Part shown: one piece after another, positions 1 through 48,271 of the stretch
How the letters are laid out: each line of letters starts with the position of its first letter
Position numbering within the stretch: the first letter of the stretch is position 1
Source of the DNA: Clostridia bacterium
GTDB taxonomy: Bacteria > Bacillota > Clostridia > Oscillospirales > Acutalibacteraceae
DNA: 48,271 bases
NCBI GenBank assembly: GCA_017466365.1
Contig: JAFTUG010000010.1
Coordinates: forward strand, 1 to 48,271
Direction: 5' to 3'
The notes under the pieces: generated by a model
What the model saw: only the letters and a program-made list of their open reading frames with translations
Told to the model about the DNA's origin: nothing
The model's database searches: none
Made by a program: the position numbers and the translations under genes

Positions 1-62
1 GTTGGTAGAGCAGTGGACTGAAAATCCACGTGTCGTTGGTTCGATTCCGACCGGAGGCACCA
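1..62 (+). tRNA. tRNA-Phe (GAA), 5' end cut off by the window
   Basis: The anticodon stem-loop has loop CTGAAAA, which gives anticodon GAA. The T arm (gttgg, ttcgatt, ccgac) is followed by the 3' acceptor strand cggaggc, discriminator A and an encoded CCA at 60-62. The 5' acceptor strand lies outside the window. It is the first of three closely spaced tRNA genes. Confidence 0.93.
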
Positions 63-69
63 AATAGGT

Positions 70-145
70 GCGGATGTAGCTCATCTGGTAGAGCGCCACC
101 TTGCCAAGGTGGAGGTAGCGAGTTCGAGCCTCGTCATCCGCTCCA
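70..145 (+). tRNA. tRNA-Gly (GCC)
   Basis: The acceptor strands gcggatg (70-76) and catccgc (135-141) pair perfectly. The anticodon loop TTGCCAA gives GCC. The discriminator is T and CCA is encoded at 143-145. The gene is 76 nt and complete, 8 nt after tRNA-Phe, so the cluster is probably one transcript. Confidence 0.97.
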
Positions 146-158
146 TTTAATTTAATAT

Positions 159-233
<75 letters not shown>

Positions 234-855
234 CTCTTTAAGCCCTGAAACCCTTGTATATCAACGGTTTCGGGGTTTTTCCATTTTTTGTCAGCGCTCT
301 CTATTATTTCTTTATTGGCATTAAAATTTACCAAACCTTTACCAAACTTTGCCGTTTTTTGGCTTTTTTTGCCCTTTTTTTGAGTTTTTACGGCATTTAT
401 ACGGACTTTTACGGACTTTTCGGACTGCTCAGGCAGTCTTTTTTTATTGCTTTTATAAATTTTTATTCCAATTGATTTTATCGGAAACTAATTTCTGCTT
501 TCATTTTCTGACTTATCACAATGAGAAAGAGGTTTAGAGGACCTCGATGTCATCATTTTCTTAAACAGAAAAAGCCTTATTTATCAACGGTTTCAGAGAT
601 TTTTGCTTTGGCTTAATGCTGTTTTTTTACCAAACTGATACCAAACTTTACTTTTTATGAATCGTTTTAGTTTGGTAAATAGTTGGTTTTGGGTTTCTTA
701 CGAACTTTTCAGATTGATAAAGCAGTCCCTTTTTAAAGAAAAAATAATTTTTGTATGACCTACAAACCTCTGAAGATAATCTACTCAAAAAATTATAGAT
801 TTTTCTTTGCTTTTATGTTATATTGAAAATATCCGGTTATGAGAGGAGGCGGAAT
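234..855. other. non-coding left end of the island with two degenerate tandem arm segments
   Basis: No convincing gene is present; the short ORFs are T-rich low-complexity readings. Two parallel segments can be aligned by eye (about 243-455 and 572-745). Each starts with a hairpin around ttatcaacggtttc, then carries paired accaaac motifs (327-350 and 637-653), then acgaac/ggacttttc and cagtc-type sequence. The same ttaccaaac(t)tttacc motif lies beside the integrase at about 28491-28507, so these are plausible integrase arm-binding sites. A possible -10 (TATATT, 819-824) serves the next gene. Confidence 0.55.
243..282 (+). terminator. terminator downstream of tRNA-Cys
   Basis: The arms ccctgaaacccttg and caacggtttcgggg enclose a tatat loop and are followed by a T run. 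A relative of this hairpin follows the other att copy (28619-28664) and a decayed one lies at about 572-600, so it belongs to the repeated tRNA-flanking sequence. Confidence 0.75.
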
Positions 856-2517
856 ATGATTAAGACACAGAAAAAGACTCTGATTTATCTTGTCTGTGCA
901 TTGGTTCTTGCAATGGCAGGCATACTCTATAACGGCATCAACTTTCCGCTTACCAACTCATTTTCGGGGAATGCATTTACGATTCTTCCTCATATGATTT
1001 TTGTTGCATTAACATTCGGCTGGGTTATTTCCCTGCGACGCAGAATTCTTGATAAAAGAATCCGAAGCTATCTGATTTCCGTCGGTATGCTTATGTCATT
1101 CTGGCTTGCAGAGAGAACGACGAAATGGTTTTTTATTTCTGAATTTTCTGATTTGTGCCGATACCTGTGGTATGCTTTTTACATTCCGATGATTCTTATT
1201 CCGCTTCTCGGCGTATTTATCACAACCTATATCGGAAAACCCGAAACATACAAAATGCCGTGGTGGCTCAATCTTCTTTATATCCCTGCATTCGCACTCA
1301 TTATTTTTGTTTTCACAAACGATTTTCATAATCTCGTGTTTGAATTCCCGAACGGAATTTACTATTTCAATGAACAATACGAATACGGTTTCGGTTTTTA
1401 TATAGTTGCTGCATGGTTCATTATTCTCGGCTTTTATTTTGTAATTTCCCTCGTTATCAAAAGCCGTGTGCCCGGCAGTAAAACATTCCAGAAATTGCCT
1501 CTTATTATTATGGCTTGCTCGGTTGTTTTCTGGGTGCTTTATGCTCTTGGTCTTATCAACGCCGATCTTACTGCTGTTGACTGCCTTATGATTACTCTTC
1601 TCCTTGAAAGTGCAATTCAGAGCGGTCTCATCCGTTCAAATTCGGGTTACACGGAATTTTTTGAAATTTCAACGGTTGCGGCGCAGGTGGTTGATAAGAA
1701 TTATCATACTATGTTTATATCTTCCTATGCCGACGATTTGCCCGATGATGTGATGCAAAATGCTTTGGACAGCCCCGTCGAGCTCGGAAAAACAATGCTT
1801 CACGGCAAGCCTGTTTCGGGCGGATACGTATTCTGGCAGAACGATATAAAAGAAATCAAAAAGCTGATGAAAAGCCTTGAAGAAACCCGTGAAAGGCTCA
1901 GCGAAAACAACTTTCTGCTGAAAGCGGAAATTGATATGAACGAGCAGAAAGCACGTTTTGAAGAAAAGAACAGACTCTATGACCGTATTGCCCGTGACGT
2001 TTCATCACAGCTTATAAAAGCGGAAGAATTGCTCACTCGCGCAAAGCAAAATCCTGAAGAAGCTCACAATGCGCTGGCAAAAATCTGTGTTATAAGTGCA
2101 TACATAAAACGAAGAAGCAATCTGCTTTTGCTCAGCGAAGAAAACAAAATCATTTCTTCATCGGAGCTTGAATTCTGCCTTCGTGAATCCCTTGACAATA
2201 TCCGCTTGCTCGGTGTTCATTCATCGTTAAAGAGCAAATGCTCGGGCAATCTGGATGTTGAAAATGCAGTTGCCGTTTACGACTTGTTTGAAAAAACAGC
2301 CGAGTTATTCATTGACGATATCAATGCACTTATGGTATCGCTCAGATGTGAAAACTCCGTTATTAAGCTTAATCTCCAGATAGGTCTGAATGACGGTACC
2401 GATACTTCTGCACTGAACACACTTTCTTTAGCCAATGGAAGTGTTACCTGCGATGTTGATGAAAACGATGTTGCGGTTTGTATTCTTCTTTCCGAAGGAG
2501 GTGCATCGGATGATTAA
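856..2517 (+). CDS. membrane histidine-kinase-like protein, degenerate ATPase end
   Basis: The 553-aa start at 856 is chosen because GAGGAGG lies just upstream; an ATG 33 nt earlier has no ribosome binding site. The N-terminal half (about residues 5-255) has roughly seven to eight hydrophobic helices, like the 7TM-type N-terminal region of some clostridial kinases. A PAS-like stretch, a long coiled coil (about 330-385) and a helix-rich segment with an IKRRSNLLL motif follow. That motif is reminiscent of a kinase core, but no N-box or glycine-rich G boxes are visible in the C-terminus. It overlaps the next kinase gene by 8 bp and probably forms a two-component operon with it. I infer a sensory partner or pseudokinase rather than an active kinase. 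Confidence 0.75.
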   Translation: MIKTQKKTLIYLVCALVLAMAGILYNGINFPLTNSFSGNAFTILPHMIFVALTFGWVISLRRRILDKRIRSYLISVGMLMSFWLAERTTKWFFISEFSDLCRYLWYAFYIPMILIPLLGVFITTYIGKPETYKMPWWLNLLYIPAFALIIFVFTNDFHNLVFEFPNGIYYFNEQYEYGFGFYIVAAWFIILGFYFVISLVIKSRVPGSKTFQKLPLIIMACSVVFWVLYALGLINADLTAVDCLMITLLLESAIQSGLIRSNSGYTEFFEISTVAAQVVDKNYHTMFISSYADDLPDDVMQNALDSPVELGKTMLHGKPVSGGYVFWQNDIKEIKKLMKSLEETRERLSENNFLLKAEIDMNEQKARFEEKNRLYDRIARDVSSQLIKAEELLTRAKQNPEEAHNALAKICVISAYIKRRSNLLLLSEENKIISSSELEFCLRESLDNIRLLGVHSSLKSKCSGNLDVENAVAVYDLFEKTAELFIDDINALMVSLRCENSVIKLNLQIGLNDGTDTSALNTLSLANGSVTCDVDENDVAVCILLSEGGASDD

Positions 2518-3790
2518 CCTTCTTGAAACGGGAACTTTTATTCAGGCGTTATTTATGTCGGTTTTGTTCCTTGAGGCCGTAATAAATATTTGCTGTGTTC
2601 CGAATCTTTTTCTCCGCGATTTCAAGCCTCTGACAAAGGTGTTTACCGCTCTTTTCAATCTTGCAGGCTTTGCTCTGCTTGTTGTTCTTACAACGGGACT
2701 CAACGCATTTATTTTCAACTGGGATATTCCGTATCCGAGCACACTGCTTCTTGAAAATGCGGAATATTCTCTGATTTATATTTTGGCAAATCTTGCTTTT
2801 CTTGTTTTCCTTGGTGTCGGAGAAATCCGTTACCGCAAAAACAGCGTTTCGTCGCTTTCCATAAAAGAAAGCTTCGACCATCTTCCGACAGGTCTTTGCT
2901 TTTCAAAAGCAAACGGTACCGTTCAGCTTGTAAACCACAAAATGAACGAGCTGGGATATATTCTGACGGGCGAAGAAATTCAGAATGCCAACAAATTCTG
3001 GAAGGCACTTGTAAACGGTGATGTTCTTCCCGACGTTCACCGTATTTCCGACAGCAAGCAGCCCGAATACCGTCTGTCTGACGGAACGGTTTATACTTTC
3101 AGACGTGAAAAGGTTGAAAATGTTTTTCAGATCACCGCAACCGATACAACAAGCCTTCACAAGCTTACAAACAGACTTCGTATGAACAACGAAGAGCTTG
3201 AAGAAATGAACGCAAGACTCAGGCATTACGGCGAAACCGTTGACGAAACAACAAGGGCAAGAGAACGCCTTGAAACAAAAATCCGTATTCACAGCGAACT
3301 CGGTCAGGCACTTCTCGCAACCCGTCATACGTTGAGTTTGCCCGAAGCCGATTTTCAGCCGATTATCAGCACGTGGAACAGAAACATTGCCGTTCTTCGC
3401 ACAGAAGCTGAACCTGCGCAGAACAGCGGTCTGCTTAACACACTCATTGATATTGCCGAATCAGCAGGTGTTACCGTTGAAATCAGCGGTGAATTCCCGA
3501 TGAACGATGCAATCGGCAGTATACTGACTTCCGCCGCAACGGAAGCGCTGACAAACGCCGTTATCCACGCAGACGCCAAAACTCTGTTTGTTGAGTTTTA
3601 TGAAACAGAGGATGGCTATAATGCCAGATATACCAACGACGGAAATCAACCGACAAAAGAAATACACGAGGGCGGCGGTCTTGGTTCGCTCCGCAGTAAA
3701 ATTGAACGTCTGGGCGGAAATATGGAAATTCAGTCTGTACCGCAGTTTGTTATGACTGTGCAGATGCCGAAAGAGGTGAAATTATTTTGA
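2510..3790 (+). CDS. membrane sensor histidine kinase (NarL-partner type)
   Basis: The start at 2510 follows GGAGGTG; the longer ORF start at 2435 lacks a ribosome binding site. The 426-aa protein has about three N-terminal membrane helices (residues 10-105), a PAS-like region (about 120-215) and a coiled coil (220-258). The dimerisation segment has RIHSELGQ with His261 as the likely phosphorylated residue, as in HisKA_3 kinases. The ATPase domain shows an N box EALTNAVIHA (345-354), a DG motif near 377 and GGGLGSLRSKIERLGG (388-403). It would phosphorylate the regulator encoded next, which overlaps its stop codon. The signal sensed is unknown. Confidence 0.88.
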   Translation: MINLLETGTFIQALFMSVLFLEAVINICCVPNLFLRDFKPLTKVFTALFNLAGFALLVVLTTGLNAFIFNWDIPYPSTLLLENAEYSLIYILANLAFLVFLGVGEIRYRKNSVSSLSIKESFDHLPTGLCFSKANGTVQLVNHKMNELGYILTGEEIQNANKFWKALVNGDVLPDVHRISDSKQPEYRLSDGTVYTFRREKVENVFQITATDTTSLHKLTNRLRMNNEELEEMNARLRHYGETVDETTRARERLETKIRIHSELGQALLATRHTLSLPEADFQPIISTWNRNIAVLRTEAEPAQNSGLLNTLIDIAESAGVTVEISGEFPMNDAIGSILTSAATEALTNAVIHADAKTLFVEFYETEDGYNARYTNDGNQPTKEIHEGGGLGSLRSKIERLGGNMEIQSVPQFVMTVQMPKEVKLF

Positions 3791-4419
3791 TTAACGTTCT
3801 TATTGTTGAAGATGACCCCATGGCTCGCAAGCTGCTTGAAATTTACATAAACGACAGCGAAGAATATAAGCTTTCGCAATCTATCGAAAGTGCGGCAATG
3901 GCAGAGCTTTACTGCCGCAGAAACCCCATTGACCTTATTCTTATGGATGTCTGCACGGCAATGGATGCAAACGGACTTGATGCGGCGGCAAAAATCAAAA
4001 AGAGCTGTCCTCATATCAAAATAATCATTGTTACAAGTCAGCCCGAATTCAGTTTTATCGAAAGAGCAAGAAAAGCGGGAGTTGAAAGCTTCTGGTATAA
4101 AAGTGCATCGGCAGAGGAAATCATCGAGGTTATGAACAGAACGATGGCGGGTGATTCCGTTTATCCCGACACAACTCCTTCACTCAGACTCGGAGAAGCA
4201 CTCAACGTTGATTTCACGGAAAAAGAGCTTCTTGTTTTGCGTGAGGTTGTTGACGGCGAAGCTGATGCGGATATAGCCGAAAAGCTCGGTATGTCCGTAC
4301 GTACCGTCAAGGCTCACATTCAGAATATGCGTGATAAAACGGGCTTCCGTAATCGCACCGAACTTGCGGTAAGAGTGCGTGAAAGCGGTCTTGTCATCAA
4401 TGACCATAAAACAGAATAA
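3787..4419 (+). CDS. NarL/FixJ-family response regulator
   Basis: This 210-aa protein starts with TTG at 3787, 9-10 nt after GAGGTG, and overlaps the kinase stop. The receiver domain has the acidic pair Glu8-Asp9-Asp10, phosphoacceptor Asp54 (LILMDV), Thr83 and Lys105. The C-terminus is a LuxR-type helix-turn-helix (about 143-205) with the DIAEKLGMSVRTVKAH signature. It ends the kinase operon at a strong terminator. The next four transcription units all begin with a common box centred near -40.5. I infer that this regulator binds it; that is not shown by the sequence alone. Confidence 0.92.
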   Translation: MINVLIVEDDPMARKLLEIYINDSEEYKLSQSIESAAMAELYCRRNPIDLILMDVCTAMDANGLDAAAKIKKSCPHIKIIIVTSQPEFSFIERARKAGVESFWYKSASAEEIIEVMNRTMAGDSVYPDTTPSLRLGEALNVDFTEKELLVLREVVDGEADADIAEKLGMSVRTVKAHIQNMRDKTGFRNRTELAVRVRESGLVINDHKTE

Positions 4420-4437
4420 ATCATCCTATCAATTTGG

Positions 4438-4464
4438 CGGCAGAGTAATCTGCCGTCTTTTTTT
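4438..4464 (+). terminator. intrinsic terminator after the two-component operon
   Basis: The hairpin CGGCAGA-gtaa-TCTGCCG is followed by a long T run. Near-identical terminators occur at 7817, 9202 and 23918. Confidence 0.93.
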
Positions 4465-4493
4465 GAAAATTTTTTAAATAAATTTCCGTTTTT

Positions 4494-4535
4494 GCACTAA
4501 AGTACAATGTGCAAACCGAAAAAAGGTGATAGAAT
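4494..4535 (+). promoter_or_regulatory. regulon promoter 1: activator box plus -10
   Basis: GCACTAAAGTACAATG (4494-4509) is followed by 20 nt and then TAGAAT (4530-4535) as -10. With the -10 at about -12, the box covers -48 to -33, which is class II activator geometry; no TTGACA-like -35 is present. The extended form TGCAC...GTGCA (4493-4513) is a partial palindrome. Confidence 0.75.
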
Positions 4536-4603
4536 TACGATGTAAGAATGTATACTGACAAAAGTATACTCATTATGAACAACACGAAAGGAGAAAATTT
4601 CTG

Positions 4604-7600
4604 ATGAAAATTTTCAAAAAATCATTGGCAATACTGCTCTGCCTGATTATGGCGGTCGGTATTATGCCTCTCTCTGCAGTCGCAAAAGATGATGATGTGG
4701 TTAAGGTAGACCATGTTACTGTTAAGACAAACAGTATCTTTAAAGTTGGTGAACCGTTACCTAAAGACTTCAAAGCAGATTATACTGACCATCTGTTCAA
4801 ATTGGAGGATGTAGATTGGTCTTGTACCGAAGTCTACAATGAATGGGATTACAAATCACTCGGTGCCTTTTCCAACGCAGGCGACACATTTGAGAAGGGT
4901 CGCGGTTATGAGCTTGTATTGACTTTCTATTCCGATCAGAAGGAAGTCGATGTAAAAAAATTCACGCTGAAAACCGGTGACAATACATATACTTCATATG
5001 GAACAAGCAGCGGCGTTGCACTTCGCCAAAGCAATGTTTTGTATTATCATCAGCCTTATACATTGGCATATTTCTACATTCCTTTTACGGAGTTAGGTCA
5101 TAAAGTTACAACTTATGACGAACTTCAGTCTGCGCTTCTCAAGAGCGAGGACTATGTAATCACTCTCGGAAAAGATATTACAAAAGAAATCGGTCTCGGA
5201 AAAACAGAAGAGAGCGAAGCAGCTCAACTTACCGTCAACGGCAAAAAGTGGCTCAACCTCAACGGCAAAAAGCTCAAGGTAGTTGACCATTCCGATGTAA
5301 CAAGCGACAAGGATGAATCACTTAGGTCATACAGAACCCTTTTCACTGTTTCAGAGGGTGCAGAATTAATAGTTGACGACACCCGAGGCAAAGGTGAAAT
5401 AAAATACGATGCTCACTTTATTTCGCCAAACTTTTTTGCTATAGTTTATGACGAAGCTTACTATTTCAGTGTTCCTGAAAGAAACATGTTTAATGTTCGC
5501 GGTAAGCTTACCGTAAACGGCGGTAAATTTGATGCCGGTGGTGCTAAAGAGCAATATCTTGCCGATGAAGCATGCAATGCTTATCAGATTGCAGCAGGCT
5601 ATATCTGTAAAACTGAAGGCAGTGGTCAGGCGACTTTTAACGGCGGCGAATTTATCGGTCATACATTTTCCGAAAAAATTGAACAATATTATCGTGTAGT
5701 AATGCCGGGCCCGCAATCAGATAAATTCAAGGAATTTAACGGTGGACCGTATTATGTCCTCAGCGGTAACATTACAATAAACGGCGGCGATTTCATCAAT
5801 GAGGGTGTCGGAGCTTTTGTTGACAAAGAAAATTCATCAAAGCTGAAGATTTTTAACGGAAGTTTCGATGTTAAAACACATTCTAAATTACGCGCTCCCA
5901 TTACAGACTCAGTAGATAACTCCTGCATGGATTGGGAAGTGGCAGCATTCAACATTCCTGAAGGTTCATGGAACAGCAATGATTCTCTTTTCCTCAAGGA
6001 CGGAAAGCTTTGCTTTAGTCCTGCAAAGGATTTTCTTGATGACTATGCAGAGGACGCTCGCATTGATATTTTTAAAATCGATTTTTATCGTGCAAATCCC
6101 GGACTTTCAGGCAAAAACATAATAGCAGAGGTAAATTATGCTATAGGTACAGAAGAATTCACCGTTGTTGGTCAAACATCAACAACATACACTAACTTCC
6201 TCTATTCAGCAAAGTTACCTCCGCAGTACCTTATCGACAAGGGTTATGTACTTAATATCAGAGGTACTTTGTTTGACCCGTCCGGCAAGCAGTTGTATAT
6301 GGAAGCAGAAGATGACAGCTATGTTACTTTGTATCCTGAGGACTATTGCACAACTCCCGGCACATATACATATAAGGTTACCTTTGTGCTTATGGATAAG
6401 GATGGTAAGCTTTGCGGTGTTAAACCCTACACAGTGCTTATCAATGCCGTTACTCCTTGTGAAACTCACAATTACAATGTAATCAAAAACACTGCAACCT
6501 GCACATGGCGTGGCACAATAACCGAAGTCTGTACCAAGTGCGGTAATGTCAATACAGACACCAGTGCTGCTCTCGGTCACACATATGAAGAATATTCAGA
6601 TCCCTGGTCATCTGATAGTATGTACCATTGGAAGTATTGCTACAGATGTAATAAGACTTTCGACAAAGGAGTCCACGGTTACAGAGCAGGTGAAAGCGTA
6701 TGCGTGACCTGCGGTCTTGACAACAGCTGCGACTACGGCAACGCAATGGATCTTGAACGCAATGAAACTCACCATTGGTGGGCTTGTGAAACTCATGCTC
6801 CCGAAGATGCCTGCCCCAATGACCACAAGTTGGAATATGGTGCACACGAAGCGTGTTCTTATGAAGATCTTGAGGGAAGTACATTGGACGGCGTTACAAA
6901 CACACTCTACAACTGTGGCGAAGGCTATGTCTGCGACGGCTGCGGTCACTATTTTGGTGAAACGGGTAATCATACATGGGTAATGTGGAGAAGAATTCCG
7001 GCAACCTGCTATTCAGAAGGTAGAAATATTTACAAATGCACCAACAGCGGTAAAATTGACCCGAAAGGCAACACAGTCAACTGTGGCTACAAGTATGTCA
7101 CAATCCCTAAAACAGATCATACATGGACTCTTGTAAGCGACACCGCAACCTGTAAGGCAGGCGGCAAGGCAACTTATAAATGCACAACAACAGGCTGCAC
7201 AGAAACAAAGGTTGTTGATTCTCCGGCAACAGGTCATATCTACGGTCTTGTTTCCGACACGGCAACCTGTACTTCGAGCGGCGAGGCAACATATAAGTGC
7301 AATACCTGCAGTGCAAGCTATAAGGAAGTTTCACCCGCAAAGGGTCATAACCACATCGAGGATTCCTATGTAGCACCCACAACCGAAGCTGAAGGCAAAA
7401 TCACCTATAAGTGCACCGATTGCGGCAACGTCAAAACGGAAACACTCGAAAAGCTTTCTGTTATCAGAGAGCCCAAAACAAAGAGTATCAACTGCAAAGA
7501 CGGTGTTCTTATCCGCCCGAATTTTGCGGTTATCCCCGAAGGCGCAAAGGTTGAATGGACCGCAAGCAACGGTTGCTTCAACTGGAGCGTTGATGCAGAG

Positions 7601-7801
7601 GGTAACGTTAAAGCAATTTCAAATTCAAGCGGTGACACAACCTTCTCTGCAAAAGTCAAGCTTGCAGACGGCACATATATGACCGATATGTACGGCAACG
7701 AGGTTGTTGACCAGACAACTGTCAAATCAAACGCAGGCTTCTTCCAGAAGATTATCGGCTTCTTCAAGGGTCTGTTCGGTCTTACAAAGATTCACGAATA
7801 A
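4604..7801 (+). CDS. large secreted protein: beta-helix-like repeats, Cys-pair repeats, Ig-like domain
   Basis: The ribosome binding site AAAGGAG precedes this 1065-aa ORF. Residues 1-26 form a signal peptide (charged start, hydrophobic core, AVA-K cleavage). Residues about 200-425 contain repeated NGG-x-F steps (VNGGKFDAG, FNGGEFIGH, INGGDFINE), suggesting a right-handed beta-helix. Residues about 615-960 hold many CxxC pairs in units of the form TATC...TYKCxxC, common in clostridial surface proteins. Residues about 960-1045 resemble a bacterial Ig-like domain. The C-terminus has the FFQKIIGFFKGLFG tail, a variant of the tail on two other secreted proteins of the island. It stands alone between two terminators and is driven by box promoter 1. 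No enzyme motif is visible; a surface or adhesive role is inference. Confidence 0.85.
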   Translation: MKIFKKSLAILLCLIMAVGIMPLSAVAKDDDVVKVDHVTVKTNSIFKVGEPLPKDFKADYTDHLFKLEDVDWSCTEVYNEWDYKSLGAFSNAGDTFEKGRGYELVLTFYSDQKEVDVKKFTLKTGDNTYTSYGTSSGVALRQSNVLYYHQPYTLAYFYIPFTELGHKVTTYDELQSALLKSEDYVITLGKDITKEIGLGKTEESEAAQLTVNGKKWLNLNGKKLKVVDHSDVTSDKDESLRSYRTLFTVSEGAELIVDDTRGKGEIKYDAHFISPNFFAIVYDEAYYFSVPERNMFNVRGKLTVNGGKFDAGGAKEQYLADEACNAYQIAAGYICKTEGSGQATFNGGEFIGHTFSEKIEQYYRVVMPGPQSDKFKEFNGGPYYVLSGNITINGGDFINEGVGAFVDKENSSKLKIFNGSFDVKTHSKLRAPITDSVDNSCMDWEVAAFNIPEGSWNSNDSLFLKDGKLCFSPAKDFLDDYAEDARIDIFKIDFYRANPGLSGKNIIAEVNYAIGTEEFTVVGQTSTTYTNFLYSAKLPPQYLIDKGYVLNIRGTLFDPSGKQLYMEAEDDSYVTLYPEDYCTTPGTYTYKVTFVLMDKDGKLCGVKPYTVLINAVTPCETHNYNVIKNTATCTWRGTITEVCTKCGNVNTDTSAALGHTYEEYSDPWSSDSMYHWKYCYRCNKTFDKGVHGYRAGESVCVTCGLDNSCDYGNAMDLERNETHHWWACETHAPEDACPNDHKLEYGAHEACSYEDLEGSTLDGVTNTLYNCGEGYVCDGCGHYFGETGNHTWVMWRRIPATCYSEGRNIYKCTNSGKIDPKGNTVNCGYKYVTIPKTDHTWTLVSDTATCKAGGKATYKCTTTGCTETKVVDSPATGHIYGLVSDTATCTSSGEATYKCNTCSASYKEVSPAKGHNHIEDSYVAPTTEAEGKITYKCTDCGNVKTETLEKLSVIREPKTKSINCKDGVLIRPNFAVIPEGAKVEWTASNGCFNWSVDAEGNVKAISNSSGDTTFSAKVKLADGTYMTDMYGNEVVDQTTVKSNAGFFQKIIGFFKGLFGLTKIHE

Positions 7802-7816
7802 TTCAATTACCCAAGG

Positions 7817-7842
7817 CGGCAGAGCAATCTGCCGTCTTTTTT
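7817..7842 (+). terminator. intrinsic terminator
   Basis: The hairpin CGGCAGA-gcaa-TCTGCCG is followed by TCTTTTTT, the same module as at 4438, 9202 and 23918. Confidence 0.93.
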
Positions 7843-7864
7843 ATGGATAATCAAACGGCAACAA

Positions 7865-7893
7865 CGTAGGGGCGACGTTTCGTCGCCCCTACG
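7865..7893. repeat. 13-bp palindrome with 3-nt loop
   Basis: The arms CGTAGGGGCGACG and CGTCGCCCCTACG are perfect, separated by TTT, with seven A residues after. It lies between a terminator and a box promoter, is much more GC-rich than its surroundings and is absent from the sister intergenic regions. It looks like a small mobile palindromic repeat or a second terminator. Confidence 0.8.
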
Positions 7894-7919
7894 AAAAAAA
7901 TTAAAAATTTTTCATTTCT

Positions 7920-7961
7920 GCACTAAAGTACAATGTGCAAACCGAAAAAAGGTGATAGAAT
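7920..7961 (+). promoter_or_regulatory. regulon promoter 2: activator box plus -10
   Basis: GCACTAAAGTACAATG (7920-7935), a 20-nt spacer and TAGAAT (7956-7961). The spacer is identical to promoter 1, so the whole promoter cassette is duplicated. Confidence 0.75.
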
Positions 7962-8016
7962 TATGATGTCAAGATATATCCTTGCGGATATACAAAAATG
8001 TAAAGGAGAGTTTTTT

Positions 8017-9183
8017 ATGAAGAAAACACGCAAGATTATAGCGGCTGTTATGGCAATCGTTATGATTGTTGCCGCAATTCCGATGACAGCTTTTGCGGCT
8101 GATTACACAATCGCACTCAACGAAACAAAGTCTGTTACCGCTCCTAAAGATGCTTATGCGGAATTAACCTTTACCCCCGAAGCAGACGGCAAATACGTTG
8201 TCTATTCCGATAACGGCGGCAAAGATGATGAAATTGACCCCTACGTTTATGTCTATGACGCTTTCGGCACTCGGATTGCATCTGATGATGATAATGATTA
8301 TACCTGGGATTATAATTTCTGCTGTGAGTTTGAAGCGGAAGCAGGTGAGGTTTACTATTTGCAATTTTGTGCTTATGATGACACTGTTACATATGACGTA
8401 ACAGTTGTAAATTATGCAGAAATCTCACATCAGCCCACAGCTGACGAGCCTTATGTTGAAATCGCTCCCGAAGTAAATGCTTCTTATCAGTGGTATAAAG
8501 TAAGAGAAGGCGAAGCAGAAATCACAGATAAGTACATAGTTAAAGTTGCAGAACTTGATACAGTTTCAACTTACAGTGAATCTGTAGGCTGGACTCCTGC
8601 TCATGAACCTGCAATTTATGATGAAGACAAAAATTATTATCACTTCTTCTGGATTTATCTTGAAGAAGGCGACAAATTAACTCTTGATATTAACGGTACT
8701 GTTGAAGAATGTATCGGTATTGAATCCGATGAAGATTATATAGATTATGAGTTAACAGCAAGCGAAACAAACGGAAGCTACACCTTTGAAGTGGAATACA
8801 CAGGTGTTTATGCCGTTTATTGCTACGGCGAGCCCGGTCTTACCGCAAAAGCAACTGTAAACGGCACATATCTTGAAAAGGTTGACGGCGCAACAGATGC
8901 AACACTCACTCCCGACGAAAAATGCGAGTATATCTGTATCGTGACTTACGATGCCGGCAGATATGAACTCTCCGACAAGGTTGAAATCACAGAGGTTATA
9001 TGCGAACATTCATACACAGACGGCAACGATGCAACCTGCGATCTTTGCGAATATAACCGTGCAGAAAACTGCGGTTGCAAGTGCCATCAGGGCGGTATCG
9101 CAGGCTTCTTCTTCAAGATTGTTCTCTTCTTCCAGAAACTTTTCGGTCAGAACAAAGTCTGCGCTTGTGGCATGAATCACTAA
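8017..9183 (+). CDS. secreted protein with PPC-like domain and conserved FF-tail
   Basis: The start at 8017 (388 aa) follows AAAGGAGAG; the longer in-frame ATG at 7933 lies inside the promoter box and cannot be used from this promoter. Residues 1-28 are a signal peptide ending TAFAA. Residues about 30-130 are beta-rich with the pattern of pre-peptidase C-terminal (PPC-like) domains (DGKYVVYS...YVYDAFGTRIASDDD). A second beta-rich stretch follows. The last 45 residues hold CxxC/CxC cysteines and GGIAGFFFKIVLFFQKLFG, nearly the same as in the 23109-23900 protein. Monocistronic between terminators. No catalytic motif is seen; extracellular or surface location is likely. Confidence 0.85.
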   Translation: MKKTRKIIAAVMAIVMIVAAIPMTAFAADYTIALNETKSVTAPKDAYAELTFTPEADGKYVVYSDNGGKDDEIDPYVYVYDAFGTRIASDDDNDYTWDYNFCCEFEAEAGEVYYLQFCAYDDTVTYDVTVVNYAEISHQPTADEPYVEIAPEVNASYQWYKVREGEAEITDKYIVKVAELDTVSTYSESVGWTPAHEPAIYDEDKNYYHFFWIYLEEGDKLTLDINGTVEECIGIESDEDYIDYELTASETNGSYTFEVEYTGVYAVYCYGEPGLTAKATVNGTYLEKVDGATDATLTPDEKCEYICIVTYDAGRYELSDKVEITEVICEHSYTDGNDATCDLCEYNRAENCGCKCHQGGIAGFFFKIVLFFQKLFGQNKVCACGMNH

Positions 9184-9201
9184 TTGAACAAACAAATCTG
9201 A

Positions 9202-9227
9202 CGGCAGAGCAATCTGCCGTCTTTTTT
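9202..9227 (+). terminator. intrinsic terminator
   Basis: The hairpin CGGCAGA-gcaa-TCTGCCG is followed by TCTTTTTT. It ends the 8017 gene and insulates it from the long operon. Confidence 0.93.
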
Positions 9228-9268
9228 ATATAAAAATATAAAATATTTTTAAAAAAAGTTTCATTTCT

Positions 9269-9310
9269 GCACTAAAGTACAATGTGCGATTTATTTTTAT
9301 TTGTTAAAAT
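9269..9310 (+). promoter_or_regulatory. regulon promoter 3: activator box plus -10 for the long operon
   Basis: GCACTAAAGTACAATG (9269-9284), a 20-nt spacer and TAAAAT (9305-9310). The box is exact but the spacer differs from promoters 1 and 2, so the box and the distance are what is conserved. Confidence 0.75.
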
Positions 9311-9345
9311 CTAACTGTAATGAGTGTTAAAAGGAGGAAAAGAGT

Positions 9346-9729
9346 TTGAAAACAATAGTTGTTAACATTCAGAACGGTTTGCTTGCCGAAGCAATAACAC
9401 GCTCCCTGCGTGAATCGGGCGAGTTCAAGCCGTTTCGCATAAACGGTCACAGCGAAAGCATTCCTTTTGACTGCGAAACTCTTTCTGCCGATATTCTTTT
9501 GATGGAAGTTTCCTACGCTCCTTCAACATCTCTTGAAATCCGACTTAACACGGCAAAAGAGCTGCGTGAGAATCTTCCCAAATGCAAAACCGTAATGCTC
9601 TGCGATGAAAATTCCGCACCCGATATTGCCCGTGAGGTTATGCTTGCCAAGAAAGACGGCAGAATAGATGCTTTCTTTTTTTCATCGGTTACTCAAAGCT
9701 ATCTGAATGCGGCACTTTGTGCTTTATAA
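9346..9729 (+). CDS. pseudo-receiver protein without output domain
   Basis: This 127-aa protein uses a TTG start 8-9 nt after AAAAGGAGG. Its beta-alpha pattern matches a response-regulator receiver domain, but the phosphoacceptor position (ADILLMEVS, Glu54) is Glu instead of Asp, and the N-terminal acidic pair is replaced (VNIQNG). No DNA-binding domain follows. Glu at that site often mimics phosphorylation, so a constitutively active, protein-binding receiver is plausible. It is the first gene of the operon under promoter 3, only 10 nt before the next start. Its partner is unknown. Confidence 0.7.
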   Translation: MKTIVVNIQNGLLAEAITRSLRESGEFKPFRINGHSESIPFDCETLSADILLMEVSYAPSTSLEIRLNTAKELRENLPKCKTVMLCDENSAPDIAREVMLAKKDGRIDAFFFSSVTQSYLNAALCAL

Positions 9730-9739
9730 GGAGATTAAG

Positions 9740-10084
9740 ATGCTTAAACCTGTTACCAAGGATTTTTCGGATTATTCAACTCTTGAAAAGTTTGAGTTCG
9801 AGTTTTACTGTGATTGCTGTAAAAAGGCTGTAAAAACGCCTGTGCTTGAATTTGTTTCGGGCTTCAAAAGAAAAAGATTTCTGAACGGTGATATGAAAAA
9901 AGCCAGAGATATTATTTATGCGGCAGACCACGACAGCGCTTTTGAAAGAGCAAATATCGAGGCGATGTATGAATTGAACCGCTGTGAAATTTGCGGAGCT
10001 ATGGTTTGTGAAGATTGCACCGTTTACGGCAAGAATCTGAACGGCGGAGTATGCTGCAAAAAATGTGATGAAAGCGAGAAATAA
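9740..10084 (+). CDS. small zinc-finger-like protein
   Basis: The start at 9740 (114 aa) is set by AAGGAG at 9728-9733; the longer ORF start has none. Two Cys clusters are visible: CDCC near residue 23 and, near the C-terminus, CEICG-x-x-VCEDC and CCKKC, enough for two treble-clef or ribbon-type zinc sites. The middle is Lys/Arg-rich. There is no signal peptide, so it is cytosolic. The function is unknown; it could bind RNA, DNA or the pseudo-receiver encoded just upstream. Confidence 0.7.
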   Translation: MLKPVTKDFSDYSTLEKFEFEFYCDCCKKAVKTPVLEFVSGFKRKRFLNGDMKKARDIIYAADHDSAFERANIEAMYELNRCEICGAMVCEDCTVYGKNLNGGVCCKKCDESEK

Positions 10085-10088
10085 CAAT

Positions 10089-11552
10089 ATGAAAAACTTA
10101 AAAAAACTTACGATTCTTCATTCAAACGATTTGCACGGCGACTTTCTTGCCGAAGAAATTGATTCAAAGCTCGTTGGCGGTGTTTCAATGCTTTCGGGAT
10201 ATGTCAACAAGGTCAGAAATGAAGAGAAGAACGCAATCTACTGTATTGCAGGCGATATGTTCAGAGGCTCGGTTATTGATTCCGAATATCAGGGCGTTTC
10301 AACAATCGAAATTATGAATATGCTCTCGCCCGACGTTGTTACCGTCGGCAATCACGAAACGGATTACGGCATTTCTCATCTTCTGTTTATTGAAAAATGC
10401 GCAAAGTTTCCGATTATCAACGCCAACTTACATATCAAAACCAACGGTGCAAGGCTCTTCAAGCCTCACCATATAATTGAAATCGACGGAATGAAAGTTC
10501 TGTTTATCGGTATTCTGACCGAAGACGTTCTTTCGCAGACAAAGAACGACGGTCTTGTGGGAACATTTGTTGATATCGAGGAAGCTGCACAGGCGGTCGG
10601 AAGAATCTGCAACACTTACAATGCGATTGATATTGACTTTACAGTTCTTCTCACTCATATCGGATTTGAAGAAGATAAAAAGCTTGCCGCAAAGCTTGAC
10701 CCTGCGTGGGGTGTTGATATTATCGTAGGCGGTCATTCGCATACATTTATTGAAGAGCCTGCGGTTGTCAACGATGTTGTTATTGTTCAGGCAGGTACGG
10801 GCACAGACCAGATAGGCAGATTTGATATTATGGTTGATACCGATAACAACTGTATTGACAGCTACACATGGAAGAGTCTTCCCATCAATGCCGACAACTG
10901 CCCGAGAGATGAGAAACTCGAAGAAATAATAAAGTACTACAAAAAGAAGACAGATATGAAATACGGTCGCATGGTAACGAGATTCAAAAGGCAGCTCACT
11001 CATCCGTCACGCTACCGTGAAACCGAGCTCGGCGGTCTGTTTGCGGATATTATGCGTGACAGTCTTGGTCTTGACCTTATGCTTCTCGGCTCGGGAAGTG
11101 TCCGTTCAACGGAGCTCGGTCCGATTGTTCTTTATCAGGACCTTGCGGAATGCTTCCCTTACGATGACCCTGCGTATATGCTCCGTGTTACGGGTGAACA
11201 GCTCAAACGAATGATAAAATTTATGCTCCGTGACGAGGTGTGGAAAGGCTCGCATTGCGAATTCTATCAGTTCTCAAAGGGAACAAGAGTTGTCTATGAC
11301 TGCAACACTCACGAAATCAAAAAGTTCACCTTTAACGGCGAACCTCTTGATGATGAGAGAATTTATAAAATCGGTCTTCAGCATTTCCATTTCAAGAATC
11401 TTGAAAACTTCTTCTCCGTTCCCTATGACGAGGTTGCAAAGAACGGCAAGCCCCGAATGGTTTCAACCTCTTGCAGAGAGATTCTTGATGAGTATCTTTC
11501 CGTTCATAATGCTCTTGATCGTGAAATCAGCGGAAGACTTATAGTTGAATGA
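10089..11552 (+). CDS. 5'-nucleotidase/UshA-like metallophosphoesterase, cytosolic
   Basis: Two-domain family: N-terminal calcineurin-like metallophosphatase and C-terminal 5'-nucleotidase domain. Metal-binding motifs are in order: SNDLHG (about 11-16), GDMFRGS (about 54), GNHETDYG (about 85) and GGHSHT (about 212). The length (487 aa) fits UshA/YfkN-type enzymes. Most relatives are exported, but this one begins with a charged, non-hydrophobic segment and has no signal peptide, so it probably acts on cytosolic nucleotides or related phosphoesters. The start is ambiguous: 10089 (4 nt after the previous stop) or 10065, both with weak ribosome binding sites. It overlaps the next gene by 4 bp. 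Confidence 0.88.
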   Translation: MKNLKKLTILHSNDLHGDFLAEEIDSKLVGGVSMLSGYVNKVRNEEKNAIYCIAGDMFRGSVIDSEYQGVSTIEIMNMLSPDVVTVGNHETDYGISHLLFIEKCAKFPIINANLHIKTNGARLFKPHHIIEIDGMKVLFIGILTEDVLSQTKNDGLVGTFVDIEEAAQAVGRICNTYNAIDIDFTVLLTHIGFEEDKKLAAKLDPAWGVDIIVGGHSHTFIEEPAVVNDVVIVQAGTGTDQIGRFDIMVDTDNNCIDSYTWKSLPINADNCPRDEKLEEIIKYYKKKTDMKYGRMVTRFKRQLTHPSRYRETELGGLFADIMRDSLGLDLMLLGSGSVRSTELGPIVLYQDLAECFPYDDPAYMLRVTGEQLKRMIKFMLRDEVWKGSHCEFYQFSKGTRVVYDCNTHEIKKFTFNGEPLDDERIYKIGLQHFHFKNLENFFSVPYDEVAKNGKPRMVSTSCREILDEYLSVHNALDREISGRLIVE

Positions 11553-11836
11553 TTATGAAGAAGAACAGACCAAAGGGCAACGGATTCATTTCGGCTTTGC
11601 TGATAAACCTCGTATTCGACCTTGAATGGACAATTCCTGCATGGATATTGCTTGCGGCTTATTTCATTTTCAAAATATCAATCTGGTGGTTTGTCGGTGC
11701 GCTTATCGTATGGGTTATCGGCGTTGCAATAAAAACAGCGGTTTTCTCGTGGCTTGTTCACGTCGGTAATATTCCCGACCCGCCCAAAGAAAACAAAAAT
11801 CCCTATTCATCAAAAGGTTATAAACCTAATAAATAA
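11549..11836 (+). CDS. small membrane protein
   Basis: This 95-aa protein has two strong hydrophobic segments (about 29-47 and 49-70), a basic N-terminus and a Pro/Asn/Lys-rich cytosol-type C-terminal tail. It overlaps the nucleotidase stop (ATGA) and is therefore translationally coupled. I do not recognise the family. The following gene starts 11 nt later. Confidence 0.7.
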   Translation: MIMKKNRPKGNGFISALLINLVFDLEWTIPAWILLAAYFIFKISIWWFVGALIVWVIGVAIKTAVFSWLVHVGNIPDPPKENKNPYSSKGYKPNK

Positions 11837-11847
11837 GGAGGTAATAT

Positions 11848-12765
11848 ATGAGAATTCTGAAAAAAGTTGTCTCTCTTGCATTGTGTGCCGTTATTCCTTT
11901 CACCCTTGAATCCTGCTCCGATGAAGGCGGCGAAGAAAAAGTTACTTCAACAACACAAGTTTCGTCAATCGAAAGTACAACGGAGAGCAAAGAAGATTTG
12001 TTGGCAAGGGTAATTGAAGCCAATCTTCTTGAAAACCTTCTCAAAAGAAACGAAAGCGTTTCTTTCAAAACGGAATATGACGGCGAATCAACAACGGAGA
12101 TTTATTTCACATTCAATTCTGAAACAGTCAGAGCTGTTGACCAGAATCTGTACTATGCAGAAGAACACTTGATTGTTGTTGAATACAAAGACATGAATCT
12201 ACTGTCTGTTAACAACGGAAGATTCGGTGTCCGTGCATTTTTTGATATGTTCGGAACAAAAGAAGAAAATGAAGATACGCCGTGGTATAACGACACAATC
12301 GCATATCCGCTCATCAATGATAATCTCAGCCTGAGAGAAGAAACTGACGAATATTACATCTTCGAAAATCTTGATGACGACCCCGACGATGAGCTGTATA
12401 TTCAGACTGTTTGCTATGTTGACAAACAAACCCTTAACATAGTTAAAACGGTTCACGACAACGACGGATATGTTGTTGAAGATGAGTATATTTACAACGA
12501 ACCGAATGAATTGATGAATGTACTTGATGATTGGAGCGGCGAAATGAAAACCGTTACGGTTGTGTATGAAACATATAAAGACGGCAATCCCGTAACATAT
12601 ACCGAAGAATATGAAGTTCCGTACAGCTGGGAAGTAGTTGCAGATAATAATTTATATGATACCCCTGCATTTTCAGTTTATCTTGACGAAGGCTACACAC
12701 AGGAATATGAATATCCGGGTGACGGAATTGATTACACAATCTATGTAACAACTGCAATGGGATAA
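11848..12765 (+). CDS. predicted lipoprotein, function unknown
   Basis: The ribosome binding site AAGGAGG precedes this 305-aa ORF. The N-terminus is a lipoprotein signal with Cys24 (TLESC), followed by a Ser/Thr/Glu-rich linker. The remainder is acidic and beta-rich, ending in a Tyr/Glu-rich segment. Outer-face anchoring to the cytoplasmic membrane is expected. The lipobox is imperfect (Glu-Ser before Cys), which lowers certainty slightly. No enzymatic motif is seen. Confidence 0.75.
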   Translation: MRILKKVVSLALCAVIPFTLESCSDEGGEEKVTSTTQVSSIESTTESKEDLLARVIEANLLENLLKRNESVSFKTEYDGESTTEIYFTFNSETVRAVDQNLYYAEEHLIVVEYKDMNLLSVNNGRFGVRAFFDMFGTKEENEDTPWYNDTIAYPLINDNLSLREETDEYYIFENLDDDPDDELYIQTVCYVDKQTLNIVKTVHDNDGYVVEDEYIYNEPNELMNVLDDWSGEMKTVTVVYETYKDGNPVTYTEEYEVPYSWEVVADNNLYDTPAFSVYLDEGYTQEYEYPGDGIDYTIYVTTAMG

Positions 12766-12778
12766 GGAGGTAATGCCA

Positions 12779-13861
12779 ATGAAAAAAATAACAGCCGTTC
12801 TGCTTGCGTTGATTATGCTGCTCTCATTTGCAGCCTGCGGCGGCAAGGGTGACGGCGAAACAACAACCGAAGCTCCGTCGGTTCAGCAGACCGAAGAAGC
12901 AGACACAAAGGGTAACGGTTCTGCAAACGACAAGGGCGGCAATAAAGAGGATGACAGCGGAAACCTGCTCATAACTCTTTATAATTCCGATTCAGACGAA
13001 TATCACGCTCTGAAAGGCAAAATCGAAACCTTTGATACGGGCATTGACAGCGAATACGGTATGACGGGATTCAGATTTGTTTCACCCAAAAACGGTGTCA
13101 AGGTAAGGCTTGAAGGCATTATGTGGTCACCGATTGTCAATGATTATGAGTGCGACTACACATACCTTGAAATCACAACCGAAAAAAACAAGATTTATGA
13201 ATTTGATTGCTGTGTTACCGAAACAATTCCCGATTTCAGACTTGTTGCGGAATACGACGGAAAATCATCCGAGTATTACATGTCGATGGACGGCGAATCC
13301 GTAAAAAATGTTATTGAAATGATGGGTGAGGATTTCGTTCCCGAAGAAATAACCGAAGATTCAGCGTTTTATCAGCTTTGCGTTGCCCGTGCAGCATCGA
13401 AGATTTATTATGACGGCTTTGCCGAAAACGATGACCCTGCCGTTGTGTGGGATACCGTTGCTTATGCCGTAACGCTCAACCACGCAAAAATGGTTGGCGA
13501 AACATATTATGATGTTATCTCTTTGACAACATGGGAACTTGAATCGTATATGGATTCAATGTATCCCGAGTTAAAAGGAAATTATCCCGGAATTCCTGAA
13601 GAATGTAATGTTGAAGGCAGTATGAAGCAGTATTCGGATTATGATGTCACACCGTATCTGTTTGAAAGATTCAGCACCAACGAATTCTACGGCGTTGAGG
13701 ATAACGGTGACGGAACGTATTCCGTTAAAATCAGAATTGACGATTACAGATTTGAAGGCTATGAGGAATTCGGTCTTGCAGTAATCGTTAAACCCGATGC
13801 AAACAGTCCTTTCGGCTACGTAATCACAGATGTTGTTGATTGCGATTTGCCCAGAGGATGA
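12779..13861 (+). CDS. predicted lipoprotein, function unknown
   Basis: AAGGAGG at 12764-12770 fixes the start at 12779 (8-nt spacing); the ATG at 12773 is only 2 nt away and unlikely. The signal peptide ends in a canonical lipobox LSFAAC-GG. A low-complexity Thr/Glu/Gly/Asn linker (about 25-62) precedes a folded acidic domain. 360 aa. A similar lipobox and linker occur in the 20439 product, suggesting a family of surface lipoproteins. Function unknown. Confidence 0.8.
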   Translation: MKKITAVLLALIMLLSFAACGGKGDGETTTEAPSVQQTEEADTKGNGSANDKGGNKEDDSGNLLITLYNSDSDEYHALKGKIETFDTGIDSEYGMTGFRFVSPKNGVKVRLEGIMWSPIVNDYECDYTYLEITTEKNKIYEFDCCVTETIPDFRLVAEYDGKSSEYYMSMDGESVKNVIEMMGEDFVPEEITEDSAFYQLCVARAASKIYYDGFAENDDPAVVWDTVAYAVTLNHAKMVGETYYDVISLTTWELESYMDSMYPELKGNYPGIPEECNVEGSMKQYSDYDVTPYLFERFSTNEFYGVEDNGDGTYSVKIRIDDYRFEGYEEFGLAVIVKPDANSPFGYVITDVVDCDLPRG

Positions 13862-13902
13862 GAATAAATTTATAAATGAATTTCTGAAAGGAGAAATTTA
13901 AT

Positions 13903-15252
13903 ATGGGACTTATTAAAGCAGGATTAGGAGCACTCGGCGGTGTACTCGCAGACCAGTGGAAAGAATTTTTCTACTGCGAATCACTTGAAAATGATGTGCT
14001 GATGGTGAAAGGCTCAAAGAGAGTCGGCGGCAGAAGCTCCAACACCAAGGGCAGCGATAACATCATTTCCAACGGCTCGGGTATTGCAGTTGCAGACGGT
14101 CAGTGCATGATTATCGTTGAGCAGGGCAAGATTGTTGAAGTTTGTGCAGAGCCCGGTGAATTCACCTATGATTCTTCAACAGAGCCTTCAATCTTCTCAG
14201 GCAAGATCGGCGATACAATTAAGGAAACCTTCAAAACCGTCGGTAAGAGATTTACATATGGCGGCGACACAGGCAAAGACCAGAGAGTTTACTATTTCAA
14301 CACAAAGGAAATTCTTGATAACAAGTTCGGCACACCCAATCCCTTTATGTTTGAGGTTGCCAACAAAAGACTTGGTCTGTACCGTTCAGTTCAGGTAAGA
14401 TGCAACGGTATCTATTCCTACAGAATTCCAGATCCTCTTCTTTTCTACACAAAGATTGCAGGTAACGTAGACGATGAATACAGAAGAGAAGAAATCGACA
14501 ATCAGCTCAAAACAGAGTTTATTTCAGCTCTTCAGCCTGCATTTGCAATGCTTACAGAGCTTGAACTCCGCCCCGCACAGATTCCCGCACACACAACAGA
14601 GCTTAAGGATGCGCTCAACAAGGCACTTGCAGTTGAATGGACACAGCGCAGAGGTATTTCTGTTGAATCCATCGCACTTAATCCGATTACTCTTACTCCC
14701 GAAGATATGCAGAAAATCAATCAGATGGAAGATGCCGCAACAATGGGCTCAAATCCGTTTATGATGGCAGGCAGAATGGCAGATGCTCAGGCAAATGCAA
14801 TGGAAGCAGCCGCCAATAACCCTGCAGGCGCAATGACAGGCTTTATGGGAATGGGTATGGCAATGAATGCAGGCGGTAACTTCAACCCTGCGGCAATGTA
14901 TCAGGCAGGTGTTCAGCAGCAACAGCAGATGGCACAGCAGCAGGCTGCAGCGGCACCTGCACAGTCAGCTCCCGCAGCACCCGCAAACGGCTGGAAATGT
15001 GCTTGCGGAGCAACCGTAAGCGGCAACTTCTGCACAGAATGCGGAGCAAAGAAACCTGCCGAAGAAGGCTGGACTTGTTCCTGCGGTGCAGTGAACAAAG
15101 GTAAATTCTGCCCCAACTGCGGTGGTAAGAAGCCTGAGGGCGCACCTCTTTATCAGTGTGACAAATGCGGCTGGAAACCCGAAGACCCCCACAATCCTCC
15201 CAAGTTCTGCCCCGAATGCGGTGACATCTTCAACGAAAGCGATGCTAAATAA
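13903..15252 (+). CDS. SPFH-domain protein with C-terminal zinc ribbons (YdjI-like)
   Basis: This 449-aa protein starts after GAAAGGAGAAA. Residues about 20-300 match the SPFH/virion-core family represented by B. subtilis YdjI (ADQWKEFFYCESLENDVLMVKG; GEFTYDSSTEPSIF). Residues about 270-365 are Met/Ala/Gln-rich and flexible. The C-terminus has three CxCG/CxxCG zinc-ribbon units (about 366-445). SPFH proteins assemble on membranes as oligomeric rings or scaffolds. YdjI belongs to the ydjFGHI operon tied to envelope stress. YdjG- and YdjH-like genes lie 1.6 and 2.7 kb downstream in this operon, but no PspA (YdjF) homologue is in the window. Confidence 0.9.
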   Translation: MGLIKAGLGALGGVLADQWKEFFYCESLENDVLMVKGSKRVGGRSSNTKGSDNIISNGSGIAVADGQCMIIVEQGKIVEVCAEPGEFTYDSSTEPSIFSGKIGDTIKETFKTVGKRFTYGGDTGKDQRVYYFNTKEILDNKFGTPNPFMFEVANKRLGLYRSVQVRCNGIYSYRIPDPLLFYTKIAGNVDDEYRREEIDNQLKTEFISALQPAFAMLTELELRPAQIPAHTTELKDALNKALAVEWTQRRGISVESIALNPITLTPEDMQKINQMEDAATMGSNPFMMAGRMADAQANAMEAAANNPAGAMTGFMGMGMAMNAGGNFNPAAMYQAGVQQQQQMAQQQAAAAPAQSAPAAPANGWKCACGATVSGNFCTECGAKKPAEEGWTCSCGAVNKGKFCPNCGGKKPEGAPLYQCDKCGWKPEDPHNPPKFCPECGDIFNESDAK

Positions 15253-15294
15253 TTAAATTGTAATAAATATTTATTTTAAAAGGAGAAAATTATT

Positions 15295-16329
15295 ATGGGA
15301 CTTTTTGATAAGAAATTTTGTGACATCTGCGGCGAAAAAATAGGACTTCTCGGCAACAGAAAGCTTGAAGACGGCAATATGTGTAAGGATTGCGCAAAGA
15401 AGCTTTCACCCTTCTTCAGCGACAGAAGAAGCTCAACAATCGACGAAATCAAGCAGCAGCTTGCATACAGAGAGCAGAACAAGCAGGCTCTCAATGCATT
15501 CAGACCCAACCTCACATTCGGTGACGGCAAGAAGATTTATGTTGATATGGCTAACGGAAACTTTGTTGTTTCATCTCTCAGCCCCAACAACTGGGATGAC
15601 GAGAATCCTGACGTTATGGCTCTTTCCTCAATTATGAGCTGCAACCTCAAAATTGATGAGGATAAGGACGAAATTTATACTCAGGGCAAGGACGGTCAGA
15701 GAGTAAGCTACAATCCTCCCAGATATAAGTTCTACTATAATTTCATTCTTGAATTTACGGTAAACAATCCCTATTTTGACGATTTCAGAGTTCAGCTCAA
15801 TACATTCCGTGTTGAGGGTATGGGCACAATGGAATACAACAAATATCAGCAGATGGCTATGGAAGTTATCAACACCCTCACTCCCGGCAGAGGCGGCGCA
15901 ATGCCCAATATGATGAATGGCGGTATGCCCATGAATAACGGTATGCCTATGAATCAGGGTTATGCTCCCGCAAACGCTTACGGTCAGCCTCAGGCAAATC
16001 CCTATGCACAGCAGAATCCTTACGGTCAGCCTCAGGCAAATCCCTATGCACAGCAGAATCCTTACGGTCAGCCTCAGGCAAACCCCTATGCACAGCAGAA
16101 TCCCTATGCACAGCCTCAGGCAAACCCCTACGCACAGCAGAATCCCTACGGTCAGCCTCAGGCTAACCCCTATGCACAGCAGAATCCTTACGCACAGCAG
16201 CAGCCTAATCCCTATGCACAGCAGCCTGCACAGGCTCCCGTTGCACAGAACTGGGTTTGCCCCGCTTGCAACGCAACAAATGACAGCGGTGCATTCTGCG
16301 CTTGCTGCGGAACTCCCAAGGCTAACTGA
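15295..16329 (+). CDS. DUF4428-like N-terminus, tandem PYAQQ repeats and zinc ribbon
   Basis: AAAAGGAGAA precedes this 344-aa ORF. Residues 1-45 have two CxxC pairs (FCDICG, MCKDC) in the DUF4428 arrangement. Residues about 75-205 form a beta-rich domain of the YdjI/DUF companion type. Residues about 230-313 are five to six copies of a 14-residue Gln/Asn/Pro/Tyr repeat. The end is a zinc ribbon (VCPACN...CACCG). Proline/tyrosine/glutamine repeats of this kind are flexible and may drive self-assembly. It lies between the SPFH gene and a membrane-anchored protein, overlapping the latter by one base. Probably a soluble partner of the SPFH scaffold. Confidence 0.8.
   Translation: MGLFDKKFCDICGEKIGLLGNRKLEDGNMCKDCAKKLSPFFSDRRSSTIDEIKQQLAYREQNKQALNAFRPNLTFGDGKKIYVDMANGNFVVSSLSPNNWDDENPDVMALSSIMSCNLKIDEDKDEIYTQGKDGQRVSYNPPRYKFYYNFILEFTVNNPYFDDFRVQLNTFRVEGMGTMEYNKYQQMAMEVINTLTPGRGGAMPNMMNGGMPMNNGMPMNQGYAPANAYGQPQANPYAQQNPYGQPQANPYAQQNPYGQPQANPYAQQNPYAQPQANPYAQQNPYGQPQANPYAQQNPYAQQQPNPYAQQPAQAPVAQNWVCPACNATNDSGAFCACCGTPKAN
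15982..16233 (+). repeat. 42-bp coding tandem repeat
   Basis: Five full units start at 15982, 16024, 16066, 16108 and 16150, plus a partial sixth from 16192. Each encodes (G/A)QPQANPYAQQNPY. The third codon positions differ slightly, so the array is not brand new. Copy number could vary between strains. Confidence 0.9.
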
Positions 16330-16862
16330 TGAATAACAGAATGAAAGTTGCGATAACCGTGATTCTGGTCGGTGCTGTTGCCATTGCCGCAGCGGTCGGC
16401 GTGTGGTATTACAAAACAAAGTTTTATGTGCCCGATAAAGGCGGAATGGAGCGAGATTTATCCGATACGGTTATTTCCTGCTCCTATTCCACGGGCGGTG
16501 GAATGAACGGTGGCTCAATGAGTATGAGAATCTTCCTTAACGAAAACAATGAGGTTTGGTTTGAATATTATAATCAGCCGTTTGTCGGAGCAGAGGAAGA
16601 GTCTGCAAGCTACCGGATTGACAATACCGCCATTGAACAGATAAGGCAGAAATGCAGTGAATACGGTGTTCTCGGCTGGGGTGAGCTTGAATTGAGCGAA
16701 TTACAGCTTCTTGATGCACCCACAACTTCCGTGAGCTTTGTTTACGGCGACAACGAATATTATTCTGTAAGATCAGACTATGACCTTCCCGAACAAGGAT
16801 ACGGTTTCTTTTCGGCGTTCTATAAAATTCTTGAACAATACAAAACGCAAGGAGGTAATTAA
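16329..16862 (+). CDS. membrane-anchored protein, function unknown
   Basis: This 177-aa protein has one N-terminal transmembrane helix (about 6-27), after which the chain is predicted outside the cell. The soluble part is beta-rich with Gly/Met-rich GGGMNGGSMSM near residue 60. Its start overlaps the stop of the preceding gene (TGATG), indicating coupling. I do not recognise a family. The position inside the YdjI-G-H-like block suggests an envelope role. Confidence 0.65.
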   Translation: MNNRMKVAITVILVGAVAIAAAVGVWYYKTKFYVPDKGGMERDLSDTVISCSYSTGGGMNGGSMSMRIFLNENNEVWFEYYNQPFVGAEEESASYRIDNTAIEQIRQKCSEYGVLGWGELELSELQLLDAPTTSVSFVYGDNEYYSVRSDYDLPEQGYGFFSAFYKILEQYKTQGGN

Positions 16863-16864
16863 CC

Positions 16865-17944
16865 TTGTCAACATTACTTGAACAGAAATGTCCGTGCTGC
16901 GGCGGTGCGGTTGAATTCAACGTCGGTGCACAGCGACTTAAATGTCCTTATTGCGATGCGGAATTTGATATTCCCGCAATGCAGCAGGCAGAAGAATTTG
17001 CAGCAAATACTGTTGAACAGATTAACTGGAATTCGCAGGGCAGTCAGTGGGGTGCAGGCGAAACAGACGGTATGAGCGTTTATGCCTGCAATTCCTGCGG
17101 CGGCGAAATCGTTGCCGATCAGACGACGGGCGCAACAAGCTGCCCTTATTGCGGCAATCAGGTTGTTATGAAGGGTCAGTTCTCGGGTGCTCTCAGACCC
17201 GACCTCGTTATTCCCTTCAAGCTCGATAAAAAAGCCGCAAAGGAAGCGCTCAAAAAGCATTTCAGAGGCAAAAAGTTTGTTCCCAAGGCATTCCTTGCCG
17301 AAAACAAGCTTGACGAAGTAAAGGGTGTTTTCGTTCCCCATTGGCTTTTCAGTTGCGATGCGGTTGTCAACGCAACATATCAGGCTGAAAAATATAAGCA
17401 TTGGTCGGACAGTAAGAACGAATACACCGAAACAACCGCTTACAATGTTTACAGAAGCGGCTCAATCGGCTTTGACAATGTTCCCGTTGACGGCTCAACA
17501 AAAATGCCCGACGACCTTATGGAGTCAATCGAGCCCTTCAATCTCAACGAAGCCGTACCTTTCAACACGGCGTATCTTGCAGGCTACCTTGCAGATAAAT
17601 ATGACGTTGACGTAAACCAGAGTATGGGCAGAGCAAACGAGAGAATTCAGGCAAGCGCACTTGATGCGTTTGAAGATACCGTTGAGGGCTACAATGCCGT
17701 AACTCCCATGCAGGCGGCAATACAGGTTGCAAACGGCTCATATAAGTATGCTCTTTATCCTGTATGGATTCTCAATGTCAAGTGGAAGGGTCAGAATCAC
17801 ACCTTCGCAATGAACGGTCAGACGGGTAAATTCGTCGGCAATATCCCCACGGAAGAAAAGAAAGCCAAGCTCATCGGCGGTCTCGGCGGTGCGGCTGTGG
17901 GCGCTCTTATCTACATAATTATCAACATTATTTCATCACTTTAA
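16865..17944 (+). CDS. double zinc-ribbon membrane protein (YdjG-like)
   Basis: The TTG start at 16865 follows AGGAGG. The N-terminus has a TFIIB-like zinc ribbon (CPCCGG...CPYCD, residues 8-34), and a second CxxC pair set lies at about 77-100 (CNSCGG...CPYCGN). The central region resembles B. subtilis YdjG (HWLFSCDAVVNATYQAEKY). The last 25 residues are one transmembrane helix, so the zinc ribbons face the cytosol. 359 aa, close to YdjG. It sits 15 nt upstream of the TPM-domain gene, as in ydjGH. Confidence 0.88.
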   Translation: MSTLLEQKCPCCGGAVEFNVGAQRLKCPYCDAEFDIPAMQQAEEFAANTVEQINWNSQGSQWGAGETDGMSVYACNSCGGEIVADQTTGATSCPYCGNQVVMKGQFSGALRPDLVIPFKLDKKAAKEALKKHFRGKKFVPKAFLAENKLDEVKGVFVPHWLFSCDAVVNATYQAEKYKHWSDSKNEYTETTAYNVYRSGSIGFDNVPVDGSTKMPDDLMESIEPFNLNEAVPFNTAYLAGYLADKYDVDVNQSMGRANERIQASALDAFEDTVEGYNAVTPMQAAIQVANGSYKYALYPVWILNVKWKGQNHTFAMNGQTGKFVGNIPTEEKKAKLIGGLGGAAVGALIYIIINIISSL

Positions 17945-17959
17945 GGAGGTGCGGAAGAA

Positions 17960-19177
17960 ATGACTAAAAAGATTTTTGCAATTCTCATTGCGGCTACGGT
18001 CTGCCTTTCAATGGCGCTTTCCGCATCGGCTTATACAAGCCAGTATGTTTATGACCCCGATTATCATCTTTCGGACAGCGAACTCTATGAGCTCAACAAT
18101 TATGCTGCGAGCATAGAAAACGAAAGCGGTTATGCCGTTATCTTCTGCATTATCAGCGATAACTTCGGCGAAACAAATGCCGCATACGCAAGGGAAGCAT
18201 ACGACGCATATACAGATGCGGAAAATGCAATCGTTTATGTTCATAACACCGAAGAAAAGGTTTATGACTATTACATCGAAGGCGATGAAAAGAATATTTT
18301 CAACGATAATATTCTTAATGCTATGAAAACCGCTTACGATTCAAATGAAAGTTACTACGGCGGTCTTATGAGCTTCTATGCGACGGCTGAAACAGCTCTT
18401 GAAAATGCTGCATATGCTGAGCCTTCCGAAGGCGATAAAGAGGCTGTTACAGAATCAAATTCATATGTAACAATTATTGAAAAGGTTGAAAGAACACTTC
18501 CTCTTGTTACCGACGATGCAGACCTCATTCCCGATGGCGTTGAAGCGGAGCTTCTTGCAAGATGCGAAAAAATTGCAGAAGAATATGAAATGGAAGTTGC
18601 AATCCACACAACTTACGATTTCGGCGGACTTATAGCTGAGGCTTATGCCGATGATTACTATGATTTCAACGGCTACGGCTACGGCGAAAACGATGACGGT
18701 ATGCTTGTTGTATATAAGCCCGGCGAAGAAGGCGAAAGAGAAATTTATATCACAACCCACGGTAACGGCTCAGGTGTTTTCTTTGAGGGAATCAGAGACG
18801 GCATCATTGCCGATATGAAGGATTACCTTATTGCTGAAGATTACGAAAAGGCATTCAACACATACCTTGACAGAGCGGAAGAACAGCTCAAGCCCGGCAC
18901 TCCCGTTATCTGGCTCTTTGTTCTTGCACTTGTCGGTGCAGTTGTCGGTCTGCTTATCACAGGCTCAATGACTTCAAAGAACAAGAGCGTTGTTGCTCAG
19001 AATCACGCAAAGGTTTATACCCGTCAGGGCAGTATGGTTGTTACGGGCGCTCAGGATGTATATGCATATTCGTTCGTTGACACAAAGCCCAAGCAGACAA
19101 GCGACAGCAGCGACGATGACTCAACGCACACAAGCTCTTCAGGCAGAACTCACAGCGGCTCGGGTGCAAAATTCTAA
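17960..19177 (+). CDS. TPM-domain membrane protein (YdjH-like)
   Basis: AAGGAGGTG precedes the start. 405 aa: signal peptide (1-24), two successive TPM-like regions (about 30-150 and 180-305, with DDADLIPDGVEAELLARCEKI typical of the fold), a transmembrane helix (about 314-338) and a Ser/Asp/His-rich cytosolic tail ending GRTHSGSGAKF, a pattern found on YdjH/YgcG-type proteins. TPM domains bind divalent metals and act in membrane protein quality control or stress. It belongs with the SPFH and zinc-ribbon partners upstream. Confidence 0.85.
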   Translation: MTKKIFAILIAATVCLSMALSASAYTSQYVYDPDYHLSDSELYELNNYAASIENESGYAVIFCIISDNFGETNAAYAREAYDAYTDAENAIVYVHNTEEKVYDYYIEGDEKNIFNDNILNAMKTAYDSNESYYGGLMSFYATAETALENAAYAEPSEGDKEAVTESNSYVTIIEKVERTLPLVTDDADLIPDGVEAELLARCEKIAEEYEMEVAIHTTYDFGGLIAEAYADDYYDFNGYGYGENDDGMLVVYKPGEEGEREIYITTHGNGSGVFFEGIRDGIIADMKDYLIAEDYEKAFNTYLDRAEEQLKPGTPVIWLFVLALVGAVVGLLITGSMTSKNKSVVAQNHAKVYTRQGSMVVTGAQDVYAYSFVDTKPKQTSDSSDDDSTHTSSSGRTHSGSGAKF

Positions 19178-19190
19178 GGAGTGATTATAT

Positions 19191-19799
19191 ATGGCACTTT
19201 TTGATATGTTCAAAAGCAAAGCGGAAAACGCTATTAAAAAGAGCGTGAATTCTGCTGTAACACAGGGCTTCAACAAAGCAACATCAGCAGTCAGCAATCT
19301 CGGAAACAAGAAAGAAAAAATTGTTTTTTCATCTCTGCCTTCAACCTTCGAGGAATTTGCTTCTCTGCCTCAGGCTGCTTTGTCAACTCCGTTTGAAACA
19401 GCCGCAATGACCGTTCTTGCCTTCTGCTATTATCCGCAGAACAAAGACCTTGCTTTACAGATGGTTAACTTCCTTCGTGGGCCAAGACCTTTAAGCGGCG
19501 GAGATATATCATTTATTGCGGACAGATTCCGTGACAGCGATTATGTTCCCCGTTCTTATTTTGAAGGCTCAACTCCTGCAAACGATTATACTCCTGCAGA
19601 ACCCTATACAATAATCGTCAGCGAAAGTCCTTATTCATATCAGAATGAGGGATATGCAACGCTTTATATCACATCGGGCGGTGCAGACGCTCCCAGAAGC
19701 GTTCAGATGCGCAAGGCAAAGGACGGCAAATGGTATCTCTGGGAGCAGTTTATCCTTGTCGGTATCCGTCAGCCCGAAAGCGCAAACCCTTGGGCATAA
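19191..19799 (+). CDS. conserved companion protein, DUF6935-like
   Basis: AAGGAGTG precedes this 202-aa ORF. The N-terminus is an amphipathic Lys/Ala helix (1-45) that could touch membranes. The rest has the recognisable pattern LPSTFEEFASLPQ, YVPRSYFEGSTPANDYTP and SGGADAPRSVQMRKAK...WYLWEQF. From memory this family is catalogued as DUF6935; the name needs a profile search. There is no signal peptide. It clusters with the YdjI/G/H-like genes, 13 nt after the TPM gene. Confidence 0.75.
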   Translation: MALFDMFKSKAENAIKKSVNSAVTQGFNKATSAVSNLGNKKEKIVFSSLPSTFEEFASLPQAALSTPFETAAMTVLAFCYYPQNKDLALQMVNFLRGPRPLSGGDISFIADRFRDSDYVPRSYFEGSTPANDYTPAEPYTIIVSESPYSYQNEGYATLYITSGGADAPRSVQMRKAKDGKWYLWEQFILVGIRQPESANPWA

Positions 19800-19814
19800 T
19801 CGGAGGTGAATCAA

Positions 19815-20408
19815 ATGGAAGCTTTTAACGGAATTCAATTTGACGGTCGTTTTAATACCGAAGTGATGCAGGGTACATATAAACTGTTTACGGAAGTTAA
19901 GTTTACAGCAACTCTCATTATTGAGATTGCGGACCCCGATAAGTTCAATACTATGTTCGGCGGTCAGCTTCCCGTTGACCTTATTAAAAATGATGCATCA
20001 CGTGTTGCTGAAATGACCTTTACAAAAATGTTTGCGGAAGGCTGCTCTGTTGATGAGCTGAAATATAAGGCAGACACACAGGCTGATTTGATTTTGCAGG
20101 ACTTCGCAATTGCAGGTTGGGAAGAAAGAGCAGGCATCAGAGCAACCGCAATAAATGATGTGCTTATTGAAATTGACCCCAAAACCGAAAATTTACTTTC
20201 GACTGTTGCGACTATGAACATTACTTCTGCTCCTGTTTCTGCACCTGCACCGCAGGGTGAAATATGGCAATGTGCCTGCGGCAATAACAATTCGGGCAAA
20301 TTCTGTACTGAATGCGGAACAAAGAAGCCTGAAGATTGGGTCTGCTCCTGCGGAATCAGAAATAAAGGTAAGTTCTGCACGGAATGCGGAAAGACGAAAA
20401 ATCAATAA
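19815..20408 (+). CDS. zinc-ribbon protein, SPFH-operon companion
   Basis: GGAGGTG at 19802-19808 sets the start at 19815; an in-frame GTG start at 19806 would lie in the ribosome binding site. 197 aa. The N-terminal domain (about 1-140) is mixed alpha/beta and unassigned. The C-terminus has two zinc-ribbon halves, CACG...CTECG and CSCG...CTECG, almost the same as those closing the SPFH protein. This suggests shared zinc-ribbon modules among interacting proteins. Cytosolic. Confidence 0.75.
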   Translation: MEAFNGIQFDGRFNTEVMQGTYKLFTEVKFTATLIIEIADPDKFNTMFGGQLPVDLIKNDASRVAEMTFTKMFAEGCSVDELKYKADTQADLILQDFAIAGWEERAGIRATAINDVLIEIDPKTENLLSTVATMNITSAPVSAPAPQGEIWQCACGNNNSGKFCTECGTKKPEDWVCSCGIRNKGKFCTECGKTKNQ

Positions 20409-20438
20409 CCAAAGAATATTTTTTGGAGGTAAATTAAA

Positions 20439-21428
20439 ATGAAAAAACTTTTAGCAATTCTTATGGCTCTTGCAATGCTTCTTTCATTTTCTGCCTGCGG
20501 CGGTAACGAAAATCCCGACACAACTCAGCCCACCGAAACAACAACCGAAGCTCCCAAGTTCGACGAAACCGTTGTTACAGACGGCAAAACCAACAAACTC
20601 ACAATCAGAACTCCCATTGATGAGTTTACCTTCAACGAAGCCAACACAGAGGGCAACTTCCTTGCACAGACCAATATCGTCAAGTGCGGTACTCTTGAAA
20701 ACGCAGAAGTGAATATCGGTGTTGCCTTTGCCGTCACTCATGCAGCATACGATTCAGTTCACGATTATGTAACAAAGAGCTTCAGAAATAATACAATCTT
20801 TGAAGAAGGTAAAATCGGCGAATTCACAACATATATCCGTCAGAACGGACCTTCCGCAATGCAGATTATCGTTTGTCTCAACAACTTTGAGTTTGCTATG
20901 ATTGAGTTCAAACTTCCTGCAGGCGCAAAGAGAGATGATTATGCAGCACTTCGTGCAGGCGAACTCTTCAAGACTGTTTATGATAATCTTACAATCGAAG
21001 CAGGTGCGGCAGAAGTTGAAAACACCGATGCAGGCGAACCCGAAGCTCCCGCAAACGGACCTATTACAACAGATAAAGGCTTTGTAACAGTTACTCCTGC
21101 AGGCGGCTTTATCTATGACGAAGCACAATCGGATAAAAGCTCACTTGCTTTCGCCAACACTTCTCTCGGTGCAAATGCCGCTGTTTATGTTTATGACGAG
21201 CAGAGTATGGAATACGAGGTTCAGAAAAAGCAGTTCGGCTATGCATATCCCAACAAGGAATACACATCGGTAACAATCGGTGCAAACACATATGATGCTA
21301 TCGAATCCAACACAGGTATCACATATCTTGTGGCAAACACCTCAACCGGTAACGCTATGTACGTTATGGTCTGGAATTGCACGGTTGAAGATGCAACACC
21401 CCTTATTGAAACAATCGTAATCAAATAA
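20439..21428 (+). CDS. predicted lipoprotein, function unknown
   Basis: TTGGAGG precedes this 329-aa ORF. The signal peptide ends with lipobox LSFSAC-GG. A Thr/Glu/Pro linker (about 25-45) follows, then a beta-rich domain to about 185, a second linker and a second beta-rich domain to the end, which may be internal duplicates. Anchored on the outer face of the membrane. No enzyme motif. Confidence 0.78.
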   Translation: MKKLLAILMALAMLLSFSACGGNENPDTTQPTETTTEAPKFDETVVTDGKTNKLTIRTPIDEFTFNEANTEGNFLAQTNIVKCGTLENAEVNIGVAFAVTHAAYDSVHDYVTKSFRNNTIFEEGKIGEFTTYIRQNGPSAMQIIVCLNNFEFAMIEFKLPAGAKRDDYAALRAGELFKTVYDNLTIEAGAAEVENTDAGEPEAPANGPITTDKGFVTVTPAGGFIYDEAQSDKSSLAFANTSLGANAAVYVYDEQSMEYEVQKKQFGYAYPNKEYTSVTIGANTYDAIESNTGITYLVANTSTGNAMYVMVWNCTVEDATPLIETIVIK

Positions 21429-21439
21429 AACTATTATAC

Positions 21440-21466
21440 GGAGTGGCCGTTTTCGGCGGTCACTCC
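21440..21466 (+). other. intercistronic hairpin
   Basis: The arms ggagtggccg and cggtcactcc (one mismatch) enclose a short loop. The T run after it is poor, so it is more likely a stability or partial-termination hairpin within the operon than a full terminator. The next gene has only a weak AAGGTGA ribosome binding site. Confidence 0.55.
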
Positions 21467-21486
21467 TATTAATTTAAGGTGATTTT

Positions 21487-23091
21487 ATGAAAAAAATCCT
21501 ATCTTTTATTTTAGTTTTTTCTCTGATTTTCTGCTTTGCTTCGTGTGTAAAGGATAAGTCCGAAAAACCTGATGCCGAAACAACAACTGTTGCCGACGAA
21601 ACAGGCAACAACACATCATCCGAAAAGAAAAATGCCGTGGAGTTTCTTTCCGTTTATACAGAAAAAGCCTATGAGTATGAAACGTATACTGAAGAGTATT
21701 ACTATCTGACAGAGGTAAACTATCAGAAATTGCATCTTTCAGAAGAAAATGAAAAAGAATATCCCCGCCTTGCAAAAGCTCTTGATTCCCTTAATGCTGA
21801 TAAAACAGAGTTCTATAAGGATAAGGCAAAAGAGCTTGATGAGTATGCATCGGAACAGCTTGATTATTATTATGAAGACGGCGAACAGCCTGCGGTTTAC
21901 ACCGCAAACAACGAATACTTTCTTCAAAGAGCAGATAACGTTGTTCTGAGTATCAGAAGCGATTCCGATGAATTTTCAGGCGGCGCACATCCAAATTACG
22001 GCTATGGCGGATATAACTTCGATACCGCAACGGGTAAAGAGCTTGTTATAACAGACGTTATGACCGACATTTCATCTCTTCCCGCAATTCTTTCGGAAAA
22101 GATAAATTCAAAAGATGAGTTTGCAGACGGATTTTTCGGCAATCTGGAAGAAGTTCTTTCGGAATATACAGCAGAACAGTTTAACTGGACAATCGGTTAT
22201 CAGGGTGTAACCTTCTGTTTCAGTCCCTATGATATCGCACCCTTTGCCGCAGGTCTTATTACCACCACGGTTTATTTTGACGAATATCCCGAGCTTTTCA
22301 ATAAGAAATATACGGTTGCCCCCGAATCCTATGCCGTAACACTTTCCGAATGGAACGATGTTGAGTTCGATATGAATCCGTCTGACGGTAAAAAAGATAC
22401 TATCAGCGTCGGTCTTTCGTATTACACGGAAGAAGGCTCATATAAAGATATCAGTCTTAATCTCAACGGTAACGAATTCACGGTTGAAGATGTTTATGCT
22501 TTCAGTGCCGAATATTATCTTGTCAATTCAAACGGCAGATATTTTATTTATCTTGTGCCCCACGGCTTTAACGATTACACAAACATTCTCGTTTATGACC
22601 TGAGCGGCAATGAGATAAAAGAAGCAGGTGAACTTGACAGAACAGCTTTCGGCAGTCTGGTCTGGGAGGATGAAAACGAAGATACCCATCAGGCGAAGCT
22701 TCTTTTCAATAATCCCACACAGTTTGTTCTTGAAACAACCTTTGATATTCTCGGAACATACGCTGCCGATAAAACCTACACCGTGAATTCCGAAACGGGT
22801 ATGCCCGAATCAACCGATGAATTCTATACCATAGACGAAAGATTTGCACACGTTCTTACATCAAAAGAAGCTTTCAACGTTAAAATTCTTCCCGATATGA
22901 AAACCGAACTTGTCAAAGCGGGTTCAGAGTTCACACTTCTGCGTACAGACGGCAAAACATACGTTGACGCAAAGCTCGGTGACGGCAGAGAATGCAGAAT
23001 TTATGTTGAGAGAAACAGAACGGATTATCAGCTCTGTATCAACGGCGTTCCCGAATATGAGATTTTTGAAGAGATTTATTACGCAGGATAA
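21487..23091 (+). CDS. lipoprotein with RsiV-like DUF3298 domain
   Basis: 534 aa with lipobox CFASC at Cys20. Residues about 55-265 carry the signature of the RsiV extracellular domain: SGGAHPNYG (about 164), FDTATGKEL, then TIGYQGVTFCFSPYDIAPFAAG (about 233-255). In RsiV this fold is the extracellular part of an anti-sigma factor and binds lysozyme. Here it is attached to a lipid anchor, with no cytosolic anti-sigma domain and no sigma factor nearby, and is followed by a second roughly 270-residue domain. A surface sensor or decoy for a host or cell-wall ligand is plausible but inferred. Confidence 0.82.
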   Translation: MKKILSFILVFSLIFCFASCVKDKSEKPDAETTTVADETGNNTSSEKKNAVEFLSVYTEKAYEYETYTEEYYYLTEVNYQKLHLSEENEKEYPRLAKALDSLNADKTEFYKDKAKELDEYASEQLDYYYEDGEQPAVYTANNEYFLQRADNVVLSIRSDSDEFSGGAHPNYGYGGYNFDTATGKELVITDVMTDISSLPAILSEKINSKDEFADGFFGNLEEVLSEYTAEQFNWTIGYQGVTFCFSPYDIAPFAAGLITTTVYFDEYPELFNKKYTVAPESYAVTLSEWNDVEFDMNPSDGKKDTISVGLSYYTEEGSYKDISLNLNGNEFTVEDVYAFSAEYYLVNSNGRYFIYLVPHGFNDYTNILVYDLSGNEIKEAGELDRTAFGSLVWEDENEDTHQAKLLFNNPTQFVLETTFDILGTYAADKTYTVNSETGMPESTDEFYTIDERFAHVLTSKEAFNVKILPDMKTELVKAGSEFTLLRTDGKTYVDAKLGDGRECRIYVERNRTDYQLCINGVPEYEIFEEIYYAG

Positions 23092-23108
23092 AAAGGAGTT
23101 AATTTAAA

Positions 23109-23900
23109 ATGATTAAAAAAATAACGGCAATTATGCTCGCTCTCATTACTGTTTTTGCAATGATGAGCATTTCAATGACTTCGGCATCAGCCGCAACAAA
23201 GGTTATTGAAATCAGCAAGTTCCCTTCAATCTATTACGGAGAAACCCTCGAAAATTCAAACCTTACCCCTTGCTTCCCTTCGCTTGACTACAATCAGGTG
23301 CCGTATTACTCGGAAGTTTTGTCAACGCATGTTCCTGATTGCGGCGGTGAGATAGCTGACCCGCAAAAGGAATATTATGTGCTCACAACATTCTATATCG
23401 GCGGCTATGAGCTTCCTGCAGCCGGTGAATTCAAGGTTGTATATGACGGCAAAGAAATTCCCTGTTATAATTTCAATTCTTATAAGCCCAGTGACAGTGC
23501 ATATTTTCTTTATAAACATGGCAGTAACGGCAAAGCAATGTGCATTATAAGAATCAAACTCGGTGGTTCTGCAACTCTCGGCACCGGTGTTACCGTTGAA
23601 AACGGCAAGGCTTCTGCTTCAAGTGCGGTTATCGGCAATGTTGTAACAATCACTGCAGATCAGATTGACGGTAAGGTTTTTTATTGCTGGAATATCACAG
23701 GCGCAACCCCCGAAGATTATTATGATTCCGAAACAACGTTCAAAATGGGTGTTTTCAATGTTACTGCAGAAGCGGTTTACAAAGATTGTGAGTGCAAATG
23801 CCATAAAGGCGGAATTGCAGGTTTCTTCTATAAGATTGTTCTTTTCTTCCAGACGCTTTTTGGCAATAATCTTGTCTGCGAGTGCGGCGCAGAGCACTAA
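23109..23900 (+). CDS. small secreted protein with FF-tail
   Basis: AAAGGAG precedes this 263-aa ORF. The signal peptide ends ASAA (about 30). The middle is beta-rich (about 35-215). The C-terminus has CECKCHKGG followed by GIAGFFYKIVLFFQTLFG and VCECGAEH, which matches the 8017 product almost residue for residue. It is the last gene of the long operon, before a terminator. The shared tail suggests a common localisation or assembly signal. Confidence 0.82.
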   Translation: MIKKITAIMLALITVFAMMSISMTSASAATKVIEISKFPSIYYGETLENSNLTPCFPSLDYNQVPYYSEVLSTHVPDCGGEIADPQKEYYVLTTFYIGGYELPAAGEFKVVYDGKEIPCYNFNSYKPSDSAYFLYKHGSNGKAMCIIRIKLGGSATLGTGVTVENGKASASSAVIGNVVTITADQIDGKVFYCWNITGATPEDYYDSETTFKMGVFNVTAEAVYKDCECKCHKGGIAGFFYKIVLFFQTLFGNNLVCECGAEH

Positions 23901-23917
23901 AATTGAACGCTTTAACG

Positions 23918-23945
23918 GACGGCAGAGAAATCTGCCGTCTTTTTT
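23918..23945 (+). terminator. intrinsic terminator of the long operon
   Basis: GACGGCAGA-gaaa-TCTGCCGTC is followed by TTTTTT, the fourth copy of the island terminator. Confidence 0.93.
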
Positions 23946-23953
23946 AAAAAACT

Positions 23954-23994
23954 GCACTAAAGTACGATGAAAAACATAAATTTTATGATATAAT
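23954..23994 (+). promoter_or_regulatory. regulon promoter 4: activator box plus -10
   Basis: GCACTAAAGTACGATG (23954-23969; one change from the other three), a 19-nt spacer and a perfect TATAAT (23989-23994). It drives the small membrane protein and the helicase. Confidence 0.72.
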
Positions 23995-24035
23995 GATATC
24001 TGTAATAATTCGAAATCAGTCGAAGGAGTGGTTGT

Positions 24036-24443
24036 GTGAAAAATCTGATAGTGTTTGGTTTGGTGCTGATTGCGGTTGCGGCTTGCGTATTGGGGTTAAT
24101 CAGATACAATGCAAACAAAATTGATACCACAACGCCTGTTTTCAAAACACAGAATATAAACAGCATTACGCTTTTCCGGCTTCCTGACTGCGAAGACGGA
24201 GTAGAAGTGCCGGATGAATATAAGGAAGAAGTAGCGGCGTGGCTCGGAACTTTTACCGTTGGTAAAAAAACAGAAGAAGTATTGTGCGGTATAAATATGT
24301 TCACTTTCAGAATTGAATATTCGGATGGTACTGTTCTGGTAAACGGTACGGATACAATCACTCTTGACGGGGTTACTTACCATCTGAAAAAAGGCCCGGA
24401 GCCTGGATGCATTAATAAATTGTTTGCAGCCGCTTGCGGTTGA
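24036..24443 (+). CDS. small membrane-anchored protein
   Basis: GTG start after GAAGGAG. 135 aa with one N-terminal transmembrane helix (about 4-24) and an extracytoplasmic beta-rich remainder. I do not recognise the family. It is followed 39 nt later by the helicase gene and shares its promoter. Confidence 0.65.
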   Translation: MKNLIVFGLVLIAVAACVLGLIRYNANKIDTTTPVFKTQNINSITLFRLPDCEDGVEVPDEYKEEVAAWLGTFTVGKKTEEVLCGINMFTFRIEYSDGTVLVNGTDTITLDGVTYHLKKGPEPGCINKLFAAACG

Positions 24444-24482
24444 TGGTATAATAAAAGCAATTAACAATTTCGGAGTGGTGTT

Positions 24483-27107
24483 ATGAAAGATTTCAGCAAA
24501 GTAAAGTTCAAATGGACATCCCGTGATTATCAGCAGGCAGTGCTTGATAATTCGCAGAAGCATCTGAAAGATAAAAGAATACATATCGTTGCCGCACCCG
24601 GCAGCGGTAAAACCATTCTCGGCCTGGAGCTTGTCCGCAGACAGAATGCGCCTGCACTCGTTATGTCGCCGTCGGTCACAATCCGTCAGCAGTGGGGCGA
24701 AAGGTTTGTTGAGGCATATCTTCCCGAAACGGAAAATCCCAATGAATACATTTCTTATTCGCTCACAAATCCGAAGCTGATAACTTCAATCACATATCAG
24801 GCACTTCACGCTGCTTTCACAAAATCCGTTATGGAATCCGAAGCGGATGAAGATGAATTTGAAGCCGAAGAAACGCAGGATTTCAGCAATTTCGATTTGC
24901 TTTCCGAAATCAAAAAGGCAGGCATAAAAACAATCTGCCTTGACGAGGCGCATCACCTCAAAAGCGAGTGGCAGAAGGCTCTTGAAAAGTTTGTTGCAAT
25001 GCTCGGTGACGGTGTTACAATCATCGCTCTCACCGCAACGCCGCCCTATGACAGCACACCAGCTGAATGGAACAGATATCAGACCCTCTGCGGAGATATT
25101 GACGAAGAAATTTTCGTTCCTCAGCTTGTTATGCAGAAAACTCTCTGCCCTCATCAGGACTATATATATTTCAGTTATCCGACAGCGGAAGAATCGCAGA
25201 TTCTTGCGAATTACAAAGCAAAAGCAACGGCTGTTACCGATGAAATAATCAGAAGTGGTCTGCTTTCAAAGGCTCTGCAGGTTTCAAATGCGGCAGGTAA
25301 CGAAGAAATACTCTATGATAACCTTGCAGGCTTCAAATCGCTTGTCTGTGTTGCAAAACAAGGGAATGCCAATATTTCAAAAAGTCTTGAAGAAAAGGTT
25401 TTTGAAGGCAGAAAAGCACCCGTTTATTCAATAGCCGAAGCCGAAAAAGCATTTCAGTTTATCATTGATAAGCCCGATGTTTTTACGGAAGAAATCAGTG
25501 AAGAATTAAAAGCAATTCTCTCAAAAGAGGCTCTTATTGAAAAAAGAAAAGTCCGCCTTGCTTCAAGCGATAAAATCAACAAAATGCTCGTTTCCTCAAC
25601 GGGTAAACTCGAAAGCATAAATAAAATCGTTGCAAGCGAATATCGGAATCTCGGCGACTCTCTGCGTATGCTCATTCTCACCGACTACATCAAAAAGGAT
25701 ATGCTGAAGCTTGTCGGCACGGACGAAGAAATCCACGCACTCGGGACTGTGCCCGTATTTGAATCAATACGCAGAACAAACCCCGATGCAAAGGTTGCCG
25801 TGCTTTCGGGTACACTTGTTATTCTGCCCGATTCCGCCGTTGAAACTGCGCAGGAAATCGCATATAACGAAGGTGTGCCTTGCAGAATAAAGAAGCTTGA
25901 AAACACAAATCACACCGAAATCATTTTCAGCGGCTCAAACAAAAATAAGGTCAGCATCATAACAAAAGCATTTCAGCTTGGTGTTATCAATGTACTTATC
26001 GGCACAAAATCCTTACTCGGCGAAGGCTGGGATTCGCCGAATATCAATTCTCTCATTCTTGCAAGCTTTGTGGGCAGCTTTATGCTCTCAAATCAGATGC
26101 GAGGCAGAGCAATACGAATTGATAAAAAGAACCCCGAAAAGGTGTCGAATATCTGGCATCTCGTGACCGTTGAGCCCGATTCAAAAGACGAAATCATCAG
26201 TGATGATTTTGAAACGATGAAACGCCGTTTTGCCTGTTTCCAGGCACCTGCATATAACAGTGACGTTATTGAAAGCGGAACGGACAGAATTGATATTCTC
26301 AAAGCACCATATGATGCAAACGGTCTTGAAAGCATCAATAATCAGATGCTCTCGCTTGCCGCCGCAAGAAACGTTATGGCAGGCAGATGGAATGCCGCCG
26401 TCAAAGGCAAAGCAAGACCCGAAATTGAAGAAGTCAGCGAAATTCCCGCAGAAGTTCAGCCTGCAAGTGCAGTACATAAGAACAAGATTTATGCAATAAT
26501 TTTAGCTGTTTTGATTGTCCTTGCAATAATCATAATCGCAACGACAGGATTCTTCGGCGGTCTGCTCGGATTCATCATTGCGGCAATTGCTGCTGTGTTA
26601 CTTATAAAATCAGCATCGGTTGTTATGAAGAATTCATCACCCGAAAAAACCGTTTCCAATATCTCAAATGCAATTCTCCGTACACTTAAAGAAATCGGCG
26701 AAATCGAGAGCAGAGGAGCAACCGCTTCGGTCAGAAAATCCGAAAAGAAAAATACCATCAACTGTTCTCTTTCAAAAGCAACCGTCAGAGAAAAGAATGT
26801 TTTTGCAAAAGCGGTTTCAGAGCTTCTTTCACCCATTGATGACCCGAGATATCTTCTCATCGGCACAAAGGGTATTTCAAAACTCACAAGCAGAAACTAT
26901 GTTCAGAGCTATGCCTGCCCGTCGGTAATTGCAGTCAATAAAGAAACGGCGGAAATTCTTGCAAAGAATCTCAAATCCGCAGGCGGAAAGTTTGAACTCG
27001 TTTTCACAAGAAACGAAAACGGCAGAAAAGAACTTTTCAAATGCCGTAAGTATTCTTATATAAACGCAAACAGCAAGATAGTCAAAAATAAAAAGATTGT
27101 GAAATAA
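24483..27107 (+). CDS. SF2 helicase with two C-terminal transmembrane helices
   Basis: 874 aa. Motif I AAPGSGKT (37-44), motif II DEAHH (154-158) and motif III-like LTATPP (183-188) give a DEAD/DEAH SF2 core. The second RecA-like half includes GTKSLLGEGWDSP and QMRGRAIR (motifs V and VI). At about 668-714 there are two consecutive hydrophobic helices (IIxAVLIVLAIIIIATTGFFGG and LGFIIAAIAAVLLIKSA). A basic soluble domain of about 155 residues follows. A DNA/RNA-unwinding ATPase tethered to the membrane is unusual. No nuclease motif is seen. Defence or envelope-linked nucleic-acid handling is possible. Confidence 0.87.
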   Translation: MKDFSKVKFKWTSRDYQQAVLDNSQKHLKDKRIHIVAAPGSGKTILGLELVRRQNAPALVMSPSVTIRQQWGERFVEAYLPETENPNEYISYSLTNPKLITSITYQALHAAFTKSVMESEADEDEFEAEETQDFSNFDLLSEIKKAGIKTICLDEAHHLKSEWQKALEKFVAMLGDGVTIIALTATPPYDSTPAEWNRYQTLCGDIDEEIFVPQLVMQKTLCPHQDYIYFSYPTAEESQILANYKAKATAVTDEIIRSGLLSKALQVSNAAGNEEILYDNLAGFKSLVCVAKQGNANISKSLEEKVFEGRKAPVYSIAEAEKAFQFIIDKPDVFTEEISEELKAILSKEALIEKRKVRLASSDKINKMLVSSTGKLESINKIVASEYRNLGDSLRMLILTDYIKKDMLKLVGTDEEIHALGTVPVFESIRRTNPDAKVAVLSGTLVILPDSAVETAQEIAYNEGVPCRIKKLENTNHTEIIFSGSNKNKVSIITKAFQLGVINVLIGTKSLLGEGWDSPNINSLILASFVGSFMLSNQMRGRAIRIDKKNPEKVSNIWHLVTVEPDSKDEIISDDFETMKRRFACFQAPAYNSDVIESGTDRIDILKAPYDANGLESINNQMLSLAAARNVMAGRWNAAVKGKARPEIEEVSEIPAEVQPASAVHKNKIYAIILAVLIVLAIIIIATTGFFGGLLGFIIAAIAAVLLIKSASVVMKNSSPEKTVSNISNAILRTLKEIGEIESRGATASVRKSEKKNTINCSLSKATVREKNVFAKAVSELLSPIDDPRYLLIGTKGISKLTSRNYVQSYACPSVIAVNKETAEILAKNLKSAGGKFELVFTRNENGRKELFKCRKYSYINANSKIVKNKKIVK

Positions 27108-27114
27108 TGAATTG

Positions 27115-27155
27115 AAAAATGCCACACAAGCTGATTCAGTCTGTGTGGCATTTTT
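27115..27155. terminator. bidirectional terminator between helicase and integrase
   Basis: aaaaatgccacac and gtgtggcattttt form a long stem with A and T runs on the two sides, so it can serve both convergent genes. Confidence 0.9.
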
Positions 27156-27224
27156 GTTAAATGTAAACCGTTGAGATAAGAATATCTCACTAAAATAAAC
27201 AGTCCGTCAACAAGGGAAGGGGAG

Positions 27225-28412
27225 TTAGTCGAAGAATTTATCAAGGTCTTCTATGGCTTTGACTCTTTGTGACTGGATCAGATGAATATAATAGTTTTCG
27301 GTGATTTTTGAATTTGCGTGCCCGAGTAAATCCGAAACAACTCTCACTTCACATCCGTTTCTGAAGAGCATGGAAGCAAAAGTATGCCTGAGTGCATGCA
27401 CGCCGTAAGAGTGATCTTCGTCAGAAATGCCGATGTTTTTCAGAATATCTTTTAAAGATCTGGAGATGGTGTGTGGTTGCGGTTGCTTTAAATTTGCAGT
27501 TGCAACAACATACTTGCATTTTCCGTTTTGCTTCTTTAATTCTATAAGCATATCGTGTGTTTTTTGCGAAATCGGAATAACTCTTACACCGGCTTTGGTT
27601 TTGGGTCTGCTTTGAGTGACATGTTTATAATGACCGTCTGTTTTTACAACAACGGAGTTCTTGTTTATAATAATGTGATTATTTTTAAAATCAACATCAT
27701 TCCACGTCAAAGCGGACAGTTCACTTATTCTCATCCCCGTATACAACAAGAAAAGGATAGCCGGACCGTATCTGTACTTCAGACTTCCGGTGCCGTGCCT
27801 TTTCATTGCCTCTTTTTCGATAAGTTTGCACTGATCGGGAGTGAAAGCTTTGTAGTCGGATAAATCGTGTTCGATATTTTTAGGGAGAACGACTCCTTCG
27901 CACGGATTAATTCCCGCTTGATTTGTAACCCTGAAATGCCTCAGACAACCGCTTACAGCATTGAACGCTTTCTTTATGGTAGAATATGAGTAACCCTTAT
28001 CGAAAAGAGAGTTAATCATTTTCTGTATATCCATATATGTAATCTCGGTAATTGGAATGTCACCGATATAAGGATAGACCTGATAGTTCAGAGAGTTGCA
28101 TTTTGCAATGTAGCTTGTAGGTTTAAGTTTCATTTTTTCTGTGGTTATAAGCCAGTTTTCTGCATAGCTTTTAAAAGATAGTTCGGAGAAAAGCGGAAGA
28201 CCGTTCTTGGAAAATGCTTTGCTTTTATAGTCGCTAATTTTATCCATAAGAACGGAAATATCTTTTGCTGAAAAGGTTTTTCTTATCTTTTCACTTCTTG
28301 ATGTAAATTTAAGCTCTGCTCTCCAGCATTGTTTCTTTTGATCAAAATAAATTGATTCACCTTTATTTTTTTCTCTTAAGTTTTGTGATTTAGCCAAATG
28401 TTCACCATTCAT
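27225..28412 (-). CDS. int: tyrosine recombinase (island integrase)
   Basis: The N-terminus has an AP2-like/arm-binding segment (SIYFDQKKQCWRAELKF), then a SAM-like core-binding domain (about 75-165). The catalytic domain shows Arg in TGMRISEL (about 226), HALRHTF (about 340), LLGH and the nucleophile Tyr in ENYYIHL (about 374). The start is uncertain: an ATG at 28412 (395 aa) fits family length, while the open frame extends to 28514 without a clear ribosome binding site. It lies 160 nt from the duplicated tRNA-Cys end, the usual place for the integrase of a tRNA-targeting island. Confidence 0.93.
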   Translation of the reverse strand: MNGEHLAKSQNLREKNKGESIYFDQKKQCWRAELKFTSRSEKIRKTFSAKDISVLMDKISDYKSKAFSKNGLPLFSELSFKSYAENWLITTEKMKLKPTSYIAKCNSLNYQVYPYIGDIPITEITYMDIQKMINSLFDKGYSYSTIKKAFNAVSGCLRHFRVTNQAGINPCEGVVLPKNIEHDLSDYKAFTPDQCKLIEKEAMKRHGTGSLKYRYGPAILFLLYTGMRISELSALTWNDVDFKNNHIIINKNSVVVKTDGHYKHVTQSRPKTKAGVRVIPISQKTHDMLIELKKQNGKCKYVVATANLKQPQPHTISRSLKDILKNIGISDEDHSYGVHALRHTFASMLFRNGCEVRVVSDLLGHANSKITENYYIHLIQSQRVKAIEDLDKFFD

Positions 28413-28490
28413 AATCAAATTTTCAATTGAAAAAAACAGAATCCTAAGAAATATAGAGCAGAGGTCTTGAAAAACGTAACTTTTTAAAAT

Positions 28491-28507
28491 TACCAAACTT
28501 TTACCAT
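28491..28507. promoter_or_regulatory. possible integrase arm-binding site, right end
   Basis: ttaccaaacttttacca repeats the motif found at 327-350 and 637-653 at the other end of the island, the layout expected of arm-type sites for a tyrosine integrase. Confidence 0.5.
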
Positions 28508-28528
28508 ACCCCATGGTTTTTGAAACTC

Positions 28529-28555
28529 AAAAACCCTTATATATCAAGGGTTTTT
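28529..28555. terminator. hairpin beside the right att site
   Basis: The arms aaaaaccctt and aagggttttt enclose atatatc. The sequence is related to the tRNA-distal hairpins at 243-282 and 28619-28664. It may be a terminator or part of attP. Confidence 0.6.
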
Positions 28556-28571
28556 CCTATGACGTCGGAGC

Positions 28572-28616
28572 CTGCAAAATCTCGATTCCCCAGTTCAAAT
28601 CTGGGTGGCACCTCCA
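28572..28616 (+). repeat. attR: duplicated 3' end of tRNA-Cys
   Basis: It repeats 189-233 at 44 of 45 positions. There is no 5' half of a tRNA here, so this is not a gene but the second boundary of the inserted element. Confidence 0.92.
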
Positions 28617-29143
28617 GTGAAAACCCCGAAACCGTTGATATATAACGATTTCGGGGTTTTTCTTTTTCTTCTGAAAGTTTCAAAAGTCTTAATTATTATT
28701 CTAAAATGTCATTAAAATAGCGATTTTTAACCATATTGCCACCAGAAATGCCAACATTATTGCCAACACTTTTTGTTGGCGATTTTTTTATTTGTTCAGT
28801 AAAAAATAATGATATTTGTTCCGATTCCTAAAATGAATTTATTTTATGTCAAAACCCTGAAACCCTTATATATCAACAACTTTAGGCTTGCTCTTAACCT
28901 CAAAAAATTTTGAGATTTTTAAATTTAAAGATTAAATCTTTACTTTTTTGTGGGAATCTTTTTGAGCTTTTTTTAACTGTTTGCCACTAAATCACCACTT
29001 TTTAATAATAAAAATGTCGTTTTTTGGGTGGCAATTTCCGTAAAATATCCACGGTTTTGCCCGCTTTTATATTGTCTATATTTGCAAAGATGACTTTTTG
29101 TGGTATAATATTTATATAATCTGAAGAGTTATGAGGTGATACC
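28617..29143. other. non-coding right flank of the island with repeat remnants
   Basis: It begins with a terminator hairpin (aaaccccgaaa...tttcggggttt, 28619-28664). At 28728-28780 there are repeated ttgccaac/gccacc motifs and at 28858-28890 another ctgaaacccttatatatcaac copy, which look like arm and attachment remnants of other elements at the same tRNA. No gene is visible. A promoter for the macrodomain gene lies at 29082-29109. Confidence 0.5.
29082..29109 (+). promoter_or_regulatory. promoter of the macrodomain gene
   Basis: TTGCAA (29082-29087), a 16-nt spacer and TATAAT (29104-29109). Confidence 0.65.
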
Positions 29144-30196
29144 GTGCCGTTACAAATCATAAGACAAGATATAACCAAAATGAAGGTTGATGCGATTGTC
29201 AACACCACCAACGAAGAAATGGTAGGTTACAGCGGCGTTGACCTTGCTGTGCATACTGCCGCAGGTCCGATGCTTGATGCTGAATGCGCAAAAATCAGAC
29301 CTCTCGGTCTCGGAAATGCGAAGATTACGGGCGCATACAACCTCGATGCGAAGTATGTTATCCATACGTCGGGCCCTGTCTGGCACGGAGGACTGGTGGG
29401 TGAGAGCATCATTCTTAAGTCGTGTTACACGGAATCCCTTAAACTCGCCGTTGCAAACGGATGCGAATCCGTTGCATTTCCGCTGATTTCCGCAGGCGCT
29501 TACGGTTATCCGAAAGATCAGGTGCTGAAATTCGCAATTCAGGTTATCACAGAATTCCTTTTTGAACACGAACTTAACGTTTATCTCTGTGTTTATGACC
29601 GTAAATCCTATGAATTCAGCAGAACTGTTTTCAATGAAATCAGAAGTTTTATTGATGATAATTATGTTGAAGACTTAAAAGCGGATTACAATGCAGAAAT
29701 CGAATGGCTTGAATCGAGAGTCCTGCCCAATGAAATCAGACGCAGAGATCGTGAAACTCCTGCACCAAAGCTTTGTTCTTCAATGCCTGCACCTCAAACA
29801 GAAGAATACAGCAGTGTAAAGAACAAAACACTTGCAGAATATATGAAAGCAATGGATAAATCCTTTGCATACAAACTCTTTGACCTGATTGATTCAAAGG
29901 GAATGACCGACGTTGAGTGCTACAAAAAAGCCAACGTTGACAAGAAAACATTTTCCAAAATCAAGTGCAATCCCGATACATACAAGCCGTCAAAGCAGAC
30001 AGCCGTTGCATTCGCAATCGCACTTGAACTGACCCTTGATGAAACGCAGGATTTGCTTGCATCTGCAGGGCTGACGCTATCACGCAGTTTCACTTTTGAT
30101 AAGATAATCAGATATTATCTGCAAAAGGGTGTCTACGATATTTTTGAAATAAACGAAGCTCTGTTTGAATTTGACCAGGTGTTGTTGGGTTGCTGA
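29144..30196 (+). CDS. macrodomain protein with C-terminal helical/HTH-like domain
   Basis: GTG start after GAGGTGA. 350 aa. Residues 1-180 are a macrodomain: IVNTTNEEM...GVDLAVHTAAG, ITGAYNLDAKYVIHT and PLISAGAYGYPKDQ, the ADP-ribose-binding loops. Residues about 225-350 form a helical domain with TFSKIKCNPDTYKPSKQTAVAFAIAL, which has the feel of an XRE-like helix-turn-helix; this two-domain form recurs in Firmicutes. Macrodomains bind or remove ADP-ribose from proteins or nucleic acids. The next gene is an ADP-ribosylglycohydrolase, which supports that role. The C-terminal domain may regulate its own operon. Confidence 0.87.
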   Translation: MPLQIIRQDITKMKVDAIVNTTNEEMVGYSGVDLAVHTAAGPMLDAECAKIRPLGLGNAKITGAYNLDAKYVIHTSGPVWHGGLVGESIILKSCYTESLKLAVANGCESVAFPLISAGAYGYPKDQVLKFAIQVITEFLFEHELNVYLCVYDRKSYEFSRTVFNEIRSFIDDNYVEDLKADYNAEIEWLESRVLPNEIRRRDRETPAPKLCSSMPAPQTEEYSSVKNKTLAEYMKAMDKSFAYKLFDLIDSKGMTDVECYKKANVDKKTFSKIKCNPDTYKPSKQTAVAFAIALELTLDETQDLLASAGLTLSRSFTFDKIIRYYLQKGVYDIFEINEALFEFDQVLLGC

Positions 30197-30301
30197 AAAA
30201 GTCGCCCGTCGGGAGACCATATCAATTTAATAATATGCTATAGTGTGGTTGTAAGGTTGAGAAACCAAGCAACCACATTTTTATTTTTGGAGGACAAAAC
30301 A

Positions 30302-31093
30302 ATGACAGGTGCAATTATCGGCGACGTTGTCGGCTCGAGATTCGAGTTTGACAATTACAAATCAAAGGATTTTGAAATGTTCCATACGGAATGCGATTTT
30401 ACCGACGATTCGGTTATGACTCTCGCAATCGCAAAGGCACTCACTCAACACAAATCTATAACGGACTACGAAGCGTTCAAAACCGAGCTTGTTGAGGTTA
30501 TGCATGAGGTTGGCAGGAGATATCCTCAATGCGGTTTCGGCGGAAGATTTTTCGACTGGATTCTTTTCAGGCGTACAGAACCCTATAACAGTTACGGCAA
30601 CGGCTCTGCGATGAGGGTTTCTCCCGTCGGCTGGTTTGCGAAGTCGCTTTCAGAATGCGAAGAACTCGCAAAGGCAACTGCTGAAGTTACCCACAATCAC
30701 CCCGAAGGAATCAAGGGTGCGGTATCTGTTGCAGGTGCAATTTATCTTGCAAGAACGGATCACACAATGGATGAAATCAAAGAATACGTCAGCAAATTCT
30801 ATACGATTGATTTCACTCTCGACGAAATCCGTGAGGACTATGATTTCTATGAGATTTGCCAAAAATCCGTTCCTCAGGCATTTGAAGCCTTCTTTGAGTC
30901 AACAAGCTTTGAGGATACAATCAGAAACGCAATTTCCATTGGCGGTGACAGCGACACAATCGCCACAATCGCAGGTTCAATTGCCGAAGCATACTACGGT
31001 ATAAACGAAGATATGAAAGAAACGGCACTCTCATATCTTGACGACTATCTTCTTGAAATTGCCGAAAACTTCATTGAAAAATTTATGAAATAA
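30302..31093 (+). CDS. ADP-ribosylglycohydrolase (DraG/ARH family)
   Basis: The start at 30302 (263 aa) follows TTGGAGG; the ORF extends upstream without a ribosome binding site. Metal-binding motifs of the family are present: GAIIGDVVGS at the N-terminus, TDDSVMT (about 37-43), NGSAMR (about 100) and SIGGDSDTIA (about 216-225). It hydrolyses ADP-ribose from modified side chains or related substrates in the cytosol. It lies 105 nt after the macrodomain gene and 12 nt before a VWA gene, suggesting an ADP-ribose-handling operon. No ADP-ribosyltransferase is recognised nearby. Confidence 0.92.
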   Translation: MTGAIIGDVVGSRFEFDNYKSKDFEMFHTECDFTDDSVMTLAIAKALTQHKSITDYEAFKTELVEVMHEVGRRYPQCGFGGRFFDWILFRRTEPYNSYGNGSAMRVSPVGWFAKSLSECEELAKATAEVTHNHPEGIKGAVSVAGAIYLARTDHTMDEIKEYVSKFYTIDFTLDEIREDYDFYEICQKSVPQAFEAFFESTSFEDTIRNAISIGGDSDTIATIAGSIAEAYYGINEDMKETALSYLDDYLLEIAENFIEKFMK

Positions 31094-31105
31094 GGAGACA
31101 GAACA

Positions 31106-31762
31106 ATGAAAAACAGCATCACAGAACTCGTATTTATCCTTGACAGAAGTGGCTCAATGGCAGGACTTGAGAGCGACACAATCGGTGGATTCAACGCTAT
31201 GATTGAAAAACAGAAAAAGCAGGACGGCGAATGCTATGTTTCAACTGTGCTTTTTGATAACGTATCCGAAGTGCTTCACGACAGAGTGAAGCTTTCTGAA
31301 ATCAAGCCTATGACAGACAAAGATTACACCGTCAGAGGATGCACCGCTCTCATTGATGCAATCGGCGGTGCGATCCACCACATCGGCAACGTTCACAAGT
31401 ATGCCAGACCCGAAGACGTGCCCGAGCACACAATGTTCATCATCACAACCGACGGCATGGAAAACGCAAGCCGCCGTTATTCGAGCGATAAAGTAAAGGC
31501 GATGATTGAAAGACAGAAAGAAAAATACGGCTGGGAATTCCTCTTCATCGGTGCGAATATCGATGCAGTTGAAACTGCTGCAAGATACGGCATCGGCGCA
31601 GACAGAGCCGTAAACTACAATGCCGATAAAGAAGGCACAAGCATCGTCTATGAATCCGTCGCAAAAGCAGTCTGTAACGTCAGAGCCTGCGCTCCTCTTT
31701 CCGCTGATTGGAGCAACGATATCAACGAAGATTATATCCGCAGAGGTAAAAAACACAGATAA
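31106..31762 (+). CDS. von Willebrand factor A domain protein
   Basis: AAGGAGAC precedes this 218-aa ORF. A single VWA domain fills the protein, with MIDAS motif DRSGSM (13-18), a conserved Thr near residue 79 (CTALID) and TDGMENAS (about 111-118). There is no signal peptide, so it is cytosolic, likely a metal-dependent adaptor. It is cotranscribed with the macrodomain and ARH genes. Confidence 0.9.
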   Translation: MKNSITELVFILDRSGSMAGLESDTIGGFNAMIEKQKKQDGECYVSTVLFDNVSEVLHDRVKLSEIKPMTDKDYTVRGCTALIDAIGGAIHHIGNVHKYARPEDVPEHTMFIITTDGMENASRRYSSDKVKAMIERQKEKYGWEFLFIGANIDAVETAARYGIGADRAVNYNADKEGTSIVYESVAKAVCNVRACAPLSADWSNDINEDYIRRGKKHR

Positions 31763-31850
31763 AGAGAGTTTTATCGGACATCAAAGATGTTAGACTATAG
31801 CCATAACAATAAAATGAATGTTATGACTGACAGAAAAGGGGCGGTGAGAA

Positions 31851-32516
31851 TTGGACAAATCAGATTTGGAAACACTGGTAAATTCGTGTCTTTCGAGCCA
31901 GAAAAATTATTTGCCAATTTATTCCAATGTTTATGTTTTTTCGGACAAACCTCATCCACACAAAGAGCGAATTCTTCGTTACTTAAGATTGTTTAATTAT
32001 TCATGGGTTTCATCACAGTGTATATTTGATAAGAAGAACCATCAATTCATAGAGATACCCGAGAAGCTTTATAACGATGAAAAATATGAGTGGAGCGAAA
32101 GTGATATATATCACTTTGAAAAGTACAATTTGATTCTTAACAAAGAATTTATAAACCATATTTTAAATTCTCCGAAAAGCGAAATGGAAATCAAATACGA
32201 GGAATATTTAAAATCAGATGACAAAACCAAAACAATAAACGGCAAAGAATACTATAAAATTGTAGATTGTGACATAGGCAATGTATTTGGAATTATGACT
32301 GTTCCGTATGAAGCTGTTCCTAAAGCCAATGTTTGGCTTGTCGATGAGAACGGATTCAAATTTTTTACCGGTGGTTTGGTACATATCAGGTTTTTCGGAG
32401 ATATTCCGGAATGGTATTTAAAACTTGCAACTGTTGGTATTAATGTAGTTAAACCGAGTAAAATCGGCGAATATGTGCGGATGTGTGAGGAAGATGATAT
32501 GGAGGATTGTAAATGA
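31851..32516 (+). CDS. hypothetical protein
   Basis: TTG start after GGGGCGGTGAG. 221 aa, acidic, Tyr/Lys-rich, with no signal peptide or helices. No family is recognised. By eye it is more AT-rich than the genes before it. It overlaps the next ORF by 4 bp (ATGA), so the two are coupled. Its size and pairing resemble toxin-immunity or accessory genes, but I see no diagnostic motif. Confidence 0.65.
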   Translation: MDKSDLETLVNSCLSSQKNYLPIYSNVYVFSDKPHPHKERILRYLRLFNYSWVSSQCIFDKKNHQFIEIPEKLYNDEKYEWSESDIYHFEKYNLILNKEFINHILNSPKSEMEIKYEEYLKSDDKTKTINGKEYYKIVDCDIGNVFGIMTVPYEAVPKANVWLVDENGFKFFTGGLVHIRFFGDIPEWYLKLATVGINVVKPSKIGEYVRMCEEDDMEDCK

Positions 32517-33115
32517 AATCTGGAAACGATAATTATATAACAGATAATCTTCAAACGCCATGTGGTGTAATTTATGTTGTTGATGAAGCCGGAAAGAGAA
32601 TTCCTTTTTCTGTTTGTAAAAACTCTTTCGATTGTGATTATGAATTTGAAAGTTCATCCGGTATAACCAAGAAAATAAATACAGACACCAATTTTTCGTT
32701 AATGATAAAAACCTCCGATTTGAAGCTTCACGCTAAAAACAAAATATATCTTGATGGAATCCCTTTGGATTTTGGCTGCAGTGGTGAACGGGTTGAATGC
32801 GTATCGGGTGGGAATAATGGATGGTTTATAGCAATAGGTGCATACTCGCCAAATGATGAAGAAAAAACGCATCAATCATATTTATACTCAAAAAAGTCAG
32901 GATACTATGAACAAGGCTATATTGTTGAACCCGTGAAATACGACGAGAGTAAATTTGAGTGGTACGATGTTGAAATGCTGGAAGATAAATCGGGATTCTT
33001 ATTTTGGTTAATAGATACCAAACGTGAATACATCTTTTTTAATGTTGCCTGGATTAAATGCGAACCGGACGACGAATGGCATTATGAAGCTGTTGTTCAA
33101 TTCTGGACAACATAA
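32513..33115 (+). CDS. hypothetical protein, coupled to the upstream gene
   Basis: 200 aa, beta-rich, with aromatic clusters (NNGWFIAIGAYSPNDE; GFLFWLIDTKREYIFFNVAWIKC). No signal peptide and no family recognised. It starts inside the previous stop codon and ends before a GC-rich hairpin at 33163. The two genes share the AT-rich base composition. Confidence 0.65.
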   Translation: MKSGNDNYITDNLQTPCGVIYVVDEAGKRIPFSVCKNSFDCDYEFESSSGITKKINTDTNFSLMIKTSDLKLHAKNKIYLDGIPLDFGCSGERVECVSGGNNGWFIAIGAYSPNDEEKTHQSYLYSKKSGYYEQGYIVEPVKYDESKFEWYDVEMLEDKSGFLFWLIDTKREYIFFNVAWIKCEPDDEWHYEAVVQFWTT

Positions 33116-33162
33116 CCGTTAAATCTTCTTGACGGGATAATTTTTTATGGATGATTAAAAAC

Positions 33163-33186
33163 GGCGGCAGGTTTATTCCTGCCGCC
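33163..33186 (+). terminator. hairpin after the unknown gene pair
   Basis: GGCGGCAGG and CCTGCCGCC pair perfectly around tttatt. The T run is weak. The rest of 33187-33428 shows no gene; TTGATT (33371) and TATTTT (33394) with 17-nt spacing may be the promoter for the transporter. Confidence 0.7.
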
Positions 33187-33428
33187 TTAGCTTTATCTGT
33201 TGTTTTAAATTGTTCTTTGAGGGGTATTCAACCGCGTTTGCATTGTTGCCTAACGAAAAGAGCATTTTGAATTTTATTCGAATATTGCAACTCCGCACAA
33301 GGAACCTAAATATCTTTTTTCATTTTTATTAATTTGATTTTGTAGCTTGAAGCAAAATGATAATACTGAGTTGATTTTTAATTTATAATATGTTATTTTA
33401 GAATTGTAAAATTAAAGGAGGCGACCTT

Positions 33429-34931
33429 ATGGCTGAAATGACGGCAATTCAGGAAAAGAACAACACAAATCAAACCGGCTCAGCAAAACTTATGTCCAAC
33501 AGCAGAAGATATGTCGGCTCAAAAGAATCATTGGCGTATGTTGTTTACGATATTTCACAAAGCTACAACATAAATAAATATCAGGATATTTTCATAACCG
33601 ACGTTGTTAAAATCGGTCTCAGCTTTCAGACGATAGTCACTTTCGTCATCGGAATATGGGATGTTATAAACGACGTATTCCTTGCCGCAATCGTTGACAA
33701 AACAAGAACAAGATTCGGCAAATTTAGACCGTGGCTCTTTATTTGCTCCGGACCGGGTTATCTTTTGTCACTCATATATTGGCTTTTGCCCATTATATTT
33801 GCCGCTACCGACCCTTACCATGCAGGCAAGCTTGCATTTTATATGATTTTTCAGCTGATAAGCAACCTTAACGGTTCACTTGCAACAATTTCAAGAACAG
33901 GTATGCTTTCGACCATAACACCGAATGTTATTGAGAGAACAAGGCTCATCACACAGGCGAGTCTTTTTTCCGGTTTTATTGAAAAATGGCCCGAAATATT
34001 CATGGGACTTCTTATTGACCTTATCAATCACGGAACGCTTAAAATACAAATGAGAACTCTTTATGTTACGGCAGGCATTTTTACATCAACAGTTGCTGCT
34101 GCAATGGGTTTGTTCTTTGTTTTTACTGCTAAGGAAAGAGTTGCTCAGAGAGTTGAAAAACCGAGCGTTATTCAGGGTATCAAATCGATTATGAACAATA
34201 AGCCGTTGCTGATTCTCACAATTACCGATTTCCTTACGGCGTTCGGTATGAATTCGGGGACGAATTATTACTACATAAATGTTCTCGGTCTTGCTTCCAT
34301 GACAACAATTGTAGGTATTCCCGGAGCGTTTGTCTCACCCACCAGCTATGCCTTTGTAACAAAGGCAAGAGAAAGATTTTCAACAAGAGCTCTCTGGATT
34401 TTCAGCTCTCATTTCGGTGATTTTCTGATGATTTTTGTTTACCTTATCGGCTCGATTAACAAGAACTACAAAAAGCTTGCGGTTATGATACCTGCATTTA
34501 TGATAAGAGAAACGATATGGATGACTTGCTGGGGACTTATGAACGTTATCCCCGAAGAAATGCGTAACGAAACCATTGACTACGGTGAATGGAAAAACGG
34601 CTACAGAACGGAAGGCATGACGGGCGTTGCCAAGGATCTTGCAAGAAAACTTGTCGGAACTCTCGGCGCATCCATAAAAGCCTTTATTTTAAGCAAAATC
34701 GGTTATGTTGAAGGTGCAGGATACGGCAACCAAACCGAAAAAACAGAATATCTTCTCTTTATGATGTGCACCTTGCTTCCTACCGTTACAAGCGTTTTCG
34801 GTCTGATACCCAAATTCTTCTATGATCTTTCAGGTGAGAAGAAAGAGAGAATGTATCAGGAGCTTGCAGAACGCCGAAGAAGCATCATTACCCAGATGAA
34901 TGAAATTAACTCGGATGATAATGACGGTTAA
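33429..34931 (+). CDS. GPH-family (melibiose-carrier-like) sugar/cation symporter
   Basis: AAAGGAGGCG precedes this 500-aa ORF. It has about 11-12 hydrophobic helices and the family loop DVINDVFLAAIVDKTRTRFGKFRPWL between helices 2 and 3, which is the GPH/MFS signature. Substrate is unpredictable; glycoside- or oligosaccharide-cation symport is typical. Residues 1-25 are polar. The next gene is 73 nt downstream. Confidence 0.87.
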   Translation: MAEMTAIQEKNNTNQTGSAKLMSNSRRYVGSKESLAYVVYDISQSYNINKYQDIFITDVVKIGLSFQTIVTFVIGIWDVINDVFLAAIVDKTRTRFGKFRPWLFICSGPGYLLSLIYWLLPIIFAATDPYHAGKLAFYMIFQLISNLNGSLATISRTGMLSTITPNVIERTRLITQASLFSGFIEKWPEIFMGLLIDLINHGTLKIQMRTLYVTAGIFTSTVAAAMGLFFVFTAKERVAQRVEKPSVIQGIKSIMNNKPLLILTITDFLTAFGMNSGTNYYYINVLGLASMTTIVGIPGAFVSPTSYAFVTKARERFSTRALWIFSSHFGDFLMIFVYLIGSINKNYKKLAVMIPAFMIRETIWMTCWGLMNVIPEEMRNETIDYGEWKNGYRTEGMTGVAKDLARKLVGTLGASIKAFILSKIGYVEGAGYGNQTEKTEYLLFMMCTLLPTVTSVFGLIPKFFYDLSGEKKERMYQELAERRRSIITQMNEINSDDNDG

Positions 34932-35004
34932 GCATCAGTAAAAAATCCCGATTTATCGTTAACCGTTAAAAATAACCCCTGCACCAGAAGAAAGGAATTA
35001 ATCC

Positions 35005-35760
35005 ATGTTAAAAGCAGTTGATTTTTATTATTTCAGCCCCACGGGTGGCACCGAAAAAGCAGGAAAAGCCATTGCTTATGCCGTTGCGGAAACGGTTAAT
35101 GCAATCAATCTTTCGGATAAAGCCGTCAGAAATCCTTCTTCGGATGTGGTTGTTGTGGCAGCTCCCGTGTTCAGCGGAAGAATTCCCGCAATCGTGGCTG
35201 ACAAAATAGCAGCACTTAATGGCGATGGGAAGAAAGCGATTACGGCTGTTGTTTACGGTGTCAGAGCCTATGAGGATGCCTTGCTTGAACTGAACAACAT
35301 TATGAAAAACAGCGGCTTTGAGGTTGTTGCATCTGCAGCTTTGGTTGCACAGCATTCTATTGTTCCCGAAGTCGGTGCAGGCAGACCTGATAAGGCAGAT
35401 ATCGAAGAAACACAGCAATTTGCAAAGAATGTTTTGAATACTGTTGAAGACGGTAAAACGGGAAATGTAACCGTTCCCGGAAACTATCCGTACAAGGAAG
35501 TCAAAAAAGGCTCAGCTACCCCGATATCGCTCGCAACATGCAACGGCTGCGGTCATTGCGCTTGTGTTTGCCCCACCGAAGCCGTCACGGTAACGGATAA
35601 AGAAGTTTTAACCGACGCTGATAAATGTATAATGTGTATGGCCTGCGTTGCAAAATGCCCTGCACAGTCCCGTGTTTTACCGCCTCCGATTCAGGAAGGA
35701 TTAACGCAGAAATTAAGCATATTCAAAGACTTACATAGGGAAAACGAGTTTTATTTATAA
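35005..35760 (+). CDS. EFR1-type flavodoxin-ferredoxin fusion
   Basis: 251 aa. N-terminal flavodoxin-like fold with the FMN phosphate loop FSPTGGTEKAG (9-19) and APVFSGRIP. The C-terminal part has two [4Fe-4S] motifs, CNGCGHCACVCP (about 180-191) and CIMCMACVAKCP (about 210-221). EFR1-family proteins are cytosolic electron carriers of clostridia. The ribosome binding site is AAAGGAA. Confidence 0.9.
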   Translation: MLKAVDFYYFSPTGGTEKAGKAIAYAVAETVNAINLSDKAVRNPSSDVVVVAAPVFSGRIPAIVADKIAALNGDGKKAITAVVYGVRAYEDALLELNNIMKNSGFEVVASAALVAQHSIVPEVGAGRPDKADIEETQQFAKNVLNTVEDGKTGNVTVPGNYPYKEVKKGSATPISLATCNGCGHCACVCPTEAVTVTDKEVLTDADKCIMCMACVAKCPAQSRVLPPPIQEGLTQKLSIFKDLHRENEFYL

Positions 35761-35820
35761 TTATCGCTTGTTCCGATGAATCCAATCTGCAGTATATTAA
35801 AAATTTTGTTTGATAACACA

Positions 35821-35852
35821 CAAGCTCCGCAGAGATTTTTCTGCGGAGCTTG
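35821..35852. terminator. bidirectional hairpin between convergent genes
   Basis: caagctccgcag and ctgcggagcttg pair perfectly around an 8-nt loop, between a + strand gene end (35760) and a - strand gene end (35890). T tracts are short. Confidence 0.65.
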
Positions 35853-35889
35853 TTATGTCATAAACCTCTCGATTGAAAGGGGGACGGGA

Positions 35890-36066
35890 TTATCGTGAAA
35901 TGTCAAATGCACATTTTATTCCGAGATTGAACCCGGTTGTAAAACTGTCTAAAAGGCTTCTTGATGTAAATTCGATATACTTATCCGTGTATTTCAGAAA
36001 CAACGCTTTTTCATCACCTGTCAGCTTATCTGAAATCTGCTTTTCAAGCTCGGTCAAGTCATTCAT
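35890..36066 (-). CDS. C-terminal part of a split DUF6809-like protein
   Basis: 58 aa, starting ATG-AAT-GAC on the - strand. Its sequence (LTELEKQISDKLTGDEKALF...FTTGFNLGIKCAFDI) has the pattern of the C-terminal part of small helical clostridial proteins I know as DUF6809. The start codon overlaps the stop of the 36063-36155 ORF by 4 bp, in a different frame. In relatives the two parts form one chain. Confidence 0.65.
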   Translation of the reverse strand: MNDLTELEKQISDKLTGDEKALFLKYTDKYIEFTSRSLLDSFTTGFNLGIKCAFDISR

Positions 36067-36155
36067 TTTATTTTAAGCTCGCTTCCGAGTTCAGGACTGC
36101 TGTAATTCTGAGTCTCAATGTTCCCGTAAAACAAATCCTCTATAAATCCCGACAT
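36063..36155 (-). CDS. N-terminal part of a split DUF6809-like protein
   Basis: 30 aa after GAAAGAGG: MSGFIEDLFYGNI then a polar stretch ending LGSELKIK. Short N-terminal (I/L)EDL(Y/F)YGNI segments are typical of the DUF6809 family. Translation stops in TGA overlapping the ATG of the second part, so either the gene is frameshifted or the parts are coupled. Confidence 0.6.
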   Translation of the reverse strand: MSGFIEDLFYGNIETQNYSSPELGSELKIK

Positions 36156-36291
36156 AAAAACCTCTTTCCGTACTTCGTTTTCTGTGTGATTTCTTTATAA
36201 TGATTCTATCATAACACACCCACACACGTCACGTTCTAAAGCGCACAATCTTTAACGCAAATTCAGCAATATGGCCTCTGTAGCGCACAAA

Positions 36292-36316
36292 AGCCGATGG
36301 TTCAACTCCATCGGCT
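36292..36316 (-). terminator. terminator of the mcrBC-nitroreductase-DUF4838 operon
   Basis: gccgatgg and ccatcggc form a hairpin just after the DUF4838 gene, with CTTTTGT on the - strand side. Nothing else is visible in 36156-36328. Confidence 0.75.
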
Positions 36317-36328
36317 CTTTCTGATATA

Positions 36329-38224
36329 TTAATTAAAAAGATTATAAACCGCACCAAGCAGCTTGTAAAAGCCTACTGCAAGCGGATTGAGAATATCCCA
36401 AAACCATTCTTCATAAACAACAGTCCATTTATAGGGCACTCTGTAAAGATAGAGCAATTCGCAGTCCGAAAGAAGGTTTGTTCCGCCTTCCGAAAACAGA
36501 ACGGCATTCATTTCTTTAAGATCATTGTGAAGCTTTTCGCCCTCCGACATCCAAATATACGGGAACTGCCAGCGTGAAAATTCGCCCCGTTTGTTTGCGG
36601 ATTTCCAGTATCTCCACGAAAGCTCCGACCTGCGGATTTGCTGAAGTTGTTTGTCGGTTTCGGCAGCAGCCTTTGCCTTTTCCCACAGTTCATTGCATTT
36701 TTCAACATCTTCATCGGTCATATTATAAAGTGTATTTTCAGCCGACTGATAAATTGAAAGATGCTTGCTGTCGGTAACAGCGTGTTCTGTTATGATGTTA
36801 ATAAATTCTCTGATATAGCATCCGCCCGGACCGTAAACACCGTTAAGATAGCCGTCCATTTCGGCTTCATAATCAAGATAAGGATTCTGCATAAGCTTTG
36901 AGAGAAGATATGTCCTCATCTCGGCAAACTCGGCATCGCTGTTGTCGATATAATAATTTCCCTCTTCATAAAGACCCTTGACGTTGTTCTCATAGAAAAT
37001 CTGAACATTTCTCTGAAGTACGCCGAAATTCGGGAATATGCAAAGCGTATTTGCGTAGTTATGAACATAATCCCAGATATAAATTCTGTTGCAGATTTTG
37101 CCCCACTCACGAAGGTCATTCATAAAATCAACATTCTGCTCACATTTCGGGTCATCAAGAGTATGACCGAAGCAGCATTCAATCGAGCAAAGTCTGACAA
37201 TAACATCCTCACGGGGAACAACCTTTGTGGGTGCTTTTCTTGTGTACTGATAAGCAAAGGTATCAAAAACAACGTTGTCGTAGCCGTGTTCTTTTACTCT
37301 GCGTGCAATTTCGTTGACAAAAGTAATCATTGTACCCGACTGCGAGCCGTTTTCATCGTCAATCGCCTTGCAGTTATTGCACTGACAATAATCAAAATTA
37401 TCGTGCTGAGTAAGCGAAACAATCTGAATATCCGCATCATGGTTATGCTCCGATTCAAGAAGCTCAAGCACCTCTGCCGTCACGATATCTTTCACCTTCT
37501 CATTGGTGAGGCAAAGCTGATTGGGTGTTCTCTTGCCGTTTCTGAGTGCGAAATATTCGGGATGCTCATCAAAATATGTTTCGGATTTGCAGAAAAATGT
37601 TGTCATCGTATGACAGAATCTGCCGAGATATTCAACGGCAGCTCCCTGCTCTGCGGTAAAATCTCTGTAAGCACCACCGATCAGACCGTTTGCAAGCGAG
37701 AATTCGATATCACGGGAGCTTGCGGTGTCTGTTTCCGTATATTCAAAAAACGGAGTGTATTTGATATCTATATCGGCAGGAACGGTGAGAGTGCTGTTTT
37801 CAGGAGCGATAATCACCTGCGTCTCATACCAATGACAGCCGCAGAATTTTTCAAGAAATGCATAAACACCGTTTATAGTACCCTTGTTTCCTGCACCGTT
37901 GATGATAATTCTTTTATCGGTTGAGGTGATGATATAGCTTCCGTCGGCGGACTCCGAAAAATCATTTTCGGCTCTTCTTGTTGCACCGACACAGATTTCA
38001 TATTCCGAAGAATCAGAATCGGTAACAATCTCAATGTTTTTGCCCGTAATTCTGTCAAGATAATGCTTCAATCTCTGCGAGGCATAGATATCCGTCGCCG
38101 AAGCATCGGCAGAAACAACAATAACGCTTTCGTAAACCTTGAATCCGTTTTCAGTTGCAAATGCGGTAAGCGGAACAGATAAAGAAATTATCATAGCAAG
38201 CACCATACTTAAAAGTTTTTTCAT
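36329..38224 (-). CDS. secreted DUF4838 protein, glycoside-hydrolase-like
   Basis: ACGAGGTGG precedes this 631-aa ORF. Signal peptide 1-23 (TAFA-TE). Residues about 30-145 match an alpha-glucuronidase/GH20-type N-terminal domain (SQRLKHYLDRITG, INGVYAFLEKFCGCHWY). Residues about 160-470 match DUF4838, with SLTQHDNFDYCQCNNCKAID and VFDTFAYQYTRKAP, features of a TIM-barrel-like fold. A role in extracellular polysaccharide or glycan processing is inferred. It is the last gene of an operon that begins with mcrB, 21 nt after the nitroreductase. Confidence 0.85.
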   Translation of the reverse strand: MKKLLSMVLAMIISLSVPLTAFATENGFKVYESVIVVSADASATDIYASQRLKHYLDRITGKNIEIVTDSDSSEYEICVGATRRAENDFSESADGSYIITSTDKRIIINGAGNKGTINGVYAFLEKFCGCHWYETQVIIAPENSTLTVPADIDIKYTPFFEYTETDTASSRDIEFSLANGLIGGAYRDFTAEQGAAVEYLGRFCHTMTTFFCKSETYFDEHPEYFALRNGKRTPNQLCLTNEKVKDIVTAEVLELLESEHNHDADIQIVSLTQHDNFDYCQCNNCKAIDDENGSQSGTMITFVNEIARRVKEHGYDNVVFDTFAYQYTRKAPTKVVPREDVIVRLCSIECCFGHTLDDPKCEQNVDFMNDLREWGKICNRIYIWDYVHNYANTLCIFPNFGVLQRNVQIFYENNVKGLYEEGNYYIDNSDAEFAEMRTYLLSKLMQNPYLDYEAEMDGYLNGVYGPGGCYIREFINIITEHAVTDSKHLSIYQSAENTLYNMTDEDVEKCNELWEKAKAAAETDKQLQQIRRSELSWRYWKSANKRGEFSRWQFPYIWMSEGEKLHNDLKEMNAVLFSEGGTNLLSDCELLYLYRVPYKWTVVYEEWFWDILNPLAVGFYKLLGAVYNLFN

Positions 38225-38245
38225 TTTCCACCTCGTTACGAATAA

Positions 38246-38764
38246 TCAGAATTTATTGTAACAAACTGTTTCTTCTATCGGTCTGTAAACCGTGTGTCTT
38301 TCGTTGGGAACTGCATCGGGTGCAGGATAACCCATAACAAGAAGTGCGACAGGCTCAATATTTTCGGGAATTTCAAATGCTTCACGCATCTTGAAGGGGT
38401 TGAAGTGCATAACCCAAGTTGAACCGACACCAAGCTCCCACGCCTGAAGCATCATATGGGTTGTGACAATGCTCGCATCAACAATGCCGCACTGTGCACC
38501 ATCATAGGGTCTTGTCCAGCATTCGTCCTTATTGTAGCAGATAAGCATTGCACAGGGTGCATCAAAATGGCAGCGAGTGCATTCTTTCAGTTTTGTAAGG
38601 GTTTCTTTATTGCTCATAACAAGAATCCTCTGTGGCTGATAATTGCAGCCCGTAGGCGCAATATGCCCCGCTTCAAGAATTATGTCAATTACCTCTTTCT
38701 CCAAAGGCTTGTCCGTGAATTTCCGCACCGAATATCTTTCGGCTGCAAGTTTCATAAAATCCAT
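38246..38764 (-). CDS. nitroreductase family flavoprotein
   Basis: AAGGAG precedes the start. 172 aa. FMN-binding Arg/Ser motif ERYSVRKFTDKPL (9-21), APTGCNYQPQRILV (about 36-49) and GVGSTWVM/GYPAPDAVPNERH near the end give the family. NAD(P)H-dependent reduction of nitro or quinone compounds in the cytosol is the general chemistry. It lies 9 nt after mcrC, an unusual companion. Confidence 0.92.
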   Translation of the reverse strand: MDFMKLAAERYSVRKFTDKPLEKEVIDIILEAGHIAPTGCNYQPQRILVMSNKETLTKLKECTRCHFDAPCAMLICYNKDECWTRPYDGAQCGIVDASIVTTHMMLQAWELGVGSTWVMHFNPFKMREAFEIPENIEPVALLVMGYPAPDAVPNERHTVYRPIEETVCYNKF

Positions 38765-38773
38765 AACTGCTCC

Positions 38774-39826
38774 TTAATTTAAATCAAAAAATTTATTTGC
38801 AATACTGTTAAGCTGTGATGAAATCAGATTAAATGGTAAATTCAAATCAAGAGTTTTTACGCTGATTTTGTTGTTTCCCATTGTGTAATCGCAGTCCGGA
38901 CTGATTCTTTCGCTTGTTTTGGCATAAAGAAGCATACCGCCGACATTACCTGTTGATTCTTTGTCAAGATTTTTCACATAAGTGAATATCTGATATAGAT
39001 TATTAGAACGCAGAGTGTTTGCATCATACTGTGTCTGCCAAGCTTTTCCGTAATACTTCGTATCGATTATAAGAGTCTTTACTCCGTTTTTCAAAGTAAT
39101 ATCAGTCTGCATCGCAGGAAGGAAGATATCATTTTCGTCTTCTGCGATATCCCATTTGATCTGGTCTGCTCCGACTTTAAGCTGTGGAAAATGTTTACGG
39201 TAGTATTCAAGAACAAAATGCTCATACAGTCTGTGCATCTTCTGGTCATCAATAAATGATGCAATTTTATAAGAGCCTTTTTCTGTTGAAAGAAGCATAC
39301 CGTCAAGAATAAACCAGCAGATATTCATCAGCATTTTATAAGTCTGATTATTCCTGTGAAAGCGAAGCCTGTCCCATTTAATGAGAGACGGTTCAATACA
39401 ATCAATATCACCGAAAAACAGCAGATTCTTTTTGAGTGCAGACCGTCTTTCAGTGCTCACATTTGAATGCCGTATAAGTAAATCTGTGGTTGTTTTTATA
39501 ATCTGATTAAAAACATTGTTTTCTGTAAGCTCATCATGTTCGCAAGAAACAAGTTGTTTTCTTTGCAGCTTCTCTTTGACTGTACCGCCGATATCAAGTT
39601 TACCTTTTAGCACAGGTAATACTTCTTGCTTTGATATATATTCTTTATGCAAACCTTGTTTTAACTGCTGTGAAACAGCTTTTGAGAGTATTTCGGCAAA
39701 TAAATCATGAATGTTCTCAAAAGATTCCGCTTCAATGCTTTCGTAGTTTGACTGGCGGAGAACCTGAAAAGCATAAGTCAGCATATAATAGATGTTTTTT
39801 ATCAGAATTCCTTTATCCTCAGTCAT
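38774..39826 (-). CDS. mcrC: McrC-type nuclease subunit
   Basis: 350 aa. The PD-(D/E)XK core is visible: RLYEHFVLEYY (about 199-209), Asp242 in MQTDITL and IIDTKYYG with Asp255 and Lys257. Family features also include LKGKLDI near 74. McrC cuts DNA when driven by the McrB GTPase at modified cytosines. It overlaps mcrB by 8 bp, as expected for a stoichiometric complex. Confidence 0.93.
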   Translation of the reverse strand: MTEDKGILIKNIYYMLTYAFQVLRQSNYESIEAESFENIHDLFAEILSKAVSQQLKQGLHKEYISKQEVLPVLKGKLDIGGTVKEKLQRKQLVSCEHDELTENNVFNQIIKTTTDLLIRHSNVSTERRSALKKNLLFFGDIDCIEPSLIKWDRLRFHRNNQTYKMLMNICWFILDGMLLSTEKGSYKIASFIDDQKMHRLYEHFVLEYYRKHFPQLKVGADQIKWDIAEDENDIFLPAMQTDITLKNGVKTLIIDTKYYGKAWQTQYDANTLRSNNLYQIFTYVKNLDKESTGNVGGMLLYAKTSERISPDCDYTMGNNKISVKTLDLNLPFNLISSQLNSIANKFFDLN

Positions 39827-41780
39827 TCAAAACACCACGCAAGTTATTCTTCCAAGTAAGGAGTTTATCGTTATCATCAAACCAATATTCGCTGATCATC
39901 GGGATAATATCATATTCAACAATTTCACTTAACCAGTTATCGTCGGTTTCATTTTCGTGACCGCAGAAATAGCTGTGACCGATGCAGAAGCCTTTGCCGA
40001 GAGCTGAATCCTTACTTATAGCAGTATTCAATTCTTTGACTTTATCAACCAGTGCATCAAGAGTTTCATTTTCAAAAGATTTCTGATATTTTACAAATCC
40101 GTCCGATGTGAAGCCGGGTTCCATATCACAGAAGCTGAAACGGCGGCGAAGAGCATAGTCGATCATCGCAAGACTTCTGTCTGCAGTATTCATCATACCG
40201 ATTATGTAAAGATTGTTGGGTACACTGAAAGATAATCCGTTATATGCAAGAGTTGCTTTTGTTCCTCTGTAATCTTTTTCGATAAGCATAAGAAGCTCAC
40301 CGAAAATCTTACTCATATTTCCTCTGTTGATTTCATCAATAATGAAGAAATACTTTTCATTGGGATTGCTTTCTGCTTTCTTGCAGAAGTTATAGAAGAT
40401 ACCGTTTGTCAGTTTGAAAGAATCGCCATTCGGCTTGTATCCCATAATGAAATCTTCATATGAATAATTCTGATGGAACTGAACAAATTCAATTTTGCTG
40501 TCGTCTTTTTTACCCATAATTGAATATGCAAGACGCTTTGCGGCATACGTTTTACCGACACCGGGTGCACCCTGAAGGATAACATTCAATTTGTGATTCA
40601 GAAGAGAAACAAGAGAATCGTATTTTTCGGGAGAAATATACACGTCATTAAGGAAATCTTCCTTGGTGTATTTACTGTCATCAAAATAGTATTTTGATAT
40701 ATCAATTTCAGGTATTGGTTCTTTTTTTCTTTCTGCTGTTTTTATTCGAATCCATTTCAAATGAATTTTTTCAGCAAGTTCATGTGTCATGTTTACTTTC
40801 CAGCCAAGGTCAGTCAATGCCCAAACACCAGGTTGAGATTTATCCAATATACCTTCATACGCCAAATAATTTCGTGCCCAATCAATATTATTCAAAAGCT
40901 TACTTGTATTAGATTTTTCATTCTTTACAGCAAGCATCTCTTCTGAAATATTTTGCATCTCGATTATTTTCTGGTGCACATCTTTTCTTTTTGCACTTCC
41001 GCCAAGCTCTCTCAACGCCAATACAACAGGAGTATACCAATTTAAAACCTCTGCATTTGAAGAAAAATCGTCGATTTTTTCATCTGCAATGTATCTGCTG
41101 ATATAAAACCCTACATCAATCGCCATAGTCATAAATTTTTCATCAGGATAGCAGGTGTCATCGATTTCATCTTTCAGCATCTGAACAAGCTCTGCGTCTT
41201 CGCTGATTGCCTTACATATTTCGCCATAAAAATCAAGACCGGGAACAAAATTTTCAAGAGCATAACCCTTCTTGGCAATAAAATCACTTTCTGTAATTTT
41301 GGTCGCTTTGCTGATTTCAGAATATTTATAAATATAATATTTATCGGGATATCTGAGCCAAAGATATGTAGAGATTGCATTTACACCCTGATAATGTTGC
41401 TGCCACGAACCGGGATTATATTTGTCTTTAATTTCATCCGCAGCCGCAATGAAAGCTCTTATTCTTTCTGTTACATCTTTCGATTCATCATAAAGATTGA
41501 TGAACATTTCTCTTACCACTTCAGGGTCTTTTGTTGCAAATTCTTTAATCATTCCTCTCGGAAGATTGTTTTGAGATGCAAGAAGATTAAGAGTTTTGTC
41601 GGTTGCTTTCATAAACATATCAAGAAAATCAGGAGCGTTGATATCCCAAATATCCTGAAAACGCTTCACCGCAACCCACTTGTATTTCTCACCGTCATTT
41701 TTGGATTTGCCGTTAAAAAGCTCTTTGAATCTTTTCTTATAAGACGAAAGAATTACATCAAGTTTGTTTCTGTTTAACAT
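39819..41780 (-). CDS. mcrB: McrB-type AAA+ GTPase subunit with winged-helix insert
   Basis: 653 aa after GAAGGGG. Residues 1-240 are a target-recognition-type N-terminal domain of the Firmicutes kind, not an EVE or DUF3578 domain I can recognise. Residues about 245-330 resemble the Mrr N-terminal winged helix. The AAA+ motor has Walker A GAPGVGKT (404-411), Walker B FFIIDEINR (478-486), the McrB signature MNTADRS (530-536) and arginine-rich ALRRRFSF (543-550). It recognises modified DNA and translocates using GTP, with McrC as nuclease. First gene of its operon. Confidence 0.94.
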   Translation of the reverse strand: MLNRNKLDVILSSYKKRFKELFNGKSKNDGEKYKWVAVKRFQDIWDINAPDFLDMFMKATDKTLNLLASQNNLPRGMIKEFATKDPEVVREMFINLYDESKDVTERIRAFIAAADEIKDKYNPGSWQQHYQGVNAISTYLWLRYPDKYYIYKYSEISKATKITESDFIAKKGYALENFVPGLDFYGEICKAISEDAELVQMLKDEIDDTCYPDEKFMTMAIDVGFYISRYIADEKIDDFSSNAEVLNWYTPVVLALRELGGSAKRKDVHQKIIEMQNISEEMLAVKNEKSNTSKLLNNIDWARNYLAYEGILDKSQPGVWALTDLGWKVNMTHELAEKIHLKWIRIKTAERKKEPIPEIDISKYYFDDSKYTKEDFLNDVYISPEKYDSLVSLLNHKLNVILQGAPGVGKTYAAKRLAYSIMGKKDDSKIEFVQFHQNYSYEDFIMGYKPNGDSFKLTNGIFYNFCKKAESNPNEKYFFIIDEINRGNMSKIFGELLMLIEKDYRGTKATLAYNGLSFSVPNNLYIIGMMNTADRSLAMIDYALRRRFSFCDMEPGFTSDGFVKYQKSFENETLDALVDKVKELNTAISKDSALGKGFCIGHSYFCGHENETDDNWLSEIVEYDIIPMISEYWFDDNDKLLTWKNNLRGVLND

Positions 41781-41811
41781 AATATATCCCCTTCAATGGT
41801 TTTCTGATTTT

Positions 41812-41840
41812 ATATTATCATATAAAAATATTATTTTCAA
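41812..41840 (-). promoter_or_regulatory. mcrB promoter
   Basis: On the - strand, TTGAAA (41835-41840), a 17-nt spacer and TAATAT (41812-41817). Confidence 0.7.
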
Positions 41841-41909
41841 TTCCAAATACTTTTTAACGTGAAATATCGAATATTTTCTTATATGTTCATAACAAATATA
41901 TCGTATCAC

Positions 41910-41960
41910 ATGTACCAAATAACGAACACCAAAGAACACGATGTTCGTTATTTGGTACAT
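41910..41960. repeat. 19-bp perfect inverted repeat in the mcrB/Sel1 divergent region
   Basis: ATGTACCAAATAACGAACA (41910-41928) and its complement (41942-41960) are separated by 13 nt. It lies 20 nt upstream of the -35 of the + strand gene and about 70 nt upstream of the mcrB -35. No T run follows, so it is not a terminator. Operator or cruciform. Confidence 0.9.
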
Positions 41961-41979
41961 AATATGTTTTAAAATACAA

Positions 41980-42008
41980 TTGAAAGATTTGTTCGATAAT
42001 GATAGAAT
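41980..42008 (+). promoter_or_regulatory. promoter of the Sel1-PH-PHP operon
   Basis: TTGAAA (41980-41985), a 17-nt spacer and TAGAAT (42003-42008). Confidence 0.7.
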
Positions 42009-42041
42009 TAAAACAGAGAAGTTTATATAAGGGGTGAAAAC

Positions 42042-42512
42042 ATGAAAAGATTTGACCAAAGCTATGCTCGTTTTCTTCTTGATAACAGAGATTATGAAAG
42101 ATTATCAAGATATTGTCAGTCCGCACTTGACGAAGGATTTACCGAAGCGCAGGCGTTTATTGACATTTGCAATGACAAATTAAGTGTGCAAAATGATATT
42201 TCGTCCGAAGAAAATGAAATAATTTATGACAACAGTACCCCCGAAACTGTTGTATCAAATATTAGATGTTTTATAAATTATAACAACGGAGCTGAAGAAG
42301 AAGTTTCATTGAAAGACTTTGTAAAACTAATGAAACGCAAGTCCAATGAAGGTAATGCTTCTGCACAATATCTTTTATCGGAATTTTATCTTGACGGAAA
42401 CGGTGTTCGTAAAAGCATTCAAAAAGCTTTTGAGTTGATGAAATTATCGGCAGATAATGGATTTGCAAAAGCTCAACATATAACAAATATCAGAAATCAA
42501 TTGATTTTTTAA
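42042..42512 (+). CDS. Sel1-like repeat protein
   Basis: GGGGTG precedes this 156-aa ORF. At least one and a half Sel1-type TPR-like repeats are clear: GNASAQYLLSEFYLDGNGV followed by KSIQKAFELMKLSADNGFAKAQ (about 107-148). The N-terminal part has a similar helical hairpin (YARFLLDNRDYERLSRYCQSALDEGFTEAQ). Sel1 proteins are protein-protein adaptors; no signal peptide. Divergent from mcrB. Confidence 0.8.
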   Translation: MKRFDQSYARFLLDNRDYERLSRYCQSALDEGFTEAQAFIDICNDKLSVQNDISSEENEIIYDNSTPETVVSNIRCFINYNNGAEEEVSLKDFVKLMKRKSNEGNASAQYLLSEFYLDGNGVRKSIQKAFELMKLSADNGFAKAQHITNIRNQLIF

Positions 42513-42543
42513 AATCAAAATTATAATAAAAGGAGAAATAACC

Positions 42544-42915
42544 ATGATTGATTTCAAAAATCCCGAATACCTCAAACTCAAATCCGCTCCCGGCGCATTC
42601 AATTCCGAATTGGCACCTTTGCTTGTTGACGGCGAAGAAATTGTTGCATGTTACAAGTCAATCAGAGATGGTGTTGCATTCTCAAACAAACGTATTTTCG
42701 TCATTAACATCCAGGGAATGACCGGCAAAAAGAAGGACATAACCTCTCTGCCTTATTCAAAGATTCAGGCTTTCTCAACCGAAACCGCAGGTGTTTTTGA
42801 TATGGACAGCGAGCTTGAGCTCTGGTTCAGCGGTCTCGGAAAGGTTAAACTTGAGTTCACGGGAAGCACCAACATTGCAGAAATCTGCAAAATGATAAGC
42901 ACATATACGCTATGA
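42544..42915 (+). CDS. bacterial PH-domain protein
   Basis: AAAGGAGAAA precedes this 123-aa ORF, which is a single bacterial PH-like domain: LLVDGEEIVACYKSIRDGVAFSNKRIFVINIQG...ITSLPYSKIQAFSTETAG. Cytosolic; such domains may form oligomeric scaffolds. It overlaps the next gene by 4 bp. Confidence 0.85.
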   Translation: MIDFKNPEYLKLKSAPGAFNSELAPLLVDGEEIVACYKSIRDGVAFSNKRIFVINIQGMTGKKKDITSLPYSKIQAFSTETAGVFDMDSELELWFSGLGKVKLEFTGSTNIAEICKMISTYTL

Positions 42916-43742
42916 TTTGCGATTTACACACACATTCTAATTATTCCGATGGCACTCTGACACCAGCGGAACTGATTGCCCTTGCAGAAAAGCAGAAAGT
43001 TTCTGCCATTGCACTTTGCGACCATAACACCGTTGACGGATTATCGGATTTCCGAAAAGCTGCGAGAAACAGTAACGTTACTGCAATAAACGGCATTGAA
43101 ATTTCAACCGAATATAACGGGACAGAACTGCATATTCTTGGACTGTTTCTGCCTGAAGATAAGTTTGAAGAAATATCCGATATGATGAGCAGAATCAAAA
43201 TCTTCAAGGAAGTAAGCAACAAAAATCTTGTTAAAAATCTCCGCAACGACGGATATCTGATTGACTATGAAGAAATCAAAAATAAAAACAACGGTGCTTA
43301 TATCAACAGAGCACATATAGCCGCAGAACTTATTGAAAAAGGATATTTCACTGACAGAAAAGAGGCTTTTGATACTGTTTTATCACCCGACGGCGGATAT
43401 TACACACCGCCAGAACGTTTTAAGGCTCTTGAGATAATCGGATATCTTGATTCAATCGGAGCGGTACCTGTGTGGGCACATCCGTTTTTGGATATGAATG
43501 CCGAAGAAATTGATGCTTTTCTGCCGATCGCAAAAGCTCACGGACTTGTGGGAATGGAAACGAGATATTCACTTTACGGTGAAGAAACACAGAAAACCGC
43601 CGAAATGCTTGCCGAAAAACACGGCATAAAGCAAAGCGGCGGAAGCGATTTTCATGGCAACAACAAACCTGATATTTCATTGGGTACGGGCAAAGGAAAT
43701 CTTGAAGTGCCTTTTGAATTTTATGAAAACCTGAAGAAATGA
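42912..43742 (+). CDS. PHP-domain phosphoesterase
   Basis: 276 aa. Metal ligands of the PHP family: DLHTHSNYSDG (4-14), CDHNTVDG (about 36-43), GIEIST (about 61), WAHPFLD (about 194) and SGGSDFHG (about 243-250). Relatives hydrolyse nucleoside 3',5'-bisphosphates or trim RNA 5' ends; which of these applies cannot be told. Coupled to the PH gene. Confidence 0.9.
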   Translation: MICDLHTHSNYSDGTLTPAELIALAEKQKVSAIALCDHNTVDGLSDFRKAARNSNVTAINGIEISTEYNGTELHILGLFLPEDKFEEISDMMSRIKIFKEVSNKNLVKNLRNDGYLIDYEEIKNKNNGAYINRAHIAAELIEKGYFTDRKEAFDTVLSPDGGYYTPPERFKALEIIGYLDSIGAVPVWAHPFLDMNAEEIDAFLPIAKAHGLVGMETRYSLYGEETQKTAEMLAEKHGIKQSGGSDFHGNNKPDISLGTGKGNLEVPFEFYENLKK

Positions 43743-43744
43743 TT

Positions 43745-43772
43745 AAAGCACCAAGGGTAACCTTGGTGCTTT
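43745..43772. terminator. bidirectional terminator
   Basis: aaagcaccaagg and ccttggtgcttt pair around gtaa, between the PHP gene (+) and the retron operon (- strand, ending 43873). A second small palindrome (acaggca/tgcctgt, 43792-43809) lies beside it; no gene lies in 43773-43872. Confidence 0.82.
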
Positions 43773-43872
43773 GCTTATATCTGAATCGGCAACAGGCAGG
43801 TGTGCCTGTCCCTGCATTTCTTTTGACCCAAAGGGTGCGTAGTAACACTGAATTTCTACTTCCGATGCCGTT

Positions 43873-44160
43873 TCATTCTTCATCTTCATTTTCTTCAACT
43901 TCTTCAATCAACGATTCGATTTCATCAAGATGCTCCCCGATATCATCGAGTGCATCGTCCCATTTATCATAAACATCTTTACTTATATTTTCGGGAACAG
44001 CATCCGTAAGTTCTTCAAGTTTCCCTTTGATTTCATCAAATCTTTCAACCAGATCTTCAATAATATCTTTGATTGACTCTGCGGTAAGTTCGCTTTCATC
44101 GGCAATTCTTATTCTGATTTTTGTGGTGTTGATGTGTTTCTTTGTTACTCTTTCGTCCAT
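43873..44160 (-). CDS. small acidic coiled-coil protein, third gene of the retron operon
   Basis: GGAGAATTATC precedes the ATG at 44160. 95 aa; the first 25 residues are basic and beta-like (HINTTKIRIRI), and the rest is highly acidic and helical (DIIEDLVERFDEIKGKLEEL; ending EEVEENEDEE). It starts 15 nt after the 158-aa gene. Its small size and extreme acidity recall nucleic-acid mimics or antitoxins, but there is no known family match that I can name. Confidence 0.75.
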   Translation of the reverse strand: MDERVTKKHINTTKIRIRIADESELTAESIKDIIEDLVERFDEIKGKLEELTDAVPENISKDVYDKWDDALDDIGEHLDEIESLIEEVEENEDEE

Positions 44161-44175
44161 GATAATTCTCCATTA

Positions 44176-44652
44176 TTAAAACACTATATTTGCAGAATAT
44201 TCGGTTATAAGAATAACCGATATACTTATGCCGTATTTTCTGCGAAGAATCTCGAAGCTTTCTTCGTATTCTTTGAAATCCTTGCTGTCCCAGAAGTTTG
44301 TCAGCATCACCATTTCGCGAATTCGGTCACCGTATTTTATGCCGTGGTTAACCATTGCGGTCAGAGTCTGTCGGAATGAATTTTTCTTGTTGCAGATTGT
44401 GAGAAATGAAGGGTGAATCATATTTGTTGCATCACCGAAAGGATAAGTATTTACTTGATGAGGATAACCAAGGGTATTGTTTATGACTTTTCCCAATGCC
44501 TTCGGATTCAGCATATCGCCCAAGGGGACTTCACAGCTGAGAACTGCGCCGATACAAGATATGAGATTGGAATCCGTTTCCAGCTTTCTGAAAACTCCGC
44601 TTAAATCTTCTCTTATTTTTTCGCGTTTTGAAAACTCATCTTTAAAATACAT
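44176..44652 (-). CDS. retron-associated protein, unassigned
   Basis: 158 aa, starting inside the 3' end of the reverse transcriptase gene (40-bp overlap in another frame; a GAAGAA-type ribosome binding site just upstream). Mostly helical by eye, with LISCIGAVLSCEVPLGDMLNPKALGKVINNTLG in the middle and a hydrophobic C-terminus (ISVILITEYSANIVF). No ATPase, TOPRIM, HNH, NDT or transmembrane motif of the familiar retron effectors is visible. By position it is the leading candidate for the retron effector. Confidence 0.78.
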   Translation of the reverse strand: MYFKDEFSKREKIREDLSGVFRKLETDSNLISCIGAVLSCEVPLGDMLNPKALGKVINNTLGYPHQVNTYPFGDATNMIHPSFLTICNKKNSFRQTLTAMVNHGIKYGDRIREMVMLTNFWDSKDFKEYEESFEILRRKYGISISVILITEYSANIVF

Positions 44653-45665
44653 ATTTCTTCCTTCTCCTTCTTTATGATTTCTTTTATGAATTCAGCATAT
44701 TGCTTCATTTCGGTATTATCGGGGTCTGCGCACAGACAGAATGAAATCCTACCTTGCAACGTTCTGAGATACCGTAGTTTCACCATGCGAAAATGCCAAT
44801 CGTCTGCTATAAACATCACCCAACCGCCGTATTCTGAACTCTGTAAGTGCCTGATATGATCCGAAACACCGAATTTCCCGATATAGTATACCGCTTGCCG
44901 TATATTTCGGCGGAGTTCTTTATCAACAGACGTTTTTTCGTTGACAACCAGACCCGTTACCTTCTGCTTTTTGTTGCTTGTTACAACAAATATTTTTTTC
45001 TGATTAAGAGGTAAACCGTTTGCATAAAGTCCCAGAAAATTTCTTGTGACACGGATAAGACGGGTTTTATCAAAAGAATCAAAAGAAAAAGTAATATCAT
45101 CGCTGTATCGGGTGTAGGAGATGTTTTTGTTTTCGCAGAAAAGGCTCATTTCACGGTCAAATTTTTTCATAAACAGGTTTGAGAGATACGGCGAAGTCGG
45201 TGCGCCCGTGGGAAGTCTGCCTTTTAAGCAACAGAGTTTTGTGAGCATTCTGCAGACATCGGGCGGATAAGAAAGTCTGCGGAAAATCAGATATACGGAT
45301 TTTTCATCGATATGCTCAAAAAATCTTTTGATATCAAGTTTCACAACACATTTTCTTCCGCAATGAGCACCTGCATTATCCCTTAAAGAACTGCCTTTTA
45401 TATATGCCCTTGCGCTGTTGTGAACGGGAATATTTTCAAGAATGCGTTTAAGGATAATCCGCTGAATAATTTTCAGACCCTGGCTTGGCACATCAACGTT
45501 TCTTACCTTGCCGTTTTTCTGATATATCTGATTTCGACGGTAAAAATTCTGCGGATTGTTTGAAATGCGATAAATAAACGCCGTAAAAACTTCCTTGCTG
45601 ATATCTTCGCACCAATCTTCGTAAAGCAAATCAATCAGCGCTTTTTGTGAATTAAGATAAAGCAT
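44613..45665 (-). CDS. retron reverse transcriptase
   Basis: 350 aa; start at 45665 chosen for family length and GGGGGTG 7 nt upstream. Retron-specific NAxxH (N97-A-G-A-H101), catalytic Asp111 in VVKLDIKRFF, LPTGAPTSP (151-159), active site YSDD (187-190; Ser in place of the usual Ala) and VTGLVVN (236-242), the retron Y-region motif that recognises its own RNA. It has no maturase or nuclease domain. The ncRNA at about 45695-45847 lies directly upstream. It would make msDNA primed from a branch G of that RNA. Confidence 0.95.
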   Translation of the reverse strand: MLYLNSQKALIDLLYEDWCEDISKEVFTAFIYRISNNPQNFYRRNQIYQKNGKVRNVDVPSQGLKIIQRIILKRILENIPVHNSARAYIKGSSLRDNAGAHCGRKCVVKLDIKRFFEHIDEKSVYLIFRRLSYPPDVCRMLTKLCCLKGRLPTGAPTSPYLSNLFMKKFDREMSLFCENKNISYTRYSDDITFSFDSFDKTRLIRVTRNFLGLYANGLPLNQKKIFVVTSNKKQKVTGLVVNEKTSVDKELRRNIRQAVYYIGKFGVSDHIRHLQSSEYGGWVMFIADDWHFRMVKLRYLRTLQGRISFCLCADPDNTEMKQYAEFIKEIIKKEKEEICILKMSFQNAKK

Positions 45666-45672
45666 AAAAAAA

Positions 45673-45699
45673 CACCCCCGCAGCCGTGGTGCGGAGGTG
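45673..45699 (-). promoter_or_regulatory. terminator-like hairpin enclosing the RT ribosome binding site
   Basis: On the - strand CACCTCCGCA pairs with TGCGGGGGTG (10 bp, one G-T) and is followed by TTTTTTT and then the RT ATG. The ribosome binding site GGGGGTG lies in the 3' arm. The 5' arm shares 5 nt with a2 of the ncRNA, so the two structures compete. Confidence 0.75.
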
Positions 45700-45847
45700 G
45701 CACAATAACCTGTCGTGTGCATCAGTTTGAAAAACTGATGCCATTATACTCTTGCTTAACATCGGGCAGCGACTCGCTGCCGCCTGCATGCTTTTTGCAG
45801 GACCCTGCCTTTTCGCACCTCTTGGCTGCAAGGTCATAATACCACTT
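45695..45847 (-). ncRNA. retron msr-msd RNA
   Basis: Boundaries are set by inverted repeats a1 (AAGTGGTATTATGACCT, 45831-45847) and a2 (AGGTTATTGTGCCACCT, 45695-45711): 17 positions, 12 Watson-Crick and 3 wobble pairs. A candidate branch G follows a1 in TGCAGCC. Hairpins on the - strand: CCTGCA/TGCAGG (45783-45801), GGCAGCGA/TCGCTGCC (45765-45781) and a 10-bp GCATCAGTTT/AAACTGATGC hairpin (45719-45741), the last probably in msd. It lies between the nuclease stop and the RT start, the normal place for retron RNA. The exact msr/msd junction cannot be read. Confidence 0.85.
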
Positions 45848-45872
45848 GCTATGGGTGCAAAAGCGGACATGG

Positions 45873-46940
45873 TTACGGAAGAAGAGATAAAACAAAATCT
45901 GTCCACGAACAATTATTCTTATCGTATTTCGTTTCGGGGGTTGCTGTGTTTATAAAATTAAAGCACGAATAGTTCTGACCGTTCAAACGCTTATCTATTA
46001 TTTTTCTCGTTTCGGATATATACGCGAATCCGTTACGGTGTGATTGGCTTTCTTTCAGTGAAATGTAACCCAATTTTATTTTTTGATTTTCAGCTGAAAG
46101 TTTCTTGTATGAGTCTAACATTTTTTTCAATACAGGGCAGTTTTCAATATTAGAGTCATCATACAAAAAATCTGCTATTGAATGAATCATACCCGATGTT
46201 TTGAATTCAACAACGGCAACTACCTTTGATGGCTCAAAAATATTGAGATTCATAATGTTCACAGCGTTTTTTTCAACAATAAGTGCATCCCATTCGATTC
46301 CGTATCCGTCAATAAATGAGTTCGACGGTGAAACTTTATACGGAAGTTCTGCCGAATCAATAACCGCCTGCATATATTTGATAAAAATATTTGCAGTTAT
46401 GTTGCCGTGGAGCTTTTTTTTGTCGGAATTTTCTTCTGTTCTTGAATCTATCAACTTTGTGACTGTTTCGAATTCGTTGATTATTTTATCTTCATATGTT
46501 TCGGGAACAACAGGAATAATATCTTTTCCTTCAAGACAGAGTGCTTCATCAATTATTTCTTTTAAATTTTTATTGGTTATTAAATCGGTTAATGGCTGAG
46601 ATGCATTATACCCATTCTTTGTTAAATTTTTTTCCTTTATTCTTTGAACAGCATAATGTGACAATGCCGAAAGTTTCAGCTTTGCTTTTTTCTTATAAAC
46701 AGTGGCAGACGTTTTGAAAACATCCAAAACTTCAAGAACTGTTGCAACATATGCAATGGTTTCTGTTTCGCAAAAAACAACCTGATTTTCCTTTGGCCGG
46801 CAAATGTAAATATACAGCTTATCGCCTGACTCAAGTCGGTTTTTGGTATGAGAAATATCCCACACAACAATTCCGTCAGTATCAAATATATCCTGAACTG
46901 TTGTCAGATCGGGTTTGATTCTATAAATATATTCTGCCAT
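45873..46940 (-). CDS. EVE-like domain fused to PD-(D/E)XK nuclease
   Basis: Start 46940 (355 aa) follows GGAGG; the longer ORF start lacks one. Residues about 1-110 have an EVE/PUA-like pattern (YIYRIKP...TDGIVVWDISHTKNRLESGDKLYIYICRP), a fold that reads modified bases. Residues about 195-270 have the nuclease motif DGYGIEWDALIVEKN...VVAVVEFKTS (D, then ExK-type E-F-K), after a helical linker. It starts 1 nt after the WYL gene stop. A modification-sensitive nuclease is inferred. It ends 26 nt before the ncRNA a1 arm. Confidence 0.82.
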   Translation of the reverse strand: MAEYIYRIKPDLTTVQDIFDTDGIVVWDISHTKNRLESGDKLYIYICRPKENQVVFCETETIAYVATVLEVLDVFKTSATVYKKKAKLKLSALSHYAVQRIKEKNLTKNGYNASQPLTDLITNKNLKEIIDEALCLEGKDIIPVVPETYEDKIINEFETVTKLIDSRTEENSDKKKLHGNITANIFIKYMQAVIDSAELPYKVSPSNSFIDGYGIEWDALIVEKNAVNIMNLNIFEPSKVVAVVEFKTSGMIHSIADFLYDDSNIENCPVLKKMLDSYKKLSAENQKIKLGYISLKESQSHRNGFAYISETRKIIDKRLNGQNYSCFNFINTATPETKYDKNNCSWTDFVLSLLP

Positions 46941-46941
46941 A

Positions 46942-47982
46942 TTAACCTCCGTTGTATTTCTCATTCATTGCCTTGACCGCATCGGCAAGCGATTTGCGCA
47001 GCGATTCGGGTTCAAGTACTTCAACTCTTGTTCCGTACTGCATTGCCCAATGGAACATTGCGTTTTCGTTGACTTTAACGCTCACGTCAACGGTTTCTTC
47101 CGTTTCGTTTGAGAATTTAACCGCCGTGCCGAACCAGTCAACGATATCGTTGATTATATCTTTATCCGTTCTGAATTTAACCTTGACACTCTCACCGCAA
47201 TACATATAAATATGCTCCGCCATGTGCTTGGGCAAATCAAGACCGTTCTTGAGTCCGTTCACCTTTTTCATCGGTTTCACGGGTTCGTCAATAATTTCAA
47301 TATCAATGATTCTGTCGATTCTGTAATGGGAAACATTATCGAATTTATCGTAGTTACCGATGAGGTAATATCTGCCGTTTGAAGCAACCATCTGATAGGG
47401 ATTTATGATATATTCCGCAGGTTTTCCGTAATGAATACGCTTTTCTCTTTCAAGTTTAAGGTTGAAATCAGAATAGTGGAATTTAACCTTTTTGCCTTGT
47501 TCAATCGCTTCATCAAGAATGCCGATTGTGTAGAAAAGTTCTTTGTTTGAGGGCATGGTCACGGGCAGATTACGGACATGACGTACCTTTGCAGAAAAAT
47601 ATTTATTCGACTGTTTCTCAAGTTTTTCAATAAGTTCTTTACATTGAGAATAGGGAATATATTTTGAAAAAAGTATGCTGTCGATAAGCAGACGGAGTTC
47701 GCTGTCATCGAATGCACGGGTTATGTACCAATCGGAATAAACGGTTTCATCCTCACCGCTTTTTGTTTTGCGTGTACGCTCGGAATAGCCGACGTCAAAG
47801 CCCATATCTACCAAATCTGTCAGATTTCTTTTAACGGCTTTTCTATCGAGTTTCAATCCGTATTCGGATTCAAGCATATCCTGAATCTGTTTCTGAGTGA
47901 GAGTATGTTCGCTGTCGGTATGCTTTTTGAGAATATCGATAATGCAGAGAATTGCGGTTTTCTTTGAATTAGCCTGATACAT
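46942..47982 (-). CDS. WYL-domain transcriptional regulator
   Basis: GAGGTG precedes this 346-aa ORF. N-terminal winged helix-turn-helix (about 8-70, with TLTQKQIQDMLESEYGLKLDRKAVKRNL). The WYL domain follows (about 150-245): IINPYQMVASNGRYYLIGNYDKFDNVSHYRIDRI, where the classical W-Y-L triad is replaced by R-Y-Y-L. The C-terminal WCX extension is at about 255-340. WYL regulators often control phage-defence loci and sense nucleic-acid ligands. First gene of the nuclease-retron block. Confidence 0.93.
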   Translation of the reverse strand: MYQANSKKTAILCIIDILKKHTDSEHTLTQKQIQDMLESEYGLKLDRKAVKRNLTDLVDMGFDVGYSERTRKTKSGEDETVYSDWYITRAFDDSELRLLIDSILFSKYIPYSQCKELIEKLEKQSNKYFSAKVRHVRNLPVTMPSNKELFYTIGILDEAIEQGKKVKFHYSDFNLKLEREKRIHYGKPAEYIINPYQMVASNGRYYLIGNYDKFDNVSHYRIDRIIDIEIIDEPVKPMKKVNGLKNGLDLPKHMAEHIYMYCGESVKVKFRTDKDIINDIVDWFGTAVKFSNETEETVDVSVKVNENAMFHWAMQYGTRVEVLEPESLRKSLADAVKAMNEKYNGG

Positions 47983-47999
47983 AAAAACACCTCAAAAAC

Positions 48000-48028
48000 A
48001 TAATAATGCTTTCAAGGTGTTTTGTCAA
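48000..48028 (-). promoter_or_regulatory. strong promoter of the WYL-nuclease-retron block
   Basis: On the - strand, consensus TTGACA (48023-48028), a 17-nt spacer and TATTAT (48000-48005). An inverted repeat AAACACCT/AGGTGTTT (about 47985-48022) overlaps it and may be an autoregulatory operator for the WYL protein. Confidence 0.8.
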
Positions 48029-48073
48029 TGATGTTCGGTTTTTAGTGCATAATTCAAATCAATTATAAGACAA

Positions 48074-48092
48074 CCCCCGGTACAGCCGGGGG
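48074..48092. other. hairpin at the left end of a possible IS200-like element
   Basis: CCCCCGG and CCGGGGG pair around tacag; a second hairpin caagcc/ggcttg lies at 48134-48150. Subterminal hairpins are typical of IS200/IS605 ends, though the first could also be a terminator. Confidence 0.5.
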
Positions 48093-48147
48093 CAAAAAAG
48101 ACTTCAGTAAAGCCAAAACGGGCGAGCTCGAAGCAAGCCCAAAAGGC

Positions 48148-48177
48148 TTGAAAGAAAATCAAACCCCCAAGTATAAT
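48148..48177 (+). promoter_or_regulatory. promoter of the gene at the right edge
   Basis: TTGAAA (48148-48153), an 18-nt spacer and TATAAT (48172-48177). Confidence 0.65.
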
Positions 48178-48227
48178 AGTAGTGGTTTGGCAGCCGCATT
48201 ACTAAAATACAAGGAGGTTCAATTTTT

Positions 48228-48271
48228 ATGAAAAAAGAAAGCGAGATAAGAAGTTCATCCCACACAAAGTA
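48228..48271 (+). CDS. 5' end of a possible IS200-like Y1 transposase (partial)
   Basis: AAGGAGG at 48211-48217 precedes ATG. Only 14 codons are present, reading MKKESEIRSSSHTK. The EIRS..H start is like several IS200-type TnpA proteins, and upstream hairpins support this, but the evidence is short. Confidence 0.45.
   Translation, partial: MKKESEIRSSSHTK

Follow-up and report, generated by a model that had tools for sequence, protein, structure and literature searches.

A stand-alone retron of the Ec107 kind, made up of an RNA and a reverse transcriptase (RT), is in our judgement the probable explanation of a locus found in the window (the whole stretch of DNA analysed, 48,271 nucleotides from a contig of a Clostridia bacterium), where it would occupy an intergenic gap of a pre-existing operon. 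Retrons are bacterial elements that reverse-transcribe a small RNA of their own into DNA. This one seems to take the place of what in a related species is a palindromic terminator, which looks the same as the arrangement of Ec107 (which we take to be Retron-Eco5). As its apparent point of entry is a gap separating two genes of what looks like an unrelated operon, the two small proteins encoded next to it are probably not parts of the retron itself. On the minus strand, the order is a WYL-domain regulator, a 363-aa protein, the non-coding RNA (ncRNA), the RT, a 158-aa protein, a 95-aa acidic protein, a skipping-rope RNA and a two-way terminator-like hairpin (Table 1).

Table 1 Features of the retron and of the operon around it, in window positions
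Feature	Position	Strand	Basis or remark
Promoter-like TTGACA-17-TATTAT ahead of the WYL gene	48028-48000	-	Promoter scan
WYL-domain regulator, operon head	46942..47982	-	Pfam WYL 2.7e-11, WCX 7.1e-09; 94% identity to G1134 copy
363-aa protein (n363), surrounding operon	45873..46964	-	81% identity to G1134 copy
Left junction, last base common to window and G1134	45850..45850	-	DNA comparison
Possible -10 element TATTAT, just before revised a1	45836..45841	-	By eye; without a good -35; absent from the promoter scan list
Retron ncRNA (msr-msd), revised boundaries	45676..45833	-	Clade-conserved hairpin and stronger a1/a2; ends inferred, not mapped
a1 (revised)	45808..45833	-	Duplex with 45697-45676, -32.8 kcal/mol
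msr hairpin 1 (CCTGCA..TGCAGG)	45783..45801	-	Fold
msr hairpin GGCAGCGAGUCGCUGCC, common to the Ec107/III-A clade	45765..45781	-	CGAGTCG motif, covarying stem, covariance-model match
msd hairpin (GCATCAGTT..AACTGATGC)	45719..45741	-	Fold
a2 (revised)	45676..45697	-	Overlaps the terminator-like hairpin; the two folds are mutually exclusive
Terminator-like hairpin with T7 behind it, immediately ahead of the RT start	45673..45699	-	Contains the Shine-Dalgarno-like GGGGGTG of the RT
Retron RT, 350 aa from second ATG	44613..45665	-	ORF open from 45722
158-aa protein (e158)	44176..44652	-	Homologue in RT-less G1134
95-aa acidic protein (a95)	43873..44160	-	65-68% identical homologue in RT-less G1134
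Skipping-rope RNA (RF02924), operon 3' end	43788..43869	-	53.3 bits, gathering 36.7

The reverse transcriptase is related to those of Ec107 and type III-A retrons

The RT carries the motifs NAGAH, YSDD and VTG, and among the PADLOC profiles it is matched best by RT_Ec107-like (3.4e-101) and next by RT_III-A (1.8e-96), being also 38% identical over 302 aa to the RT of the E. coli pyrE-slmA retron. Together with an upstream hairpin common to the clade, these features bear out the initial annotation, made from the letters alone, which had read the locus as a retron. The reading frame spans 44613-45722, the likely start of the RT being at 45665, and its codon score is near zero (only 0.021 LLR/codon). 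Matches to this RT occur in 34 of 398 genomes of the family, the window's own included, and 109 related RT loci were assembled from 29 loci of these family genomes and the best 80 of 579 confirmed GTDB matches, with four duplicates among them; L085 and L015, the latter from the same genus as the window, share one RT.

A tree of 103 RTs, which again includes the best 80 of the 579 GTDB matches and from which seven of 110 rows (truncated, near-identical or duplicate loci) were left out, as they were from the tail count below, places the window RT on a long branch (1.8) adjoining the fork between nine PRTase-carrying loci with their kin and the rest, the latter including the pyrE-RT-slmA element. 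The III-A label in this tree is seeded by locus L007, where both partner genes lie upstream of the RT and match the PADLOC models PRTase_III-A (1.5e-72) and WH_III-A (3.1e-16). The initial annotation had proposed placing the RT in the retron phylogeny, and the outcome is divided: the best model is Ec107-like and a 98% branch separates the window RT from the III-A loci sampled, but the AU test does not reject a tree in which the two are joined (p-AU 0.417).

Beyond its conserved G the RT has a tail of 45 aa, the median of 102 relatives (best 80 of 579 GTDB matches included) being 30 and four of them having equally long tails; the final residues are encoded where the 158-aa gene begins. Elsewhere in the tree, a 532-aa RT near the base (1357-2955 in L004, the same RT as in L043) has a tail of about 165 residues beyond the median and lies behind a gene that is DUF262-like by eye, and it may carry a fused effector; three Ruminococcus loci (L039, L035 and L052) form a tight RT subclade, and their upstream RNAs have TTTTGTGCCG in common at a2 and resemble each other in the msd segments.

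The retron RNA shares a conserved hairpin with its relatives

The whole RNA region folds with a z-score of -2.73, and the three clean hairpins announced by the initial annotation are indeed seen on reading the folds (Table 1). One of them connects the window to its clade: a hairpin tipped by CGAGUCG precedes the RT in 85 of the 107 relatives compared (81 of 103 once duplicates are removed; best 80 of 579 GTDB matches included, two of the 109 loci having been dropped for too little upstream DNA), is carried by E. coli Ec107 and is also present in some III-A loci, with a related hairpin in L007 and L055, for example. CGAGTCG occurs once in the window, at 45781-45765. Across 35 aligned relatives, the stem shows two-sided changes at six of its eight pairs; the covariance model (R1) was made from these 35 of 54 usable loci, all picked for CGAGTCG, so that the loop is invariant there by selection. 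This model matches 22 of 27 family loci (L003-L031 except L028 and L031) at E <=0.1, none of the 27 being a row of the model and some being close kin of its training rows. In the window it gives a local match to the hairpin at E 0.067, the second best in 48 kb. The best match (7859-7934, minus strand, E 0.02) is distant from the one match to this RT in the genome and is probably due to chance. Because the hairpin is conserved and lies in the same position, we take the RNA of the window to be homologous to that of the relatives.

The a1/a2 stem drawn initially (about 45845-45831 with 45711-45697) has 14 of 15 standard pairs but does no better than shuffled sequence, with an ungapped score of 26 (60 shuffles average 23.75, sd 3.1) and a duplex of -18.6 kcal/mol that 991 of 1000 shuffles of the flanks (57 + 50 nt) equal or exceed in stability, and we have replaced it. 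The revised, stronger stem begins some 12 nt inward of it; the most stable duplex that the two flanks can form reaches -35.0 kcal/mol and is matched by 44 of 1000 shuffles, and the stem is only moderately above chance. The revised a1 leaves 31 nt before CGAGUCG, a spacing of 29-34 nt being found in L003, L041, L044, L053 and L077 among others, with variation across relatives. An a1 ending at ATAGC (45849) was discarded, its duplex amounting to only -8.3 kcal/mol, as were two prospective rules for the clade: of 41 loci with strong stems, 8 have a T-tract immediately behind a2 and 14 have a TANNWT box shortly ahead of a1, in a set that includes the best 80 of 579 GTDB matches.

On the minus strand at 45666-45699, the same bases serve a2, the terminator-like hairpin with its T7 and the GGGGGTG motif, an overlap that suggests a possible attenuation switch between ending the ncRNA and expressing the RT. 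In the mechanism that we propose, the RNA would fold with the revised a1/a2, and the RT would start at a G just after a1 and copy a short msd into branched msDNA; as in Ec107, no dedicated effector would be needed.

A counterpart without the RT in another species of the genus

Evidence on the composition of the locus comes from G1134, a genome of another species of the window's genus that was reached through the WYL protein and that holds the corresponding locus on one contig of 69,369 bases. The genes there are, in order, the WYL regulator (94% identity), the 363-aa protein (81%), a 165-aa protein (25% to the 158-aa protein), a 294-aa protein that is a lipoprotein by eye and is absent from the window operon, and the 95-aa acidic protein (65-68%). 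No retron RT is found in this locus, and the only match in the genome at E <=1e-5 is partial, 31% identical and located elsewhere. Among 45 genomes of the genus, the 363-, 158- and 95-aa families each occur in the same two, one of which (G1134) is without this retron. A tripartite unit of RT and unassigned accessory proteins, as first proposed, is not supported in that form, since this RT-less locus has homologues of both small proteins in the same order.

The left border can be placed to the base: the 363-aa gene's stop codon and the next 23 bases (...TTTTGCACCCATA) are identical in both loci, and past 45850 the window continues into the ncRNA and G1134 into a palindrome with T8 (-16.1 kcal/mol), followed by the 165-aa gene. 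On the right the slot is unalignable, and similarity returns with the start codon (44160) of the acidic gene. The exchanged slot therefore comprises ncRNA, RT and 158-aa gene in the window (1689 bp) versus palindrome, 165-aa gene and lipoprotein gene in G1134 (1486 bp), and leaves the acidic gene outside. The retron site thus corresponds to a palindromic terminator in the single RT-less counterpart, a comparison of two loci only in which the direction of change is not polarised. The 25% identity of the 158-aa protein against 65-94% for its neighbours, and the extra lipoprotein of G1134, speak against a clean insertion, as the whole slot differs.

The two small proteins are probably bystanders

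The arrangement first described downstream of the RT, a 158-aa ORF overlapping it by 40 nt and then a very acidic 95-aa ORF, is confirmed. Both genes have Shine-Dalgarno-like leaders and positive coding scores (0.129 LLR/codon for the 158-aa and 0.578 for the 95-aa protein, with 11 of 11 shadow ORFs negative). The remark that neither shows a common effector motif also holds, library matches all being below threshold: those of the 158-aa protein are at chance level and those of the 95-aa protein mostly of coiled-coil type. The further idea that the latter is an inhibitor or nucleic-acid mimic has its net charge of -22 as sole ground. The C-terminal half of the 158-aa protein is modelled as beta-alpha-beta-alpha-beta, and no family stands clear of background in the fold list of the model. 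A PD-(D/E)XK nuclease fold with its D...(D/E)xK residues is no more than a candidate for this protein.

For the 158-aa protein, the one homologue found is that of G1134 (25% identity over 150 aa, a score reached by 0 of 2000 shuffles). Single-sequence searches returned the window alone in 300 family and 391 class genomes, and nothing in plasmids or phages; in IMG/VR and GTDB, exact 8-residue pattern scans, which are blind to distant kin, likewise returned the window only. A two-row profile gave weak matches in 310 family genomes at E 0.004 (with an internal stop) and E 0.006 (a 53-aa frame), and a match in G228 (E 0.009) contains two TGA and one TAA; all were taken as chance. Sequence comparison of the 158- and 363-aa proteins with the PDB gave nothing significant (best E 0.33 with two-row profiles).

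The strongest alternative, which we regard as possible though unlikely, makes the 158-aa protein the effector of a new retron type, with ncRNA, RT and 158-aa gene having entered the slot as one module and with the RT and msDNA keeping the protein inactive until infection. The overlap of the RT and 158-aa genes is also what is expected of a true retron operon, and the slot as a whole differs between the two loci. On the other side stand the RT-less locus with its homologue and the 109 related RT loci (29 from the family and the best 80 of 579 GTDB matches), in which no homologue of the 158-, 95- or 363-aa protein was found (best E 1.1 and 1.8, the 95-aa protein giving no match at all). Moreover, of the 106 loci in which 400 nt or more follow the RT, drawn from the same 29 family loci and best 80 of 579 GTDB matches, 74 have no same-strand ORF of at least 60 aa starting between -90 and +60 nt of the RT end.

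Also unlikely in our view is a retron in the course of becoming tripartite: a lone retron of the Ec107 kind would have replaced the terminator of a restriction-like operon, its RT would have become translationally coupled to the next gene, and the nuclease-fold product of that gene would have been captured as effector, leaving an RT-free cousin in the sister species. If true, it would show how effector-less retrons gain effectors. Since the 158-aa gene overlaps the RT by 40 nt and its product is far more diverged than the neighbours, the protein could indeed have been captured. In the stand-alone reading that we prefer, the 158- and 95-aa proteins would belong to the surrounding operon, and the RT would overrun its usual end by about 15 residues and enter the beginning of the 158-aa gene, as though insertion had cost it its own stop.

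The surrounding operon

The WYL, 363-, 158- and 95-aa genes probably form an uncharacterised defence-like unit. By eye, the 363-aa protein combines an EVE-like N-terminal part with a PD-(D/E)XK-like EWD..EFK motif, a reading confirmed by no tool: its library profile matches all fall below the cut-off, and its structure model (pLDDT 35.6) is unusable. The skipping-rope RNA lies directly behind the acidic gene and ahead of the two-way terminator-like hairpin; the literature matches listed for its name held nothing about an RNA.

A single composite defence system joining the WYL regulator, the 363-aa protein as nuclease effector, the retron and both small proteins seems to us improbable. The genes share one strand, with a good promoter-like site ahead of the WYL gene and, on that strand, none listed from the 363-aa gene to the ncRNA (the scan as a whole gives 12 sites versus 13.0 in shuffles, a chance-level total), and WYL genes lie near the RT in four of the 109 relatives (29 family loci and the best 80 of 579 GTDB matches). 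However, the 363-aa protein and the WYL regulator are conserved at 81% and 94% in a locus without the retron, and the four WYL genes near RTs (in L077, L105, L107 and L010) come without any accompanying 363-aa homologue. These four regulators are 37-54% identical to that of the window, and the one in L107 overlaps the end of the RT by 4 bp. PMC9122601 reportedly links WYL regulators to defence islands.

Comparison with known retrons

The window retron resembles Retron-Eco5 (Ec107) in its RT, in the CGAGUCG hairpin of its msr and in a site that is palindromic in relatives. It differs in the longer RT tail that overlaps the next gene, in a shorter RNA between a1 and a2, in the long separate branch of its RT and in its neighbours, which are those of an accessory operon instead of the housekeeping genes pyrE and slmA. 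DNA like the E. coli pyrE-slmA element is present in 373 of 5426 complete genomes, and in a comparison of one genome with the element and one without, the latter has a palindrome (-18.2 kcal/mol) between pyrE and slmA. According to PMC6868368, Ec107 takes the place of a palindromic intergenic sequence of 34 bp, and nothing there points to a mobility element.

That the retron is ancestral and that G1134 lost it, a terminator, a diverged copy of the 158-aa gene and a lipoprotein gene filling the slot, we hold to be very improbable: two loci do not allow the direction to be polarised, but PMC6868368 presents Ec107 as an insertion in place of a palindrome, and an RT tail running past its usual end into the next gene suggests insertion here also. 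If the stand-alone reading is right, the two loci, one site filled and one empty, would be a second and distant pair with the signature seen for Ec107, bearing on the spread of stand-alone retrons.

With type III-A retrons the window shares a related msr hairpin and an RT profile nearly as good as the best; unlike these, it has neither a PRTase nor a winged-helix gene among its neighbouring ORFs, as judged with a library that finds both in L007. For Retron-Sda1, which has a III-A1-like RT, PMC12548924 reports that the adjoining HipA/DUF3037 genes defend without RT or ncRNA. The window is similar in having a type III-related RT without PRTase and winged-helix partner next to a different system, and it differs in the identity of the neighbours and in being known from sequence only. 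On the stand-alone reading, genes adjoining a retron RT can be bystanders here as for Retron-Sda1, which matters for every scan that reads an RT and its adjacent ORFs as a system.

Two general preferences of the clade for its insertion context find little support in 84 loci (best 80 of 579 GTDB matches included): the upstream gene is on the same strand in 48 of 77 (p 0.040), and the downstream gene is convergent in 38 of 82 (p 0.58). Elsewhere in the window (27225-28514, 29144-31093 and 38774-41780), integrase, macro-domain, ADP-ribosylglycohydrolase-like and McrC-like proteins were named by eye, and library matches indicate an McrB-like AAA protein, so that the right half of the contig resembles a defence or mobile island interrupted by the contig end.
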